A stretch of DNA of 64,000 bases from Fabrea salina (lineage: Eukaryota; Ciliophora; Heterotrichea; Heterotrichida; Fabreidae), in assembly GCA_022984795.1 (NCBI GenBank), contig JALIHJ010000054.1, positions 119,909 through 183,908 of the forward strand. Direction: 5' to 3'. Shown piece by piece: positions 1-64,000 of the stretch. The notes beneath the pieces were generated by a model. It did not search any database. It had not been told where the DNA came from and saw only the letters and a program-made list of their open reading frames with translations. The stretch's first letter is position 1; every line of letters begins with the position of its first letter. The translations under genes and the position numbers were made by a program.

Positions 1-726
1 GGGGTTGTCAAGGGTAGCTACTAAGTGGACTGAGTCGTGGGCTGCTAGTTTACTTAAGGACTCTTGCATGTCTGTGTAGGGTAAACTGCTGCCTTCGATG
101 TTGTGTAAGAGAAGGAAAATGTCCGTGTTTTTTTTAGAAAGACTTTTGTGTATAGCTTGTATTGAACTTTCAATGTCTGGTTCAGAAGAAACACCGCAAA
201 AACTACAGATGTCGCTTAGCAGTTTGCGAAGGGTGAAACTAGGAATGTAAGCGTAGGCCTTTACACAAGTGCACCCTTCTCGAGCAAGGAAGTCAAAGTA
301 ACTTTCAAGAAGACTTATTTTGGAGCCAGGCCCGTACAACAGTAAGTTAAACCCTGAAAGTAAAAAGTTCAACCAATCGCTAAACTTGCTTTGGTAGTAC
401 TCAGTAATGTTTTCGTCATCAAAACACTCTAGGTCTTTTGCTTTGGGTCTGGAAGGTTTAAGGGTGTTTTTTAGTTTGTCAATTTGGACGTTTTGGATGG
501 TATCCGAAGATATGTAGTCAGGCAAAATGTTACTTGTAAGTAAGTCGCTGGTTTTTCGTAACTTTTCAAGTTTTATTTGCAACTTTTGGTCGATTTCAGG
601 GTTTAGTTTTTCTTCTTCAATACTTTCACTGGACTCTGAGTGGTCTTCCATGTCTTCAACTTCTTCCAGAAGCATTGGATCCTGTCTGGCGCGCAACTCC
701 TGGACCCTTTTGCTTTGCCTCTTCAT
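1..726 (-). CDS. ORC2: Origin recognition complex subunit 2 (partial, C-terminus off the left edge)
   Basis: ORC2 is part of the six-subunit complex that marks replication origins in the nucleus. The first 242 residues are visible, starting at the ATG whose complement lies at 724-726. After an acidic, Lys/Arg-rich N-terminal region, the AAA-like core begins with the ORC2 signature GFNLLLYGPGSK near residue 126 and later shows VHLVATLDNP at the edge of the window; both match the family (LLLYGxGSK, HLIASIDH in animals). The rest of the winged-helix C-terminus lies outside the window. The start is shared with a divergent gene only 17 bp away. No frame problems are seen. Confidence 0.88.
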   Translation of the reverse strand, partial: MKRQSKRVQELRARQDPMLLEEVEDMEDHSESSESIEEEKLNPEIDQKLQIKLEKLRKTSDLLTSNILPDYISSDTIQNVQIDKLKNTLKPSRPKAKDLECFDDENITEYYQSKFSDWLNFLLSGFNLLLYGPGSKISLLESYFDFLAREGCTCVKAYAYIPSFTLRKLLSDICSFCGVSSEPDIESSIQAIHKSLSKKNTDIFLLLHNIEGSSLPYTDMQESLSKLAAHDSVHLVATLDNP

Positions 727-743
727 AATATTTATAGGAGTTT
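727..743. promoter_or_regulatory. 17-bp divergent intergenic spacer
   Basis: This A/T-rich spacer is all that separates the start codons of ORC2 (minus) and the next gene (plus). Any core promoter must sit here or inside the coding regions. Function is inferred from position only. Confidence 0.4.
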
Positions 744-1214
744 ATGGGAGTGATTTCTAAAGTATTTTGGGTTGTAGTTCCTGGAGTAGCAGGTTTAAGT
801 TACGTTGCTTTGAGTTTAGGAGCGCAACTTCCAGTAGCAACTAGGTCTGCAGGCAGAAAAATAGGAATGGGTTACAATTACCTTAAAGTAGTCATTAATC
901 ACTTAACTCCTAGAAGCAACCAAGGCATTGAACTCGTAAGGAAACTTAGACAAAGCGGGCAGCAAGCTTTTGCTTTCAGCAACGAAGTTAAGTGGAACTT
1001 AATGGAAACTAAGCCTTTAGTAAAGCAAGCCTTTCCAGGGATTTCTGAAGACCCTTTTAAGAAATTTGGTTTGCAAGAAGAAGTTCCTGCAGAGAAGCCC
1101 ACGCAGTCTGCCACAGAACTTGTGTTTGAAGCTTTTTCAGAGAAAAAACGAATAGAACACAAAAAGCAACAAAAAACTAAAGAAGAACAAGACATTCAAA
1201 GTTTAATAAAGTAA
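744..1214 (+). CDS. Small protein of unknown function with hydrophobic N-terminus
   Basis: I do not recognise a family. The 156-residue product has a hydrophobic stretch at residues 5-30 that could be a membrane anchor or organelle-targeting segment. A middle part follows (about 45-100), and then a strongly charged Lys/Glu/Gln tail. It starts 17 bp from divergent ORC2, and its TAA ends one base before the ATG of Dicer on the same strand. A 19-nt GT...AG stretch (1211-1229) would join it in frame to Dicer, but 19 nt is longer than the 15-16 nt expected and Dicer has a good start of its own, so I keep two genes. Confidence 0.6.
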   Translation: MGVISKVFWVVVPGVAGLSYVALSLGAQLPVATRSAGRKIGMGYNYLKVVINHLTPRSNQGIELVRKLRQSGQQAFAFSNEVKWNLMETKPLVKQAFPGISEDPFKKFGLQEEVPAEKPTQSATELVFEAFSEKKRIEHKKQQKTKEEQDIQSLIK

Positions 1215-1215
1215 A

Positions 1216-4200
1216 ATGTCTTCTGATAGCGATTTAGAAATTGAAGACTTGCAGGAGCAGTTACAGGAGTTTGAAGTCAGGGACTACCAAAGAGAAGTGT
1301 TAGCCCAGGCTAGGCAAAAAAACATCATTGCTTTTTTAGATACTGGAACTGGGAAGACTCTTATTGCACTTCTGCTCATCAAAGAAACTAGGGGCAAGTC
1401 CATCTTCTTGGCTCCTCACAGACACTTAATAACCCAACACTCCAAAGCTGCTGACTCACTTGACATACCCAACATAGCAATCTCAGGAGAAACAGCTGAT
1501 AATTGGAACATCCACAGGTGGAAGAAAACTTTGCAAAGCACAAACTGCATGATAATGACTCCTCAAATATACCTCAACTCTTTGAGGTCAGGCTACTTAA
1601 ACATTTCAGACTTTTCCTTGATGATCTTTGATGAGTGCCACCACTGCAGCAAGAAGCACCCTTACATGAACCTTATGCTGGAGTTCTACCACCCCTCTTC
1701 AACAAAGCCTAAAGTCCTGGGCTTGACTGCCAGTCCTGTTATTGACGCCAACATCAACCAAGAAGAAATGGTTAAAAGTCTCCAGGAACTCAGAGCTAAC
1801 CTAGACTGCGACTTTGCCCCTATTGACAGAAAAAGCGTAGAAGCCATTGCTAACAAGCCTAACTACGAAATCAAAACAGTTCCTTACGAACCAGAAAACC
1901 CCCTACTTAACTTTATGAAAAAGTATGCTTTAGAAATGCCCAACCACAAAGAAGCAAAGGAATTCAAAGACGAAATATCCTCAAAAGGGTTTTACTTGAT
2001 AGAAACAGTAGGAATTCACTCTTTCAAGACTTACCTGCGAAACCTTTTACCCAAAATTAGCTCTCAAGAAGCCAAAAGAGTTGCTGGGCAAATGATAGAA
2101 GTGGCCGAAGGGTCCCATGAAACCATTACTAAAAGAGTTGAAAAGCTTCTAAAAGTGCTTAAAGAACACCTAGACAAGAACCAAGCCAGTCAAGCAATAG
2201 TTCTCACACAAAGAAGAGTGACCGCCTGGTACCTTTCTATGATGATAAACTACATGTCGCTTCCCAACATAAAGTCCAAAGCCGTCGTAGGCAAAAACAA
2301 CAAAGAAAAGTTAAACACTTTTGTCATGGAAAGCAACTACTACCAAAAAGCTATTGGAGACTTCAGGAACAAAAAATACAATGTACTTGTAAGCACTACT
2401 GTTATTGAAGAAGGACTTGATATTCCTTCTTGTGACTTAGTAGTGCGCTTCGACAACTTGTCAACGAACCTCAGAAGTTATGTCCAAAGCAAAGGTAGAG
2501 CCCGCGACATGAACTCTAGGTTTTTAGTGCTGGCTCCTAAGGATTTAAAAGGGTCTATAAGGAGAGAACTTGAAGGCTACGAAAAAGCTATAACTTGGCT
2601 CAAGAACATGGCTGACACTGAATTGCCTAGTAAACCCACTGAGCAAGTCAAGCCTTTGAAGTCAGTGACTTTCCCAACCGGAGCTAAAGTGAGTGCCAAC
2701 TGGAGTGTCCAGTTTCTAAAGATATTTTGCAACGGAATTCCCTGCGACAAGTACACCAGGCACTCAGTGAGGTTTAACTCTAGGTACTACAGACCTGGAG
2801 AGTGCAAGTTGCCAGTTACTAACTCCGAAAGAGGAGGCTATTTAAGTTCATGTGAGCTACCTAAGATTCTGAACTGCGGACCTGTAACAGGTGAAACTTT
2901 GTACGAAAAAGAAGAACACGCTAAAGCTGACTCTGCTCTGGCAGGAGTCAAAGCTTTGAGAGAAAAAGGACTGATCAACGACTACCTTAAGCCTGTTTGG
3001 GACAATAGTGACCAATTAAACGCTGAAATAAACGATGAGTACTTTAAGCTTGTAGATGAAAGAGGAATGCGGTTTGTACTCAAAGACCCCCCTTTCAATG
3101 ACTCAGCACCTAGCTTTTTCCACCAAGACATTAGCTTCTTATCAGTAAAAGCTAGTTGTGCTTCTGAATTTTACGTTTACTACATGAAGTCCAGACCAAA
3201 ATACACCGAGAACTCAGATTACTCTTTAGGAGTACTTTCTCCTTTGCCAGTTCCAAGCGAAAGCTTCCAAATCTACCCTAAGAACTTGTACAAGTACAGA
3301 GGCGTTAATTTTATTCACAAAAACAAAAATAAAAACAGACATGCACCCAACGATCCCTGTCAAATATGCGACAAGTACCCTGTGTCTTTGACACCTACAA
3401 ATGTTAAAGTCCAGCTTGATCAGCCAAAAATTAAAGCTATCAGATCTTTTCACATAATTAACCACGCACTTATCACAGAAAACTACAATGAACTACTTGA
3501 AGCTCAAAGAAACGGACTCCTTCAAGTGCTGACGAGTCAAGAAGAAGACGTTCACGTTCCAGTTTGTTCAGTTCCTATAAAGAGTGGAAGCATTGACTGG
3601 TCAGTTATTCAAAGCACTCTTGAGCTATTTAGCAACGACCTCCAGTACATTCCAAGGACTCCTTCTGTGAAAACTGAAGGAAAAGCCGTTATCACCACTC
3701 ACAACAACTCTTGCTTTATCGTCATTAAAGAAATTGAAGACGCTCTTCATTTTGAATTTGATTACAAAAAAGCTTTGATCTCAGTCAAAGACTACTACTT
3801 GCAAAAGCATCAAATTCAACTCCGCAATGGCAGGATACTCCAAAGCAAACCTATTAAGAACTATGTGCAGGCACTCAGGCCCCATGTAACTCAAAAGGAC
3901 AGAAAAGACCAAGAACATTACATTCCAGTTGAGTTAAGTTCAGTTTTGCCTATACCTGCTGAGTACCTTATTTTGTCCAGACTGTACCCCAACATCTACC
4001 ACAAACTAACTCAACTATTTCTCACAAACCATCTTTCTAAGAGTTTAAGTCTGCAAATTAGGATTCCTTTGCTCATGGAAGCCCTTACTTGTACTTCTGC
4101 TCTTGAAAAATGCGACTACCAAAGACTTGAAACTTTAGGAGACAGTGTTTTGAAGTACCTTACTTCAGAGTTCCTTTACAGAACTACTGACTTAGCTTCA

Positions 4201-5337
4201 GAAGGAGTACTTTCAAGCAAAAGGTCTGCAATAGTATGCAACAATAGACTTTTCAACTTAGCCTTGGAACGCAAGTTTTATATGTACATGTTTGTGAACC
4301 CAGTTAGGCACAGTGGGTGGAAAGCTCCTGAACTTGAGAACTTAGAAGTGGATGCTTCTGACAGCGAAGAAGAAATTGAAGTGATTGAAGAAGCAGGTTG
4401 GGAAAAGCTACTAGACGAGTACGGAGAAATAGTGCTTAATTCCCAAAGAGAAAAAGTGGCCCTTTCTAACAAGCAACTTGCCGACTGCGTAGAAGCCCTT
4501 ATAGGAGCTGCTTTCCTAGAAGGCGGGTTTGACTTTGCTAAAAGGCTCTTGTATGAGTTCAAACTTATCAATCTTAGAGAAGGCGAAATTGCACAGTCTA
4601 TAAAGGAAACGGACAACTACGAGTCTTTAGAAGAGGACTTGGGCTACGTGTTTAAGGACAAAGGGTGGTTAGTAGAGGCACTAGAGCACTCTTCAACCAA
4701 CAAAGCTTATTCTTACGAAAGACTTGAGTTTTTAGGAGACGCTATTCTGGACATGGTAGTTATGGAGTTTCTGTTTTTCAAGTTCCCTAGAGCAAAGCCT
4801 GGGAGTCTTTCTAAAATGAAGTCTGAAGTTGTTAACAACAAGTTCTTAGCTTACATTGCAACGCAACTCAAACTCTACTTCTTTTTGAGGGAAGACAACC
4901 CTAACTTGCAAGAAGACGTTCTGAACTGCGCACAAGTTATAGAAGAAATGGAGTTTAACTCAATGAGTGACTTCAACAGGATTCCAGATGAAGACAACAA
5001 AGTTTTGGGAGATCTTTTTGAAGCGGTGATAGGGGCTATTTATATGGACTCTTCTAGTTTTGAGGAGTGCAAAAGAGTCATAATAGGCTTGACTTTAGAG
5101 TTTTTGGAAAAACTAGAACCTTCAGGGCTCAACCACCCCCACTCGAAGCTCTTTGAATGGGCTCAGAAAAACAGAATAGACAACTTAAAAGTTCAAAGGT
5201 TCAAACTCCAAAACTCCTTTGGAACGGAGTTCATCACTAAGATTTTTATCAGAGAAATTGAACTGGCTGAGGGAAGGCACTCTTCTAAGTACATGTCTTC
5301 TGTAAAGGCTGTTGAAAACTTTATGCGGTCTCGGTAA
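1216..5337 (+). CDS. Dicer-like ribonuclease III
   Basis: It cuts double-stranded RNA into small RNAs for RNA interference. The 1373-residue protein contains, in order: a DExH helicase (DTGTGKT near 42, DECHH near 138, GLTASP) with its helicase C lobe (EEGLDIP, and a Q-rich KGRARD motif VI); a Dicer dimerisation domain around 500-610; a middle region where a PAZ domain would be expected but is not obvious; RNase IIIa (YQRLETLGDS near 968, with ADCVEALIGAAF); RNase IIIb (YERLEFLGDA near 1166, with GDLFEAVIGAIY); and a C-terminal dsRBD-like segment. The acidic catalytic residues of both RNase III domains are present, so it should be active. The start is the first ATG, one base after the upstream stop. 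Confidence 0.95.
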   Translation: MSSDSDLEIEDLQEQLQEFEVRDYQREVLAQARQKNIIAFLDTGTGKTLIALLLIKETRGKSIFLAPHRHLITQHSKAADSLDIPNIAISGETADNWNIHRWKKTLQSTNCMIMTPQIYLNSLRSGYLNISDFSLMIFDECHHCSKKHPYMNLMLEFYHPSSTKPKVLGLTASPVIDANINQEEMVKSLQELRANLDCDFAPIDRKSVEAIANKPNYEIKTVPYEPENPLLNFMKKYALEMPNHKEAKEFKDEISSKGFYLIETVGIHSFKTYLRNLLPKISSQEAKRVAGQMIEVAEGSHETITKRVEKLLKVLKEHLDKNQASQAIVLTQRRVTAWYLSMMINYMSLPNIKSKAVVGKNNKEKLNTFVMESNYYQKAIGDFRNKKYNVLVSTTVIEEGLDIPSCDLVVRFDNLSTNLRSYVQSKGRARDMNSRFLVLAPKDLKGSIRRELEGYEKAITWLKNMADTELPSKPTEQVKPLKSVTFPTGAKVSANWSVQFLKIFCNGIPCDKYTRHSVRFNSRYYRPGECKLPVTNSERGGYLSSCELPKILNCGPVTGETLYEKEEHAKADSALAGVKALREKGLINDYLKPVWDNSDQLNAEINDEYFKLVDERGMRFVLKDPPFNDSAPSFFHQDISFLSVKASCASEFYVYYMKSRPKYTENSDYSLGVLSPLPVPSESFQIYPKNLYKYRGVNFIHKNKNKNRHAPNDPCQICDKYPVSLTPTNVKVQLDQPKIKAIRSFHIINHALITENYNELLEAQRNGLLQVLTSQEEDVHVPVCSVPIKSGSIDWSVIQSTLELFSNDLQYIPRTPSVKTEGKAVITTHNNSCFIVIKEIEDALHFEFDYKKALISVKDYYLQKHQIQLRNGRILQSKPIKNYVQALRPHVTQKDRKDQEHYIPVELSSVLPIPAEYLILSRLYPNIYHKLTQLFLTNHLSKSLSLQIRIPLLMEALTCTSALEKCDYQRLETLGDSVLKYLTSEFLYRTTDLASEGVLSSKRSAIVCNNRLFNLALERKFYMYMFVNPVRHSGWKAPELENLEVDASDSEEEIEVIEEAGWEKLLDEYGEIVLNSQREKVALSNKQLADCVEALIGAAFLEGGFDFAKRLLYEFKLINLREGEIAQSIKETDNYESLEEDLGYVFKDKGWLVEALEHSSTNKAYSYERLEFLGDAILDMVVMEFLFFKFPRAKPGSLSKMKSEVVNNKFLAYIATQLKLYFFLREDNPNLQEDVLNCAQVIEEMEFNSMSDFNRIPDEDNKVLGDLFEAVIGAIYMDSSSFEECKRVIIGLTLEFLEKLEPSGLNHPHSKLFEWAQKNRIDNLKVQRFKLQNSFGTEFITKIFIREIELAEGRHSSKYMSSVKAVENFMRSR

Positions 5338-5457
5338 CTTAAATAGATTTTATTAATTAAGTGGTGAAGAATATTCATCTTCTGGGAAATTGGCCGCGAA
5401 AGCATATTCTTGGGCCTTTAAACGAATTAAGAATGGAACTTTGCTATATTTATTTCA
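5338..5457. other. Intergenic region between convergent genes
   Basis: This A/T-rich 120-bp gap lies between the 3' ends of Dicer and the zinc-finger gene. On the minus strand the zinc-finger frame reopens after its TAA TGA stops for about 30 codons, but with no ATG and no GT-AG intron to join it. I see no supported gene. Confidence 0.4.
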
Positions 5458-5880
5458 TTAGTAAAATTTAAGGTTGGGCAGCTCGCTTGGTAGTTCGATG
5501 CTTTTACGAGGCACTCGGAACCTTTGGTTGTACTCTTTTAAATCGAATTCTTTTGGATCTAAGTAAGGCGTTAACTTTAAAACTGAGATTTCTCTGGTTG
5601 AACTCAATCTTGCCATCTTCAGATGAGCTTTTTTATGCACTGAAAACTGGCTCATTTGTCTAAAGGTTTTGTTGCAGCCAGGCTCAGAGCAGACGTAGGG
5701 TGCCTCGCCTGTATGGATGTACATGTGCTCTTTTAGGCTGTGTTTGGTTGCTACTTCTCTCCCACACTTCTCACAAGAGAATTTTTTGTTTTGATGGTTA
5801 GTTTCAATGTGCCTCCTAAGGTTGAAGTGTGTAGTGTAGGTCTTTTGGCAGTTCGGACAGCTGTATAGCTTTTTAGGCAT
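5458..5880 (-). CDS. C2H2 zinc-finger protein
   Basis: A 140-residue, probably nuclear protein made of three tandem C2H2 fingers in its first 90 residues (CPNCQKTY...HIETNH; CEKCGREV...HMYIH; CSEPGCNKTF...HKKAH). The second and third are joined by a TGEAPYVC linker close to the classic TGEKPYxC linker. A basic 50-residue tail follows. It is likely a DNA-binding regulator, but the target is unknown. The ATG at 5880 is chosen because the slightly longer frame upstream begins with TTG only. The stop is TAA directly followed by TGA. Confidence 0.85.
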   Translation of the reverse strand: MPKKLYSCPNCQKTYTTHFNLRRHIETNHQNKKFSCEKCGREVATKHSLKEHMYIHTGEAPYVCSEPGCNKTFRQMSQFSVHKKAHLKMARLSSTREISVLKLTPYLDPKEFDLKEYNQRFRVPRKSIELPSELPNLKFY

Positions 5881-6149
5881 ATTTATTAAGGCCAATTTTT
5901 GTCAGGATTAATGTAGAAATGGGATTTCAAGATGGAATCGCTTAATTACTCAGGATAAAAGTTTCTTAGTAGATGAAAGACTAGTTCTATGAATTACTAG
6001 AACTTTATAGCATTCTGGGTTATGAAAATTAAAGATGATTGTAAACTCAATGAAATTTCAATAGTAGCCATACAAGCATCAATTGAACTAAGGGTTAAAG
6101 AGTCCAAGTTAATAATTTAATTACTATGAAATATAAGGCTCATATTTAG
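5881..6149. other. Longest gene-free stretch of the window
   Basis: About 270 bp of A/T-rich DNA, unusual in a region where gaps are mostly under 60 bp. It holds a 7-bp inverted repeat (AGTTCTA at 5983-5989, TAGAACT at 5998-6004). It also holds a 32-codon frame at 6022-6120 that starts with ATG and ends in TAA. No tRNA, snRNA or known RNA motif was recognised. It may hold a small RNA gene, a small peptide gene, or only promoter sequence. Confidence 0.35.
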
Positions 6150-6668
6150 CTATAAAGACCTAACAAAACTGTAAATAACTTTTCCGGCATTGTCTTCTTC
6201 GTCTGAAAGAAAAGCAAAAGGAGACTTTTTGTAAGCTTCAAGCCAGTTGATTATGTCAGAGATTCTTGCTTTTGAGCTAGTTGAAAAATAGTGCACTAGT
6301 TCTATTTCGCCGTTAGTTTTGCCAGCAGATTTAGTACTTTTGGGAATCAAAATCTTGAAGTCAAGCCTTCCAAAGCTTTTAAAAGAAACTTCAAAGCACA
6401 ACTGCTTGGGTTTACAACTAGAAGTTCCAAGTAGCTGGACGTAGGAGTGGTTGAAGTCAACTTTTGGACTTTTGATGCACTTGACTTCGTAAATTATATA
6501 GTTAGGCATCAGCTCAGTCAGCTCTTGGAGCGACTTTGCTTCTCTGAAGTAAACTGTGTAGTTAATGATTTTAACGTAGCTATCGTAAAATCTCAATGGG
6601 TCACTTTCTTCCAGCTCATTATGGGGCCTTTCATTACACCCTAACTTGCTCAAACAACCATTACCCAT
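6150..6668 (-). CDS. Unknown protein with N-terminal acylation motif
   Basis: I do not recognise the family. The 172-residue product begins MGNGCLSKLGC, a strong N-myristoylation plus palmitoylation signal, which is the main reason for choosing the ATG at 6668. The body is a mixed alpha/beta sequence without a recognised motif. Its ATG lies inside the end of the upstream snurportin-like gene, so the two overlap by 8 bp (ATGGGTAA) in different frames. Alternatively, removing a 16-nt GTAATG...TTGAG segment just upstream would fuse the two proteins in frame; that segment ends in GAG, not TAG, and the acylation motif would be lost, so I rate it second. It ends in TAG. Confidence 0.6.
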   Translation of the reverse strand: MGNGCLSKLGCNERPHNELEESDPLRFYDSYVKIINYTVYFREAKSLQELTELMPNYIIYEVKCIKSPKVDFNHSYVQLLGTSSCKPKQLCFEVSFKSFGRLDFKILIPKSTKSAGKTNGEIELVHYFSTSSKARISDIINWLEAYKKSPFAFLSDEEDNAGKVIYSFVRSL

Positions 6669-7581
6669 TGTTATTAATCCCAGACTCCAGAATATCTTCA
6701 AGCGATATGTGTTTGTATTTAATTTTACTCAAAGGATCTGCTAGAGTGGACTCAGCTCTTCTAAGCACCTTAGCGTTGGAACCAAGATTTGGAAATTTGC
6801 AAACAAGGGTTACTCCTGGAACCAAGTAAAAAGACTCCAAGTCAACGTCTCCTAGTGTGTACCCTTCAAGAGTTTTTAGTTCCCCTGTTCCTTTCACATA
6901 AAGCACAAATTCGTCTCCGACTGGGTGATCCGTCCAAAACTTTACCCAAAGGTTCACTCCTGACTTGTAAGTGCTTTGTTTGTGGTAAAACAAAATCCCT
7001 TTTGAATTAGGGCTTTCATATGCCTTTATTAATCCACTGAAGTCACAGTTGTATACTGGCAGCATTTCAGCACGGCATTTAAAATGTATTCTGGTAAATT
7101 TGGACCTTAGCAAACTAAACCTTTCCTCTGCGCCCAGAACTGAAAGGTCTAGTTCGTTCCAAACAAGCAGGTCCAAAAGGTAGTAAGTGTCTTCACTGCA
7201 GATAACTTCCAAAACAACCTTCCCAAACTCACCTTCTAAGTTGATGGCAGAGACTTCAGTCACTTCTCCTAAAATAGAAACTAAGTAAGTTCTTCTGAAC
7301 AAAATAACTAGCTTGTACTTATCTCCAAAAGGCTTAGAAACAGCAAGGTAGTTTCCATCTATAGAGTTCTTTTCACTTAGCCAGTCTTCTACCATGAACT
7401 GCCTAGCTTTTTTTTTCCTCTTCTTAAAGCTGATTTTAGAAGAGCCTGTTTCAAAGATGTTTCTATTGGACTCAAGGCTTTTGTAGTTACTTGCTTTTCG
7501 CACAGAACTACTGAGTTTCCGAGCTCTTTTTAGAATGAGTTCTTTGAAACTAGAAGTAGAATTACTGTACCTAAAATCCAT
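6661..7581 (-). CDS. Snurportin-1-like m3G-cap-binding protein
   Basis: Snurportin-1 binds the trimethylguanosine cap of spliceosomal snRNPs and carries them into the nucleus. The 306-residue product matches the cap-binding domain in its second half: TYYLLDLLVWNELD aligns with the family's TYYVLDVMCW, and GILFYHKQSTYKSG aligns with GLLFYHKQTHYSPG. The N-terminus is Lys/Arg-rich. An importin-beta-binding segment is plausible but not certain. The start at MDFRYS (7581) leaves 4 bp to the divergent RING gene; an in-frame ATG at 7650 would overlap that gene by 65 bp and is less likely. The stop overlaps the next gene by 8 bp. Confidence 0.75.
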   Translation of the reverse strand: MDFRYSNSTSSFKELILKRARKLSSSVRKASNYKSLESNRNIFETGSSKISFKKRKKKARQFMVEDWLSEKNSIDGNYLAVSKPFGDKYKLVILFRRTYLVSILGEVTEVSAINLEGEFGKVVLEVICSEDTYYLLDLLVWNELDLSVLGAEERFSLLRSKFTRIHFKCRAEMLPVYNCDFSGLIKAYESPNSKGILFYHKQSTYKSGVNLWVKFWTDHPVGDEFVLYVKGTGELKTLEGYTLGDVDLESFYLVPGVTLVCKFPNLGSNAKVLRRAESTLADPLSKIKYKHISLEDILESGINNNG

Positions 7582-7585
7582 ATAA
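7582..7585. promoter_or_regulatory. 4-bp divergent spacer (ATAA)
   Basis: Only ATAA lies between the start codon of the snurportin-like gene (CAT at 7579-7581) and that of the RING gene (ATG at 7586). Both 5' leaders must either be almost absent or run into the opposite gene. Confidence 0.45.
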
Positions 7586-8365
7586 ATGGGACTTAGTTCT
7601 TCATCACCAGAACCACCTAGACAAAACAGAAATCCTGAACAACAAGTCATTGTAAACTCTTTATATAACTCTAGAAACCCCCAGTTCGCACCCTACAGTC
7701 AGTTTAGAAACCGGCCACCTCCAACTTCAAACCAAACTAATGCTGTGCCTTTAAAACTATCCACTGTAATTAATAAGCACTCAGCTACCATGCTTCCTCA
7801 CGAATCCATGCACAACACTTACTATATAAACTTTGAGTACAGTTCTGAAACCAACTGCCAAATCACTATTTACTTCTTCGTAAAAGAAAACAACGGGTTT
7901 ACTCTAAACCAAACTAAACCTCCACAAACCTTTGAGTGCCAAGCAGGAAATAACCAAAGATTCCAGCGGCAGTGCTGTCTAGACATTTCTAACTGTTCTC
8001 CTGAAAGTTTGTTTTTTTACGATAGACAAACTTACCCTGTTGTTATAGAAGCAAAAACAAACTTCCAAAGCCTTTTAACCTACTACTCCTTTGCTAGGGA
8101 CTCAAACTCCCTAAAACTCAAACCAATCAGACAAAAAGCTGTAGTGGGGAACCAAGAACACGAGTTGCAGGAAATATTTGGAATATCAAACCAGAACTCT
8201 GAGGAATGCATTATATGCTTAACTGAAGCAAAAGACACTGCAATAATGCCTTGCAGACACGCTTGCCTATGCAGGTACTGTGCTGAAATGATGAAGTCCC
8301 AGACTGACCTAAAATGCCCAATCTGCAGGGACCCCATTATCTCTTTCTTGAGCATCAACAAGTAA
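7586..8365 (+). CDS. MGRN1/RNF157-type RING E3 ubiquitin ligase
   Basis: A 259-residue ubiquitin ligase of the mahogunin/LOG2 class. It begins MGLSSSSPEPP, an N-myristoylation signal typical of this family, which fixes the start. Residues about 55-175 resemble the beta-rich domain in front of the RING (hydrophobic strands including YYINFEYSS and ITIYFFVKEN). The C-terminus carries a C3HC4 RING: CIICLTEAKDTAIMPCRHAC, then CRYCAEMM and CPICRDPI. Family members act on membrane proteins and trafficking. The substrate here cannot be read from sequence. Confidence 0.9.
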   Translation: MGLSSSSPEPPRQNRNPEQQVIVNSLYNSRNPQFAPYSQFRNRPPPTSNQTNAVPLKLSTVINKHSATMLPHESMHNTYYINFEYSSETNCQITIYFFVKENNGFTLNQTKPPQTFECQAGNNQRFQRQCCLDISNCSPESLFFYDRQTYPVVIEAKTNFQSLLTYYSFARDSNSLKLKPIRQKAVVGNQEHELQEIFGISNQNSEECIICLTEAKDTAIMPCRHACLCRYCAEMMKSQTDLKCPICRDPIISFLSINK

Positions 8366-8381
8366 CTAAGAGCTTAAATGG

Positions 8382-9116
8382 TTACTTAAAAAGAACCAAA
8401 GCACGTTCTCCAAGACTTTGGACTTCCCTGTTGTTTCCTCTGCCTCCGGCAAAGTCTGGGTTCCCACCCCACTTGTCACTGAAGAACCTTATCTGCTCTT
8501 CACTGGCTGTAAAGATTTGCTTACACACAAACCAAAGCACTCCGTCACTGCAAGGAGGGGTGGTTAAGGATCCTTCATAACAGTAAACGTCTGGATTCTC
8601 TCCCACTAGCCTTGCTAAGTCAGCTTCTTCTTCTGCAATCACTTGAGCTAAGTACTCATTAGGTTCTCCTACCCTGAAAATGCAGCCCAAAACTGCTAAG
8701 TTCCCGTGAACTCTTTCACTGTGCACAATGTGCATCTCAAGTTCATACAGTTTGCCTTGCAAACTATGCTCTGCGGGAGCGTGGAAGTGAATCTGGACGG
8801 TGTTGAAAATTCTTGGAGCAGCCTCTTCTAAAGAAACTTTCAAGTGCCCTGACGAGTAAGGGAACTTATGAGTGTAGGGTAAAGGAGTTACACTTACTTC
8901 GTGTTTAGGATAGTTTAAACTCAAAGGGTTGGGGTGAAGTTCCACTGCTCCATTAAGGTCAATTGGGGACTGTGAATGGGCAGGGTGCTCCCAGTCTGCA
9001 CCACTTTGGAAGTAGTTGAAGTCAGGGACAGCTGGCAAGTCTGTTGTTTCTGACTTCTTAATAAAGTTAAATAGCTTTTCAAGGTTTTCCTTTTGGGAGT
9101 TGCCACTAGATTCCAT
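8382..9116 (-). CDS. Alpha-type carbonic anhydrase
   Basis: It interconverts CO2 and bicarbonate. The 244-residue protein has the alpha-class core. The zinc ligands are His110 and His112 (QIHFHAPAEHS) and His129 (ELEMHIVH). The Glu116-His117-Ser region and the substrate-site GSLTTPPCSDGVLWFV are all present. No signal peptide is visible (MESSGNSQKENLEKLF), so it is likely cytosolic, in contrast to many secreted alpha enzymes. Length and active site look complete. It is convergent with the RING gene (16-bp gap) and divergent from the next gene (16-bp gap). Confidence 0.95.
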   Translation of the reverse strand: MESSGNSQKENLEKLFNFIKKSETTDLPAVPDFNYFQSGADWEHPAHSQSPIDLNGAVELHPNPLSLNYPKHEVSVTPLPYTHKFPYSSGHLKVSLEEAAPRIFNTVQIHFHAPAEHSLQGKLYELEMHIVHSERVHGNLAVLGCIFRVGEPNEYLAQVIAEEEADLARLVGENPDVYCYEGSLTTPPCSDGVLWFVCKQIFTASEEQIRFFSDKWGGNPDFAGGRGNNREVQSLGERALVLFK

Positions 9117-9132
9117 TTACAAACGGGTGAAT

Positions 9133-10533
9133 ATGCAGCTGTTTCGAAGATTGTGCACAGCACCGCATATTAAAAATATCAGAGAAAGCCTGGAAAGGAC
9201 CGCTAAACCTAACTTTAATATCACCAACTTAGAAGGGACCCAGCAAGAAAACCTTGAACTCTCCTACCTAATCCTTACTTACAACAAGCACTTAGAATTA
9301 CACAATAACAACGACTGGAAGAACCTTGAAAAGTCAGCTTGGTGGTTAGTTTTAAAGACAAACTCGCCGATTCTACTGCATGCTTTCAGCAAGACCCAAT
9401 ACGGAGACTCTTTGTTTCACAATTACGAAACGAGGGCCCAGGAACTGGTTGAGAACTTAGACGCCATTAATTTGTGTATTCTGGTAAAAGCCTTTGCATG
9501 CAAAAACAAAGGCACCTCTAAGCTTTACTCACAAGTAATCAAAAGAACTAAGGAACTGCTTCCAGAGCTAACTCCTAAAGAGCTGGGTTTTATGACTAAT
9601 ACCCTTATTCAAGACAGAAAAATCAAGAAATTCATTTTACCTGACTTGCTTGAAAAAGCACAAACAGAACGTTTGGAACAAAAAGAACTGGTTCAAATCG
9701 TAAAAGGGCTCCAGGGAAAAAAAGACTTTATTTATTTTGTTGAACTTCTTGAAAAAGTCGTTCTTGAATCTTTACCTAGTTACACTCAGCTTGAAAAACT
9801 TGAACTTTTTACTGCCTGCACCTCAAAAGCCTTTTCAGAGAGTTTCTACGAACAGATAAGAGAATGCGTTAAGTCTGAAATTCCCCAGTCTTCGCTGACT
9901 ATGCTAACCAAGCTTATAGAGAATTTCCAGTTCGAGGAACTCAAAGAGTGGTTTCCAAGTATCCACAGAAGAATCACCCAAGTTATAGACTCCAAACTAA
10001 ATGCCAAACAAATAATTATGCTTTTAAACTACTACAAAGCTTCAGGCAAACAGGAGAGGATAATTCCTTTGCTAGAACCGACGATTCTAGAAACTATACA
10101 CGAAATGGACTCCTACGTACTTTCCCGAGTTGTTTACAACTACGCAGTTTTTAACTGTGGTTCTGATGAGCTTTGGAAAAAGTCCTTAGAACAAATCAGA
10201 AAAAAAATTTACAAATCGACTCCTTATGAAGCTGCTTTAATGATCAACTCACTTTCGAGAAAAGAACTTTTAGAAAAGGACTTGTTTGAATCAGCCCAAA
10301 AAAAGATCCTTGAAGAGGGAAATATCACAATTGAAAACTTGTTTGTGCACTTGAAAGGGTGCTCTCACTACACTGACTCTGCCCTATTCAACGAGTTAAA
10401 AGAAATCTTCAAAAAAGACCACACAAAGTTGGATTCGCGAAGAAGACTGATGATCTTAAAGCACTTTAAGGACATAGGAGCACTTGACCGAGACCTCACC
10501 AGACTCTTTAGATCAGCTATTAAGTTTAGTTAA
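9133..10533 (+). CDS. Probable mitochondrial helical-repeat protein
   Basis: A 466-residue protein starting MQLFRRLCTAPHIK, a basic, acid-free N-terminus typical of mitochondrial import. The rest is a regular series of paired helices with repeated leucine and lysine patterns, resembling the helical repeats of FASTK/RAP or octotricopeptide-type organellar RNA-binding proteins. No RAP domain or catalytic motif is visible at the C-terminus. I infer a role in mitochondrial RNA or translation only from architecture. The start at 9133 is the first ATG outside the divergent carbonic anhydrase gene. The stop shares the palindrome TTAA with the convergent gene. Confidence 0.6.
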   Translation: MQLFRRLCTAPHIKNIRESLERTAKPNFNITNLEGTQQENLELSYLILTYNKHLELHNNNDWKNLEKSAWWLVLKTNSPILLHAFSKTQYGDSLFHNYETRAQELVENLDAINLCILVKAFACKNKGTSKLYSQVIKRTKELLPELTPKELGFMTNTLIQDRKIKKFILPDLLEKAQTERLEQKELVQIVKGLQGKKDFIYFVELLEKVVLESLPSYTQLEKLELFTACTSKAFSESFYEQIRECVKSEIPQSSLTMLTKLIENFQFEELKEWFPSIHRRITQVIDSKLNAKQIIMLLNYYKASGKQERIIPLLEPTILETIHEMDSYVLSRVVYNYAVFNCGSDELWKKSLEQIRKKIYKSTPYEAALMINSLSRKELLEKDLFESAQKKILEEGNITIENLFVHLKGCSHYTDSALFNELKEIFKKDHTKLDSRRRLMILKHFKDIGALDRDLTRLFRSAIKFS

Positions 10534-12356
10534 GTTTGTTTTTTTCTAAAAAGTCCCCACCTTTTCTTTTTCTTAGAAGTAAGTTCAATGTACCTGTTTT
10601 TGTAATCGTCTCTTTCTTCAGCTAAGCTTTGGTTCTGGACTTTAGTTTTTGCAAGTCTAATTTCTAGTTCGTTGAGGTCGTTCCTCAGAGTGTTGTTGTG
10701 GTCTCCCCACATTTGTTTAGCTAGTAGTAGTTCGTTTTCTAGTCTTTCGTACTCTACTTTAAGTAGGTCTCTTTCAGCTTCTAGGCTTTCTATGATTTCT
10801 TTGTTGTTGTTTTCTGAGAAGCTTGTTTGGGAGTTATATACAGCGTACTCAAGTTCTTCGTTTTTGATCCTTAAAGAGTCGGCTGTTTTAGCTGCAAGTG
10901 ACAGTTCGTGTTTTAAGTATTTATTTTCTTGATGCAAAGACTTAACTTCTTGTTCTAGGTTTGCTTTTTCGGTTTCAAGGAACTCTTTTTCGGCCAGTTG
11001 CAACTGCAAGTTTTCGATTTTCTGGGTGTCATCTTGTGACTTGTAAAAACTGATTCTGGAAAGTCTGGGTCCTAAGTCCATAAGTTCATCTTGCAGAGTT
11101 TCTTCTTCTTCTATAACTGACCTTCTGGCCATTTCTATTTGGTCGTTTAGGTCTTTTATTTGTTCTTTTAGTTCGTCTTTATCGCGCTTTAGTTTGAGTA
11201 TTCTTGAGTTTAGTTCTTCTCTAGCTTCTTTAACTGCTATTTTTTGGACTTCATCAGCGTCTTTGAGTTTGGAATTAGCAGTGTCTAGTTTCTCTTTGAA
11301 GTTTTTTATTTTGTCTTGGAGTGAAGAGTTGTGATGCTCCAAAGAAGCTATTTTTCGGTTTAATTCGTTGTTTTCTCTGTTAGTTTTGGAGAGTTCTTCC
11401 ATTTTAGCCTCAATTTCTTCTTCATGGGTTTTTTGGATATGAGTTATTTGTTTCTGGAGTGATTTGTTTTGGTGCTTGAGGAGTTCAAGTGCTTGTTCTT
11501 TTTCTTCAGTTAAGTCCACTGCTACTGAGTTAAGTTCTTTTTCTAGTCCGTCAATTATTTTAGCATCTCCTGAGTGCTTTTTTGCAAGTTCTTCTTTTTC
11601 TTGTTCTTTTTGGTCTAGTTGGGTTTCTAGTTCAGTAATGCGGCTTACTAGTTCTTCTCTTTGAGTTTCTAATCTGGAGTTTTTCTTTTCGACATTTTGG
11701 AGTTCTTCTTGCTTGTCTTCTAGTTCAGATAAAAGCATCTTTAGTTTAAAGTTGCAGTCTTCAGTTAGAGTTTCTTGAGTTTCTTCTTGAGTTCTGAGCT
11801 CTAATAGTGTTAGTTCGAGGGACTTATTTTGGGTTTCTAATTTTAGTATTTGTTCTTCGTAAGTTTTAGCTTTGTGCTTTGTTTCAAGTTGAGTACTTTT
11901 AAGGTCCTTTAGGGTTTCTTTGAGTTCTGAGACTTCTTCTTTAAAGTCTTCTAATAAGTATTTTTGTTCAGAGTTCGTTTTTTCAAGTTCATAAATCTTT
12001 TTTTCCTTTTCTTTTACAAGTTGCATGTAGTTCTGTTTGTACTCTTCGTGCTGAACTTTTAGTTTTTGAGTTTCTGTGTCAGAGCGTTCACTAAGCATCT
12101 GGCTAAGTTCTTTTTGTCTAGTTTGGGACATCTGGAGTTGTGACTTGAGTTCGGATATTTGCTTAGGCGCGTTTTTAATTGAAGCTTGTAAAGAAGAGTT
12201 TTTGCTTTGCTCAGCTTGCAGTTGAGTTTGGAGTTCAATAATTTGACTGCTGTGTTCTCTTTCTTTACTTTTAAGTTCACACGAAAGCTCTTCAATCTTT
12301 TCCCTAGCTTTCGAGAGTTCTTCTCTTAGAGAACTAATCACTTGATCCTTATCCAT
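10530..12356 (-). CDS. Long coiled-coil protein
   Basis: A 608-residue protein that is almost entirely heptad-repeat coiled coil rich in Glu, Lys, Leu and Gln. It starts MDKDQVISSLREELSKA and has a short break near residue 430-450. It ends in a polybasic tail (SKKKKRWGLFRKKQT) that could bind membranes or nucleic acid. Nothing identifies a precise orthologue; golgin, centrosomal or cytoskeletal scaffolds are all possible. Its stop codon and that of the convergent gene are read from the same TTAA at 10530-10533. It starts 7 bp after UTP4 ends. Confidence 0.7.
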   Translation of the reverse strand: MDKDQVISSLREELSKAREKIEELSCELKSKEREHSSQIIELQTQLQAEQSKNSSLQASIKNAPKQISELKSQLQMSQTRQKELSQMLSERSDTETQKLKVQHEEYKQNYMQLVKEKEKKIYELEKTNSEQKYLLEDFKEEVSELKETLKDLKSTQLETKHKAKTYEEQILKLETQNKSLELTLLELRTQEETQETLTEDCNFKLKMLLSELEDKQEELQNVEKKNSRLETQREELVSRITELETQLDQKEQEKEELAKKHSGDAKIIDGLEKELNSVAVDLTEEKEQALELLKHQNKSLQKQITHIQKTHEEEIEAKMEELSKTNRENNELNRKIASLEHHNSSLQDKIKNFKEKLDTANSKLKDADEVQKIAVKEAREELNSRILKLKRDKDELKEQIKDLNDQIEMARRSVIEEEETLQDELMDLGPRLSRISFYKSQDDTQKIENLQLQLAEKEFLETEKANLEQEVKSLHQENKYLKHELSLAAKTADSLRIKNEELEYAVYNSQTSFSENNNKEIIESLEAERDLLKVEYERLENELLLAKQMWGDHNNTLRNDLNELEIRLAKTKVQNQSLAEERDDYKNRYIELTSKKKKRWGLFRKKQT

Positions 12357-12363
12357 TTTTTAC

Positions 12364-14313
12364 TTATTTGCCGTATTTGTGTGCTATGAAAGGAGCAGGT
12401 TTTTGGAGAAGCACTTTGTCCCAAGGAAGTTCCACTACCAGTAAGTAGTCCTTCAGCATGTGCAAGTCCAGTATTGGCCCAAACCTTTTGTTGATTGCAA
12501 AGTGTTGTAGGTCTGGTAGTTGGGGTTCTAACTGGAGCTCCTTGTCTGAGTGCAAAGGGTGCTTGTTAAGTACTCCAGCCCAAGTTGAGTTGTGTTCGTT
12601 GAAACTTTCTTTAACTAGTATAAGGGACTTCTTAGGTGGCTTTCTTTTAAGGTCGATGTAAGTAAACGAGTAGTGAGTGTGCAGAAGTAAACTTTGTTTG
12701 TATGCGCTGTGAATGCCTATTGTCCGGTTTACTTCTTTTAAAAAGTTGCTTGGAAACTTGTGCGCGAACTTGTGTGTGTAAGACTCAACGTCTTGAGTTT
12801 TAAGGTTGAACCCATAAAGGGTGTTTTCTTCTGTTGAAACAAACACTTTCTTTTTGAACCCAAAACCCAAACTTGTAACTGCACTTGCAAAGGTAGGGAG
12901 TTCACATACTAGGTTTCCTTCTTTGCAAATTAGAATTCTGTTGTTGTTGAGGAGTGCAGAGCACCACTTGCCCTGAGCTACTAAGCGTGTAACTACTTCT
13001 TTGAGCTCAGTTATTTGGAAGGTTTCTCGGGTGTTCATGTTTGTGTAAGACAAGTGCTTGTAGCCCGTAAACAAGTGCTCAGCTGAGACACAAACTTCTG
13101 AAAAAGGCTTTAACTGAGTTTTTTCGGACTTAAGAGTAAGAGTTTCGGGGTCTAAAAGAACCAACTTAGCTTGTTTCATGGTTGAAAAAACCACCCAGTT
13201 AGCACTTGGAGAAATAGCTGCAGAAGTAACTGGATCCTCTACCTTTAACACAAACAATTTTTGGGCGTTCTTTGCCTGGTTATGTATTTTCCAGAGTTCT
13301 ATTTCTGAGTTCTTTGTGCACAACAAAAACACACCTTCACTGGTGCTAATTGCTGAAGTAGGTCCTCTGTAAGGCAAAGTTGCAATGTGTCTGAACTTCT
13401 TTCTTCTAAACTTGATTGTCTGGACTTTTTCCTGCCACTTCATTTCGCCTTCTGCTTCAAACATGTGGTCAGAGTATTCGCAAATGTCAGTGTTCACTCC
13501 TCCGGATATTAAAGTCTTTTCATAGGAAGCCAGGGAGTACACGTGGTGGCTTTGCCCTCTAGCTTTTCCACTCACTACCCAAGAAGACCCTGTGTAGGAA
13601 AGCCTTACTACTTTGCTGTCTATTCCTGAAGCAAAGACTTCTCCAGCCTTGAGAGTCATGCACCTGATGCTTGCTGAGTGAGTGGATATGCTTTGAAGAA
13701 GAGTTGACATCTCTGCATCCCAAACTCTTACACAGCCCTCTTCTTCTCCTGAAAACAAAAAGTTTTCCAAGGCCACCAAAGCTCTAATGGGGGAGTGCGA
13801 AGTCATCCGAGACAAAGCTGTAGGGTTGGATTCTTTCCACTTGTAAATAATTCCTTTTTCGCTTCCTGCAAAAATGTACTCTTCCCAGGCAACACTTAGC
13901 AAACAGTCTTGCTGTTTGTGGTAAAAGCGACTAAGTTCCAGGTCTCCTTCAACTACTTCGTACACCCTCATAGTGCCGTCGTGGCAAGCTAATGCGTATT
14001 TATGGTCACGCTTAGCAATATCATGTATTCCGTTTCCAGGCACTCTGAGTGACTGGATGGGGTTCAAAGAGTTTAAGTGGTACTGAAGTATGTGGCCTGT
14101 TTGAGACACTCCAACAAAGGTACTTTCTGTATCCCAAATCACTTTGTTCAGTTGTTTATGCGGTGGGTACTTCTGCAGCAAACTCCAAGTTTTGGTTTTG
14201 TAAAGGTGAATTGAAGAATCTGAAAAAACAACAAGGCACTTGTTACCTTGCACTGCGAAACAAATTATGTCAGGGGGTAAGTACTCAAGGAACCTGCACC
14301 TTATCACTTCCAT
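12364..14313 (-). CDS. UTP4: UTP4/cirhin-like WD40 protein
   Basis: UTP4 belongs to the t-UTP part of the small-subunit processome in the nucleolus and is needed for pre-18S rRNA processing. The 649-residue protein shows WD-type beta-propeller repeats through most of its length (blocks such as ALACHDGTMRVYEV, LFSGEEEGCVRVWDAEM). Two ends fit the family: an N-terminal CRFLEYLPPDIICFAV, and a C-terminal VVELPWDKVLLQKPAPFIAHKYGK-type ending like the ERPW...HKYG tail of cirhin. The first ATG agrees with the family start, although it lies 10 bp inside the 3' end of the upstream TTLL gene. Confidence 0.82.
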   Translation of the reverse strand: MEVIRCRFLEYLPPDIICFAVQGNKCLVVFSDSSIHLYKTKTWSLLQKYPPHKQLNKVIWDTESTFVGVSQTGHILQYHLNSLNPIQSLRVPGNGIHDIAKRDHKYALACHDGTMRVYEVVEGDLELSRFYHKQQDCLLSVAWEEYIFAGSEKGIIYKWKESNPTALSRMTSHSPIRALVALENFLFSGEEEGCVRVWDAEMSTLLQSISTHSASIRCMTLKAGEVFASGIDSKVVRLSYTGSSWVVSGKARGQSHHVYSLASYEKTLISGGVNTDICEYSDHMFEAEGEMKWQEKVQTIKFRRKKFRHIATLPYRGPTSAISTSEGVFLLCTKNSEIELWKIHNQAKNAQKLFVLKVEDPVTSAAISPSANWVVFSTMKQAKLVLLDPETLTLKSEKTQLKPFSEVCVSAEHLFTGYKHLSYTNMNTRETFQITELKEVVTRLVAQGKWCSALLNNNRILICKEGNLVCELPTFASAVTSLGFGFKKKVFVSTEENTLYGFNLKTQDVESYTHKFAHKFPSNFLKEVNRTIGIHSAYKQSLLLHTHYSFTYIDLKRKPPKKSLILVKESFNEHNSTWAGVLNKHPLHSDKELQLEPQLPDLQHFAINKRFGPILDLHMLKDYLLVVELPWDKVLLQKPAPFIAHKYGK

Positions 14314-15959
14314 TTATTATTAGAATCTTGGAAAACATAATGCACTAGAGGTTCTATCATGGGGTCAACAGGCAGTTCCCAATTGAAGTCTTTAAAAGGC
14401 ACTGAACACTCTTGAGTAATCTCTCCTAAGTAAGGGTCAGGTTTTGTTTCGTCTATTAAAGGCACAAAGGACTTTAATTGTGCAAATAGTTGGTCTGTGT
14501 CTAAGTTTGGTGTTATGAGTTTGTACTTGGCAACTTTTGAGAAGTCGTATACGATCTCGTCTTCTCTGTATTGCAAGTTAGAGTTTTTTTCTTGCACGTC
14601 AGGCCTTCTGTTACTTTCTAGTAAGTAAAAGTTTTGAAGGGTGTCGTCTAAAATAAGGTCTACCCCAAAGAACTCTATCAAGCCCTCTCTTTGAACTAGG
14701 AAGTTCTGTTGTCCTGACCTTACCATGTGAATAAGTATTTGTTTAACCTGAGGAAAAGCTACTTCTTCTAGCCACTTTTGAGGGTCTCCTACTTGGTTTT
14801 TGTAGTACTCAGCAATTTCCTGGAGGTTAAGTCTGTAGCTTTTGAGAAATTCCAAAGAGTCAGGGTTCTTTCCAGCTACATTAGCAGTTATATGGGCAGT
14901 GAACTCTTTGGAAGACTTGTCAAACTCAAAGTCAGACAAGCGTGTGTGGCCGTTGTGAGGTGCCCAAGCAACTACGAGGGGCTCAACGTTTACTATCATC
15001 ATAAACACTCTAAAGTCAAACTTTCTGTTTTCTATCAAAGCAGGGTTTGAAATATACTGCTGCACTATCAAGTCTTTGTGGTTGTCCAAAACTCTTTGGC
15101 AAGAAACGTCACTTATTGTTTGTTCTCTGTAAAGTTTGTAAAAGTAAGAGGCTTTTGAAAAGTCCAGCAGCTCAATTCCATACCCTTTGTGTCTAGTCGA
15201 AGACTTGGTTATCCACTCTAGTGGGAAGTTTGTTTCGTTGTAAGTAATAAGTAGTTCCTGAATAACATCCATAAACTGTTCGCATTGCAAACTGTCCTCC
15301 ATAATGAAGCTTTTAGGAGTTATAGATCTACTGTAGCATTGAGGCAATTCTAAGGCTTCATACCTTCTTTTGTAGTCAATCAAGTATTTCTGCAAAAAGT
15401 CTTTTCGACAAAAAGCACTTGCTCCAGGAACGTGGTTGAATATTTGTCCTGGACAAGCGTAGTCAACTCCTAGTCTAGCAGTTTGGATGTTTCTGAACTG
15501 AGAGTCTCTGTAGTGGTACATCCTAGTGAAGATAAAGTTAGTTTCTTCAGGAATCAAAAACAAACCTTCGTTGTTTTCTTGGCTGTACCCTTGCTCAACT
15601 TCAGCCCAAAAAGTCTCTGAATAGTTAAGCTTAAAAAAGTCTTTGAAGAACAACCCAGTTGACTTGCTTTTGGGAGGAAGTAATTTCCATCCTGACTGGT
15701 TGACTTTTTTCACAGAGTAAGCAGAAGGCCTGTCTGCCCAAAGACTAAACTCAGCAACAGGTGTCCATTTGGAACAGTAAGTATTTGATTCAGGTATTGG
15801 AAAAGATAAAGTGCTTTCTTCCTTGAAATGAACAACTTGGACTGGTATAAACGAAACTTCTGGCGAAGGCAAACTACTGCTAGCTAAAAGTCCTATTGTC
15901 AGCCAAACTCCTGCTAAAGCCCCCAAAATGATGAAGTACTTCTTAATAGTTCTATCCAT
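14304..15959 (-). CDS. Membrane-anchored TTLL-family protein (tubulin-tyrosine-ligase-like)
   Basis: TTL-like enzymes attach amino acids to tubulin or other proteins with ATP. The 551-residue protein has an N-terminal signal anchor (residues 8-28) and a non-cytosolic-type linker. The TTL ATP-grasp core spans about 190-500, with KSSTRHKGYGIELL, LIVQQYISNPALI, KFDFRVFMMIVN, REGLIEFFGVDLIL and FYLLESNRRPD. These cover the usual Lys/Arg and Asp/Glu-Asn ATP and Mg sites. The membrane anchor is unusual for a tubulin-modifying enzyme and leaves the side of the membrane and the substrate open. It ends in TGA, 10 bp inside the next gene on the same strand. Confidence 0.82.
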   Translation of the reverse strand: MDRTIKKYFIILGALAGVWLTIGLLASSSLPSPEVSFIPVQVVHFKEESTLSFPIPESNTYCSKWTPVAEFSLWADRPSAYSVKKVNQSGWKLLPPKSKSTGLFFKDFFKLNYSETFWAEVEQGYSQENNEGLFLIPEETNFIFTRMYHYRDSQFRNIQTARLGVDYACPGQIFNHVPGASAFCRKDFLQKYLIDYKRRYEALELPQCYSRSITPKSFIMEDSLQCEQFMDVIQELLITYNETNFPLEWITKSSTRHKGYGIELLDFSKASYFYKLYREQTISDVSCQRVLDNHKDLIVQQYISNPALIENRKFDFRVFMMIVNVEPLVVAWAPHNGHTRLSDFEFDKSSKEFTAHITANVAGKNPDSLEFLKSYRLNLQEIAEYYKNQVGDPQKWLEEVAFPQVKQILIHMVRSGQQNFLVQREGLIEFFGVDLILDDTLQNFYLLESNRRPDVQEKNSNLQYREDEIVYDFSKVAKYKLITPNLDTDQLFAQLKSFVPLIDETKPDPYLGEITQECSVPFKDFNWELPVDPMIEPLVHYVFQDSNNKWK

Positions 15960-16037
15960 TATTATATCGGGTGCAGCAGAATATAAACATTCAAAATACT
16001 CTTCTATAAAAGGAATTTGAATAAGTTGATTATAAAC

Positions 16038-17345
16038 ATGGATTCAAGGTTTAAACTAGCAGGCAGGTCAACTTTGGCAGACCCTCAGCGGCCTCGCTCA
16101 AGAAATACCTCAAGCACTTCGCTTAAAATCAGCAACCCAAGCAACTCCCGAGTTCTTCCAAGGCCCCAATATCCCTACTCTCCGGACCCCTACAACTCAA
16201 CTTTCAAGTCTTCAGCTACTCGGTCCATTTACTCCTATTCCAAACCCGCTGAATACAGTTCCCCCGTCAAAGTTGACTATGTAAGGCAAAGCCGAGAAAT
16301 TCCAAAAACCACCGAAATAACCGCAGTTTCCAGACAAGACTCTATGGGCTTAGTTGGACTTAGGAATCTCGGAAACACTTGCTACATGAATTCTATTTTG
16401 CAGTGCTTGGTCCACACTCCTTGTCTCAACGAAGCTTTTATGTCAAGAGATTTTTCCGATGAAATAAACAGATCTTCCAAACTAAGAGGAGAACTTGCTA
16501 TTAAGTTCAAAGAACTTATAAAGGAATTCAAGGAGTTGCCTAGGAACTCTAGTGTTAGTCCCTACAGCATCAAAAGCTTGATTGGAAGAATTTCTAGTCA
16601 GTTTCTGGGTTACAGCCAACAAGACGCTGCAGAGTTGTTAAGAGCAATGCTAGAAGGACTTCACTTGGATCTTAATAGAGTCAGAACCAAGCCGTCCTAC
16701 AGGCAAATGACAGGGTCACTAAAAGAAGGTTTGGAAGAAGTGGCTAGGACTTGGTGGGAGTATTCCCTTTCCAGAGACAACTCTATAATTACAGATACTT
16801 TCCAGGGTCAACTTCTGTCTATGATCACTTGCAAAGCATGCAACCACAAGTCTATTTCCTGTGATTCTTTTCTGGACTTGACCTTGCCCATTCCGCAGTA
16901 CTCGAAAGTTTCACTACTTGACTGTTTCAAGTCCTTTGTAAAAGAAGGGAACTTGCCGAGTTACAAGTGTGAAAACTGTAAAAAACCAGACAACTGCAAG
17001 CAAGAAGTTACTTTCTATCGGTTCCCCAAAGTTCTTGTTTTGCAACTTAAAAGGTTCACTGTAAACGGTTTCAGAAGGGAAAAACTCAGCAACGAAATTA
17101 ACTTGCCAGAAGTTTTGAGACTTGAAGAATTCGCGCCTCATTCAACCAGCTCAAATGTGTCCAAAGCACGCTACAAACTTTACGGAGTTTCAAACCATAT
17201 GGGCGGGTTGAGTTTCGGACACTATGTGGCTGACTGTGTAGACCAAGGCAGTTGGTACTGCTTTGATGACTCAAGAGTCAGTCCTACTGAGACTCCCACA
17301 AGGTCTAGTTCTGCTTATGTTTTGTTTTACTACAGAATAGACTAA
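16038..17345 (+). CDS. Ubiquitin-specific protease (USP, C19 family)
   Basis: A 435-residue deubiquitinase. A Ser/Pro/Tyr-rich disordered N-terminus (1-100) precedes the USP fold. The Cys box is GLRNLGNTCYMNSILQCL with nucleophile Cys115. A zinc ribbon is formed by CKAC and CENC. The His box is GVSNHMGGLSFGHYVADC with catalytic His395, and the acidic SRVSP segment follows. The compact core resembles USP2/USP8/USP21. All catalytic residues are present. The ATG at 16038 is used because the frame upstream begins with TTG only. Confidence 0.93.
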   Translation: MDSRFKLAGRSTLADPQRPRSRNTSSTSLKISNPSNSRVLPRPQYPYSPDPYNSTFKSSATRSIYSYSKPAEYSSPVKVDYVRQSREIPKTTEITAVSRQDSMGLVGLRNLGNTCYMNSILQCLVHTPCLNEAFMSRDFSDEINRSSKLRGELAIKFKELIKEFKELPRNSSVSPYSIKSLIGRISSQFLGYSQQDAAELLRAMLEGLHLDLNRVRTKPSYRQMTGSLKEGLEEVARTWWEYSLSRDNSIITDTFQGQLLSMITCKACNHKSISCDSFLDLTLPIPQYSKVSLLDCFKSFVKEGNLPSYKCENCKKPDNCKQEVTFYRFPKVLVLQLKRFTVNGFRREKLSNEINLPEVLRLEEFAPHSTSSNVSKARYKLYGVSNHMGGLSFGHYVADCVDQGSWYCFDDSRVSPTETPTRSSSAYVLFYYRID

Positions 17346-17357
17346 TAAATAACTGTA

Positions 17358-17648
17358 ATGGTTTCTAGACCTGACTTTAAGTGGGAAGACATTGCATTTT
17401 TTCCAGTGGAACTCAACTTAAGAGGAGTGAGGTGCCACTTAAACCCAGAAACAGGTGAGTGGTTCCGAGTGGGCCACAACGCCCCAACTGAGTCGCCTGA
17501 AATCAGGCAGCTCCAAGAAAACCTTAACACTCTGAAACTCAAAAACGACATTTTGCTTGACATGATTACCGCCAAAGAACTTGACAGAACCGAAGCAACT
17601 AAACTCAAAGCAGAACTTGAAGAACTAGTGTCTAAAGAAAGAACTTAA
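17358..17648 (+). CDS. CBY1: Chibby-like basal body protein
   Basis: A 96-residue protein. Residues 15-40 (VELNLRGVRCHLNPETGEW) match the Chibby N-terminal motif (NLxGxxLxFxxGxW). Residues 50-92 form a leucine-zipper coiled coil with LKLKNDILLDMI, very close to Chibby's LRLKVDILLDML. Chibby localises to the distal end of basal bodies and helps vesicle docking and ciliogenesis, which fits a ciliate. Its TAA directly abuts the convergent V-ATPase gene with no intervening base. Confidence 0.85.
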   Translation: MVSRPDFKWEDIAFFPVELNLRGVRCHLNPETGEWFRVGHNAPTESPEIRQLQENLNTLKLKNDILLDMITAKELDRTEATKLKAELEELVSKERT

Positions 17649-18818
17649 TTACTCCTTCAAGCAGTGGAACGGGATCAGTCTTTCATATTTGCGCCAGGCA
17701 GGGTCGGACTTGTCTTTTTGCATACTTACCATTTCTGAAAGCCACACTATGTTTCTGATTTCTTGTTCTTTCAACTTCAAGTAAGCGTAGAAACTTCCGT
17801 AGTGGAACTGCTCATCGTAACATTGCGAGTACTTCCTAACTCCAGTTTCGTACATCATGTCGTCTAGTGTTTTGCGGGTGGGGTCGTTCATCTCGTCTGG
17901 GTTAGTGGGATCTGCTACATTGCGTAGCATTTCTGCGTAAATAGGGAAGATGTCCACAGCTGCCCTCAAAGTGGTGATGTCGTAGGCCTTGGATAACTGG
18001 GCTTCACAGTCAGGGTACAAATGGCCAAAACTAGGACAAAGGTTGCGCCGGTCGCTTTCTCTAGCAGAGGGTTTGTTTAGTTCTTCGTTAGTAAGGGAGT
18101 TGTATATAATCTGTATAGTCATACAGTCTGCTTCAAACTTAAGCAGATCGTTCAGAACGTCTTGGCTCAAAGGGTTCAGTCTCAAACTGATAGAGTAAAG
18201 GTCTTCAAGCCACATTTTCTTCAAAGAAATCCGAAGCATTTCAGGAGTGACTTCAGCAAGTTGGCGGTGAACTTCTTCAATGCTTCTGTTTTGCAGAGCA
18301 CCAGTGTTAATGATGTCGTCCATAAAGCGCTGGAAGTAGTCTCCCACAGGAGTGTCAACTAAAACTATTTGGTAGAGCTCTACAATGTCGTCGCCTTCGA
18401 ACCTAAGTATGTCGTCAATGCCTCTGAAGTGGCCCATAGGGTCGGTGTTTGGACGTGCTTGTTTGATGTCCCGGTGCTTGATCACTTCCAAAAGGTTGAC
18501 TACATTATCAATCATGTATTTATGCGACACAGTTTCTAAGAAGTCGTACAACCCTGGAGCAGAGTTGGCCTTCATATGTTCAAATTCTTTTGAAAGTTTT
18601 TCCCTCATTTTGTTCCTAATAACAGTTGTGGGGGCAGGAGTGGGTTCGGATTGCAGGAAAGGTTGGTAGTCAGTCTCCTCAAGCACCATTTTGACGTCGC
18701 TTAAAGTGTTGCAGTCCCTTAAAGCATCATACTCTTCTTTCCTTAAAAAAGAAGCCCTGAGTCCTCTGATGAGTGCTTCAGTGTACCCGTCGTTCACGTT
18801 GAAAGTCAGAAGCTCCAT
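17649..18818 (-). CDS. ATP6V0D: V-type proton ATPase subunit d (V0 sector)
   Basis: Subunit d sits on the cytosolic face of the V0 ring and couples it to the central stalk of the proton pump of vacuoles and endosomes. The 389-residue protein has full family length. It shows conserved blocks including [16 protein letters not shown] at the N-terminus, [22 protein letters not shown], and the C-terminal YEKLIPF-like YERLIPF. No membrane segment is present, as expected. No anomalies are seen. Confidence 0.95.
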
Positions 18819-18825
18819 TTATTAG

Positions 18826-21582
18826 TTAGTGCATTATCCGCATCCACGAGTAAGTTGGAAAGTTGCTTCTGAAACTTTGTGGGTCGTTTAAAAACTGCTC
18901 TGTGTATTTGTCTTCTACAGGGCCCCACTTTTCTGCAAAGAGTTTGACTACTAGTCCTTTTTGTAGTATTTTTTTGGACTCAAGCCACTCTTTGAACTTG
19001 CCTAGAGTCAGTTCTTTCAAAAACTCTATTTCTTTTTCTCTGCGTGAAAACTCATAGTGGCCTTGTTTGATTTCGTGCCAGTAAAAGTGAGACTTTTCTG
19101 CAAGGTTGTGCCAGGGTTCTTTTTTTTTGGATATCAAGGACTTTCGGTAAGCTTGGAAGTCTTCTTCAATGCTTTGGAGAGCTTCGCTTAAAAACTCATT
19201 AGTTTTCTGAGCAAGAACACTGGGGTTGTAGTCAGCAGAGCATATCTTAAAGTAGAGTCCAGCAACTCCTGCAAAGTTCCTGGAGTTCACACTTACTTCG
19301 TAGCCAAGTTGTTGTTCAGTTCTTAAAGTGTCAAAGGCGTCTTCTTCAAGAATCTGTTCAAGCAACTGGGCCATCACTCTCTCTTCTAGGCTTCCTTGTC
19401 CAAACTGCCAGTACATTATAAGCACTGAGTTCGCGGAGTCGGGGTTAACTGAGTTAATGTTCCACTCAATTACGCTTTCAGGAAGCAAAACTATGGTGCG
19501 AGGACTTACCTCAGTAACTCTTTTGCCTTCAGCTGCGTTTATGAGCCCGTCAATAAACTCACTTAAGCCTTCTACTTCAGAACGAGGAGTGTTGCCCGAC
19601 ACAAACAGAAGGATTTTAACCTGTGCCAAGTTGTACTCAAGTTCGTTTTCAGCAATTGAACCAATAGTGTTAAACTTCTGGGAAGGAAAGTAAGTGTAGT
19701 GCTTTAGAAAGATTTTAAGGCAGTTCATAGCCTGTGTTCTGGGGTTTTGGTGGGCGTTTTTGTACTTTTGGGTGAGTTTTTCAAGAACTATCGGAATGGA
19801 GGAGGCCTTGGGTCTGAAGTTGTAAATGTGCTCCATAACCCTTTCAACTAAACTGCTGATTTTGTGAGAGAACCCAGAAATGTGTATTTGGAAAGCACTG
19901 TCCACTATGCTGAAGTTAATCATGTACCCTGCTTCGTAAGCCAAGTACCCAAACTCTTCGTTTACTGAGTTTTGAATTAAGTTTATGATAATGTCTGCCA
20001 TCACTGCCCTTTCAACACTTGTGCTGAACTCAGGGATCATCAAAGCAATGTAGGCGTTTGCTCTGCAGTCTGAAAAGCTAGAGTCAGTGTTGTGCCAGCT
20101 TTCTAACATTTCACTTTCGTAAACTTTTTCTGGAGCACTGGTAGGAGTTTCTATAACTTCAAAGTTCTGAGGAATGAATTCATTCACTGCTGGAAAAGAA
20201 AGTTCTGTGAACTCTAACTTGTCTAGTTGGGGAATGTCTTTAACTGTGTAATGAATTCCAAAGTGGTTGTCTTGGAGGTTTGTTTCAAAGTCAGGTGCTC
20301 TTATTTCTATTCTGCACCTTTCAAAGTTGATGTAAGTTAGTAAGTGCTGGATATCTTCAGGAATACACTCTTCTATCAAGTCAAAGATTCCAGCTGTAAG
20401 CACTCTTTCGTGAGGAAAGTGCTGCATAGCTTTGCTCACGTCACTGCAGTAGTCCAGAGGTTCTATCTTCTCGTAGTACTCAAACTCTATTTCCCTGACT
20501 TGTTTCAGTTCTTCGTAAAAGTGTGTGCAGATATTGTTTTTTAACATATCTAAGTAAGCAAAAACTGTTGAAACTACTGTCCAGATGTTCTGCAGTCCTT
20601 TGTCAGTCAGTGTAATTGAAACGTTCAGTGTGTAACAAGAAGCAGTGTGCTCAAGTCCAGGTCCTGACTGCAGGGCTGTAGCCAGTCCTTGTTCTTTTAA
20701 GTAGTAAATTATGCTTCCTTGGCTTTCGTGACCTAGCAGTCCGTTTAAGTAACAGTCTGGCCTAGACTTGTAGTAGTTCCAAAGAGGAGGCAAAGTCCAA
20801 GACAACTCTAAGTAATTTCTTTGCTTTGCTGGAACCACTGCAAAGTACTTGCCTTTGTTGCTTATATCTGGAACCTGGTATGTTGAGTAAGGCATAGTAA
20901 CGTTTTTATTTGGAATTTGAGAAAAGTACTTTTTCACCCAACCCTCAATGGTGTCCATCTGCACTCCAGGCACGTAGACCACCATGTTCATCAGGTTTGC
21001 TGAGTAGTACCGCTCATGGAACTCCATTGCAGCTTCTCGCAGGCCTTGGTCAGGCTTAAGAGTCTCAGAGTTGCCCCAAATAAACCTGTGAAGGGGGTGA
21101 GATTCTTCTATTGTGTGAAGTAAAAAGTGCTCTCTCCGCCAGTGATCACTGTCAACAGCCATGCGGAACTCAGAGTCCACAGCTGTGATTTCCCGACTTA
21201 TAGCGTTGGAGTCAAACACAGGTGCGCAAATGCACTGAGAAAACCTGTCTAGGGCTTCTTCAAAGGAATCTTTTTCGATCTCAAAAATATAAGTAGTAGC
21301 TTCAAGCATAGTTTCAGCATTCGTATAGCCAGCGTTTTGGGTTATGAACTTTCCAAAGGAGTTTTCTTCAGGGTACTTTTTGGAGCCCATGCAGTACATG
21401 TGTTCCACGAAGTGGGCTAAACCCTGCATTTCAGGAGGGTCAGAAAGGGAACCTACTCCTACAGTGAGTGCACAGGCTGCCTCTACACTTTCTTCGTCTG
21501 CTTTGATGATAAGCACTTTCATTCCGTTTTCAAGTTGGATGAACTTGTACTCACGTTTGTCTCTGTTGGACTTTAACACCAT
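18826..21582 (-). CDS. Insulin-degrading-enzyme-like M16 metallopeptidase
   Basis: A 918-residue zinc peptidase of the insulysin/nardilysin group, which degrades peptides in the cytosol. The inverted zinc motif HxxEH is His57-Phe-Val-Glu60-His61, followed by the downstream acidic ligand region (SREITAVDSEF). The remaining three M16 domains are recognisable, with the typical EQQLGYEV motif near the C-terminal third. The length is close to that of human IDE without its mitochondrial leader. The ATG shares its A with the last base of the CDPK stop (TAATG). Confidence 0.94.
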   Translation of the reverse strand: MVLKSNRDKREYKFIQLENGMKVLIIKADEESVEAACALTVGVGSLSDPPEMQGLAHFVEHMYCMGSKKYPEENSFGKFITQNAGYTNAETMLEATTYIFEIEKDSFEEALDRFSQCICAPVFDSNAISREITAVDSEFRMAVDSDHWRREHFLLHTIEESHPLHRFIWGNSETLKPDQGLREAAMEFHERYYSANLMNMVVYVPGVQMDTIEGWVKKYFSQIPNKNVTMPYSTYQVPDISNKGKYFAVVPAKQRNYLELSWTLPPLWNYYKSRPDCYLNGLLGHESQGSIIYYLKEQGLATALQSGPGLEHTASCYTLNVSITLTDKGLQNIWTVVSTVFAYLDMLKNNICTHFYEELKQVREIEFEYYEKIEPLDYCSDVSKAMQHFPHERVLTAGIFDLIEECIPEDIQHLLTYINFERCRIEIRAPDFETNLQDNHFGIHYTVKDIPQLDKLEFTELSFPAVNEFIPQNFEVIETPTSAPEKVYESEMLESWHNTDSSFSDCRANAYIALMIPEFSTSVERAVMADIIINLIQNSVNEEFGYLAYEAGYMINFSIVDSAFQIHISGFSHKISSLVERVMEHIYNFRPKASSIPIVLEKLTQKYKNAHQNPRTQAMNCLKIFLKHYTYFPSQKFNTIGSIAENELEYNLAQVKILLFVSGNTPRSEVEGLSEFIDGLINAAEGKRVTEVSPRTIVLLPESVIEWNINSVNPDSANSVLIMYWQFGQGSLEERVMAQLLEQILEEDAFDTLRTEQQLGYEVSVNSRNFAGVAGLYFKICSADYNPSVLAQKTNEFLSEALQSIEEDFQAYRKSLISKKKEPWHNLAEKSHFYWHEIKQGHYEFSRREKEIEFLKELTLGKFKEWLESKKILQKGLVVKLFAEKWGPVEDKYTEQFLNDPQSFRSNFPTYSWMRIMH

Positions 21583-23093
21583 TACACTATGTTATTATTA
21601 AAAACCTGAAGCATCATTGCTTTGAATTCTTCCATATCTATTTCCCCGTCTCCGTCTTGGTCGGCTTCTTTTATGAGTTCTTGCCACACGTTTTCTTTGA
21701 CTATTCCTTCGCCTCCTAAAATGTTCTTTAGTTCATCTGCAGATATTTTTCCGCTTTGATCTGTGTCAAAAGCTTTAAAGGCTGAGTCAAGGTTTTGCTG
21801 GTTGAGTAGGGATTCCCTTTCGTGAGTAGCCATTACGAACTCAGTGTAGTCGATGTAGCCTGAGTTGTTTACATCTACCTGGCGCATTATGTTGTTTACT
21901 TCTTCAATAGCAGCCACTTCTCCCATTTCTTTGGTGTAGGCTTGGATGAGTTCTTCTCTGCTGAGTTTTCCGTCTCCGTTGGTGTCTAAGTTCCTGAAGG
22001 CGTTGTTAAGTCTTTGAGTTTCTTCTTTTGATACAAAGTTGCTTGCAATAAACGTCATAAAAGCATGCTGGAGTTTCTGCTCTGCACGGAAAGACTGCAA
22101 GTTTTGAAGTGAAATTAAGTTTTCGGAAGGAGTTATTCCTGAGCTAGAGGCATGCTTAACTATCCAATCGTCCTGCAGAGCTTCTGAAGCAGAAATCCGA
22201 GTTTTGGGGTTATAGTCAAGCATCCTTTTTAAAAGTCTTTTGGCAGAAATTGAGATTTTATTCCACACTGGGTCTTTCATAGAGAACTCTCCTTTCTGGA
22301 CCCTACTGAGAATTTCGTTTTCATTTCTACCGTAAAAAGGAGGCGATCCACTTAACAGAATAAATAAAATAACTCCACAGCTCCAGATATCGCACTTTTG
22401 GTTGTAGTCTTTTTTTAGAACTTCAGGTGCAATGTAATAGGCAGTTCCGTACTTTTGAGTTAGTTGCATTTTTGAATCGGTAATTGTGGAGGTGCCGAAG
22501 TCAATGATTTTCACCGTAGCATCTGGTGCTTCTTTGTCCAGGAGTAAGTTTTCTGGCTTCAAGTCTCTGTGCACTATGTTGTTGGAATGGCAGTAAGACA
22601 CCGCACTCAGTACTTGCCTCATGAAGTTAGCTGCAATAGGTTCAGTTAGCATCTTAAACTTAATCAAGTAGTCAAAAAGCTCTCCTCCTTCAACGTGTTC
22701 AGTCACTAGGTGAAAATACTTTTCATCTTCGTAGAACTCGTAGAGCCTTACAATATTGGGATGGTCAGTTCTTTTCAGTATGTCTACTTCACTGAAAAAC
22801 TTTGCCCTTTCTGTCATATCTTTGGTTACAGAAGACTTTTGTATAGTTTTTATTGCTCTTACTTGCTTAGTAACTTTGTGAGTAGCAACACGCACACAAC
22901 CAAACGCTCCTGAACCTAAGCTTTTTCCTAAGCTGTAGAAATGCCTAATTCTTCCTTCCCTTTTTCCTACGAAACTGCCTGCTTCTACTTTGAAATCTTC
23001 AATGTTAGATACTGACCTTTCTCTTTGAGGAGCTATTTTTATTTTGGTGTTTTGTACTTGCTTTTCTTGAGGCTGACTTGCGAAACAACCCAT
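21582..23093 (-). CDS. Calcium-dependent protein kinase (CDPK)
   Basis: A 503-residue Ser/Thr kinase activated directly by calcium, a family of plants and alveolates. It begins MGCFASQPQ, signalling N-myristoylation and palmitoylation and thus membrane attachment; this fixes the ATG at 23093 (the longer frame starts with TTG). The kinase domain (about 55-320) has GSGAFGCVR, the catalytic Lys in VRAIKTI, HRDLKPENLLL and DFG. An autoinhibitory junction follows, then four EF-hands with complete loops (DTNGDGKLSREE, DVNNSGYIDYTE, DTDQSGKISADE, DQDGDGEIDMEE). Confidence 0.96.
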   Translation of the reverse strand: MGCFASQPQEKQVQNTKIKIAPQRERSVSNIEDFKVEAGSFVGKREGRIRHFYSLGKSLGSGAFGCVRVATHKVTKQVRAIKTIQKSSVTKDMTERAKFFSEVDILKRTDHPNIVRLYEFYEDEKYFHLVTEHVEGGELFDYLIKFKMLTEPIAANFMRQVLSAVSYCHSNNIVHRDLKPENLLLDKEAPDATVKIIDFGTSTITDSKMQLTQKYGTAYYIAPEVLKKDYNQKCDIWSCGVILFILLSGSPPFYGRNENEILSRVQKGEFSMKDPVWNKISISAKRLLKRMLDYNPKTRISASEALQDDWIVKHASSSGITPSENLISLQNLQSFRAEQKLQHAFMTFIASNFVSKEETQRLNNAFRNLDTNGDGKLSREELIQAYTKEMGEVAAIEEVNNIMRQVDVNNSGYIDYTEFVMATHERESLLNQQNLDSAFKAFDTDQSGKISADELKNILGGEGIVKENVWQELIKEADQDGDGEIDMEEFKAMMLQVFNNNIV

Positions 23094-23125
23094 ATTTAGT
23101 AATATTTGCAAAGACTTGATTGCAT

Positions 23126-23836
23126 TTAACTACTTAAACGGTTAGATAATGACTTAGTGAACAGAGACATGTACTTGGGGATGGCTTTTCCTGCAAGCTT
23201 CTTAATCATGCTTTCGGGAAAGGACCCTCCGAAACTGCCTCTGGCGTAGAAGTGCACGTTGGTTAGGGTTTTTCCAGGTACTTCTTCTAAAAAGTACCCA
23301 GAGGCTTCTAGACGGGCTCTGACTGCATCTGCTTTTTCGGGGTACTTGGGGTGTTCGATTGACTTGGAAACGTACAGCAGGCCTTTTTCCAGTTGGGTTA
23401 ACTTGTTGGCTACTAAAGCGTCTCTGGAAGACACTAGCAGGATTTTTTTGATGCGGGCGTAAACTACTTCGATGTTTGAGTGCACAAACACCTGTTCGAT
23501 TTCCTGGATGTACTTGTCCCAAGTTTGTCTTTCTTGGGTGTTTCTGAGGAAGTCAAGTATGTCCTGTGCTTTGAAGGGCAAACTGAACTCTGACAAAAAG
23601 GCATGTCCTCCCTGGGCTTCTTTGACAAGTACTTTGTAGCCGTCTTTGTTGAGTAGTTCCTGGAACTGGTCTTCGGGTGTGTTTAGGTGCTGCAGTACTT
23701 CTTCTTTGGCAGACTCAAGAGACTCGTTGAGTATGTGGGGGTTCCAGCCCTCCAGCATGGTTTCTTTGAGTTCGAACATGGGTTCTGGGGAGTAGTAGAA
23801 GCACTCGCAACAGAGCTTGGAAAACTGCTGGCCCAT
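23126..23836 (-). CDS. Acylated START-domain lipid-transfer-like protein
   Basis: A 236-residue protein starting MGQQFSKLCCECF, a myristoylation site followed by a Cys cluster for palmitoylation. Residues about 55-225 resemble a START domain: RQTWDKYIQEIEQV corresponds to the family's R..WD....., and it also shows SSRDALV and a C-terminal amphipathic helix (PESMIKKLAGKAIP). START domains bind a sterol or phospholipid. The ligand cannot be told from sequence. It sits between CDPK and a thioredoxin-like gene on the same strand. Its ATG overlaps the upstream stop (TAATG). Confidence 0.8.
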   Translation of the reverse strand: MGQQFSKLCCECFYYSPEPMFELKETMLEGWNPHILNESLESAKEEVLQHLNTPEDQFQELLNKDGYKVLVKEAQGGHAFLSEFSLPFKAQDILDFLRNTQERQTWDKYIQEIEQVFVHSNIEVVYARIKKILLVSSRDALVANKLTQLEKGLLYVSKSIEHPKYPEKADAVRARLEASGYFLEEVPGKTLTNVHFYARGSFGGSFPESMIKKLAGKAIPKYMSLFTKSLSNRLSS

Positions 23837-24516
23837 TAATAGTTTTTAAACTTTATTTTAAGCAGCAACATGCCTGCTCCGCAGCCCACTGCAAACCCTA
23901 GCAAAGCAAATACTAGGGCGTGGGTGGGGTTGAGTCTTACCTGGGCACTTTCTACTTTGTTCCGGTGGTTGATGTTGGAGTTCAGGTTGTCGAGTTTGCT
24001 TTCCAAGCTTTGGGTTCTTTGCAGGTTGTTGAGCACTTCTTCGTTGAGGACTGACTTAATGTGCCTCAGTTCCTTTGCCAGTTCTGTTGACTCCTCTGGA
24101 CTGGACTCTGCAGGCAGTAACTGGTTGACCCACTTGATAAAGGTGTACTTGTTTCTCGGACCACTGAACTTAGAAAGGGGTTCTGTGCTTCCTGCAGCAA
24201 AAAACAAAATTGTAGGAAATGAACTCACGGAGTAAACTTGGGCCAGTTTGGGGTTCTCTAAAGAATTGGTGCGCGCTACAGAAACACTGCCACTGTACCA
24301 GTTGCTTTGGGGGTCGTTGAAGTGGCTCCAAAGCCCTTCGTAGTCCTGTTTGATTTGTTTGCAGTACACACAAGAAGGCGAGTAAAACTCCAACACCAAG
24401 TGCTTGTTTTGGCCTATGATGTTTTTGAAGTTGCTGTCTGTGACACTCAGGGTGTTCGAAGACTCCCACCAGTTAGCCGACACAGCTGCAATCCAGCTCA
24501 GAGCCAATATGAACAT
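23836..24516 (-). CDS. Thioredoxin-like membrane protein of the secretory pathway
   Basis: A 226-residue PDI/TMX-like protein. It has a signal peptide (residues 1-14), a thioredoxin fold (about 20-135) with active site SCVYCK (CxxC) and the cis-proline loop SSFPTILF, a charged coiled stalk, and one C-terminal membrane helix (ALVFALLGFAVGCGAGMLLL) with a short basic tail. It is likely an ER thiol-disulfide enzyme acting in the lumen. The CVYC redox centre differs from the CGHC of standard PDI. No KDEL-type tail is seen, as expected for a TMX-like protein. Confidence 0.85.
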   Translation of the reverse strand: MFILALSWIAAVSANWWESSNTLSVTDSNFKNIIGQNKHLVLEFYSPSCVYCKQIKQDYEGLWSHFNDPQSNWYSGSVSVARTNSLENPKLAQVYSVSSFPTILFFAAGSTEPLSKFSGPRNKYTFIKWVNQLLPAESSPEESTELAKELRHIKSVLNEEVLNNLQRTQSLESKLDNLNSNINHRNKVESAQVRLNPTHALVFALLGFAVGCGAGMLLLKIKFKNY

Positions 24517-24536
24517 GTTGGATTATAAGCTGTTTA

Positions 24537-25358
24537 ATGGGGTGCTGCCAAGCAAGGGATTCCTCCCCAGGCGGAATGACCACTCTCAAAACCAAACTCC
24601 AAGACACCACCCAGGAATACCTTACTCCTGAGTTAGGAGTCGTCACCAAAGCTTCTATAGAAACCTACTTCCAAACCCAGCAGTGGGAACTCCTAGCTGG
24701 GTGTATTTCTTGCACTGAACCACTTGCAACAGAAACTACTTACCCCAAGTGGGCAGCCAAACCCAAAACCCTAGGAGCTTTGGCAGTTGCTTACCTGTGC
24801 AAAGCCTGCAAGCGCAGTGAAGTAGCCCGCATGGCTTGTTTTCCCTACTTAGACTCCTTGTTGGGGTTTCTGGAAGTGGGTTCCCAGGACCTCAGAGAAA
24901 TCACAGTGGGGCTTCTGCAGCACTGTGTGAAAACTCCCAAACTCAAAGCTAGACTCCTGAGACTAGGAGTCTTTTCACGCCTTGTAGAGTGCCTTAACTT
25001 CCCCAGTTTTGACTTGCGCCACAAAACTGCTGCCCTGGCAGAAGAACTCTACAAAGGGAACTTGCCTGCCCAAGAAAAGTTCATCCAGCAAGGAGGAGTA
25101 GCTGCCTTAGTCAGGGCCATTGCAGTGGTCAGTTTGCGAGGCAAGTCTTTTCAAAAACTAACTCAGTGCCTCGTGAGTTTGATGAAGGACGCAGACGGCA
25201 ACCCTGTGCAGAACCACCTAGAAGTAGTTTACGAAAACCTCAACTGGGAGTTAATCGAAGGCATTAACCCCACACTGATGAACGACTCTGTAAGAAAGAC
25301 CTTCGACGATTTTCTGATTCTTTTAAGTTGCAGAAAAACTGCTATTATAGATAACTGA
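24537..25358 (+). CDS. Acylated ARM-repeat-like protein
   Basis: A 273-residue protein starting MGCCQARDSSPGG, a myristoylation/palmitoylation motif. The body is all helical with leucine-rich pairs resembling armadillo repeats (for example KARLLRLGVFSRLVECL and FIQQGGVAALVRAI). Such proteins are scaffolds at membranes. The partner is unknown. It is divergent from the thioredoxin-like gene with a 20-bp spacer and ends in TGA, supporting TGA as a true stop codon. Confidence 0.7.
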   Translation: MGCCQARDSSPGGMTTLKTKLQDTTQEYLTPELGVVTKASIETYFQTQQWELLAGCISCTEPLATETTYPKWAAKPKTLGALAVAYLCKACKRSEVARMACFPYLDSLLGFLEVGSQDLREITVGLLQHCVKTPKLKARLLRLGVFSRLVECLNFPSFDLRHKTAALAEELYKGNLPAQEKFIQQGGVAALVRAIAVVSLRGKSFQKLTQCLVSLMKDADGNPVQNHLEVVYENLNWELIEGINPTLMNDSVRKTFDDFLILLSCRKTAIIDN

Positions 25359-25467
25359 TCAAGGTTGCAAAACACAAATCAAAATTCAAGCAATCTAAAC
25401 TATAAACCTACTTTTAAAAAACCCTAAAAGTAACAAGAGATTACTTGCAGACTTAACTCAATAATAA
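25359..25467. other. Intergenic A/T-rich spacer
   Basis: About 109 bp between two plus-strand genes. It is A-rich and likely carries the 3' end of the ARM gene and the promoter of the kinase. I see nothing else in it. Confidence 0.4.
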
Positions 25468-27231
25468 ATGGACGACCAGATTGTAGGAGAAAGGACTGCA
25501 CAACAGAGATACTTAAAACATTTAGAAAAGCTAGGACTAGATGAGTCGTTTTCGACCCATGTAGACTCAGGAAGGTGTCTTCCTTCTGACTGTTGCTCTG
25601 AGTCCTCTAATCTAACGCTTTTATCTGAGAATTCCTCAGAACAGAAAATTTCGAAATTGCACTACGAAGAGTCAGTTCAATTACCAGAAAACTTAGAAGA
25701 GTTCTATAAAACCAAGAGGAAACTCAATTCTAGGCTATGGGAAGCAGCTTCGAAAGGGAACTTTACAAGTTGCAAAGTCATTTTGAAAGAAAAAGAAATC
25801 GGCCCAGACACAGAATGGCTAGGACCCGGAGGGTTGAGTGCTTTACATATTGCGGCTAAAAACGGTTACAAGTTGGTTTGCAAATTGCTGTTGCCAGTTA
25901 CACACATAGATGTCAGAGACAGAAACGGAAAAACCCCTTTACATCTATGTGCGAAGTACAATCAAGTAACTACTCTAAAACTCCTGATCAAAAAAGGAGC
26001 AAACATCAATGCACTCGACGATCAAAAAAACACTCCACTGCACATATCGATCAAAAAGAACAACTTAGAAGTTACAAAAGTTCTTATTTCCAAGAGTCCT
26101 TGTTTGCACATTGCCAACAGGCACTCGCATACAGCTTACAAGCTCCTTAAGTTGCATAACTTGAGTTACCTTTTGAACACAGACAAACTCCAAGTTCTCA
26201 AAGCTGAAAGCTGCGAAGTCACTGCTATGTTTAAAGGAAACGAAACGGTTGCTAAAGTTTCCTTACCAGAAGAAAGTCATGTTACACTAAAGGACTTTGG
26301 AGTTATTTCTATGCTTGGAAAAGGAAGCTTCGGAGAGGTTTACTTAGTGCAGCTCCAAACCACTAAAGAGTTGTACGCAATGAAGCTCCTAGACAAAACT
26401 CAAGTTTTAAGACACAACTTACTTAAATACGCTATGACTGAAAGGAACGTGCTTTCCCGAATCAGTCACCCTTTCATTTGTTCACTGCACTTTGCGTTCC
26501 AAACAAACGAGTATTTCATACTTGTACTCTCTTACTGCTCAGGGGGTGACCTCAGCTATGCCATCCGCAGAGAAAAGTACTTTTCAGAAGAAAATGCCAA
26601 GATCTACGCATGCGAAATCATTTTGGCACTGGAGAAACTTCACCAACTAGGAATTGTGTTTAGGGACTTGAAGCCTGAAAACGTGGTGTTGGACTCTAAA
26701 GGACACGCTATGCTTACTGACTTCGGACTATGTAAAGAAGGCATTTGGGACAACACAAGTGCTAAGTCTTTTTGTGGGTCAGTGGCATACTTAGCACCGG
26801 AGATCATCATGAAAAAAGGGCACGGGATGTCTGTGGACTGGTACTTACTTGGAGTGCTTTTGTACGAGATGCTTGTAGGGATACCTCCTTACTTCTCAAA
26901 TAACCAAGACCAACTGTTTTGCAATATACTGAGAGGCAAACTCAAAATGCCCACGCGCATTAGTGACTCAGCACAAGATTTGATAGTTAAGCTGCTCAAT
27001 AGGAACCCTCTGAAGCGACTTGGAAGTGAAAGGGGAGCAGAGGAACTGAAAGAACACAGATTCTTCCAAGGAACTGACTGGGAAGCTGTATATAACCGGG
27101 AACTAAGCCCCCCTGAGCCTAGTACTAAGCAAGTAATACCTTCTAATTTTTCCACTCAGCAAGTGGTAGGGGATACCTGTTCAAGTAATCGTTTCCAAGG
27201 ATGGACTTTCGTACAACCTAATAACTTGTAA
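25468..27231 (+). CDS. Ankyrin-repeat AGC-family protein kinase
   Basis: A 587-residue kinase. After an acidic N-terminus come about three ankyrin repeats (about 100-210; LSALHIAAKNGYKLVCKLLL, KTPLHLCAKYN, NTPLHISIKKNN). An AGC catalytic domain follows (about 270-535): GKGSFGEVYLV, catalytic Lys in YAMKLL, VFRDLKPENVVL (Phe in place of the HRD His), DFGLCKEG, and the activation-loop SFCGSVAYLAPE. The AGC tail ends with hydrophobic motif FQGWTF. This suggests activation by a PDK1-like kinase and control through the ankyrin module. The pairing of ankyrin repeats with an AGC kinase is seen in protists more than in animals. The exact substrate is unknown. Confidence 0.9.
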   Translation: MDDQIVGERTAQQRYLKHLEKLGLDESFSTHVDSGRCLPSDCCSESSNLTLLSENSSEQKISKLHYEESVQLPENLEEFYKTKRKLNSRLWEAASKGNFTSCKVILKEKEIGPDTEWLGPGGLSALHIAAKNGYKLVCKLLLPVTHIDVRDRNGKTPLHLCAKYNQVTTLKLLIKKGANINALDDQKNTPLHISIKKNNLEVTKVLISKSPCLHIANRHSHTAYKLLKLHNLSYLLNTDKLQVLKAESCEVTAMFKGNETVAKVSLPEESHVTLKDFGVISMLGKGSFGEVYLVQLQTTKELYAMKLLDKTQVLRHNLLKYAMTERNVLSRISHPFICSLHFAFQTNEYFILVLSYCSGGDLSYAIRREKYFSEENAKIYACEIILALEKLHQLGIVFRDLKPENVVLDSKGHAMLTDFGLCKEGIWDNTSAKSFCGSVAYLAPEIIMKKGHGMSVDWYLLGVLLYEMLVGIPPYFSNNQDQLFCNILRGKLKMPTRISDSAQDLIVKLLNRNPLKRLGSERGAEELKEHRFFQGTDWEAVYNRELSPPEPSTKQVIPSNFSTQQVVGDTCSSNRFQGWTFVQPNNL

Positions 27232-27245
27232 TTTCTTGCAATAAA

Positions 27246-28766
27246 ATGGAAGAAGTTTACAACTACAACGTAGGTGTTTTAGGCCACATAGACTCTGGAA
27301 AAACCAGCATTGTCAGAGTACTTTCAGAAGTGCTTTCAACAGCTGCGCTTGACAAGCACCCTCAGTCAGCTGAGCGAAAGATTACTTTGGACTTGGGGTT
27401 CTCGGCGTTTAGAATGCCTATGCCTGAGAAGTTTGGGCCAGGCACTCTGCAAATAACCTTGGTAGACTGTCCTGGGCACGCTAGTCTTATCAGAACAGTT
27501 ATAGCAGGAGCTTCAATAATAGATAAAATGCTACTTGTGATCGATGCTACCAAAGGAGTCCAAACCCAAACTGCAGAGTGCATTGTCATAGCTGAGCTGT
27601 TAATTAAGGGTCTTTTGGTAGTAGCTATTAACAAAGTCGACTTAGTTGAAGAAAAGAAACTAGAAGCCCTGGAAAAAAAACTAAGGGCTTTGTTCATGAA
27701 AACTAGGTTTAAGGACAAAGTTGCTTTTGTAAAGGTAGCTGCTGCTCCTAGAAGTGGGGATCCAATTGGAGCTGAGAACCTAAAAAGCACATTGGTAGAC
27801 TCTATTGAAGAGTTGCCTGATAGAGAAGTTGACGAAGCACTTTATTACGCGGTCGATCATTGCTTTCCAGTAAAAGGACAAGGAACTGTTATGACTGGAA
27901 CTATTTTGCAGGGATCGTTGAAAGTAGGAGACACTGTTGAAGTGCTTCAGTTGAACGTAACTAAAAAAATCAAGTCTATGCAGTCGTTCCACAAGCCTAT
28001 TTCTTATGCTAAAAAAGGAGACAGAGTAGCTGTGTGTGTGACTCAGTTTGACTCTAAGTTAATTGAAAGAGGAATTGTTTCCAGACCTAATACACTCAGG
28101 TTAGTTTCCAGTTGTATCATTAAAGTCAACCCTATTCAGTACTACACCTACCCTATAAAAACTAACTCAAAGTACCACATTACTTGTGGCAACGAGACTG
28201 TAATGGGTTCTTGTGTGTTCTTCAGTTGTGCTAACGAAGAGTCTAAGTCAGGAGAACCCTTTGCACACAACTTCGAACCTGAACTGGTTTACTCGTACGA
28301 AGACACTATATCTCTGAACCAGCCCAAAAACTACTTTGCCCTTATGACTCTAGACTCCCCAGTGTGCACTTTGCAAGGAGGAGTGTTGATAGGTTCCAAA
28401 CTAGACTTAGACACAACCACTAAGAAGTGCAGAATTGCTTTTGCAGGGGTGGTGGAGGTAATTGAACCAGAAGTGAACTGCACTTACTTAAAGGTTTCCA
28501 AACCCAAAGAAAGAAAAGGTGAAGTAGAAAGGATTCAGGACCCCTACACTGCTATTTGCAAAGGCATGTTTCACAAAGAAAGCGACCTCACTAAGTTCCA
28601 GGGACTTAAAGTAGAAGTAGCAGGAGCCGTTGCTTACATCCAAAGCAGTTTTGGCAAAAGCGGAAAGTTCAAAATAAACTTTCCTGAAGGCAACGCTTGC
28701 ATGGGAGAAGTAGTTCTTAGGTTCAAAAAGCTTCTGTGGGATAATTATCATAGACTAATACAATAA
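27246..28766 (+). CDS. EEFSEC: Selenocysteine-specific elongation factor eEFSec
   Basis: It delivers Sec-tRNA to ribosomes at recoded UGA codons. The 506-residue protein has the EF-Tu-like GTPase domain (GHIDSGKTS, the switch ITLDLGFSAF, VDCPGHASLIRT, NKVDL) and domain 2 with VDHCFPVKGQGTVMTGTIL, characteristic of eEFSec. A domain 3 with GDRVAVCVTQFD follows, then the eukaryotic domain 4 ending near FGKSGKFKINFPEG. Similarity to animal eEFSec is high through the whole length. Its presence implies a selenoprotein system in a cell where TGA also serves as an ordinary stop. Confidence 0.95.
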   Translation: MEEVYNYNVGVLGHIDSGKTSIVRVLSEVLSTAALDKHPQSAERKITLDLGFSAFRMPMPEKFGPGTLQITLVDCPGHASLIRTVIAGASIIDKMLLVIDATKGVQTQTAECIVIAELLIKGLLVVAINKVDLVEEKKLEALEKKLRALFMKTRFKDKVAFVKVAAAPRSGDPIGAENLKSTLVDSIEELPDREVDEALYYAVDHCFPVKGQGTVMTGTILQGSLKVGDTVEVLQLNVTKKIKSMQSFHKPISYAKKGDRVAVCVTQFDSKLIERGIVSRPNTLRLVSSCIIKVNPIQYYTYPIKTNSKYHITCGNETVMGSCVFFSCANEESKSGEPFAHNFEPELVYSYEDTISLNQPKNYFALMTLDSPVCTLQGGVLIGSKLDLDTTTKKCRIAFAGVVEVIEPEVNCTYLKVSKPKERKGEVERIQDPYTAICKGMFHKESDLTKFQGLKVEVAGAVAYIQSSFGKSGKFKINFPEGNACMGEVVLRFKKLLWDNYHRLIQ

Positions 28767-28768
28767 AT

Positions 28769-29821
28769 ATGGGAGCTTGCAACTGTAAAAAGCAAAACAC
28801 TGAAGAAGATGTAAAGTTCGAAATTAAAGTAGAAGATGAAGGTTTGCAGAGAGAAAATACTGCAAATGGAGAAACTATTGACTTTCGACCTGAAGCTTCT
28901 CTGAACAAGCTTCTAGGTTTAGCACAAGCACAGGGAGCCCTAAGGGGCTACTTAACTCGAAAACTTTATAATCTGCAAAAGCTACAGCTCTCCCAACAAG
29001 TAGTGTCCTCACTTAACTACGAAGAACTCAATCAAGTTCCAGTGCACATGTTGTCTGCTTCTGCAAAAGCTGTGCATGAAAAACTAGGTAGTTTCTTAAC
29101 TACTGAAGCTCCTCCGCAAAAAGGTCCCACCAAACTCCCAGACTCGACTGTTTACTTGGGCTTTTGGAACGAAAAAGGACAACCCCACGGTCCAGGAACT
29201 CTTTACTTGCAAGACGGGTCGATTTATGAAGGAAACTTTTCGAACGGAAAGATCCAAGGAAAAGGACGCAAAATCAACAGTTCAGGAGATGTTTATGTGG
29301 GAGAGTGGCAAGACGGGAAAATGCACGGAAAAGGCCGAATTGAGTTTGAAGCAGGAGGCTACTACGACGGAGAATGGAAGTCAGACGTGATGGAAGGCAA
29401 AGGAATTCAAAGTTGGAGCGACGGAAGTAAATACGAAGGGGAGTTCAAAGAAGGACAAAAGCACGGTAAGGGCAAGATGGAACTGCCTGACGGGAGTTTT
29501 TACGAAGGGGACTTCAACAAAGACTCGATAGAAGGAGAAGGCAGGTATGTCTGGAGCAACCAAAAAGAGTACTCTGGAGGTTGGAAAGAAAACAAAATGC
29601 ACGGAAAAGGAACCTTCAAGTGGCCAGACGGGAAGTACTACGAAGGAGGTTACGACATGGACAAAAAAAGCGGCTGGGGGTTGTTTGTGTGGCCTGATGG
29701 GAAGAAGTTCGAAGGAGGGTGGCTGAACGGGAAGCAACACGGAGAAGGCACTCTTTACTCAAAAACGGGGAAGGCGAAAAAAGGCGTTTGGGAAAACGGC
29801 AAACTGAAAAAGAAGTCATAA
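28769..29821 (+). CDS. Acylated MORN-repeat protein
   Basis: A 350-residue protein starting MGACNCKKQ, a myristoylation plus palmitoylation signal. It has an IQ-like helix near residue 55-70 (AQGALRGYLTRK) that could bind calmodulin. About nine tandem MORN repeats span residue 130 to the end (units such as KYEGEFKEGQKHGKGKMELPDG). MORN proteins bind phospholipids or serve as membrane and cytoskeleton scaffolds, common at the ciliate cortex. It begins only 2 bp after the eEFSec stop. The role is inferred from the repeats. Confidence 0.9.
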   Translation: MGACNCKKQNTEEDVKFEIKVEDEGLQRENTANGETIDFRPEASLNKLLGLAQAQGALRGYLTRKLYNLQKLQLSQQVVSSLNYEELNQVPVHMLSASAKAVHEKLGSFLTTEAPPQKGPTKLPDSTVYLGFWNEKGQPHGPGTLYLQDGSIYEGNFSNGKIQGKGRKINSSGDVYVGEWQDGKMHGKGRIEFEAGGYYDGEWKSDVMEGKGIQSWSDGSKYEGEFKEGQKHGKGKMELPDGSFYEGDFNKDSIEGEGRYVWSNQKEYSGGWKENKMHGKGTFKWPDGKYYEGGYDMDKKSGWGLFVWPDGKKFEGGWLNGKQHGEGTLYSKTGKAKKGVWENGKLKKKS

Positions 29822-29889
29822 GTACATAACTAATTAAGCACCTAGGCGAAGCCATGGCAAAGGTTAATTTTCCATGTTTTTAGTGTTAT

Positions 29890-31842
29890 ATGAAGACAGA
29901 AGAACTCGACATCTCTGGAAAAGAAATAAAGGGGTATCGGGTGATTAAACCCATTGGGCAAGGTAAATTTTCTATCGTCTACAAGGCCCAACGGATCGCC
30001 GATAACCAGCAAGTTGCACTCAAAATGATCAAGATTTTCGACATGATGGACCCCCAACAAAGAGAAAAGTGCCTTAAAGAAGTGCGTTTGCTGGAGTCTC
30101 TAGACCACCCCCACATCATTAGGTACTTGGACTCCTGCATCGAAGACAACGAGCTCCTCATTGCTATAGAGTGGGCTGAAAGGGGAGACCTCAAACGTGT
30201 GATCAAGCGCGCCCAAACAGAAGAAAGCTACATCGAAGAGTCCCGCATTTGGGAGTACATGCACCAGTTAGCCTCTGCTTTGTCCCACATGCACGAAAAA
30301 CGCATTATGCATAGAGACTTGAAGCCTGCTAACATCTTTGTAGCTTCAGATGGGCGGTTGATTCTAGGAGACTTAGGACTGGGCAGGTACTTGTCAAGCC
30401 AAACAATGGAAGCCTACTCGAGAGTAGGAACTCCGTTGTACATGTCTCCGGAAGTACTTAAAGGCAAAGGTTACGATTGGAAAAGTGACGTTTGGAGTTT
30501 GGGATGCGTGGTTTACGAGCTTGCTTCTTTAAGGTCGCCTTTTAAGAAAGAAGACAGCAAAATGAGTTTGTACGACTTGTTCCACACGATCAACAAAGGA
30601 GAGTTCCCTCCCTTACCTGACAGATACTCAGAGGAGCTCAAACAGATCGTAACGCATATGATCCAAGTAGACCCTACTAACAGACTTAGTGTGTCCCAAG
30701 TAGAAGAACTTTGCGAAATCCACCTTAAAACTGCAGTGAAGAAACCCAGAATAGACCCTTTCTTAGTCATGGATGACATCCACGAAAAACTGCACTTGCT
30801 AGACTACACTGCTAATTTTTGTAAAGTTTACGGCAAACCACCACTGACTCGTATTTATTTTGCACATTTAACTAACCAAGAAGAACAGTTTGACTACTTT
30901 TACTACTTGTCTTACTGGCTGATGTCTTTGAAAAACAAAAAGCACACTCCCAAAACAAAAGACTCTGAATCTTTACTCACGGATGTAAAGTCTTTCGGGG
31001 TCAAGTTGCCTGAAAACGTGAACCAAAATAGTGTCAGTCAAGGCTACGGAGAAACAGTGTGTTTTATCATAAACGACTTACTCAATAAAGAACTCATTCG
31101 CAGAGACTTTAAGTTCTTAACTCCTCAAGTTTTTGAAAACGGAAAAAGCGTCTACGGCACAACTGGACCTCAAGAGAACGAAGTAGTTGAAGAAATCGAT
31201 ATGGAACTTGAAGACGACAAAATAATCAAGTGGGAAAAAGAGGAGTTCTTGTTTCCCAACACAGGGTCTACTAACATTACTGATTCTGGAGTTTCAAGTG
31301 AAAAGGAAGAAGACATAATCACTTCTTCCGTGAAACCTGAAGACTGGTACGAAGAGTGCAAACGAGTTGAAAAGCACCTAGCGATTTCTGAACCTCCGCC
31401 TGAGAACTGGCAACTCAGAGTGTCTCAGTTGAGTACTTCAGTAGCTGAAATAAGTGCTTTCCAAACCAAGACTTGGGAAGTTTTAGGTGCTCAGATCGAC
31501 AATGAACTCCAGCGCGTTAGAAGAGGAGAGTTACTTATGCAGAAAATGTGCGACCAAGAAGTCCAGGAACTAGTTTCAGTTATTCAACTTAAGAAACAAC
31601 TGGCTTCTAAACTCAAAGAACTGCGTTCTGTAGTTTCCAAGCAGTGTGAAGAATTCGACAAACTCAAAGACCAAGAATACCAAATTGCGAAAAACATAGA
31701 ACAGCACTCCAAAAACATGCGCGACGACTCTGTGTTATCCAAACTTAAGCAAGAGTTCTCTAAGTTAAAGCAAGAACTAAAACTCCTTGAACAGAAACAA
31801 GAAATAGCTCGGTGGCAACTTGACCACTACTTAGCTGAGTAA
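29890..31842 (+). CDS. NEK6/7-type kinase fused to IFT57 (intraflagellar transport)
   Basis: One uninterrupted 650-residue frame joins two proteins that are normally separate. Residues about 15-278 are a NIMA-related kinase: Gly loop GQGKFSIVY, catalytic Lys45 (VALKMIKI), HRDLKPANIF with Asp143, and GDLGLGR (the DLG variant typical of NEK6/7), then VGTPLYMSPE. Residues about 288-650 match IFT57: VMDDIHEKLHLLDY start, NQEEQFDYFYYLSYWL, a GYGETVCFIINDL block like IFT57's GYGEHVCYVLDCL, then acidic linker and C-terminal coiled coils. IFT57 belongs to the IFT-B train. An internal Met294 sits just where a free IFT57 would start, but no stop codon separates the parts. Confidence 0.88.
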   Translation: MKTEELDISGKEIKGYRVIKPIGQGKFSIVYKAQRIADNQQVALKMIKIFDMMDPQQREKCLKEVRLLESLDHPHIIRYLDSCIEDNELLIAIEWAERGDLKRVIKRAQTEESYIEESRIWEYMHQLASALSHMHEKRIMHRDLKPANIFVASDGRLILGDLGLGRYLSSQTMEAYSRVGTPLYMSPEVLKGKGYDWKSDVWSLGCVVYELASLRSPFKKEDSKMSLYDLFHTINKGEFPPLPDRYSEELKQIVTHMIQVDPTNRLSVSQVEELCEIHLKTAVKKPRIDPFLVMDDIHEKLHLLDYTANFCKVYGKPPLTRIYFAHLTNQEEQFDYFYYLSYWLMSLKNKKHTPKTKDSESLLTDVKSFGVKLPENVNQNSVSQGYGETVCFIINDLLNKELIRRDFKFLTPQVFENGKSVYGTTGPQENEVVEEIDMELEDDKIIKWEKEEFLFPNTGSTNITDSGVSSEKEEDIITSSVKPEDWYEECKRVEKHLAISEPPPENWQLRVSQLSTSVAEISAFQTKTWEVLGAQIDNELQRVRRGELLMQKMCDQEVQELVSVIQLKKQLASKLKELRSVVSKQCEEFDKLKDQEYQIAKNIEQHSKNMRDDSVLSKLKQEFSKLKQELKLLEQKQEIARWQLDHYLAE

Positions 31843-31863
31843 TGTATTTTATTGTTAAATCAA

Positions 31864-32715
31864 TTACCTTAAACGCTTGACGTTCTCCACTACGTCATAC
31901 TCTTCAAGGGCCATAGAGTCTACACTAGCGTCCACTCCCATAGAACTTCCTACACTCTCGCCTATGCCCATACTTTCTCTGCCGCCTGTGTCTATTTCTT
32001 CTTCTTCAACTTCTATTTCCTCGTCGATTTCTTCAAAGTCGTCAGTGTAAGCTTGATCGCTATCGTTGCTGTCTTGACTCGGAATGTTTTTGAGAGGTGG
32101 TATTTTGTTTTCTTTAGGGGGCTCATCTGGAGCTTGCCAGTGCCTTACTCTTCCTTTAGGTTCCAAAGGAGGAAGTTCTGGTTTTTTTTCCTGAGGTTTC
32201 TCTTGAGGTTCTTTATCTTGCTTAGAAACTTCTTCTTCTTTGGAGGACTGCTTAGGCAAAAACTTAGCTTCTTCAGGAAACTTTTTGGACTTGTCAGGTG
32301 ATAAAAACTGCTTAGGGGATTCTAGTTGGAGTTTTTGTTTAGGAGGACTCTTAGTAGTTTTGCGTTTGAAAGTGTCAATAAGTGAAAAAATAAGCGGGAC
32401 TTCAGGTTTACTTTCTAGTCCAAGTTGTTGACTAAGTGACTTGGTGTCTACAGAGTCGTTAACTTTAGCTTCTTGGAGAAAAACTGAGTGAGAGTAGTTT
32501 ATGCCACCAGTTTCTAAAAAATCCTTGAATAGTTCTGTTGCAATGCGCCCTTCTTGGGTCTCTGAAATCTTTTCAGCTTCACTAGTTTTCAAAGCAACTT
32601 TGTTTTGTTGACTTTGAATTGCACTGAACACACTGCTGCGCAGTTGGGCCCGAATGGTGTCAAGTACTCCGTTGCTGTCTAATGAGTTAATCACTAGTTC
32701 CTTTAAATCTTCCAT
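31864..32715 (-). CDS. FOP/CEP43-like centrosomal protein
   Basis: A 283-residue protein. The N-terminus (ELVINSLDSNGVLDTIRAQL) matches the TOF/LisH dimerisation motif of FOP, FOR20 and OFD1. It is followed by a second helix pair (ATELFKDFLETGGINYSHSVF, partly quoted), as in FOP. A Lys/Pro-rich middle and a very acidic C-terminus (DDFEEIDEEIEVEEEE) also resemble FOP. These proteins anchor to centrosomes or basal bodies. It is placed directly 3' of the NEK-IFT57 gene in convergent orientation, though linkage need not imply function. Confidence 0.75.
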   Translation of the reverse strand: MEDLKELVINSLDSNGVLDTIRAQLRSSVFSAIQSQQNKVALKTSEAEKISETQEGRIATELFKDFLETGGINYSHSVFLQEAKVNDSVDTKSLSQQLGLESKPEVPLIFSLIDTFKRKTTKSPPKQKLQLESPKQFLSPDKSKKFPEEAKFLPKQSSKEEEVSKQDKEPQEKPQEKKPELPPLEPKGRVRHWQAPDEPPKENKIPPLKNIPSQDSNDSDQAYTDDFEEIDEEIEVEEEEIDTGGRESMGIGESVGSSMGVDASVDSMALEEYDVVENVKRLR

Positions 32716-32749
32716 TATTTACCTAAACTGCTTTAATCAAAATTCTGGT

Positions 32750-32977
32750 TTAGTTATTTGCTGGGTTCATTTTGTCCTCTGAGTAAAGTTTTTGAAGTGA
32801 GTTGTTTGCTTCAAAAAACTTAGTCACACATCTGTCTATGCAGTTGGTTTCGCCTCCATTAAGGTCCTCAGTTTTGTAGTCGGGGATGCACTTTTTCAAG
32901 CAGATAACTCGCATTGTTTTAACAAAGTTAGTGTTGGCTTTGTTCATCATCTCTTGAGTCAAACCACTTGAGTCCAT
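32750..32977 (-). CDS. Small TIM chaperone of the mitochondrial intermembrane space
   Basis: A 75-residue protein with the twin CX3C signature CLKKC and CIDRC, separated by a loop containing TEDLNGGETN, and flanked by helices. This is the Tim8/9/10/13 fold, whose hexamers escort membrane proteins across the intermembrane space. The sequence alone does not settle which of the four it is. It is complete, with typical length and a short spacer to neighbours on the same strand. Confidence 0.9.
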   Translation of the reverse strand: MDSSGLTQEMMNKANTNFVKTMRVICLKKCIPDYKTEDLNGGETNCIDRCVTKFFEANNSLQKLYSEDKMNPANN

Positions 32978-33018
32978 TTATAAAGCTTTATAAGTCCATA
33001 ATTACTTAGTAACTTAGC

Positions 33019-36000
33019 CTAGTCCAAGTCCAGCAAGTATGAGTCTATTTCTTTTGACAAAGAACGCACTTCGATTTTTTTGTGCCAGCTGAACTCAAAG
33101 TTTCCAGCCAGAATTTCTTTAGTAGCTTCACTCACTGCAATCTTCCCTTGAACTCCGTTGCTTTCAATCTTGTTTGCAATTAAAACGTCAGGTCCATAAA
33201 TATCATACCTCACTATGCTCGTGCCAGCAATCCCTCCTATCACTTCTCCAGTGTGCATTCCTATCCTCATGTTAAGTTGAGTTCCGTACTCAGCATTGAC
33301 ATCTCTGATGTTCTGCAGCAAATCCACAGCAAAACAAATCATGTTGTACGCTTCAGCTGGAGGGTCTCTGCAGGTGTCACCAGCGTTCCCCATCACAACA
33401 TAGCAGTCCCCAATGGTGTGGACTTTGTAAACGTTGTGCTTGACACACAAGTGGTCGAACTTGGTGAATAGCTCTGAAAGCATTTCTACTACTTCGAGGG
33501 GTCGTTTGTCGGAAGACCAAGAAGTAAAACCTACTATGTCTGCGTAGATCATCGTAACTTCTGAGACACTGTCTGTCATGGTTGACTCTTCTTTAAGTTG
33601 TTCGTAAACGTGAGGAGGCATCATCTTAGTAAGTAGGTCTTCTGTTTTTTTGAGTTCTTTTAGAGAACGTGACTTAATGGTTGAAAGTTCCCTTAGTTTG
33701 CTTTCACGGTAGTACAGAGTTACTAGTGATATTCCTATGAAGATCATAGTGAATATAACCACTTCTCCTCTTTCCTCAACTCCGCTTCCTATGAACAACT
33801 CTGCTGTGCTCATCATAAAAGCTAAGATAGTAGTCCAAAGTATGTCGCTGTAAAATAGTTGACTGCAGTGTGTCATCAAAATGAAATGGTACAGGTTCTT
33901 TATGTAAAAGAGTTCTTTGGTGTCTTCATCGTGCAAACTTCCTAGTGTTAAGTTCCAAACGAAGCTCGCCAGGTATATTGCTTGAAGCATCCAAGAATAC
34001 CAAGTTTTAGTGTAGTACTTCTTTTGCAGCTGTGCAAAAGCTGTGTAAGTAACTGCTTCAAGCAGCGTAAGTCCAAAGAACACGTAGTAGTCCCCTTGAT
34101 TACGGTAGATAGTGTAAGCCAGGGCCAGCACACTGATGAAGATCTTAGTCACAGCAGTTACTTTGAGTCCGTAAATTATTACGTTGTACCTGTTTTCCAG
34201 AGTAGAAGCTCTAAAAGCCCTTTCGTTTTCAGAGTCATTGCAGCAACACGCAAGTATAGCTATTTTGTCTACTAAACCTGTTTCGCTCCTTTTAAGTAAC
34301 TCACGTGTGTTGTTTATATCCATAGTTTGCAAAATAGCATTGGCTGTACTGGCAGCTCCATTGAAGTTCTGAGGGACACCTAAGTTGGCGCTGGGTCTAA
34401 TTCTTAAACTAGACTCTTCAGGTCCAGTTTTCACACTCACTTTAAAAGTTTTAAGCTGGCCTTTGCCTTTAGCCTCCACCCAGTTAGGTTCAAAGCTCAG
34501 CCCACTTTTATCGCCTAGTAGTTCAAAGCATTCATTTGAAATCTGAATAGAGTTTTGTATGGAGTTAGTAGAGCACATTCGACTTGCAGTGTTAACAGTG
34601 TCCCCAACCAAAGAAAACTGGGGTTTATGAGCACCCACAACCCCAGCTGTCACAACTCCAGTGTGGATTCCTATTTTGACTTGGAGGTAAGACCCGTCTA
34701 TAAGGTAAATATGATTGAGTGAGTTAATGATAGAAACGCCTAACTCAACTGCCCTGCGGGCATGGGGTACTTGAGTAAACGCAGGGTCCAACTCAGCTTC
34801 GCTGTCTTTTAAGCCTGCACAAGCCATATAAGTGTAGCCTACGGTTTCTATTTTAGTGACTCCCACAGCTTCACAGATCTTGTCGAATTCACTAAAGACT
34901 TTGTCCAAGAAGGCCGTGAGTTCTTGCGGAGAGTACATAGTAACTATCTTGTCAAAATGAGAAATGTTGCAGAAAACAATAGAAACTGTTCCCTGTTCTT
35001 CTGCTATGTACCTAACTCCGTTTTTAACTCTTTTCCTGACAAAAGCTGGCAGAATGTACTTTAGCACGTTTTCGGACTTTTCCATCTCAATGCGTCTTTT
35101 TTTGAGAAGTATAAACTCGTCCCTTTTAGACTTGTCTAGTTGGTAAGCAATGATTCCAGCAGTAGATGTAATTGCTAAGTAGTAAGTAATGTAAAACAAA
35201 CTCATAAACGCAAAAGCAAACCCTGATTCTTGGTTCCAAAAGTAAATTAAAGCGTTTGAAATGCTGAAAACTGTGCAAAGTGCGTTTACAAAAACCATGT
35301 ACATCCACTGAGAACTCAGTGCAATGAAGTAAATCAAAGGGAATATTCCAAACCTAACTACTGAACTTTCGTTTTCAAAAAAGATAGACACAGCTAAAGT
35401 AAGTATTGAAAACAAGTAAAAAGCAGGAATGAAGTACCTGAACACTTTCAGAAACAAACTACTAAAGGAGACTATTGCAAACATCAGCACTATTATAGTA
35501 AGAATAGCTTGTAGAATCAGCCTGGCAATGTCCCTGTCTTGACTAATCAGCGTGAACAAAAAGGCCGATAAAATAAACGAAAAGATCATTGAAAATATGA
35601 ACTTGAAGTAGCCTGCAACTTGGTAAGAAAGTTCGGTGTTGTACTCACTTTCTAGTTTGTTGGACACGAATCTCAGTTTTTTGAAGTTGATGTCTAGGTT
35701 GTATACCTTAACTGCCACAAAGTCTTTGGTTTTTTTGTAAACTTGTTGCAGTTTGTTTTTAAACTTAGAAAGAGGCTTAGCGAGTTTTATTTCTATTCTT
35801 TGTTGTGGAGAAAGGTGCTTTAGCAGTTCCAAAGGCCCAGGCGAAACCAAGTCTTTGTATCTACTCCAAACGTAACTTACTGCCAAACAAGCTCCAGCTG
35901 AAGCAAGTATTTGAGTTAACAAAACTGAGGGAAGGGTGTTTGAATCCCCTAATACTAGCACTAGAGTAACTACTATTAAAGCTGATATTAAGTGACTTGC

Positions 36001-39000
36001 CACTGTAAAGATGTTGAAGCTCCGAGTGTAAAGAATACTCATTAAGCTAATTGCTAGATAACTTGATATGAACAAGTAACCTTCAATCAAGTAGTAATTT
36101 TCAGTATAACCATCTTTGGACACTACTTGGGACTGAAAAAACACTCCAAAAGTAATGATTAGCAAAGCAAGAACTACTCCCTGCAAAGCGAACCCAAGTG
36201 TATTTTTCCATGTGAACCAAAAAGCAGTGACTCTGTAGACGTCGGGGTTTCTAAGAACTTTAGGAAAGGGTATGTGCTCATCAAAAAGAGCATTAATACC
36301 TAAAGCTGAGCTCAAAATTAACAAAAGCAACAAACGAGGCTCTATAAAGTAGCCTGCTAGCTGCAGCAAAGTGATCAAGCAAGCCAAAGAAATATAAATC
36401 AAAGCCATCTGTGTAAGGCTGTTGTTTGACTTCTGGCCCAAATTCAAGCATAGGTCCTTAAGTTGAGAGAATTCATCAAGTTGGACGTCACTGAACTCAG
36501 CTGTACTGTTGTTTCTTAAGCAAACTGATATGTGGGACTGACTTATCATTCCAATGTCGCTTCGGTTCTTGCCTACAGAAAGCACCACTGGAGAAGTTGA
36601 AAAGTTGTTTCTGAGGAGTTGGGCCACCATAGCTTTGTGGGAAGGCAGCAAGGAGTGGAATATTACGTTTTCTGCAGAAAACAACAAAATAGTAAGAAGC
36701 TTTCTGATCTGTGAAGAGTGTTTTGCAAACTCAAGTGGGTAAGAGTCTAAGCATACTATGTACTTGACTCTTTCGGGGTCAAAAGGCCGGTTTAAGGTGT
36801 TGATTTGGGAGTTCTTGACGAGTGGTTCGAAAATGGTTTTTTTCTTAAGGTTGATTTTAGAGTCTACTCTTGATATTCTGGCTAAACTTCTCCTTTTTGA
36901 AAAGTTTCTGTCGCGTTTATACTCCTGAGTGCTTTTGTCGTTGGATTCATACAGTGTGGAAACCCTGTTTCCTCTGAAAATTTCTTCTTTGATGCTGACT
37001 CCGCTTAGTCTTTCTAAGGCAAACAAGTGGAAGTTCACTAAGTCTTGAAGCTTTATAAGCATTTCTTCTTCAGACTTGATTCCGTTGATTTTAGCTACTT
37101 CAGTGAAGTGGTCAATTATGCCTGAACTAAGTCCAGCACTCATCACATTTTCTTCGGAGTCTCCACTGACTATCCAAATGTTTATTCCAGCTACTTTAAG
37201 TGCACTTAGTGAATCCTTGGTTTCTTGCGATATAACTTCTTGCAATCCCAGTATGCCTAATAAAGAGGACCCTTGTTGGTACTCCTCCAGCACACCTTCT
37301 ACTCTTCCTCGGGAGTTAACTGGCGACAAAAGTGCGTGTGTGTAAGCATACTTAAACTGTTTGTATTCTTCGTAACTCAGTTCTTTGTAAGCTAAGTACA
37401 GTTGTCTCATTCCTCTGATATCGTGGAGCTCCAGCATGTCTTCTAGTTCTTCAATTTTAGAGTCAGTTAAGTTCGTGAAAGGAATTACATTTTCGTAGTT
37501 TCCTTTCATGTACAGGTAAGTTTCGTCAGTGTCAAGGTTCCGAACAACTATGCGGTGGTAGTTAGCAACAGTGCTTTGTCCTAAGATTTCAAAGTTGTAG
37601 TTGCAGCCTGACGCACTTATAGTGGCGTAGTTGGAGTCTTTGAAAGTAAGGGTTGCGCCTAACATTTGGGCATGTTCAACTATTTTTTTGTCAATATGAA
37701 TTAGCGATGAAAAGTCTGACTTGGTTGGCACAACGTTTTCACAAAGAGTCATTGCAAAGATGAAGTGCAGGACTTCTGGAACTCCGAGTTCAAAGTCTTG
37801 TTTTAGGTTTTCAAAGGTCAGCAGTTCGTTTTTAAGCAGCTGAGTTGACTCTTCAGGACTGTTTGACCAGAAGTTCCAGTAAAGTTCGTCTTTGATAATG
37901 CAGGTCCTTACCTCAAGGCGGTCTTCAGTGATGGTTCCTGACTTTTCTATAAGCATGTAGTCCACGGTGCCAAGTTGGTCTATTATATTGAAGTTTTTGA
38001 ACTGGGTGTCTTGGGAGTTTGCTCTTAAGCCTTGAGCTACCTTAACTACTTCTAACACCAAAAAAAGAGGAATGGGCACCAAGGTGCTGAAGGAATTCAG
38101 GTACTCTAAAAAGTTAGAGAAGAAGTTCAGCTCTCTGAACTCACCGTAGTAGTCTAGCAAACTAAAAACTAATGAAAATGCCAAGGCTGCTGCTACACCT
38201 ACTAAAGAGATGTAGTTGCATTTTTCTTCAATGTGAGTAGAGCTTTTAAAGGTCTTTTTGAAGTTCAGCCATACTTTTGTTTGCATTCCTGTGTAAGTGG
38301 CAATCCCCACCACCCACTCAGTTTCTTTGAGTTTGCTTCCTCTAAGGATCAAGTGGTTAATGCTTAAGTCTGCAGCTTTGGGAGAACTAGGGTCTTTGTA
38401 CTTGCCTTCAAAGTAGTTGAAGTCTGCTGAAGGCTGTGAAGCTTTAATGGTTCCATATGTATAAGACAGCTCAGGCAGAACTTCACTTAAAGGCTGGTCT
38501 TCATCAGGAAGCTCCCGAATGGGGTACTTGACTTGCAAGTTTTTAACGCCTTTGATTCTGAACTCGTCGACTGTGATCTTTTCTGAACCACACAATATGA
38601 GCAAGTCTGCTGGAACTTTGTCGCCTTCGTTGACAAGAACTATGTTTCCTACTTTGATTTCTCGACTTGGAAGTTCAGCAAATTCTTGTCCATTCCAAAC
38701 TTTTACAGGGGACTTGTTAATACGAGCTTCAGCTTTCAATGTTTTGAGATAAGCACTTAGTTCCCAGAAAAAAGAAGTTGATAAGAGCAGCACTAGAGGA
38801 AGGAAGATTTCTAAAGAAAAAGAAATAATACTTGAGTAAACTACCAACAAGCAAGTGAAAAAGACAATTGGGACTTTCTGGAGTTTTGAAATAAAGAAGT
38901 AAAGGAAGAAAGCTTCAGTCGACCGCACAGAGTTGTTTGGGTAAAGCGAGTCTTTGGTTCTACTCTGGAAGTGGAATTCGATAGTCCTAGAGTAGTTTTC

Positions 39001-39027
39001 GTTTTTGGTTTCTTCTGGAGTAGTCAT
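33019..39027 (-). CDS. P4-ATPase-like/guanylyl cyclase fusion protein
   Basis: A 2002-residue membrane protein of the alveolate type known from Paramecium, Tetrahymena and Plasmodium. The N-terminal half follows P4-ATPase (flippase) topology, but key residues are lost: the phosphorylation loop reads EKSGTIT with Glu361 instead of Asp, the hinge GDGAND motif is GKNRSD, and the DGET site is missing. So it is probably a pseudo-ATPase. Two six-helix blocks each precede a cyclase domain. C1 (near 1347) has Asn/Tyr at the metal positions but keeps VNTASRM. C2 (near 1824) keeps both metal Asps (YADIVGF, GDCYVV). The product is presumably cGMP. The ATG at 39027 is used; a longer frame starts with TTG. 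Confidence 0.95.
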   Translation of the reverse strand: MTTPEETKNENYSRTIEFHFQSRTKDSLYPNNSVRSTEAFFLYFFISKLQKVPIVFFTCLLVVYSSIISFSLEIFLPLVLLLSTSFFWELSAYLKTLKAEARINKSPVKVWNGQEFAELPSREIKVGNIVLVNEGDKVPADLLILCGSEKITVDEFRIKGVKNLQVKYPIRELPDEDQPLSEVLPELSYTYGTIKASQPSADFNYFEGKYKDPSSPKAADLSINHLILRGSKLKETEWVVGIATYTGMQTKVWLNFKKTFKSSTHIEEKCNYISLVGVAAALAFSLVFSLLDYYGEFRELNFFSNFLEYLNSFSTLVPIPLFLVLEVVKVAQGLRANSQDTQFKNFNIIDQLGTVDYMLIEKSGTITEDRLEVRTCIIKDELYWNFWSNSPEESTQLLKNELLTFENLKQDFELGVPEVLHFIFAMTLCENVVPTKSDFSSLIHIDKKIVEHAQMLGATLTFKDSNYATISASGCNYNFEILGQSTVANYHRIVVRNLDTDETYLYMKGNYENVIPFTNLTDSKIEELEDMLELHDIRGMRQLYLAYKELSYEEYKQFKYAYTHALLSPVNSRGRVEGVLEEYQQGSSLLGILGLQEVISQETKDSLSALKVAGINIWIVSGDSEENVMSAGLSSGIIDHFTEVAKINGIKSEEEMLIKLQDLVNFHLFALERLSGVSIKEEIFRGNRVSTLYESNDKSTQEYKRDRNFSKRRSLARISRVDSKINLKKKTIFEPLVKNSQINTLNRPFDPERVKYIVCLDSYPLEFAKHSSQIRKLLTILLFSAENVIFHSLLPSHKAMVAQLLRNNFSTSPVVLSVGKNRSDIGMISQSHISVCLRNNSTAEFSDVQLDEFSQLKDLCLNLGQKSNNSLTQMALIYISLACLITLLQLAGYFIEPRLLLLLILSSALGINALFDEHIPFPKVLRNPDVYRVTAFWFTWKNTLGFALQGVVLALLIITFGVFFQSQVVSKDGYTENYYLIEGYLFISSYLAISLMSILYTRSFNIFTVASHLISALIVVTLVLVLGDSNTLPSVLLTQILASAGACLAVSYVWSRYKDLVSPGPLELLKHLSPQQRIEIKLAKPLSKFKNKLQQVYKKTKDFVAVKVYNLDINFKKLRFVSNKLESEYNTELSYQVAGYFKFIFSMIFSFILSAFLFTLISQDRDIARLILQAILTIIVLMFAIVSFSSLFLKVFRYFIPAFYLFSILTLAVSIFFENESSVVRFGIFPLIYFIALSSQWMYMVFVNALCTVFSISNALIYFWNQESGFAFAFMSLFYITYYLAITSTAGIIAYQLDKSKRDEFILLKKRRIEMEKSENVLKYILPAFVRKRVKNGVRYIAEEQGTVSIVFCNISHFDKIVTMYSPQELTAFLDKVFSEFDKICEAVGVTKIETVGYTYMACAGLKDSEAELDPAFTQVPHARRAVELGVSIINSLNHIYLIDGSYLQVKIGIHTGVVTAGVVGAHKPQFSLVGDTVNTASRMCSTNSIQNSIQISNECFELLGDKSGLSFEPNWVEAKGKGQLKTFKVSVKTGPEESSLRIRPSANLGVPQNFNGAASTANAILQTMDINNTRELLKRSETGLVDKIAILACCCNDSENERAFRASTLENRYNVIIYGLKVTAVTKIFISVLALAYTIYRNQGDYYVFFGLTLLEAVTYTAFAQLQKKYYTKTWYSWMLQAIYLASFVWNLTLGSLHDEDTKELFYIKNLYHFILMTHCSQLFYSDILWTTILAFMMSTAELFIGSGVEERGEVVIFTMIFIGISLVTLYYRESKLRELSTIKSRSLKELKKTEDLLTKMMPPHVYEQLKEESTMTDSVSEVTMIYADIVGFTSWSSDKRPLEVVEMLSELFTKFDHLCVKHNVYKVHTIGDCYVVMGNAGDTCRDPPAEAYNMICFAVDLLQNIRDVNAEYGTQLNMRIGMHTGEVIGGIAGTSIVRYDIYGPDVLIANKIESNGVQGKIAVSEATKEILAGNFEFSWHKKIEVRSLSKEIDSYLLDLD

Positions 39028-39077
39028 TTTCAGAAAATTATTAGAAGTTTTGAGTTTAATACTTATAGCTTTAATAA

Positions 39078-39521
39078 ATGAACTCAAGGTACAAGGGAAC
39101 CCTGTGTCAAAGTAACTCTAAAAAGGTTTTTTTCAGACGAGGTTATCAAATCAAAAAGGAAAAATTAAGGAACATTTCTTCATTGTCAAGTAGGAATTTA
39201 GTCTCCAGTAGGAACCTTAAAAAACCCAGTGTAGAAGTGTCTAACTTAACTCCAAGTTTTATTCAACAAAGTTCTGTAACTAGTCTTACTAAAAAAATCG
39301 TCCTGCCTAAAAACTACTTACCTTACCGACCTTGTTCTCGAATAAGGTTTTTGAGTCAGGAGTCCACTGGGAAAAGAAGTGTTACAACTGCTACTAACCA
39401 AGACTCAACTGGCTTGCCTCGGAGAAGCAGAGTTGTGTTTAATAGAATGAGGACTCCCCTGCCTTGGCTTTGTGAGAACAGACCTGATGACTCTCCTATT
39501 TGCCACCTGGATGATCTATAA
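39078..39521 (+). CDS. Small basic protein of unknown function
   Basis: I do not recognise a family. The 147-residue product is rich in Ser, Arg and Lys, has no membrane segment, and probably is largely unfolded until the C-terminal RTPLPWLCENRPDDSP segment. It starts 50 bp from divergent guanylyl cyclase and ends 11 bp before the RCC1 gene. The clean frame from ATG to TAA filling the whole gap is the main support that it is a gene. Confidence 0.55.
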   Translation: MNSRYKGTLCQSNSKKVFFRRGYQIKKEKLRNISSLSSRNLVSSRNLKKPSVEVSNLTPSFIQQSSVTSLTKKIVLPKNYLPYRPCSRIRFLSQESTGKRSVTTATNQDSTGLPRRSRVVFNRMRTPLPWLCENRPDDSPICHLDDL

Positions 39522-39532
39522 TATAAATAATA

Positions 39533-41374
39533 ATGAGCTGCGAGTTCACAGAAGTTTTGGCATGGGGCAACAACCAATTTGGCCAACTTGGCTTTGAAGA
39601 AAAACCTACCAAGTTCTATGTGCTGCCTTGTGTGCGTAATTTCAATATTACAATAGCACAAGTTTCCTGCGGAGAAGAACACAGTCTTTTTTTAACTCAC
39701 TGTAGAACTGTGTACTCTTTGGGTTCAAACCAGTATGGGCAACTAGGACACTCTGACGGAAAAAGCAGTTTGAGCCCTTGCTTAGTGGAGGTCACATGCA
39801 ATATAGTGCAAGTCAGTTGTGGAATGGAACACTCAGCAGCAGTATCTGAAGAAGGAGTTTTGTTTACTTGGGGCTGCGGGAGTTTTGGAGCTTTAGGCCA
39901 AGGAAACACTATTAGTTTTTCTAAGCCTGAGGCTGTTCAAAGCATTCCTTGTGTAGCTAAAGTTAGCTGCGGAGCAAGACACACAGGAATAATAACTCAA
40001 GCAGGGGATGTTTGGATGGTGGGTGCAGGAGACTCAGGGCAACTAGGCACAGGGGAGTTCAAGTCCCAAGTTTTTTTCAAACAAATAGCACTTAAAGAAA
40101 GCTTCAAGCAAGTGTCTTGTGGAGTCGCGCACTCAGGTGTACTTAGTGAAGCTGGGAACTTGTACACAATGGGAAGCAACAACTTAGGACAACTAGGAAC
40201 AGGCACTAAACAAAGGTCGGCTTCTCCAGTAAAAGTAAGGTTTTCCAAAGAAGTCCACAAGATTTCTTTAGGACAGCACTCTGCAGCTATTGTTGGTCCT
40301 GGGGAACTTTACGTGTGGGGAAGTGGAATCTTTGGAGAGTTTTTGATTCCACAGTTGTTTATGAAACAAGTGAGCGACTTAAATGTAGGAGGGAGTTTTG
40401 GAGCGTGTTTAGACCAAAACGGAAGTGTGTGGAGTTGGGGCAGCAACAACAACGGAGAGCTTGGAACAGGGGACTTTGAGCCAAGAAAAACTCCTGCAAG
40501 GGTTTCTGGCTTAGAAAACAAAATAATAAGAGAAGTAGTCTGTGGAGGTACTTTTACTGTAGCTTTGGGTGAGAACGTTACTTTAAAGGCCCCAAGTGAG
40601 ACTTCAAGGAAAAGAAGTTTGTGGGAAAGTCCAGACGTAAGTATAGACCAAAGCAGAGTTGAAGCCTTAGAAATGCAGCTCAGGGAAAAAGAATTCGAAA
40701 TTGCTGACTTAAAAGACCAACTTCAAAGAGAAAGAGAAATCAACTATGAAATGGGCTCCATTCAGAACTTTGAGCACCAAAGCAAACAAATTCAGCAGTA
40801 TTCAGAAGAACTAGTTAGGAAGAACCAAGAACTCCAAGAACTAATTAGTGCCAACACAGAACTAAAGCAAGAACTGCAAGAGCACTACTTAGTAAACTCC
40901 CAACTAAAGCAAGAAATCCAGCAACTCAACGACAGAATCAGTGACCTCCAAGAAAGGTTCCAAGAAGACCTAAACTACCACGAAAGCCTTGAAGCTGCAC
41001 TGCAAGAACTCAACACCTACAAAAAGAACCAAGAGTACCTAAACTGCGAACTACTTGCACTTAAAAGAGAAAAGGAGCAACTTACCAAGTCCCTTAACTC
41101 CTGCAAAGCACTTAACCAAGAACTTTCAGAAGAGGTTAAAACTTACGCTGAAGACAAAGAACACCTTACAAGGAGTCTGCAACTGAAACTTGAAGACCTG
41201 AACTCGCCAAGATGTCTTATGAGCCCCAAAGTGTCCACAGTTAAGCCCCTGCAAAGGTCTTCTTTAAACAACTACTTAAGTCAAATTAGAGAAAGACTCT
41301 CTAACTTACACGAAAGCAAAGCTCAACTGGAACAAAAAGTAGAAACCTACAAAAGGAAACTACACACCAGTTAG
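39533..41374 (+). CDS. RCC1-repeat protein with C-terminal coiled coil
   Basis: A 613-residue protein. Residues 1-345 form about seven RCC1 repeats, each with the pattern VSCGxxHS...GxLYxWGxNxxGQLG (for example VSCGVAHSGVLSEAGNLYTM), giving a seven-bladed propeller. A linker follows, then residues about 370-600 are coiled coil rich in Gln, Glu and Leu. RCC1 proteins may act as GTPase exchange factors or cargo adaptors; no specific RanGEF feature is evident. The RCC1 plus coiled-coil layout resembles ciliary RCC1 proteins, but that is only a guess. It ends in TAG. Confidence 0.88.
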   Translation: MSCEFTEVLAWGNNQFGQLGFEEKPTKFYVLPCVRNFNITIAQVSCGEEHSLFLTHCRTVYSLGSNQYGQLGHSDGKSSLSPCLVEVTCNIVQVSCGMEHSAAVSEEGVLFTWGCGSFGALGQGNTISFSKPEAVQSIPCVAKVSCGARHTGIITQAGDVWMVGAGDSGQLGTGEFKSQVFFKQIALKESFKQVSCGVAHSGVLSEAGNLYTMGSNNLGQLGTGTKQRSASPVKVRFSKEVHKISLGQHSAAIVGPGELYVWGSGIFGEFLIPQLFMKQVSDLNVGGSFGACLDQNGSVWSWGSNNNGELGTGDFEPRKTPARVSGLENKIIREVVCGGTFTVALGENVTLKAPSETSRKRSLWESPDVSIDQSRVEALEMQLREKEFEIADLKDQLQREREINYEMGSIQNFEHQSKQIQQYSEELVRKNQELQELISANTELKQELQEHYLVNSQLKQEIQQLNDRISDLQERFQEDLNYHESLEAALQELNTYKKNQEYLNCELLALKREKEQLTKSLNSCKALNQELSEEVKTYAEDKEHLTRSLQLKLEDLNSPRCLMSPKVSTVKPLQRSSLNNYLSQIRERLSNLHESKAQLEQKVETYKRKLHTS

Positions 41375-41400
41375 TTATAGTAATAACCATATATTACAAA

Positions 41401-41691
41401 ATGGAACCTGAAGGAGGTTTGCCAGAAGAAGAAAACTACCAGTACTTCTTAGAATTTAATAAAATCCAAACATATAATGAATTCCTTAAAAAGAAAGTAG
41501 AAGAAATGCACCGGGAAAAACTCAAGCTAGAAAAAAACCTGTCTGAAATAGAAGAAAACTTTCCAGAAAAAAAGAAAAGAGTCCGGAGAAAAGCCTCTGA
41601 AATAGTAAGGAGCCACCTCTGCAGACATTGCTCCAAAGCTTACGGGTCCGAAGCTTCGCTCAATAATCACATTAAAATTAAGCATAAGTAA
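41401..41691 (+). CDS. Small coiled-coil protein with one C2H2 finger
   Basis: A 96-residue protein. An acidic start is followed by a coiled coil (about 25-58), a basic cluster (KKKRVRRK) that may be a nuclear signal, and a single C-terminal C2H2 finger (CRHCSKAYGSEASLNNHIKIKH). The family with this finger at the extreme end occurs in several eukaryotes as unnamed proteins. A DNA- or RNA-binding role is inferred. It is complete, with short flanking gaps. Confidence 0.72.
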   Translation: MEPEGGLPEEENYQYFLEFNKIQTYNEFLKKKVEEMHREKLKLEKNLSEIEENFPEKKKRVRRKASEIVRSHLCRHCSKAYGSEASLNNHIKIKHK

Positions 41692-41724
41692 GTTTCAATA
41701 AACAAGTCAAATAATAAAGTTTAA

Positions 41725-43476
41725 ATGAACAAGTATGAAGTTCTAGGAGTGGTTGGAGAAGGCGCCTACGGTGTGGTTTTGAAATGCCGCAAAAAAGACA
41801 CAGGAGAAATAGTTGCGATCAAAAAATTTAAGGAAGGAGAAGAAGACGAGTCAGTGCGCAAAACAACTATTCGGGAAGTCAAGATTCTGCGAATGCTTAA
41901 ACAGGAAAACATCGTCCAGCTCAAAGAAGCTTTTAGAAAAAAAGGCAAACTTTACTTGGTTTTTGAGTACGTGGAAAAAAACTTACTTGAAATCCTTGAA
42001 GAGAACAGCAATGGACTCCCCAAAGAAGAAGTCAGAAGTTACATTTTGCAACTTTGCAAAGCTATTGACTACTGCCACAAGCAAGAAATCATCCACCGTG
42101 ACATCAAGCCTGAAAACTTACTGATTTCTAAAGACAAAACTCTTAAACTCTGCGACTTCGGCTTCGCGCGGACTATTCCTCAAAGAGGCAACTCCATGAC
42201 CGACTACGTAGCTACTAGGTGGTACAGGTCACCTGAGTTACTTTTAGGAGGCAGTTACTACGGAAAAGTAGTGGACATGTGGGCTATTGGCTGCATTATG
42301 GGAGAACTAACTGACGGGCAGCCCCTTTTTCCTGGGGAAAGTGAAATTGACCAACTCTACGTAATTCAAAAAATAATGGGCAACTTGACTTATGAGCAGC
42401 AAGAAGCTTTTCAAAAGAACCCTCGGTTTACTGGGCTTAAGTTCCCTGAGATCTCTCGACCCGAAACTCTAGAAAAAAGGTACTTGGGCAAACTCAATAA
42501 AGTGGAATTAAGTTTTATGCACGGGTTGCTTACAATGGACCCTAATGAAAGATTTACTGCAAGTGATGCTTTGAACCACCCCTACTTAGGAGGCGTGCGC
42601 GAAAGTGTAGACCGACCTTTAACTACAGCTTCTATTTCTAGAAACGACTCAACTAAGTTCAAAGGGAGAATAAACCTAATTCCTCCTCAGAACTTTGGAA
42701 CTCACATGATCAACCCTAGCATTTCCAAGAAACAAAGGTACTTCTACCCCTCCAACCAAACACCCACTGACAACAGAAGGTCCCAGCTGAGACTTAAAGA
42801 AGATCACTCTACCTCCCCCCCACCTCTTCAAAAAGAACCCCACTTCGGAAGTGTCCCTCCTCAACTAGACCACAAACTCGAACTCAGAAACCTCAAAGGC
42901 TTCAACCGAGGCAAAACCAGAATGGGCAACTACTACCCAGAATTCAGCGAAATGGAGTTAAGAGACTTTGAACGCCAAAAGAGTAAAGAAGGCATCACCA
43001 AAGTGCAGCAAGACTACTTTGAAAGCTTGCAACCTCCTACTAGGAACAACAAAAAACGAAGCATTCTAGAAGAAGGAGTGATGTTTAATATAAGCGAAGA
43101 AGGAGACACTAAACACAGCCCACGCTTCCGAACTAACCAACGCAAAAAAACAGGAATTAAGAACTTCCACGACAACTCTTATGAAAACCACAAAAGTACC
43201 AACAGACACCTTGTGCAAAGAACTAACCTTTTCTCTAAGCCACACAACGAAGAAGCTGAAACTTCCAACTCTAACCACCAGTCTGCAAGGCAGCTGCCTA
43301 ACATTTACCAGTCCAACCCTTATATAGACTTTATGAAGAACACCAAAGTTCGGTTTAGAGAAGAAGAAGACCCTGACTTAGGAGGAGGTCCTTCCTACAT
43401 CCCTTTCCATGAAGACACTCATTTTCCTAAGCAGTCCAAGATGTACTATTACGACCTTCCTAACCGAGTAAGATAA
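41725..43476 (+). CDS. CDKL5: CDKL5-type protein kinase
   Basis: A 583-residue CMGC kinase. The catalytic domain (1-290) is strikingly close to human CDKL5, starting [20 protein letters not shown], with [17 protein letters not shown] and DFGFAR. The TxY activation motif is Thr159-Asp-Tyr161 (TDY, where animals have TEY). The C-terminal half is basic, low-complexity and probably disordered. CDKL kinases control cilium length in Chlamydomonas and animals, so a role in ciliary length or microtubule phosphorylation is likely by family knowledge. Confidence 0.92.
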
Positions 43477-43480
43477 CATT

Positions 43481-44371
43481 TTAATTATCATTACTTTCTT
43501 CTTCTTCTTCGTTGGTTTGGATGGGTTTGGGCATAGGTGGGTTCTCTACTTTGGGCAAGCGGCTTTTTTTGCACCTTGGTGCGAAACATATAGAGTTGTC
43601 CCTTTCTAGTTTAGTAATAAGTACTGTGTCCAGTCTGCGCAGCTGAGGCAGCAAAGTAATAACGTAAAGTCTATAGTTAGGGAGCTGGTCTATTGAGTTT
43701 CCGTGCAAAGTAAGGGTGGTTATTCCTGTTCTCTGTAAGTTCAAAACTTCCTTTACGTCTGACACAAAGTTAGAGTGGTGGTAAAGGGTTTTTAAGTTAC
43801 TGAGCAGACCAATCTCAGTTGAAATAGAGGTTAAATGGTTGTAACTTAAGTCAAGCCACTTGAGGTTTGAAAAGTTAGGCATCACTCTGCTCATGATTTC
43901 TGAAAACCCAGACAAGTCAGGAATCGCATTGTAAGAAAGCACCAAACTTGTAGTGTCATACCTAACGCGTTTTTTTTTAACTAAAGTGTTGAGATTGTCT
44001 TCTCCCTGACCTGCAATAGAGTTAGAGGCTAGCTTAGAAACTAGGTTCTCTGCAAGTACTTTTTGGATTGCAGGGGGTTGGGGTGCTTTGAAAGGTTCTG
44101 CTTTTTGAGTCTTTTTAGGGGACTCTTCCTCTGCTTCTTCGCTTTCGGGGTTTTGGGGTTTTGGGGTTTGCGAGATTTGCGAGTGGTGGGAAATGTCTTT
44201 TCTTTCTTCAGTTGGCTCTTCTAGAGGAATTTCCAAACGGGTGCCTGAACGTGGTTCTGTGGTCACAACTTCTTGCAAACTAGTGATTCTTTTGAATGAG
44301 AAGTCCAGAGGCTTTCCGTCCATAACTATCTCGCCTACTATCTTAACGTTTTTCTTCTCAGGAGACTGCAT
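43481..44371 (-). CDS. LRRC51-like leucine-rich-repeat protein
   Basis: A 296-residue protein. The N-terminus (PLDFSFKRITSLQEVV, then a Pro/Arg turn) matches LRRC51. A charged Pro/Glu-rich insert follows, then four to five leucine-rich repeats (LVLSYNAIPDLSG, LKWLDLSYNHLTSIS, TLTLHGNSIDQLPNYRLYV) and a cap with LPQLRRLD. LRRC51 homologues are associated with ciliated lineages. The long insert between the N-terminal motif and the repeats is unlike the animal protein. It is convergent with the CDKL5-type gene (4-bp gap). Confidence 0.75.
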   Translation of the reverse strand: MQSPEKKNVKIVGEIVMDGKPLDFSFKRITSLQEVVTTEPRSGTRLEIPLEEPTEERKDISHHSQISQTPKPQNPESEEAEEESPKKTQKAEPFKAPQPPAIQKVLAENLVSKLASNSIAGQGEDNLNTLVKKKRVRYDTTSLVLSYNAIPDLSGFSEIMSRVMPNFSNLKWLDLSYNHLTSISTEIGLLSNLKTLYHHSNFVSDVKEVLNLQRTGITTLTLHGNSIDQLPNYRLYVITLLPQLRRLDTVLITKLERDNSICFAPRCKKSRLPKVENPPMPKPIQTNEEEEESNDN

Positions 44372-44390
44372 TTTTATTTTGCATTTATAA

Positions 44391-45755
44391 TTACTTTTTG
44401 CTACAGACGTGGTTGTACTTTTGAGCGTGTGTTATGTTGTGTCTTTGTGTGCGGCAGTCTCTTCCGTACCAGCAGTCTTCTCTTCTTTTGATGTAATTGG
44501 GCAGTTGGGGGTGTACTTTTTCTCTGTACTGGTATAAAAACTCCTTCCACAGAGTTGCTGAACACTCTTCGCAAACTTGGGAGTCTGGCTTCAGTCCTGG
44601 TTTGGTTATGCACCCATCTGTTCTCGAAAGGTCTAATTCTGCGTTTTCTAGTTGAGCAACTAAAGTGTTTTTCAGGCGCGCCATGGTAACTTTTTTCTGC
44701 TTTAAATGATCTTTTAAAACGTTTTGTTCAAACTTGTTGTAGTAAAAAGAGTCATCTGGGATATTTCCAAAGTTGTACTCACTAACTTTTTTTATTCCAG
44801 AAGTGCATCTTTTGCCTGTTTTCCAGTAGTTATTGCAGTAAGGTGTTTCACAGACTTGGCACCTTTGACTAAACTCCTGTCTTTCAGGCATGTACTCTTG
44901 GCACTGCTTGCACTGAAGGTGGTTTTGGCCTTCTTGGCATCTGAAGTTTTCAACTTTTTTGTGACACTGTTTGCAGACTCGGTTGTTCTTAGGCATTAAA
45001 CGGGCAGCTTTAGGCTTAGGTCCATCAAAGTTTACTTTGTCTTGGTTAAAAACGTTTTTTTGTTCGACTTCTTTTAGCTCTTCTTGGGGTCTTTTGTCAT
45101 TGGGGTTTTCGCTTAAAAAGATATCAATCATGTTGTTGAGTAAGTGGTTCTTTTTAACTCCACTAGGTTTGTCGTGGCAGGTAGGACATTCTTCTGACCT
45201 TTCGAACCACTCACTAAGGCACCCTCCACAGAAATTATGCAAGCAAGGAAGAACTGTTATTGGTTGGTGCATTACTTCTATACAGATCTGGCAAGTGATT
45301 TCTTCTTGCAACTGCTGGTTGATTTTAGAGGTTTCTTGAGTTTTTTGTTTTTTCTGAGGCATTTCTTGAAGCGAGTTAACTGAAAAAGCAATCTTTTTGT
45401 CTTCACCGGCCACTTCTGCTTTTAGTATTGTGATTTCGTCGCCTTCTGAAGCATTCACTTGGTGGCCTTTGCCAATCTAACTAGAGTTTACCGGGACTCC
45501 GTTTAAAAAGCACCCGTTTGTAGAGTTGTCGCGGATGCCCAGCGAAAGTGGGGACTTTGAGCTTAAAGTTAAGTAGCAGTGGTAAGTAGACACTCTTTCG
45601 TCTTTGAGCACAACTGTGCAACTAGGGTGTCTTCCTATCGTTACCTGGTTAATAGAGTCTTTCCAGTCGTACGACTGAGCTGTGTTTGGGTTTTGAGATT
45701 CAAGCACAAACAAAGAGTTCTCTTGAGAACTTTTTAAGTTGCAAAACTCTGACAT
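44391..45755 (-). CDS. CHFR: CHFR-like E3 ubiquitin ligase (FHA-RING-PBZ), two exons
   Basis: CHFR is a mitotic-checkpoint ubiquitin ligase. Exon 1 (45755-45492, 88 codons) encodes the FHA domain: VTIGRHPSCTVVL, VSTYHC and NSTNGCFLNG. Exon 2 (45476-44391) completes it with GDEITIL, then gives a RING near residue 150 (CQICIEV...CLHNFC...CPTC), a Cys-rich region, and a C-terminal PBZ-type zinc finger (CWYGRDCRTQ...HAQKYNHVC) that binds poly(ADP-ribose) in the family. Removing the 15-nt intron restores a 449-residue protein with the full CHFR order. Read as two frames, neither half would be a complete family member. Confidence 0.9.
45477..45491 (-). other. 15-nt spliceosomal intron in the CHFR-like gene
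   Basis: On the coding strand the segment reads GTAAACTCTAGTTAG: GT start, TAG end, an A at position 10, and an in-frame TAG if retained. Removal joins NGVP to IGKGHQ and restores the FHA fold ending in GDEI. The size equals the tiny introns of heterotrich ciliates. Confidence 0.88.
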
Positions 45756-45779
45756 TCTGCTCTTTTCTGATATTTATTA

Positions 45780-47129
45780 TTAAAACTCACTTACACAAGA
45801 CTCATAAGCTTTGTCTGGGTCTTGCTCTAAAAACTTTCTGAAAGCAGTCATAACTACTGGAGACACCAAAGTAACGCCAGATATAAACACCCACACTAAG
45901 TAGCAGTCCTCCGAGTAAGTTCCAGGACAGTACTCTGCCAAAAGCTGTCCAGAAAGAACTCCTGTTAAAATAATACTTAGTGAATAAGGCGTGGAAGCCA
46001 AAGCCAAAAAAGTGCTTTCTTTACCCTTAGGAGCAATTTCAATTGTGTAGTCAGTAAGTCTAGGCGACCATATAGCCTCCCCTACTCCCAACACGGCTAA
46101 AAACACGGCAATAGTCCAGTAAGAGTCTCCCCAAATCATAACTAGAGGCGAAAGTGCAGACAGCACTCCACCTATCACTAGTAAAGAGTAGTGCCTAAAC
46201 AAATACACTAGTATAGTGAATGCAGGCATTGAAAACAACAACACTACTTTGTGAAAAGCCAGCATGTAACCAAAGTGAGCACCTCTACCTAAAGTTCTGA
46301 ACATATAAATAGGAAGAGTGGCCCCTAAGTGGAAGTACAAAGACTTAGATACTATAAGAAACACCACAAGCGCCATGTACCTCCAGAAGCTTTTAAGTGA
46401 AACCACTTCTTTAATGTGCTGGACTGCAGATTCTTCCAAGTAAACCTTTTGTTCCAACTCCCCAAACTCTTCTAAGTCAAGCTCCCTCAAAAACAAACTC
46501 AGCACTAGAGTTACAGTAAACATAAGTATTCCCAAACCAAATATTACCTGGAAGGTTTGGAGTGTAGCTCCTATTTCGTTTACAATCAAGTCTATAACTA
46601 TTCCAGCTATCACACCTGAAACAGAGAAAGCTAAGTAGTAAAAAGAATAAGCAATGCTCCGGTTACTTTGATAAGTGTACTTTTTGACTGCTAGTTTGGT
46701 AGTTGGCACGTTTATACTTAAGCAAAGCATAACAAACAGAAAGATCGCGCCTAACTGCACGTAAAAGTTACTAGAGAATATCGCTATGAAGTAACCCAGT
46801 ATTCCAAGGGAAGAACCTATTTGAAGAGACTTGCTTATTCCATACCTACTAGGAACGCTTCCAAAAAGTACTGAGTACACTCCATTGGATATTCCAAATC
46901 CTGAGTACACCCACCCTGTGTTTTTGTCCGAAAAGCCCAAAACTTCCGTTAAATAAATTGTAAACGAAAAGGTTAAAAACCCAAATCCAGCAAAGTTGAA
47001 AAAGTTTATAGCCAAAATAAACCAAAGTTCCCTGGGCGAGTTGTAGAGCTGTGAAAAGGAGTCTTTGAATTTGTTCCAAGGTGAGTCTTGGCTTTTAGGC
47101 TTTAGTAAAGGAACTCCTTCTTTCGACAT
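45780..47129 (-). CDS. Major facilitator superfamily transporter
   Basis: A 449-residue membrane protein with about 12 hydrophobic helices in two groups of six, split by a cytosolic loop near residue 215-245 (FLRELDLEEFGELEQ). The first half has the MFS loop region (SVPSRYGISKSLQIG) after helix 2. The second half contains YMFRTLGRGAHFGYML. Both termini face the cytosol by charge. The substrate is not apparent; the overall pattern is reminiscent of fungal-type MFS carriers. It is divergent from the next gene with a 14-bp spacer. Confidence 0.85.
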   Translation of the reverse strand: MSKEGVPLLKPKSQDSPWNKFKDSFSQLYNSPRELWFILAINFFNFAGFGFLTFSFTIYLTEVLGFSDKNTGWVYSGFGISNGVYSVLFGSVPSRYGISKSLQIGSSLGILGYFIAIFSSNFYVQLGAIFLFVMLCLSINVPTTKLAVKKYTYQSNRSIAYSFYYLAFSVSGVIAGIVIDLIVNEIGATLQTFQVIFGLGILMFTVTLVLSLFLRELDLEEFGELEQKVYLEESAVQHIKEVVSLKSFWRYMALVVFLIVSKSLYFHLGATLPIYMFRTLGRGAHFGYMLAFHKVVLLFSMPAFTILVYLFRHYSLLVIGGVLSALSPLVMIWGDSYWTIAVFLAVLGVGEAIWSPRLTDYTIEIAPKGKESTFLALASTPYSLSIILTGVLSGQLLAEYCPGTYSEDCYLVWVFISGVTLVSPVVMTAFRKFLEQDPDKAYESCVSEF

Positions 47130-47143
47130 TTAAAAATTAACTG

Positions 47144-47539
47144 ATGAAGTCAGATTTACTTGTGAAGGTTGTTGCAGAGTACTTGTGTGAAAGGTGCAGG
47201 GAACTAGGCTACATTCCACAGGTCACTAAACTGCATCCCCACAACAGAGTCTTCCCCAGCACTCCTAGTTCCAGTGCTTTGTTTGTGAAGCTTTTTGGAA
47301 ACAACAACTGGAGTTTGAACTCAGTGCACTGCAGGTGGGGAGTTTTGGACCCCCAAAACCTTTCTGAGTTAGGAAGTTTGGACGAAGAAAACTTAACTCT
47401 GACTGAAATGGACAAGTTTTTGCTTATACAAAAAATATTAGAACAAGCTGGCCTTAAAAAAACCCAAACACAAATTCTTGAACTTGCAAAGCAAACCAGG
47501 ACTCTCCAAGAAGTAAAGGACTTTTTAGTTAATTATTAA
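47144..47539 (+). CDS. Small protein of unknown function
   Basis: I do not recognise a family. The 131-residue product has a helical start with CERCRELG, a Pro/Ser-rich central part, and two or three C-terminal helices. No membrane segment is seen. The last 11 bp overlap the 3' end of the BRCT gene on the opposite strand. It is supported by an intact frame filling the space between neighbours and by typical start context. Confidence 0.55.
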   Translation: MKSDLLVKVVAEYLCERCRELGYIPQVTKLHPHNRVFPSTPSSSALFVKLFGNNNWSLNSVHCRWGVLDPQNLSELGSLDEENLTLTEMDKFLLIQKILEQAGLKKTQTQILELAKQTRTLQEVKDFLVNY

Positions 47540-48263
47540 TGCAAACGTTTTGAAGCCACTCTTTAGTGACAGTTCTTTTGTTCCTAAAAGACTTAAAAGG
47601 CGAAATTACGTGAGTCACACAGGGTAGCAGTTTATCTAGGTAACTCCCTCCTCCTGTGTTTATGAGCTCTACAATTAAGTTTTTGTCTTCTTCAGAGTAC
47701 CCGTCTATGTAGAACAAGTATTTGTCTAGGTGGGTCAACTGCTCAGTTTCAGTCTCACTTACGTTTTCAAAGTCTTGTGGACTCAGTAACTTTTTAAACT
47801 TCACGGACTTGTGAATCCAGTCTGTACTGATTAGTGAACACTTGTCTGAAATAAGTTTGAGAGTGCGGAAGTGCTGTTTAGTAGTCACAATGTAGTCAAA
47901 GCACCCCTTTTCGTCGGAGTTGAGAATTCCTCCGTGCTTTTTAATGATTTGTTGGGTTTTTCGCGGGACTTTGTAAGTGCCAATGTGGAGATTGAAAAAC
48001 AACTTGGGTTTGTAAAAGGTGTAGTTTTTAAGGAACTTCTTTCTCCTTGCAGAGTCCTTGAGCCACTGAGCCCTAACTACTGGGATTTTTAAGTAGTTTA
48101 AAGCAGACCAGTACTTTGGAGTGGCTGTTTTCCCTACAACCAAAACACTGGCAGACTTAGTAAGGTTGGCTTCAAACACTCCTTCTAGACTTTTAATGAG
48201 TGTTTCTAGTTTTTGCTTTTCTTCGTTTGAAAACCCTGATAAACATACTACTAGTTTGTTCAT
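47529..48263 (-). CDS. Multi-BRCT-domain protein
   Basis: A 244-residue protein built from about three BRCT modules. The first (1-75) has VVCLSGFSNEEKQKL and an IPVVRAQWLKDS end. The second (90-155) has NLHIGTYKVP...KHGGILN and ISTDWIHKSVKF. The third (175-244) has LFYIDGYSEEDKN, INTGGGSYL and a TVTKEWLQNV end. The conserved Trp of each module is present. BRCT arrays bind phosphoproteins in DNA-damage response; TopBP1-like or a short repair adaptor is possible. Confidence 0.82.
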   Translation of the reverse strand: MNKLVVCLSGFSNEEKQKLETLIKSLEGVFEANLTKSASVLVVGKTATPKYWSALNYLKIPVVRAQWLKDSARRKKFLKNYTFYKPKLFFNLHIGTYKVPRKTQQIIKKHGGILNSDEKGCFDYIVTTKQHFRTLKLISDKCSLISTDWIHKSVKFKKLLSPQDFENVSETETEQLTHLDKYLFYIDGYSEEDKNLIVELINTGGGSYLDKLLPCVTHVISPFKSFRNKRTVTKEWLQNVCINN

Positions 48264-48268
48264 TAATT

Positions 48269-48955
48269 TTAATTAAGTATAGTTTGATAAAACTTTATTT
48301 TGGATTTTTCCAACTTAGAAATTCTGAGTTTTCTAGGTTCTCTAGTGAATCTAGGCTTGAAACTTTCCTTTTGGAGTTTTTCGCAGTCACTTATTATCTT
48401 GTCTATTGCTTTAGTTTTTTGGTTTTTAAAAGTATGTATGGGTTTGAATTTTGGGCTTTTAAATGGCAATTGGTAGTTAGAGTCACTTTTACTTTTAGAG
48501 TGGAACTTAAGGTGCATCTTTTGGTCTAAGTTTGAAGGTGTGTCTGGGGAGTAAATGGAGTGTTTTTCAGCTTGAGCTTTGAAGTAATAAAACTCCTCTA
48601 GTTTTCTGGCTACTTTATGCAGTTTGAGTTTGCTGATTATTTTTTTGGACATTTTTTCACCGTAGAGGTCACCCAAGGCTAAGGATGAGTTTCTTCCAAA
48701 GAATTCATTTCCTTTGTGCCTGATGAGTCCTAAGTCTTCTATAATCTTGGCTTTTTTGTAGTCGTTTCCTAGAATTGGGTTGCCTTTTTTCAGCCCTTTA
48801 TAAGGTTCAAGGCCTATAAGGCAGTTTTTTTTAAGGGTTTGGTTGAGATTCATACGAGTTCTGGCTGCACACGAGTTCCTTCTTTTTGTTCCTAAGTAGT
48901 CTACTTTATAGTTGGCATAATCTTCAAGGTTCTCAATAGAGTGAAATTTCTTCAT
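48269..48955 (-). CDS. Basic protein of unknown function
   Basis: I do not recognise a family. The 228-residue product is very rich in Lys and has no membrane segment. It has a few patterned blocks (KKAKIIEDLGLIRHKGNEFF) and a Lys/Ser/Pro-rich C-terminus. It shares a perfectly palindromic 16-bp start region with the divergent zinc-knuckle gene and ends 5 bp before the BRCT gene. A cytoskeletal or nucleic-acid-binding role is possible but not shown. Confidence 0.6.
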   Translation of the reverse strand: MKKFHSIENLEDYANYKVDYLGTKRRNSCAARTRMNLNQTLKKNCLIGLEPYKGLKKGNPILGNDYKKAKIIEDLGLIRHKGNEFFGRNSSLALGDLYGEKMSKKIISKLKLHKVARKLEEFYYFKAQAEKHSIYSPDTPSNLDQKMHLKFHSKSKSDSNYQLPFKSPKFKPIHTFKNQKTKAIDKIISDCEKLQKESFKPRFTREPRKLRISKLEKSKIKFYQTILN

Positions 48956-48966
48956 ATTAATATGAA
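48951..48966. promoter_or_regulatory. Palindrome containing both divergent start codons
   Basis: TTCATATTAATATGAA is a perfect 16-bp palindrome. Its two arms contain the ATG of the minus gene (48955) and the ATG of the plus gene (48962), separated by ATTAAT. It could act as a symmetric binding or initiation site; that is inferred. Confidence 0.45.
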
Positions 48967-49141
48967 AAAGAAACCAGCTAAACCAGGAGTGCAGCAGTGC
49001 CAGCGTTGCTTAGAGCACGGACACTGGTCTTACGAGTGCAAAAATTCCCGAGCCTACGTTTTCAGACCTAGCCGCACCATGAAGTTCAAAAACCCAGACT
49101 TAGTTCGAGAAAGAAGCAGGTCAAGGTCGGATTCTTCTTGA
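48962..49141 (+). CDS. ZCCHC10-like zinc-knuckle protein
   Basis: A 59-residue protein with a single CCHC zinc knuckle (CQRCLEHGHWSYECKN) followed by RPSRTMKFK, both close to ZCCHC10, and a short Arg/Ser tail (RERSRSRSDSS). It is probably a nuclear RNA-binding protein. The start is the ATG at 48962; the frame upstream begins with GTG only. It ends in TGA. It is short, but the motif makes it convincing. Confidence 0.82.
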   Translation: MKKKPAKPGVQQCQRCLEHGHWSYECKNSRAYVFRPSRTMKFKNPDLVRERSRSRSDSS

Positions 49142-49172
49142 TACATTAATAGGTTAACCGAGATATTAGTTA

Positions 49173-49505
49173 TTAGGCGTGGGCTTGGAAGAACTTCTTC
49201 AACACCAAAAGTGCTGGAAGTGTCATAAGTGCTAACACTTTTAAGGTGTCTAGTAAGTTGCCTTGTGCCCAAAACCAGACGTAGAGTGCTAGAGTGCTTA
49301 GAATCACTCCGAAAAATAAGAAAGAACTTAAGGCTCCTACCTTCTTAATGAGTTCACTGTTGAGTTTAAGCTTGAACAAGCTAACCAAAAACGCCAGTAG
49401 TGAAAAAGCCACCAGTGAAGTAAAGCCTAAACTAAGAGCTACGTTGGGGTGTTCTGGAGGAGGAGTAAAGGTATGGTGGATTTCTTTGGGCAGTTCACCT
49501 AGCAT
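49173..49505 (-). CDS. Mini ribophorin II (OST subunit) membrane domain
   Basis: Ribophorin II/Swp1 is a subunit of the ER oligosaccharyltransferase that N-glycosylates proteins. The 110-residue product matches only the C-terminal part of that family: the luminal PKEIHHTFTPPPEHPN segment, then three membrane helices with GFTSLVAFSLLAFLV and YVWFWAQGNLLDTLKVLAL (family: Y-WTQLNMFQTLKYLAI). The large luminal domain of RPN2 (several hundred residues) is absent here, and no frame for it lies upstream. The gene is bounded by an ATG and a 24-bp divergent spacer, so truncation by assembly is unlikely. Confidence 0.72.
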   Translation of the reverse strand: MLGELPKEIHHTFTPPPEHPNVALSLGFTSLVAFSLLAFLVSLFKLKLNSELIKKVGALSSFLFFGVILSTLALYVWFWAQGNLLDTLKVLALMTLPALLVLKKFFQAHA

Positions 49506-49529
49506 TTTTATTAGAATTAGGGTTTATAA

Positions 49530-49871
49530 ATGTCATCTTTTAAATTTGCAAGCAATATTGGAATATCCCGAGAAGTAATTCCCAGAAAAGTTTCAGTGAC
49601 CCAAGCAGCCAACGAAGAGGTTAAAAAACACTGGAATCTTGACGAACATGCACCTAAGCCTACTTCAGCAAACGCCCATAAGCGAGACCACCTGCAAGAG
49701 ATGTGGCAGGGCATGACTTACTCGAAACGGCCCACTACTAGTTCATACAAAGAAACCCATTCACAAGAACAACACGAAGAACCCGACTTGGACCAAACTC
49801 ACCATAAAAAGAAAGACTGGCTCAAGGACTACTTTGAGTGTGTCCAAAGAAACAAGCACTTCGTCAGGTAA
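49530..49871 (+). CDS. Small charged protein of unknown function
   Basis: I do not recognise a family. The 113-residue product starts MSSFKFASNIGISREVIPRK, is rich in His, Lys, Glu and Thr, and has no membrane segment. The C-terminal WLKDYFECVQRNKHF looks like a short amphipathic helix. It is divergent from mini-ribophorin II and upstream of glutamine synthetase on the same strand. An intact frame is the main support. Confidence 0.5.
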   Translation: MSSFKFASNIGISREVIPRKVSVTQAANEEVKKHWNLDEHAPKPTSANAHKRDHLQEMWQGMTYSKRPTTSSYKETHSQEQHEEPDLDQTHHKKKDWLKDYFECVQRNKHFVR

Positions 49872-49919
49872 GTTTAATTTTGGATTTAAATATATCTTTA
49901 AATATGGACTAGTTTTATT

Positions 49920-51065
49920 ATGAAAGTTAGTGATAACATCAGAAACCTTTCAAAAGGAGAATATGAGTTCTCTAAACTGCAACAAAGAGGAAAACTAGTA
50001 GCAGAGTACATTTGGATAGGAGGCACGGGAATGGACATCCGTTCTAAAGCTCGCACTTTAGACTTGTCAGAAGTTTTGGAACTCTCGCAAATTCCTGACT
50101 GGAATTACGATGGTTCTTCAACACTTCAGGCTGACGGAGAAAACAGCGAAGTCTGGCTGGTTCCTAGGGCCTTCTACCCCGATCCTTTCAGACAAGGAAA
50201 CAACATCCTTGTACTGTGCGATACCTGGAAACCTGACGGGACTCCCGCCAATACCAATTTCAGACACCTTGCCAACGAAATACTTAGGGACTGTGCCTAT
50301 GAAAAACCCTGGTTCTCTTTTGAACAAGAATACGTGCTTTTCAGAACTGACTCCTTTCCCAGTTGGCCTTTGGGCTTCCCTGAAGGAGGGTACCCAAGAG
50401 CCCAAGGGCCCTACTACTGTGGAGTTGGAGGAGATGTTTGTTACGGAAGACAAATTATGGAAGCTCACTACAAATGCTGTCTTTACAGTGGACTTCACAT
50501 TTCAGGAACTAACGCAGAAGTTATGCCTGGACAGTGGGAATACCAAATAGGACCTTGCCTTGGAATTGAGGCTGGAGATGAAATGTGGATTTCAAGGTAC
50601 TTACTTTTAAGAGTTTCGGAGCACTTTGGTGTAGCAGTGAACTGGGACAGTAAGCCTATGGAGGGGTGGAACGGCTCAGGATGCCACACTAACTACAGCA
50701 CTAAAAGTACCCGCAACTCCAATGGACTGGATACTATTTACAACTACATTCGCAAGTTGGAGGAGAAGCACAAGTACTTCATTGAAGTAACTGGCTACGG
50801 GAACCACAAAAGACTTACAGGGAACTACGAAACCTCAAGTATGGAAAAGTTTAGCTACGGAATTGCTGACAGGTCAGCTTCAATAAGGATTCCACGTGTA
50901 ACTGAAAAAGCAGGGAAGGGGTATTTAGAAGATAGACGCCCTGCTTCGAACTGCGACCCTTACGTGATATCAGGAGTGTTGGCTGACTTAACGATACTTG
51001 AAGGCCTGAAATCAAGTGCGCTCCACGACGATTATATAAGTTTCTTGAAGGATTTAAATAATTAA
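49920..51065 (+). CDS. GLN1: Glutamine synthetase, type II
   Basis: It makes glutamine from glutamate, ammonia and ATP in the cytosol. The 381-residue protein has the eukaryotic GSII layout. The beta-grasp N-domain has EYIWIGGTGMDIRSKARTL, followed by PDWNYDGSST. The catalytic domain has GLHISGTNAEVMPGQWEYQIG, MEGWNGSGCHTNYST and RSASIRIPR. ATP-, metal- and ammonia-site residues in these blocks are present. Full length; no targeting peptide is seen. Confidence 0.97.
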   Translation: MKVSDNIRNLSKGEYEFSKLQQRGKLVAEYIWIGGTGMDIRSKARTLDLSEVLELSQIPDWNYDGSSTLQADGENSEVWLVPRAFYPDPFRQGNNILVLCDTWKPDGTPANTNFRHLANEILRDCAYEKPWFSFEQEYVLFRTDSFPSWPLGFPEGGYPRAQGPYYCGVGGDVCYGRQIMEAHYKCCLYSGLHISGTNAEVMPGQWEYQIGPCLGIEAGDEMWISRYLLLRVSEHFGVAVNWDSKPMEGWNGSGCHTNYSTKSTRNSNGLDTIYNYIRKLEEKHKYFIEVTGYGNHKRLTGNYETSSMEKFSYGIADRSASIRIPRVTEKAGKGYLEDRRPASNCDPYVISGVLADLTILEGLKSSALHDDYISFLKDLNN

Positions 51066-51068
51066 AAT

Positions 51069-51338
51069 ATGGCTGAGAGGAAGGCTGTGATCAAGAATGC
51101 CGATATGTCTGAAGAAATGCAACAAGATGCTGTGGATTGCGCTAACCAAGCTATGGAGCGGTTCAATATAGAAAAGGATATTGCTGCCTACATTAAAAAG
51201 GAGTTCGATAAAAAGTACAACCCTACATGGCACTGCATTGTAGGAAGGAACTTTGGCAGTTACGTGACCCATGAAACTAGGCATTTCATTTACTTTTATT
51301 TGGGACAAGTTGCCATTCTGCTCTTCAAGTCAGGTTAA
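51069..51338 (+). CDS. DYNLL: Dynein light chain LC8
   Basis: An 89-residue LC8 protein, the hub that dimerises dynein intermediate chains and many other partners. It is nearly identical to the family pattern: [56 protein letters not shown] and the closing VAILLFKSG. It starts 3 bp after the glutamine synthetase stop on the same strand. In ciliates it serves both cytoplasmic and axonemal dyneins. Confidence 0.97.
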
Positions 51339-51401
51339 TTTTAATAATTACACTTGTTCAAACCTTTTAAGTTAACTAGAAAGTTCTACTGCATTTATAA
51401 A

Positions 51402-52430
51402 ATGAACTATGAAGCTGTGGCTGAACTAGCCTCTAAGTGCTTTAGCGAAGCGCTTGAAAACTTCAAAAAAGAACTCAGCAAGTTAGTTCCCCAAACCTCC
51501 CCAAAAGACCCCCAAAATTCCGAATCAGAAAAACCCATCCCCACCAAAAGAAAACCATCGCCTCAAGAACAAACACTCCAAAAAACCCAAAAAGCTTCAG
51601 AAGAAAGCGAAGAAGAAACTTATAACCCCACACCTATTAAGTCTGGAGTTTCTGAAGAGGAAGAACAAGCATCCGAGTCTGAAGAAAACTCAATGTTCGA
51701 TACTGAAGAAGAAGAACAGGAAGAAGTTCCAGAACCTCCAGAGCCCCAAAACCTTCCGAGGAACTCAGAGTCACTTAGCAAACTGCTTTCTAGTTTGCAA
51801 GACGAAAAATCGTCTGAAAAAACACTTAAAGCTCTTGAAAGCATGTTTGAAGACAATTTTGACAGCGAATGTTTCCAAATCATCAGCTCAACCAAAGCCC
51901 CTGCTAAGCTCAAAGAGTGGTGTAAAGACAAAAGTCCTGAAACCAAACAAATGTGCAACCGCATGATTAAGCATTGGAAAACACAGAGTGAAAAAATATA
52001 CTCTGCCACCAACGACGGAGAAGACTGGACTCGACTTAAAAGACGACTTGAAGAAACCATGAACAAAAAGGCAGACTCTGAAATAAACGGACTGCTCAGA
52101 AGAATCGGAGATTCTTTGCCTGAAAAAGTTAACTCACAGAAACTAGACCTCATCAAACCAGTAATTAAAGTAGTCAAAGACATATCTAAGAACTGGAAAA
52201 ACGGAGAAGTCAAACAAAGAGCAGAAATCCTGCTTAAAAGGTGGACGCAAAAACTAGGAAAGGACGAAGACGACTCTATACAGAAACAAAGACAACTAAT
52301 GGACGAAAAACTCAAAAAGTACAAACAAGACGGAAAACCCATAGTGCAGACTGAAGACCAGTACAAAAAACCAATACACACAGTTCCTGCGGAAAAAACA
52401 ATTAAGAACAAAAAAAGGAGAAAGCCTTAA
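51402..52430 (+). CDS. Acidic protein with TFIIS N-terminal-like helical domain(s)
   Basis: A 342-residue, probably nuclear protein. Residues about 25-135 are a Ser/Glu/Pro-rich disordered region. Two helical segments follow (about 140-205 and 215-290), each ending in a lysine/tryptophan pattern (MIKHWKTQ; ILLKRWTQ) like the TFIIS N-terminal (LW) or Iws1 fold. The tail is basic (KNKKRRKP), a likely nuclear signal. The domain call is moderate: the pattern fits but I cannot run a profile. It is convergent with a BAH-PHD-TFIIS-M gene, sharing a TTAA stop. The ATG at 51402 is used; a longer frame starts with TTG. Confidence 0.58.
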   Translation: MNYEAVAELASKCFSEALENFKKELSKLVPQTSPKDPQNSESEKPIPTKRKPSPQEQTLQKTQKASEESEEETYNPTPIKSGVSEEEEQASESEENSMFDTEEEEQEEVPEPPEPQNLPRNSESLSKLLSSLQDEKSSEKTLKALESMFEDNFDSECFQIISSTKAPAKLKEWCKDKSPETKQMCNRMIKHWKTQSEKIYSATNDGEDWTRLKRRLEETMNKKADSEINGLLRRIGDSLPEKVNSQKLDLIKPVIKVVKDISKNWKNGEVKQRAEILLKRWTQKLGKDEDDSIQKQRQLMDEKLKKYKQDGKPIVQTEDQYKKPIHTVPAEKTIKNKKRRKP

Positions 52431-53743
52431 TGGTTATTATTAAGAAGGTTAATTTGTGATAAAATTCTATTAGCTTGGTCAGAAGCAAGGTAGTGGTTAA
52501 CTCTTTCTTCAAGCTTCTTTTTGATAGCTTCGGGCATCCAGTCCTTAACTACTTCGTAAAGTCTGCCTTTGCTCACTTGTTCAGTGTGTGTGTCAGGGTT
52601 GAAGGGGTCGTCTACTTGTTCTTCTTTGGGTTTGGCTTTTTCTTCTTCGCCTACGTCAAGCACTGCTTCTCCTTTGTGGGTTTTGATCATTACTTTCTCT
52701 GCAGTGTGGGGCATCACTAGTTGTTCTTCTGTGTACTTCTTTTGCCTTTCTTCCCTGAAGTTCTTGATGGCACTGCTGGCCATGTCTCTGGATCCCATTG
52801 CGTACAAGTCTGAAGGCTTAATCAGCCCTTTCAAAATGTCACTTCGGAAGTCAGGGTTCTTTTCGTCACAGAGGTTGAAAGTCAGAGTGCGGAACTTCTT
52901 TTTGTACTGGGGAGACTGGGCTTTGGAACCTGTGCAGATGTAAATTGAAGCTTCAATTTCGATAGCTAGTTCTTTGATTTCTTTAGGAGACTTTTCGATT
53001 TGGCAGCCAGATGCTCTGTTTTCTTCGTAAGCAAGGTACAAAGCACTTATGAGTTTGGAAGTGATTTGCTGTCTGAATTTTTCTTCAATGGAAGTTGAGG
53101 ACACTGACTGGGTTTCGTTTTGAATTGTAACCAGGCGTTTAGTTAGGGCTTGTTTGTTTTCTTCTGGAAGGTTTTTGTACTTGTCCACGTCTAAAGGCAA
53201 GTTCCTAGGAATTTCTCGTCTGGACCCGTCTGTGGCTTTAAATTGCTTTTTGGGCTCAACGCGCGATGATTGGGTGCGGCTTCTTTTGAAAGGAAGATTG
53301 CAGTCTGGGCAGTAAAAGTTGTCAGTGAGACAAGACTCGTGGAAGAACTGCCCGCAAGTTTTGCACACTTGGAAGCTGAAGTCAGGGTTGAGTGGCTGGT
53401 TGCACAAACAGACCCTTTTAAGAGAAGGTGAAAGTATTCCTGTTTCTGGATTGTAGTACCGCCTTACTATAAACCCATTAGAAGTGCTGTAGGACTCAAG
53501 TGTGGTAACTTTAGGAAAGTACTCTACTACATCAGAGGTTTTCAGAGTTATTTGAGTTTCTGTTCCGTACAGTTCTCTTTCACCGCAATAGTCGTCTCTG
53601 CCCAATTTAGTTTGTTCGGGCTTCAAGAGTTTGTGGCAGTAAAGAACTTGGTCTGATTTGTTGTGGATTTCTGCAAAGCATACTTTGGAGTCTTTATTGA
53701 GGTATTTTACTATTTTGTTTTCCAACACGCCTTCTCTTTCCAT
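52427..53743 (-). CDS. BAH-PHD-TFIIS-M chromatin protein
   Basis: A 438-residue protein with three domains in order. A BAH-like domain is at 1-105 (VCFAEIHNKSDQVLYCHKLL, GERELYGTETQITL). A PHD finger is at about 110-150 (CLCNQPL...CKTCGQFFHESCL...FYCPDC). A central TFIIS-M-like domain is at about 220-345 (KKFRTLTFNLCDEKNPDFR, SDLYAMGSRDMAS). Such proteins (related to PHF3/DIDO/Bye1 or plant BAH-PHD proteins) read histone marks and contact RNA polymerase II. The C-terminus is acidic then helical. It shares a TTAA stop with the convergent TFIIS-N-like gene. Confidence 0.82.
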   Translation of the reverse strand: MEREGVLENKIVKYLNKDSKVCFAEIHNKSDQVLYCHKLLKPEQTKLGRDDYCGERELYGTETQITLKTSDVVEYFPKVTTLESYSTSNGFIVRRYYNPETGILSPSLKRVCLCNQPLNPDFSFQVCKTCGQFFHESCLTDNFYCPDCNLPFKRSRTQSSRVEPKKQFKATDGSRREIPRNLPLDVDKYKNLPEENKQALTKRLVTIQNETQSVSSTSIEEKFRQQITSKLISALYLAYEENRASGCQIEKSPKEIKELAIEIEASIYICTGSKAQSPQYKKKFRTLTFNLCDEKNPDFRSDILKGLIKPSDLYAMGSRDMASSAIKNFREERQKKYTEEQLVMPHTAEKVMIKTHKGEAVLDVGEEEKAKPKEEQVDDPFNPDTHTEQVSKGRLYEVVKDWMPEAIKKKLEERVNHYLASDQANRILSQINLLNNNH

Positions 53744-53755
53744 TTATTTAAACTA

Positions 53756-54025
53756 TTACTTAAGCCCTTCGAGTCTTATTATAATTCTGGTTTTGTTGGA
53801 ATGGTTCGGTTTAAATGAGTGCTGCAAAAAACTCCTAACATTAGGGAATTTTTTTTTCATTTCGCTTTTGGACCGAAGACTGCAGTCTAGTTTTTCCCCT
53901 TGCAAGTGAAATCTTAATTTGCGTGGACGTTTTCTTGACAGCGAGAAAATTCCTCGTTCTGTAAAGGGAGATATCCACTTTTTAGGCCTTGAGTAACTAG
54001 TGTTCGCAGTTCTGTTTTGCATCAT
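53756..54025 (-). CDS. Small basic protein of unknown function
   Basis: I do not recognise a family. The 89-residue product starts with two adjacent ATGs and is strongly basic (SLSRKRPRKLRFHLQGEK). It could be a ribosomal or DNA-binding protein, but no signature is present. It lies between the BAH-PHD gene and divergent EXD2 with a 16-bp spacer. An intact frame and fit to the gap are the only support. Confidence 0.5.
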   Translation of the reverse strand: MMQNRTANTSYSRPKKWISPFTERGIFSLSRKRPRKLRFHLQGEKLDCSLRSKSEMKKKFPNVRSFLQHSFKPNHSNKTRIIIRLEGLK

Positions 54026-54041
54026 ATATAAACTAGTAACT

Positions 54042-56036
54042 ATGATAGAATGGATTTTATTGCTGGCACTGCTGCTATTTCCAGCTTACCTTTTCTCACA
54101 AAGAAAAGTAATTAAGCAGCCCACAGTTAACAAAATAAATAGCTCCAAACTAGACTTTTCAAAGCTAGAGAACTTAGGAAGTTACCCTGTTCCTCAGCTC
54201 TGCACTCACAGTCCTAGTTGCTTTACTTATGTAAGAACTCCTGAAGAGCTGGAAACTTCCCTTGCTAAAATCAAAACTCATAAGTGCATTGGACTTGACA
54301 TAGAAGAGCACAGTTACAGGTCTTATGTTGGTTTCATCTGCCTCATGCAGATTACAACCCCCTCCGAAACTTACTTAGTGGACACACTTGAACTAGGAAA
54401 CTCAGTACTTTGTCTGAAAGAAGTGTTTGAAGACCCCTCTATAGTTAAGGTTATGCATGGGTGCGTTAATGACTTGCAGTGGCTCAAAAGGGACTTTGGG
54501 ATCTTTTGTGTGAATGTGTATGACACCCAAATAGCCTGCAGACTACTGGGACACCTTAAGCTAGGCCTTAATCACGTTTGGCATGAGCTGTGTGGATTCA
54601 GTATGTCAAGTAAAGAAAAAGCTAGACTGCAAAGGTCAGACTGGAGAGTTAGGCCTTTAAGTAAGGACCAGCTGAGTTACGCTGCTGTAGACTCTTTTTA
54701 CTTGACTCAAATCATGCACCACACTCTTCAAAAACTGTCCTCAGAAGACTTAGCTAAAATGCGAACTGAAACAAACGAACTGACTCTAAAAGAGTACAAG
54801 AAAAAAGAAGTAACCCTTGAAGAGTGCGACAAAGCCTACAAAAAACACAGCAGAGAAGCTTATAGCACTCAGTCCCAGTTTATACTGCATGAGTTGTTTC
54901 TACTGAGAGACCAAGTAGCTAAGAACCACGACGAAAGCTGGAGTTACGTGTGCCCAGTGCAGAGTTTAGTCGACATTGCCAACGAAAAACCCCAAAACGC
55001 AAAAACTCTAAAAGAAATATTTACAAAGAAGTACTTATTTTTAAAGTACAAACAAGAAATCCTCGAAATAGTTAGGAAAAGCTCAAAAGTAGAGTTCAGG
55101 TTTATCTACCAAAAACCTAAAAACAAAACAAACAACCAAAAGAAACAAAGGTACCTAAACTTCATCAACAAGTTTACAATAAAAAAGAAAGTGTACGAGA
55201 ACTGCCAAATCTTAGCTCCAGACAATGAGATCCTTTGTTACACCAACAAGAAAAAAGCTAACTGGTACTTAGAAAGAAACCTTGCTCAGCTCATACAAGA
55301 AGAACCTTTAGTAGTCAAACTCAACTTCGAACCCAGTGGAAGAGGATTTAGTGACGTTGAAGCTGACCAGAAGTTTTACCACAAAGAAAAGAAAAACAAG
55401 TGTGTAGTTTGTGGAGAAAAGAAAAACTACCTTAAGTACCACGTAGTACCTATGTTATATAGACAAGCTTTTCCTGAAGAGTACAAGTCACATCGAAGCC
55501 ATGACGTGGTTCTTCTTTGCCCTGTTTGCCACGAAAAAGCTAACAAGCACAGCGACCGTCTTAAAAAACAAATTGCTGAAGAATACAACGAACCCCTTAA
55601 CCAGTTCAGTGAAATGCAAGTGGTCAAAGACAAAGTCTTCACTGCGCAAAAGCAATGCTCAAGCCTTTTGAAGCACGGAGAGAAAATGCCCACTGAAAGG
55701 TACAGTGAACTAGTTAGCAAGTTGCAAAGTTTCATAGACGAACAAGAAAGTTACCAGAACTTACTCAAAGAACAAGTAGGCTCGGATCAGGTAAACCAAG
55801 AAGTTATCAAGTACATTGAACAGAACTCTCAGAAACTACTAAGTCTGCACGGTAAGTATAACTGGAAGAAGAAAGGAAACTGCGTTCACGGAGAAAATGT
55901 TATTAAAAAAGTTTCCAACTTAAAAGAGTTCATCAGAAGGTGGAGAGTGCACTTCATCGAAACTATGAACCCACAACATCTGGCAGAAGCCTGGAGTGTG
56001 GACCACTTGATGTACTCCAATAGTAAACTTAATTAG
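54042..56036 (+). CDS. EXD2: EXD2-like membrane-anchored 3'-5' exonuclease with HNH-like domain
   Basis: A 664-residue protein. Residues 1-18 form an N-terminal membrane anchor (MIEWILLLALLLFPAYLF), as in human EXD2, which is tethered to the mitochondrial outer membrane. The DEDDy exonuclease follows: GLDIEEHS with Asp86 and Glu88, HGCVNDLQWL, and YAAVDSFYL. The C-terminal half contains an HNH-like zinc motif (CVVCGEKKNYLKYHVVP...SHDVVLLCPVCHEKAN) matching EXD2. EXD2 has DNA- and RNA-directed exonuclease activity in repair and mitochondrial roles. The ATG at 54042 is used; the frame upstream starts with GTG. It ends in TAG. Confidence 0.92.
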   Translation: MIEWILLLALLLFPAYLFSQRKVIKQPTVNKINSSKLDFSKLENLGSYPVPQLCTHSPSCFTYVRTPEELETSLAKIKTHKCIGLDIEEHSYRSYVGFICLMQITTPSETYLVDTLELGNSVLCLKEVFEDPSIVKVMHGCVNDLQWLKRDFGIFCVNVYDTQIACRLLGHLKLGLNHVWHELCGFSMSSKEKARLQRSDWRVRPLSKDQLSYAAVDSFYLTQIMHHTLQKLSSEDLAKMRTETNELTLKEYKKKEVTLEECDKAYKKHSREAYSTQSQFILHELFLLRDQVAKNHDESWSYVCPVQSLVDIANEKPQNAKTLKEIFTKKYLFLKYKQEILEIVRKSSKVEFRFIYQKPKNKTNNQKKQRYLNFINKFTIKKKVYENCQILAPDNEILCYTNKKKANWYLERNLAQLIQEEPLVVKLNFEPSGRGFSDVEADQKFYHKEKKNKCVVCGEKKNYLKYHVVPMLYRQAFPEEYKSHRSHDVVLLCPVCHEKANKHSDRLKKQIAEEYNEPLNQFSEMQVVKDKVFTAQKQCSSLLKHGEKMPTERYSELVSKLQSFIDEQESYQNLLKEQVGSDQVNQEVIKYIEQNSQKLLSLHGKYNWKKKGNCVHGENVIKKVSNLKEFIRRWRVHFIETMNPQHLAEAWSVDHLMYSNSKLN

Positions 56037-56274
56037 GCGAGCTTTGGTCACTCTCAGTTCCTTGGTCCCTGAACTTTAAGTAAGCTTCTAAGTCGAAGTC
56101 TTCCATGTCTCCGTGTGACTCTTCATCAGATAAAATTGGCGGGGAATCATCTGATGAGTTGTTAGATTCAGGTTCGTAGTCTTCTTCGTTTTCTTCTTCT
56201 TTTAGCTTTTTGGCTGGCTTCACTTCTTCTTGTTCACTGGGACTCCTTTTCTTGGGAGAGTTCTTTTCAGACAT
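56029..56274 (-). CDS. Small acidic, Ser-rich protein
   Basis: I do not recognise a family. The 81-residue product is mostly Glu, Asp, Ser and Lys, with a basic patch (PAKKLK) that could be a nuclear signal and a more ordered end (DMEDFDLEAYLKFRDQ). It is likely intrinsically disordered. Its 3' end overlaps the EXD2 gene by 8 bp on the other strand. Confidence 0.5.
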   Translation of the reverse strand: MSEKNSPKKRSPSEQEEVKPAKKLKEEENEEDYEPESNNSSDDSPPILSDEESHGDMEDFDLEAYLKFRDQGTESDQSSPN

Positions 56275-56296
56275 AAAGTTTATTATTTACAGATTA

Positions 56297-56467
56297 TTAC
56301 TGAGATGATATGTATAACGCTGCTAAGATAATGTAAACTAGAAGCAGAAAACCTATCCCTACTCCGTATTCAATTAAAGTCGATTTGCTTTTAGTAATTT
56401 GAGGGCTCGGTTCTAATAAACTATCTTCTGGCCACTCTGAATTGTTATTGTCACTAGAAAAGTTCAT
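56297..56467 (-). CDS. 56-residue single-pass membrane microprotein
   Basis: A short frame from ATG (56467) to TAA fills an otherwise empty gap. The product has a polar, acidic N-terminal half (MNFSSDNNNSEWPEDS) and one hydrophobic helix of about 20 residues (YGVGIGFLLLVYIILAALYI), then ends SSQ. Charge distribution and the clean helix look like a real membrane microprotein. No family is recognised. Spacing to both neighbours (22 and 14 bp) is normal for this genome. Confidence 0.6.
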   Translation of the reverse strand: MNFSSDNNNSEWPEDSLLEPSPQITKSKSTLIEYGVGIGFLLLVYIILAALYISSQ

Positions 56468-56481
56468 ATTTATTTGGTTAC

Positions 56482-59400
56482 TTATTGGATTATTGAGTAG
56501 CTCTTCTTTTTAGGAGGTCTTTTGCTTTCCTCCACTGAGTCTTCTAAGTCGTCAACAATCAAGTTTTCAGGTGACCTTTCGGTAAGTCTCTTTTTGGGAG
56601 GAGACTTAAAGTAGTTGTCGTCAGTAAATGAGGATTCACTAATTCCTTCCTTTTGATCGTAAGTTTTTCCACCTTTGAAAGATGTAATGGGGCTGGGGAT
56701 TACTTTTTGGATGCTAGTGGAGTCTTTAGACCTGAAAATGATGTAGAACACCATGATTCCGGTCCCCACTATAAACACTCCACTTGTGACTCCTATGATG
56801 ACTATGTCTACACTGGATAGTCCTGTGACTCCAATTATATCGCTCCCACCTGAAGGCTGAGTTTCAGTATCGTCAGTGAATTCAAAGGTGCCTTCTGAGC
56901 CTGTCTCGCCTGAGTCAGTGCCTGCTGACTTTTCGTTGTTGACTTTAGTTTCCATACTCATGATGTCAACTCCTAGTTCCTTTTCTAACTCGCCTGACTG
57001 AGCTAAAGACGCTAGCCTTTGGTTGAGTTGTTCAAGTTCTTCTAAGTCAGCTGTGGAGTTAGTTGATGTTCCTGGCTGGTCTTCAAGACTCTCATCTCGG
57101 TCAATAAACATGTCTAGAATGATTGACCCGTACCTTACTGAGGCCACTCGGATTCTGTAAGTAGGAATGTTAAGTACTGCAGCTAGTTTGTCTATGAAGT
57201 TCATTTGGCCGTTGTCTGCAAAGAACTCTTCGTCTGTGGTGTTGATTTCCATAGTAAGCTGGATAGAGTTAATTCTTTCAATGATCAGTTCAGAGTCTCC
57301 TCTCATGACAAACTGGAGTTTGGCGTCTTCGTGGAACCATCTGTTAGTTCCATGGGGATCACTAAAGCTGCACACAGGATTTTCTCCTACTTGATACTGA
57401 ATAGGAAGGATTCTTTTTCCGTTAGAAGTAATTTGGACACTCTTGGGTTCATTGTAGTTGAGGGTAAGAATCACGCTCTTGTCAATTCCTTGGTTGCCCT
57501 GGAGTCTAAACTGCATTTTGCCAGGAAGGGTTCCTGTAGAGGTAATGTTGTAAATTACATTGGTGTAAACTAAACTGGGGAACCTTGAAAGGCGTATCTG
57601 TCCAGTGTAGAACCTGTCCCAGGTATGGTCCATGTAGGAATTAAGGTCGTTGTTGAAATTAGTTCCTCCTATGTTCTTGAAAGAGGACCCAAACGAGTTG
57701 ACGTATACTGGGGAAAACGTTCTGTCTGACCTATCTGCGTCTAAGCTTTCAAAGATCAAAGCTATGTACTCGTCTTCAGTTTGGGAGGACTTAGGGCAGA
57801 AGTAACCATTGGCATTTTCTTTGAAGGCACACTTGCTTTGCTTAGCTATGGTTGGGTTGTTAGGAATTATATCCCCTCCAAACTCGTTGCCCAGAATACT
57901 TCCATCTTTATCTTTGAAGATTGCATTCCACAGTCCAGTGCAAACCCAGTTACCACAATCTTCGTCATTGGCCCAACCTGGGTTAGGATCAGTCATGTAA
58001 ACAACAGAGTCCTCAGCTACATTAAAAAGTTTGACTGCTGAAATTATAGTTGGTAAAGTGTAGTCTGAAGCCTTATGGTTGGTTTTTAATGCATAGTTTT
58101 TAACTTGGCATTCAGAGTCAGTTCTATAGTTGAAGAAGTAAACATCATTGATAGTGGAGTTCCCCACTGCGTTTGCTGCAGACTTTTGTTTATACAGTGG
58201 AAGTTTAACTGCATCAGTTAAATCTGTGGATAAAGTCGCCGCTCCAGCACCTCCAGTAGAAAGTCCACTATAAAACCCTTTTCTAGAAGAGCAGTCTGTA
58301 GTTAAGCAATGTGAGGGATCACAGTAACTGTGCTGAGTCTTTCCAACTATAACGCTGCTAGTTAGGGTATGTTCGTAAGCTTCGTTTTCGTTTGACGAGC
58401 GTGATCTAAGTGCTATGCCAACTAAGTTTTCCACAAGACTTAAAGAACTTAGCTCAAAGTCATTTGTTCCTACAAAGGCTCCTACTCCTATCTCATTGAA
58501 GTAAGCACTAAGTCCAGAACTCTTAACACATTTCTGCATAGAGGAAATGATCCATCCATACTCCCCACTGTGGGCTTTGTTATCAGAGAAGTAGCTAGAA
58601 GCTGAGCCACAACTTGAGGAGCCTATTATGAAACCTGCAAACGGATACCCAGCTGCTACATTGTTTTTAACTTGGACTTCGCTGCAGTCATCGTTAGAGC
58701 ACAAGAAGTAACTACAAGGAGTGTCTCTTGTTCCGTTGGGGAGGCCTCTTTTAGAAACTCCTACTACAAGGTTCCTTTCAAAGACTGAGTCTTTGATGCT
58801 TTCTCCTACTATTCCTCTCCAGCGGATGTTTGATAAAACATTTTCTGTGAACTGGATGTTTGCTGAGTTCTTTAAGTAAACTCCCCAAGTTTCAGTGTTT
58901 TTGATAACGATGTTTGAAACGTTTGAAGTTTTGGTGTTGCTGTTTTCAAACCTCAGGGCTGCTCTTTGCAGGTCTTTTTGTCCGCATCTGTTGATTTCTA
59001 CGTTGCTAATTTCTACATAGCCTGACCTTTCTACTGGTATTCCACTAGCAGTGTTCACATCCAGAAAGTCAGAAACTACTGCGTTGCAAGCCCAACCGTT
59101 GTCGCTTCCTTGGATCTTTACGTTGCGTGAGGTCACTCCTACTTCAGTCCTCATGTCCACTAGTTTGTCTTGGAAGTTAAGGGTAGTTCCTGAGTGGTAG
59201 AACTGTATTTGCTTGTTGAGCCATACTTTACTCACTGAGCTAGCGGAAGTAGGCTGAGTTTGGTGGGTGATGGTTGGGTCTTCTGAGGGGTTTTTGCCTA
59301 AGTTGCGTTTGGACTGTTTGGCTGTCCAGTCTGAGTCTGAGGAGAAGTCCACTGTCTGGAGTCTTCTGGTAGAGTTAGTTGTTGAGTTAGTTTCTTCAGG

Positions 59401-62400
59401 AGGAGGAATTTCGTAGTAAGGCAAGTTTCCAGAGATACCTGTAATGGTGAAGGTTTCGTGCTCTGAAGCATTAAACCCAGAAGGAGCTATTACTATTTCG
59501 TCGCCTACTTTCCAGTCAACTGCTTTCACAAAGATAAAGTTGTCTCCAGGATGAGCATCCTGTTCTAGGGAAGTCCAGGACTTTTTGGGGTATCCGTGCA
59601 TTTGAAGTTTGCCAGCTATTGCCAGCACTTTGTTGCCTGCTTCTATACTTCCATCAAAAGCAAAGGAGGGAGAGTCGTATTCTCCATGAAGCTGTATAGT
59701 ATGAGTGATCTCGGGGGGAATAGGTCTTTCTGGAGACCCGCTAACTATCTCTCCTCCTCTTATAAACACCCAGTTGGAGTTCAGAGTTGCACTGACATTG
59801 CGGTCAAAAGTAAGTCTACCCTGGACTTCAATGTAGGACAGCACAGGTGTATCCATGTCCAGGATTAAGTCCCAGTCGTTAGGAACAGTCACTATGTCTC
59901 CAGCTTTGGGTAGTTCAGAATTAGGCCAAATAGAAGGGTCACTCCATCTTTTCTCAGTTAGGTTTTGCGAAAGAGTGCCATTAGCCTCTTCTAGAACTTC
60001 ACAGTGTTCTCCGTAGCACCTGTGTGCAACCACTCGAATGTCTCCGAACTGATGCTCATTTGCAGGGTTTCCGCTTATCAAGATTTCAAACACTTCTTCA
60101 GTTTCGTTGTCCCATCTGAATGAACCAGAAGTGTGAGTGCTTGGGTCTAGAGCTGTTCCTACGTCTGTTAGGTTAGTAGGGTCTACAAAGTCTTCTGCAG
60201 TTTGATTCATTGAACTGGGAATTGTTCCTCTGAAAGCTTCAAAGTTTTCTCTGCGGTCTGTAAAGTTCATTGCAATCTGCACATACTCGTTAGACTCAAA
60301 AGTATCTAGTTCAAGTTTTATCGACTCCCAGTCACGAGGAGAGTCTCCCCAGTGCACGTTATACGAGTAACCTGTCACAAAAGGAATTGACCAAGCATTT
60401 CCATGCCTTTTACCATGCCCAGGAGTTACCATTGGAAGAGATGCATACTTAGGTACTGTTTCTGTAGTGTTTCCTTCGGTGATAGTTTCAGTTGGAATCG
60501 AATCTCCTGACGTTCTTACTACTTTGAGGTCTATAAATCTAAACGGACTAGATGGGCTTATTTCGTAGAAAATAACTCTTCTGATCTTAGCAGTGCCATC
60601 GCACACTACTGAGTTGTAGGTGTCTGGTTGGTGAACGCATTCAGGAGTTTCTAAGTGGGTCCAGTGAGCTCCTACAAAGGCACCTTCTGTTCCAGTCAGT
60701 GAGTCGTCTAAAGCTTCAAACATTCCCCTTGGAGGGAATTCCCAGTGGATTCTTTTGTGGGAGTTGGTGAAGCTGAGTTGTTTCACTTTAGTTAGTCTTC
60801 CTCCGTAGTCCCTAGTTGGCTTTTTGAAGGAGTGGGATCCGTCTCCAATAGGCCACATGTTGTCATCAAAGTTGTGGAACCTAACGTTTTCTACTAGGAA
60901 CCCATCGGTCTGGGGAGTTATGATACCTATTGCTCCTGCCACGTTATCTTCAGTGTTTGCAGACTTTCCAATGACCAGAGCGTCACTGATTCGGGTTGTT
61001 TTGTAGGGTTCTGAAAAGTCAGCATAAGTCACCTCAATTCCTCCTACTTTGTTGTCGGCTACTTTGAAGCCAATGAACCTTATGTCTCCGGTATCCTCAC
61101 TGATAGCTCCGTTTCTCTTGTTCTTCCAGGCTGTGAGTCTGTGGAACTCGCCGGTGATTGCTGGGTTCGTCAACCACCATTCCTTCATGCTGTTGTCCTT
61201 TGCACTGGAGCAAGGGTTCTTTAGTGGAACTTGACCGTGGAAGAGTCTGAGTCCGTACTTCTGGTTGCTGTGGGCAACGTTGTCAGAGAACTCGCCGATT
61301 TGCACGAACTTAGGACACACGTCAGTCGTGGCTGAAGGGCCTGTGGGGTGGTCAGGGGGTCGTACCAGAACCCGTACCTGTCGCTTCCAGCAGCGTGGTT
61401 CCCGCGGAAGTAGTTGTCGGGGTTGGTGATCCAGAAAGTAGCAGGTGTCTGGTCGGTGTTGAGTAGTGACCAGGACTTCAGAGTGCTGATGCCTAGGTTC
61501 TTTTCGATCCTGTTTTTGGTTTCAATTCCGTCTTCGATGAAGAAAGCGTGTCCTTTGTTCCGGTAAGCTACGTTGTGCATGACTCGCAAGTAGTGGACTC
61601 CGTGCACTGTGCAGGCCCTGTTGAAGGTGTCGTGGATTGAGTTGCCTTTGATGTAGGACTTGGACACTTTGCCTACCATGTGCAAGTGCATTGCGTACCT
61701 GCCTAGAGTAAAGGCTTGTCCTGCGTTGAAGATTTCTGCGTACTCCACCCGGCCTACTACAGACTCATCCCCAGGCGAAAACAGCATGATGTGCACTCCG
61801 TGTTCTTCGTCAAGGCCTTCTTCACTGCCCCTGATTTTCACGTTTCTGGACAGTAGACCTACTTCGGCCCTCATGTCGATTTGGTCGCTTCCGTAAGTTT
61901 CAGTGGCAGCGTAGTGTTTGTGCTTGAGAGCTTCAGTGAGAGTAAGTGTGGTGCCTGAGACACTCTCGATGGTCCGCACTTCAGCTTCAGTGTGCTCGAA
62001 GGAAGTAGAAGCAATCACTATTTGTTCGCCAGCTTGCCAGTCCACAGACTCAGTCAGGGTGATTGAAGTAGCTCCTGCTTCAGCTGTGGTTTGCAAGAGA
62101 GTCCAGGTTTTGTCGCGTGGTTTGCCGTGGATGTCCAGCACTCCGTTGCGCACTGCAAGGGCTTTGTTGCCGTAAGTAGGCATTGAGGGTGTTTCTCGGT
62201 TGCCGTGCATAGTGAGGGTGAATTCGTTTTGGAAGGGCTTTTCTTCAGTTCCAACTACAAACTTGCCTCCGTTCACAAAGATGTAGTGGGCGTCCAGAGT
62301 GACTCCAGGTTTGTCTTCGACAGTCAAAGTTCCTTCCACCAGAATCAAGTTCAGCACAGGATGGGTATGTCCAAAACTACGTTTTGGCCTTTGGGAATGT

Positions 62401-64000
62401 GCACAGTTTCGCCTTCCATAGGAGGCACTTCTCCGCCCCACGTGGTGAGTTCTGACCAAAGTTCTGAGTAAGAGAAAGTAAGCCCTTTGGTGGCAGCTTT
62501 GCCCTTGGTGGGGTTGAGTACTTCCAAAGAAGGTTCCTTGTACTCTGGTCTCTGGCCTGTAGTGCACACTATCTGGGTAGTAGTAGCAGTGCTCACAACA
62601 CACTCCACTCCGTCAATAAACACTTGGGCGTTGGTTTCGAAGCCTTGGCCTGAAAGAGTGAGTTCAGTGCCTCCTAGAGTAGTGCCTCTTTCGGGGAGAT
62701 GCTGTCAACTACTGGAGTGTTGGTTTCTGAGTAAGTCACTGCGTTTATCTGAGTGACACTTTCTCCAGAGGAGTGAGTGGCTGTTAAGTCGCAGGTGAGT
62801 TGGTTTGCAGTTTCAGTGAAGGTCAAGTAGCCCTCTACTTTGATTTCGTTGACTAGCACTTGGTTGGCGTCTTCGTCTTTGAAGAGTCGGTAGTAGCGGT
62901 ACTGGTGGACAGGGAAGTTGTCGTCGGGTTCTTGGTTGCTAGGCACGTCCCTGGTGTTCCAGTAGTCGTTCACTGCTTCGAAGGTGTGCAGGAAGTTCTC
63001 CCAGGTACTGGCGTCGTTGGAACCCTGTACTTTGAGTCCCTTGAGGTGTCTGTAGTTCAGTCGTTTTTGTCTCCACCCACTACATTGAAGGCTGTCAGTT
63101 CAAGCACTTTGTTGGCTCCTACGTCAATGCCTAACAGATGGGTCAGCTCCGTCGTTGTGAAAGGACTCCAGGTCTCCGTCAACAATGTTGCCTTGAAGAG
63201 CCTTCCCTTGCTAACTATGAGGCTGAAGTCAGTGACTTGTTTGGGTTCTGCAAGGATCGAGTAGGTGCTTGCGAAAAAGCTGTAGTTAAGGGAGGAGTTT
63301 CGCAGGTAAGTGAGTTGCCTGAAGCTGAAGTGACTTTGCAGGGTTCTCCACACACTTCCACCTGAAGCTCACTTGTGAGTGAGGTTCCACTTAACTCTAC
63401 TGTCTGGCCTCCTGCAAAGGAACTTTAGGAAGCACTTACACTTGACACTTGCAGTTCTTCAGTGAAAGTTAAGTCTGGAGCCTGAACTGAACCCGTAGCC
63501 TTCCAAGTACACCTTGACTGAGTAAGTGCCTGGAGCTACAGAGGGAGTGCAAGTTACCTCTGAAGTAGAAGCTGGGTCCACACCTACTTCCCAGGTCGTT
63601 CAAGTAGACTTTGAAGGAAGCAGAGTCTTCACTGGGGAAGGTTCCTGCAACAGCGAGGTGGTTGGAAACTCCAGAGTGAGTGAAGGTTTTGGCACTTACA
63701 AAGCTCAGTCCGCACACTGCTGAGTCCGAGCAAAGAAAAGTCTGGGTCAATGCTCAACAACTAGGGGTCTTCGTCAGAGGAGTAACTTGCTGTTCTGCAC
63801 TTAGCAAAGGTGTTGCTTTCCTTGGGTAACTCGCTCACACTTCGAAACTGAAACTCATGGACTCTTTAAAGCCTGAACCTGACACTGTAACAATGCCTCC
63901 TCCTTGGGAAACCTGGCTTGGACTCACCCTGTTACTTTGACTTGGTTGGCTAAACTGCAAACATGGACTCTTCTGGAAGAGTAAGTGTGATGGAGGTGTC
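56482..64000 (-). CDS. Fibrocystin-L (PKHD1L1)-like giant surface protein, partial, frame-broken upstream
   Basis: A very large type I membrane protein; its 5' end is off the right edge. From 64000 downwards one sees IPT/TIG-type repeats (SPSQVSQGGGIVTVSGSGF), an F5/8C-like domain (NIVDGDLESFHNDGADPS, YRYYRLFKDEDANQVLVNEI), another IPT repeat, a first G8 domain (WGGEVPPMEGETVHIPKG), and a beta-helix with YGFWYD...VCPKF. From 61320 to 56482 the frame is intact for 1612 residues. It holds a second G8 domain (SDPSIWPNSELPKAGDIVTV), more beta-helix, a Thr/Ser-rich stem, one membrane helix (IGVTSGVFIVGTGIMVFYII), and a short cytosolic tail. About ten one-base breaks occur between 61355 and 63600. 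Confidence 0.82.
61355..64000 (-). other. Zone of multiple frame breaks in the fibrocystin-L-like gene
   Basis: Conserved segments continue across frame changes at 61355-61359, 62363-62365, 62693-62696, 63060, 63133-63134, 63191-63192, 63290-63292, 63492-63494 and 63590-63592. There is also one in-frame TAA (63425-63427). Most breaks lie in short runs of G/C. Further breaks follow towards 64000. No such damage is seen in the other 61 kb. Confidence 0.8.

Follow-up and report, generated by a model that had tools for sequence, protein, structure and literature searches.

A NEK6/7-type kinase joined in one reading frame to a diverged IFT57 paralogue in the ciliate Fabrea salina

A single open reading frame in the Fabrea salina genome encodes a NEK6/7-type protein kinase followed by a complete IFT57 domain. 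It was found in a 64,000-nucleotide stretch of contig JALIHJ010000054.1 (positions 119,909–183,908), referred to here as the window. The best explanation of the encoded protein, with a probability of about 0.55, is a NEK6/7 kinase that would carry its own targeting module for ciliary transport, derived from IFT57. The frame runs on the forward strand from an ATG at 29890 to a TAA ending at 31842, with 650 codons and no internal stops. A stop-free run of 650 codons has a chance of about 8e-18 at the base composition of the frame, and the other two forward frames contain 49 and 46 stops over the same interval. The gene is divided as follows.

29890..31842, + strand: the whole fusion, a NEK6/7-type kinase and an IFT57 paralogue, 650 codons plus stop, with two-domain homologues in other assemblies
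29935..30702, + strand: protein kinase domain, residues 16–271, from the PF00069 match, the likeness to Nek7 and the positions of motifs
30703..30756, + strand: junction, residues 272–289, running directly into the IFT57 domain, with the join motif found in relatives
30757..31125, + strand: N-terminal part of IFT57 (CH domain), residues 290–412, with Met294 internal, from Pfam and the profile alignment
31126..31323, + strand: acidic, poorly conserved linker, residues 413–478, 31.2% identical to Blepharisma P0004
31324..31839, + strand: C-terminal coiled-coil part of IFT57, residues 479–650, from the Pfam match (to residue 640) and comparison with stand-alone IFT57s

Both halves score well above the Pfam cut-offs. 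The Pkinase family PF00069 matches residues 16–271 with 222.3 bits (cut-off 31.7), and the IFT57 family PF10498 matches residues 294–640 with 186 bits (cut-off 40), covering profile positions 1–356 of 360. When PF10498 was run as a control on 14 prokaryote genomes, there were weak matches in three of them and none above the cut-off. The PF10498 part consists of the CH part and then the coiled coil, which begins near a conserved motif (W486, E489, R492-V493), and the solved structures closest to the C-terminal part are the IFT57 chains of 8bd7 and 8ruy (72.2 and 71.4 bits). With the frame open and both domains over their cut-offs, the fused NEK-IFT57 frame is confirmed, as the original prediction of a NEK6/7-type kinase and a complete IFT57 domain with no stop between them had it. 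A scan for bacterial-type promoters and terminators at the join found none, a result that carries no weight in a eukaryote.

By similarity, the fused kinase is a member of the NEK6/7 subfamily. Its closest solved structure is Nek7 (289.9 bits), ahead of NEK1 (176.5) and NEK2 (173.8), and it is 52% identical to human NEK7. With NEK7 as the query against the F. salina genome, the fused gene ranks first (289.5 bits), ahead of a kinase scoring 213.2. A kinase tree of 52 sequences was made from 35 fused proteins, 14 other kinases of the same genome, and human NEK1, NEK2 and NEK7 (a single sequence for each); NEK3–5 and NEK8–11 were left out, and the 14 compare with 138 and 145 matches scored in two genome searches. 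The 35 fused kinases form one group in this tree (support 100/99), and together with human NEK7 they lie on one side of a branch that separates them from the 16 others (100/99). The three kinases of the genome that rank next after the fusion (L018–L020) fall with other NEKs, not with NEK7. No second NEK6/7-type kinase was found in the genome by a six-frame search, which is blind to introns and could therefore miss a gene that is split; a second NEK6/7 gene is rejected as far as such a search can tell.

The catalytic core is intact in sequence, with Lys45, Glu64, HRD and the D of DLG all present. The motifs are GQGKFSIVY at residue 23, VALK at 42 (containing Lys45), HRDLKPAN at 141, GDLGL at 160 and MSPE at 185. 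The DLG had been singled out as a variant; it is present, but it is no oddity – human NEK7 has GDLGLGR at the same place. Human NEK7 (PDB 8ej4, 2wqm) shares with the fused kinase the DLG, the HRD and an activation-loop Ser before VGTP. The activation loop of the window protein includes Ser177, within the kinase domain, and a Ser before (R/K)VGTP is found in the activation loop of all 35 fused kinases. At residue 80, 34 of the 35 have Leu and one has Tyr. NEK7 has a Tyr there, presumably the autoinhibitory Tyr97. Autoinhibition may accordingly be weaker in the fused enzymes than in NEK7, which is offered as a lead only. NEK6 and NEK7 consist of little beyond a bare catalytic domain. The fused kinase differs in having about 360 residues of IFT57 homologue after the catalytic domain, and where members of the subfamily typically lack a C-terminal regulatory domain, the window protein has an IFT57 domain at residues 294–640.

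The F. salina genome (18,328,466 bases in 103 contigs were searched) contains a second IFT57, which is intact and stand-alone (L001:1444–2607, 387 amino acids). This is the more canonical of the two, with a PF10498 score of 351.6 bits versus 188.1 for the fused gene in the same search, and it is 70.8% identical to Blepharisma P0057 and 63.3% identical to P0069, the stand-alone IFT57 found in Stentor. The IFT57 half of the window protein is 26.2% identical to it overall, with 37.7% identity in the CH part and 20.1% in the coiled coil. At such identities, binding to IFT172 or IFT38 may have been lost from the fused protein. Because there is a separate, more canonical IFT57 in the genome, the fused half is best classed on sequence as a diverged paralogue, and the possibility that the fusion is the sole IFT57 is ruled out. 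The proposal that each train would carry the kinase in a fixed proportion does not follow when the genome has L001. A second intact stand-alone IFT57 used for IFT was one of the results that the original prediction had named as counting against it; L001 is such a gene, though use of it in IFT is not something that its sequence can demonstrate.

The fusion is not confined to F. salina. A search with the IFT57 part found 12 proteins, ten with both kinase and IFT57 and two (P0010 and P0013) with IFT57 alone. A profile built from eight fused proteins found both domains, according to the Pfam column of the database, in 52 of 54 matches, the exceptions being the same two; this count covers the best candidates only, the 7994 sequences sharing most words having been scored. 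P0010 is probably a truncated fusion, since it starts inside the IFT57 domain, is close to P0008, and carries a NIMA-kinase name at its source. Pfam was run on ten of the 52 fused proteins, and in all ten both domains were over the cut-off. The join, HRD, DLG and (S/A)PE are found in all 53 proteins (the window protein and the 52 from the database). The glycine-loop motif is found in 16 of the 53, and most of the rest lack it because their sequences begin after it, owing to a missing 5' exon or to being a fragment. Many of the relatives have a common start in the kinase N-lobe, M-D-P-K-Q or similar: P0006, P0007, P0008, P0011, P0012, P0014–P0021, P0025–P0034 and P0046 share it to within one residue. 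It is as if there were an intron just upstream of this point in the species of these relatives; the gene in the window has none there. P0040 has a bacterial-looking N-terminus ahead of the C-lobe of the fused kinase, and is probably a chimeric contig.

Blepharisma stoltei has two fused proteins, P0004 and P0005, which share the architecture and the join of the window protein and are 60% identical to it overall. The two species differ in copy number: the F. salina genome has one fused copy, the other of its two PF10498 matches being the stand-alone gene. The branches leading to P0004 and P0005 are short for the kinase (0.009 and 0.021) and longer for the IFT57 part (0.12 and 0.16). Among the matches listed from the shared-word search, which worked within length limits, none of the fused proteins was labelled Tetrahymena, Paramecium or Stentor, and this is not to be taken as absence from those genera.

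Sequence conservation extends through the junction among the nearer fused proteins. Residues 273–289 are 64.7–76.5% identical to those of P0004, P0005, P0006, P0008 and P0026, 58.8% identical to those of P0015, and 35.3–47.1% identical to those of P0009, P0023, P0047 and P0048. The length of the junction shifts by about one residue in some relatives; P0046, P0048 and P0055 stand out with a clearly longer or altered junction. These comparisons bear on whether the fusion could be an artefact – a lost stop or mis-assembly that leads to read-through of adjacent genes – or could yield a second product starting at Met294. Genes in this part of the genome lie only a few bases apart (e.g. 28766/28769), so that a lost stop could fuse neighbours. 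However, the same join is found in proteins from several collections, one of them a transcriptome source: P0023 is fused and its ORF is marked complete, so both halves are on one message there. In addition, the fused IFT57 lies apart from the other IFT57 of the genome in the tree described below. An artefact was rejected on the basis of the shared join.

Met294 had been regarded as the place where a free IFT57 would begin, with two products as a consequence. This Met belongs to the N-terminal motif of IFT57, in which it is conserved, and its counterpart lies inside stand-alone proteins, at residue 20 in the one encoded by the same genome and at residues 23, 25 and 28 in P0057, P0078 and P0013. 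(The Met pattern was tried on seven other stand-alones and matched these three, not the other four.) The nearer fused relatives show conservation of the residues around the join, just before Met294, so that a separate start there is without support; the idea of two products was dropped, and Met294 was rejected as a start. Artefact and second product taken together are very improbable as an account of this gene.

To trace the origin of the IFT57 half, 66 IFT57 domains (35 fused and 31 stand-alone) were placed in one tree. The fused set, which was also used for the kinase tree, consists of the window protein and 34 of the 52 database proteins. P0002 and P0051–P0054 were left out as near copies, and P0034–P0045 and P0055 as short or truncated, P0040 having in addition its foreign-looking N-terminus. 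The stand-alone set consists of 29 of the 74 stand-alones found, P0013, and the protein from the F. salina genome, and includes proteins from animals, Blyttiomyces, Stentor and Blepharisma. All 35 fused domains are on one side of a branch with support of 100/99, and L001 sits among the stand-alones, apart from the fused IFT57. The fused IFT57, being split from all 31 stand-alones in the tree, is not an orthologue of them. That the fused proteins are one group in both the IFT57 tree and the kinase tree suggests one old fusion event, and the simplest history would be a single duplication of IFT57 and a single fusion to a NEK6/7 kinase. The best tree has the fused proteins and 12 stand-alones together on one side of a branch (96/90). 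Of the 12, nine are heterotrich-type and the others are P0075, P0082 and P0083; a tree in which the fused proteins were forced to group with the nine heterotrich-type stand-alones only was not rejected (p-AU 0.189). P0046, P0048 and the set P0047/P0049–P0054 are more distant fused relatives. P0046 and P0048, both on long branches, come out as a pair in the IFT57 tree, which makes their placement unsure.

IFT57 is a subunit of IFT-B2 (chain M of 8bd7). The fused form resembles it in matching PF10498 over nearly the whole length, and differs from it in being a paralogue outside the stand-alone group, in having a kinase in front, and in having a less conserved coiled coil. According to PMC10191852, the N-terminus of IFT57 is a CH domain, whose binding partner in the anterograde train is the first WD domain of IFT172, on the periphery of IFT-B2; the coiled coil is paired with IFT38 and lies against IFT54/20 and IFT88. 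The two parts have fared differently in the fused protein. The window protein and Blepharisma P0004 are 82.5% identical in the kinase, 56.9% in the CH part and 39.0% in the coiled coil; for the stand-alone IFT57 of F. salina and Blepharisma P0057, the identity is 77.9% in the CH part and 71.6% in the coiled coil. Mean column conservation, from 35 fused proteins and 15 stand-alones, is 0.62 fused versus 0.56 stand-alone in the CH part and 0.39 versus 0.55 in the coiled coil, values that are a guide only since the sets differ in species make-up. Of the columns that are near-invariant in the 15 stand-alones, the 21 in the CH part are retained on average in 71% of cases among the fused proteins and the 18 in the coiled coil in 56%, a modest difference between sets of, again, differing species make-up.

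In the preferred reading, one protein combines a NEK6/7-family kinase with a C-terminal, diverged duplicate of the IFT-B subunit IFT57. The IFT57 part would be a targeting module that delivers the kinase to the transport machinery of basal bodies and cilia, probably mainly via the CH domain, the better kept of the two parts. Because the fused protein keeps the CH part better than the coiled coil, the CH part is most simply seen as an address label, by which the kinase would come to sit either on the periphery of the transport complex or at its base. There the kinase could act on components of the train or the axoneme, and in this way tune loading, remodelling, or the length and disassembly of the cilium. 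The fused protein would be present at sub-stoichiometric, regulated occupancy, rather than as a constant IFT57 subunit of each train. NEK activity promotes the shortening or disassembly of cilia in Chlamydomonas, Tetrahymena and mammalian cells (PMC12144771), and NEKs are also tied to these processes in Parker et al. 2007 (PMC2031824). Taken together with a CH address label, this would mean that NEK6/7 is wired to the ciliary transport machinery.

The coiled coil could be interpreted in another way. If the fusion took the place of IFT57 entirely in some IFT-B complexes and its coiled coil paired with the one IFT38, then some trains would have a kinase built into the core. Nearly the whole length of IFT57 is kept, as the hhalign alignment of the fused and stand-alone profiles (358 columns, 100% probability) shows, and the coiled-coil residues W486, E489 and E547 are present in 35/35 fused proteins. 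The families of IFT38, IFT20 and IFT54 (Cluap1 is taken to be IFT38, and MIP-T3 to be IFT54) have one match each in the genome, so these partners would have to serve both IFT57s. But the coiled coil, which contacts IFT38, IFT54/20 and IFT88 (PMC10191852), is less constrained than the CH part, with the 39.0% identity to Blepharisma given above versus 71.6% for the stand-alone, and the W, R, H and Q that stand-alones have at columns 507–513 are kept in only 13, 2, 2 and 12 of the 35. An alternative train subunit is an unlikely role for the fusion.

About as unlikely is a role outside transport altogether, in which the IFT57 part would be a dimerising scaffold, e.g. at basal bodies, contractile fibres or the spindle, with the kinase working there. 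The low overall identity to the stand-alone IFT57 (26.2%) and the relaxed coiled coil are consistent with such a role, as is the fact that several CH residues near-invariant in stand-alones have been lost. In the DDP motif, one Asp is kept in none of the 35 fused proteins and the Pro in 13; N329 is kept in 11, F334 in 10, and the Leu at 394 in 7. These losses also speak against the reading of the CH part as an address label. Yet F324, Q333, W343, G385 and G387 are kept in all 35 and E388 in 32. The retention of these six residues suggests that the CH fold is kept in the fused proteins, and perhaps its binding surface too.

A further step from the targeting-module reading is put forward tentatively, with the odds somewhat against it: NEK6/7 may not have been a free enzyme in F. 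salina and its relatives since an ancient fusion tied it to the cilium, and on some of the trains, in a regulated proportion, the fused paralogue may either replace IFT57 or bind IFT172 next to it.

Several other genes of the window were noted as well. The gene at 31864–32715 (− strand) converges on the fusion and encodes a FOP dimerisation domain (35.6 bits), which is of a centriole or basal-body type of protein. Beyond it, at 33019–39087 (− strand), a frame of 2022 codons encodes the domains of a phospholipid-translocating-type P-type ATPase and two nucleotide cyclase stretches; P-type ATPase-cyclase proteins are a known kind in ciliates and apicomplexans. A multi-domain kinase with ankyrin repeats and then a protein kinase domain is encoded at 25468–27231 (+ strand), and a eukaryotic selenocysteine elongation factor (GTP_EFTU, euk_SelB_III, eEFSec_4th) at 27246–28766 (+ strand). 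Given this elongation factor, F. salina probably makes selenoproteins, and some of its UGA codons may be recoded. A Dicer-like protein, with a helicase, a Dicer dimerisation domain and two RNase III stretches, is encoded at 1216–5337 (+ strand). The genome is very packed, with gaps between frames of 2 bases (28766–28769) and 14 bases (27231–27246).

No description of a NEK-IFT57 fusion was found in literature searches, which covered titles and the openings of abstracts among the matches listed, with subscription papers mostly outside them; within that scope, the statement that no described fusion of this kind was known stands. The combination is already in the databases, where it has gone unremarked. 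The Blepharisma entries are named as kinases only – P0004 and P0005 are an "unnamed product" at NCBI, and the UniRef name starts "non-specific serine/threonine protein kina". Other NEKs likewise have an N-terminal kinase and then an interaction module, in the form of C-terminal protein-binding domains, as described in Parker et al. 2007 (PMC2031824), the same source in which Tetrahymena sequences are placed in the Nek6/7 clade. They differ in that the module is not an IFT subunit, and the term "IFT" is absent from the main text of PMC2031824.

The retention, in diverged species, of a NEK fused to a relative of a train subunit suggests that the transport machinery is a site of its action. A link between NEK6/7 and IFT57 or IFT172 is conceivable also in organisms in which the proteins are separate. 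If the further step set out above is true, F. salina and its relatives would have trains with a kinase built in, and this kinase would control the length, turnaround or disassembly of the cilium.
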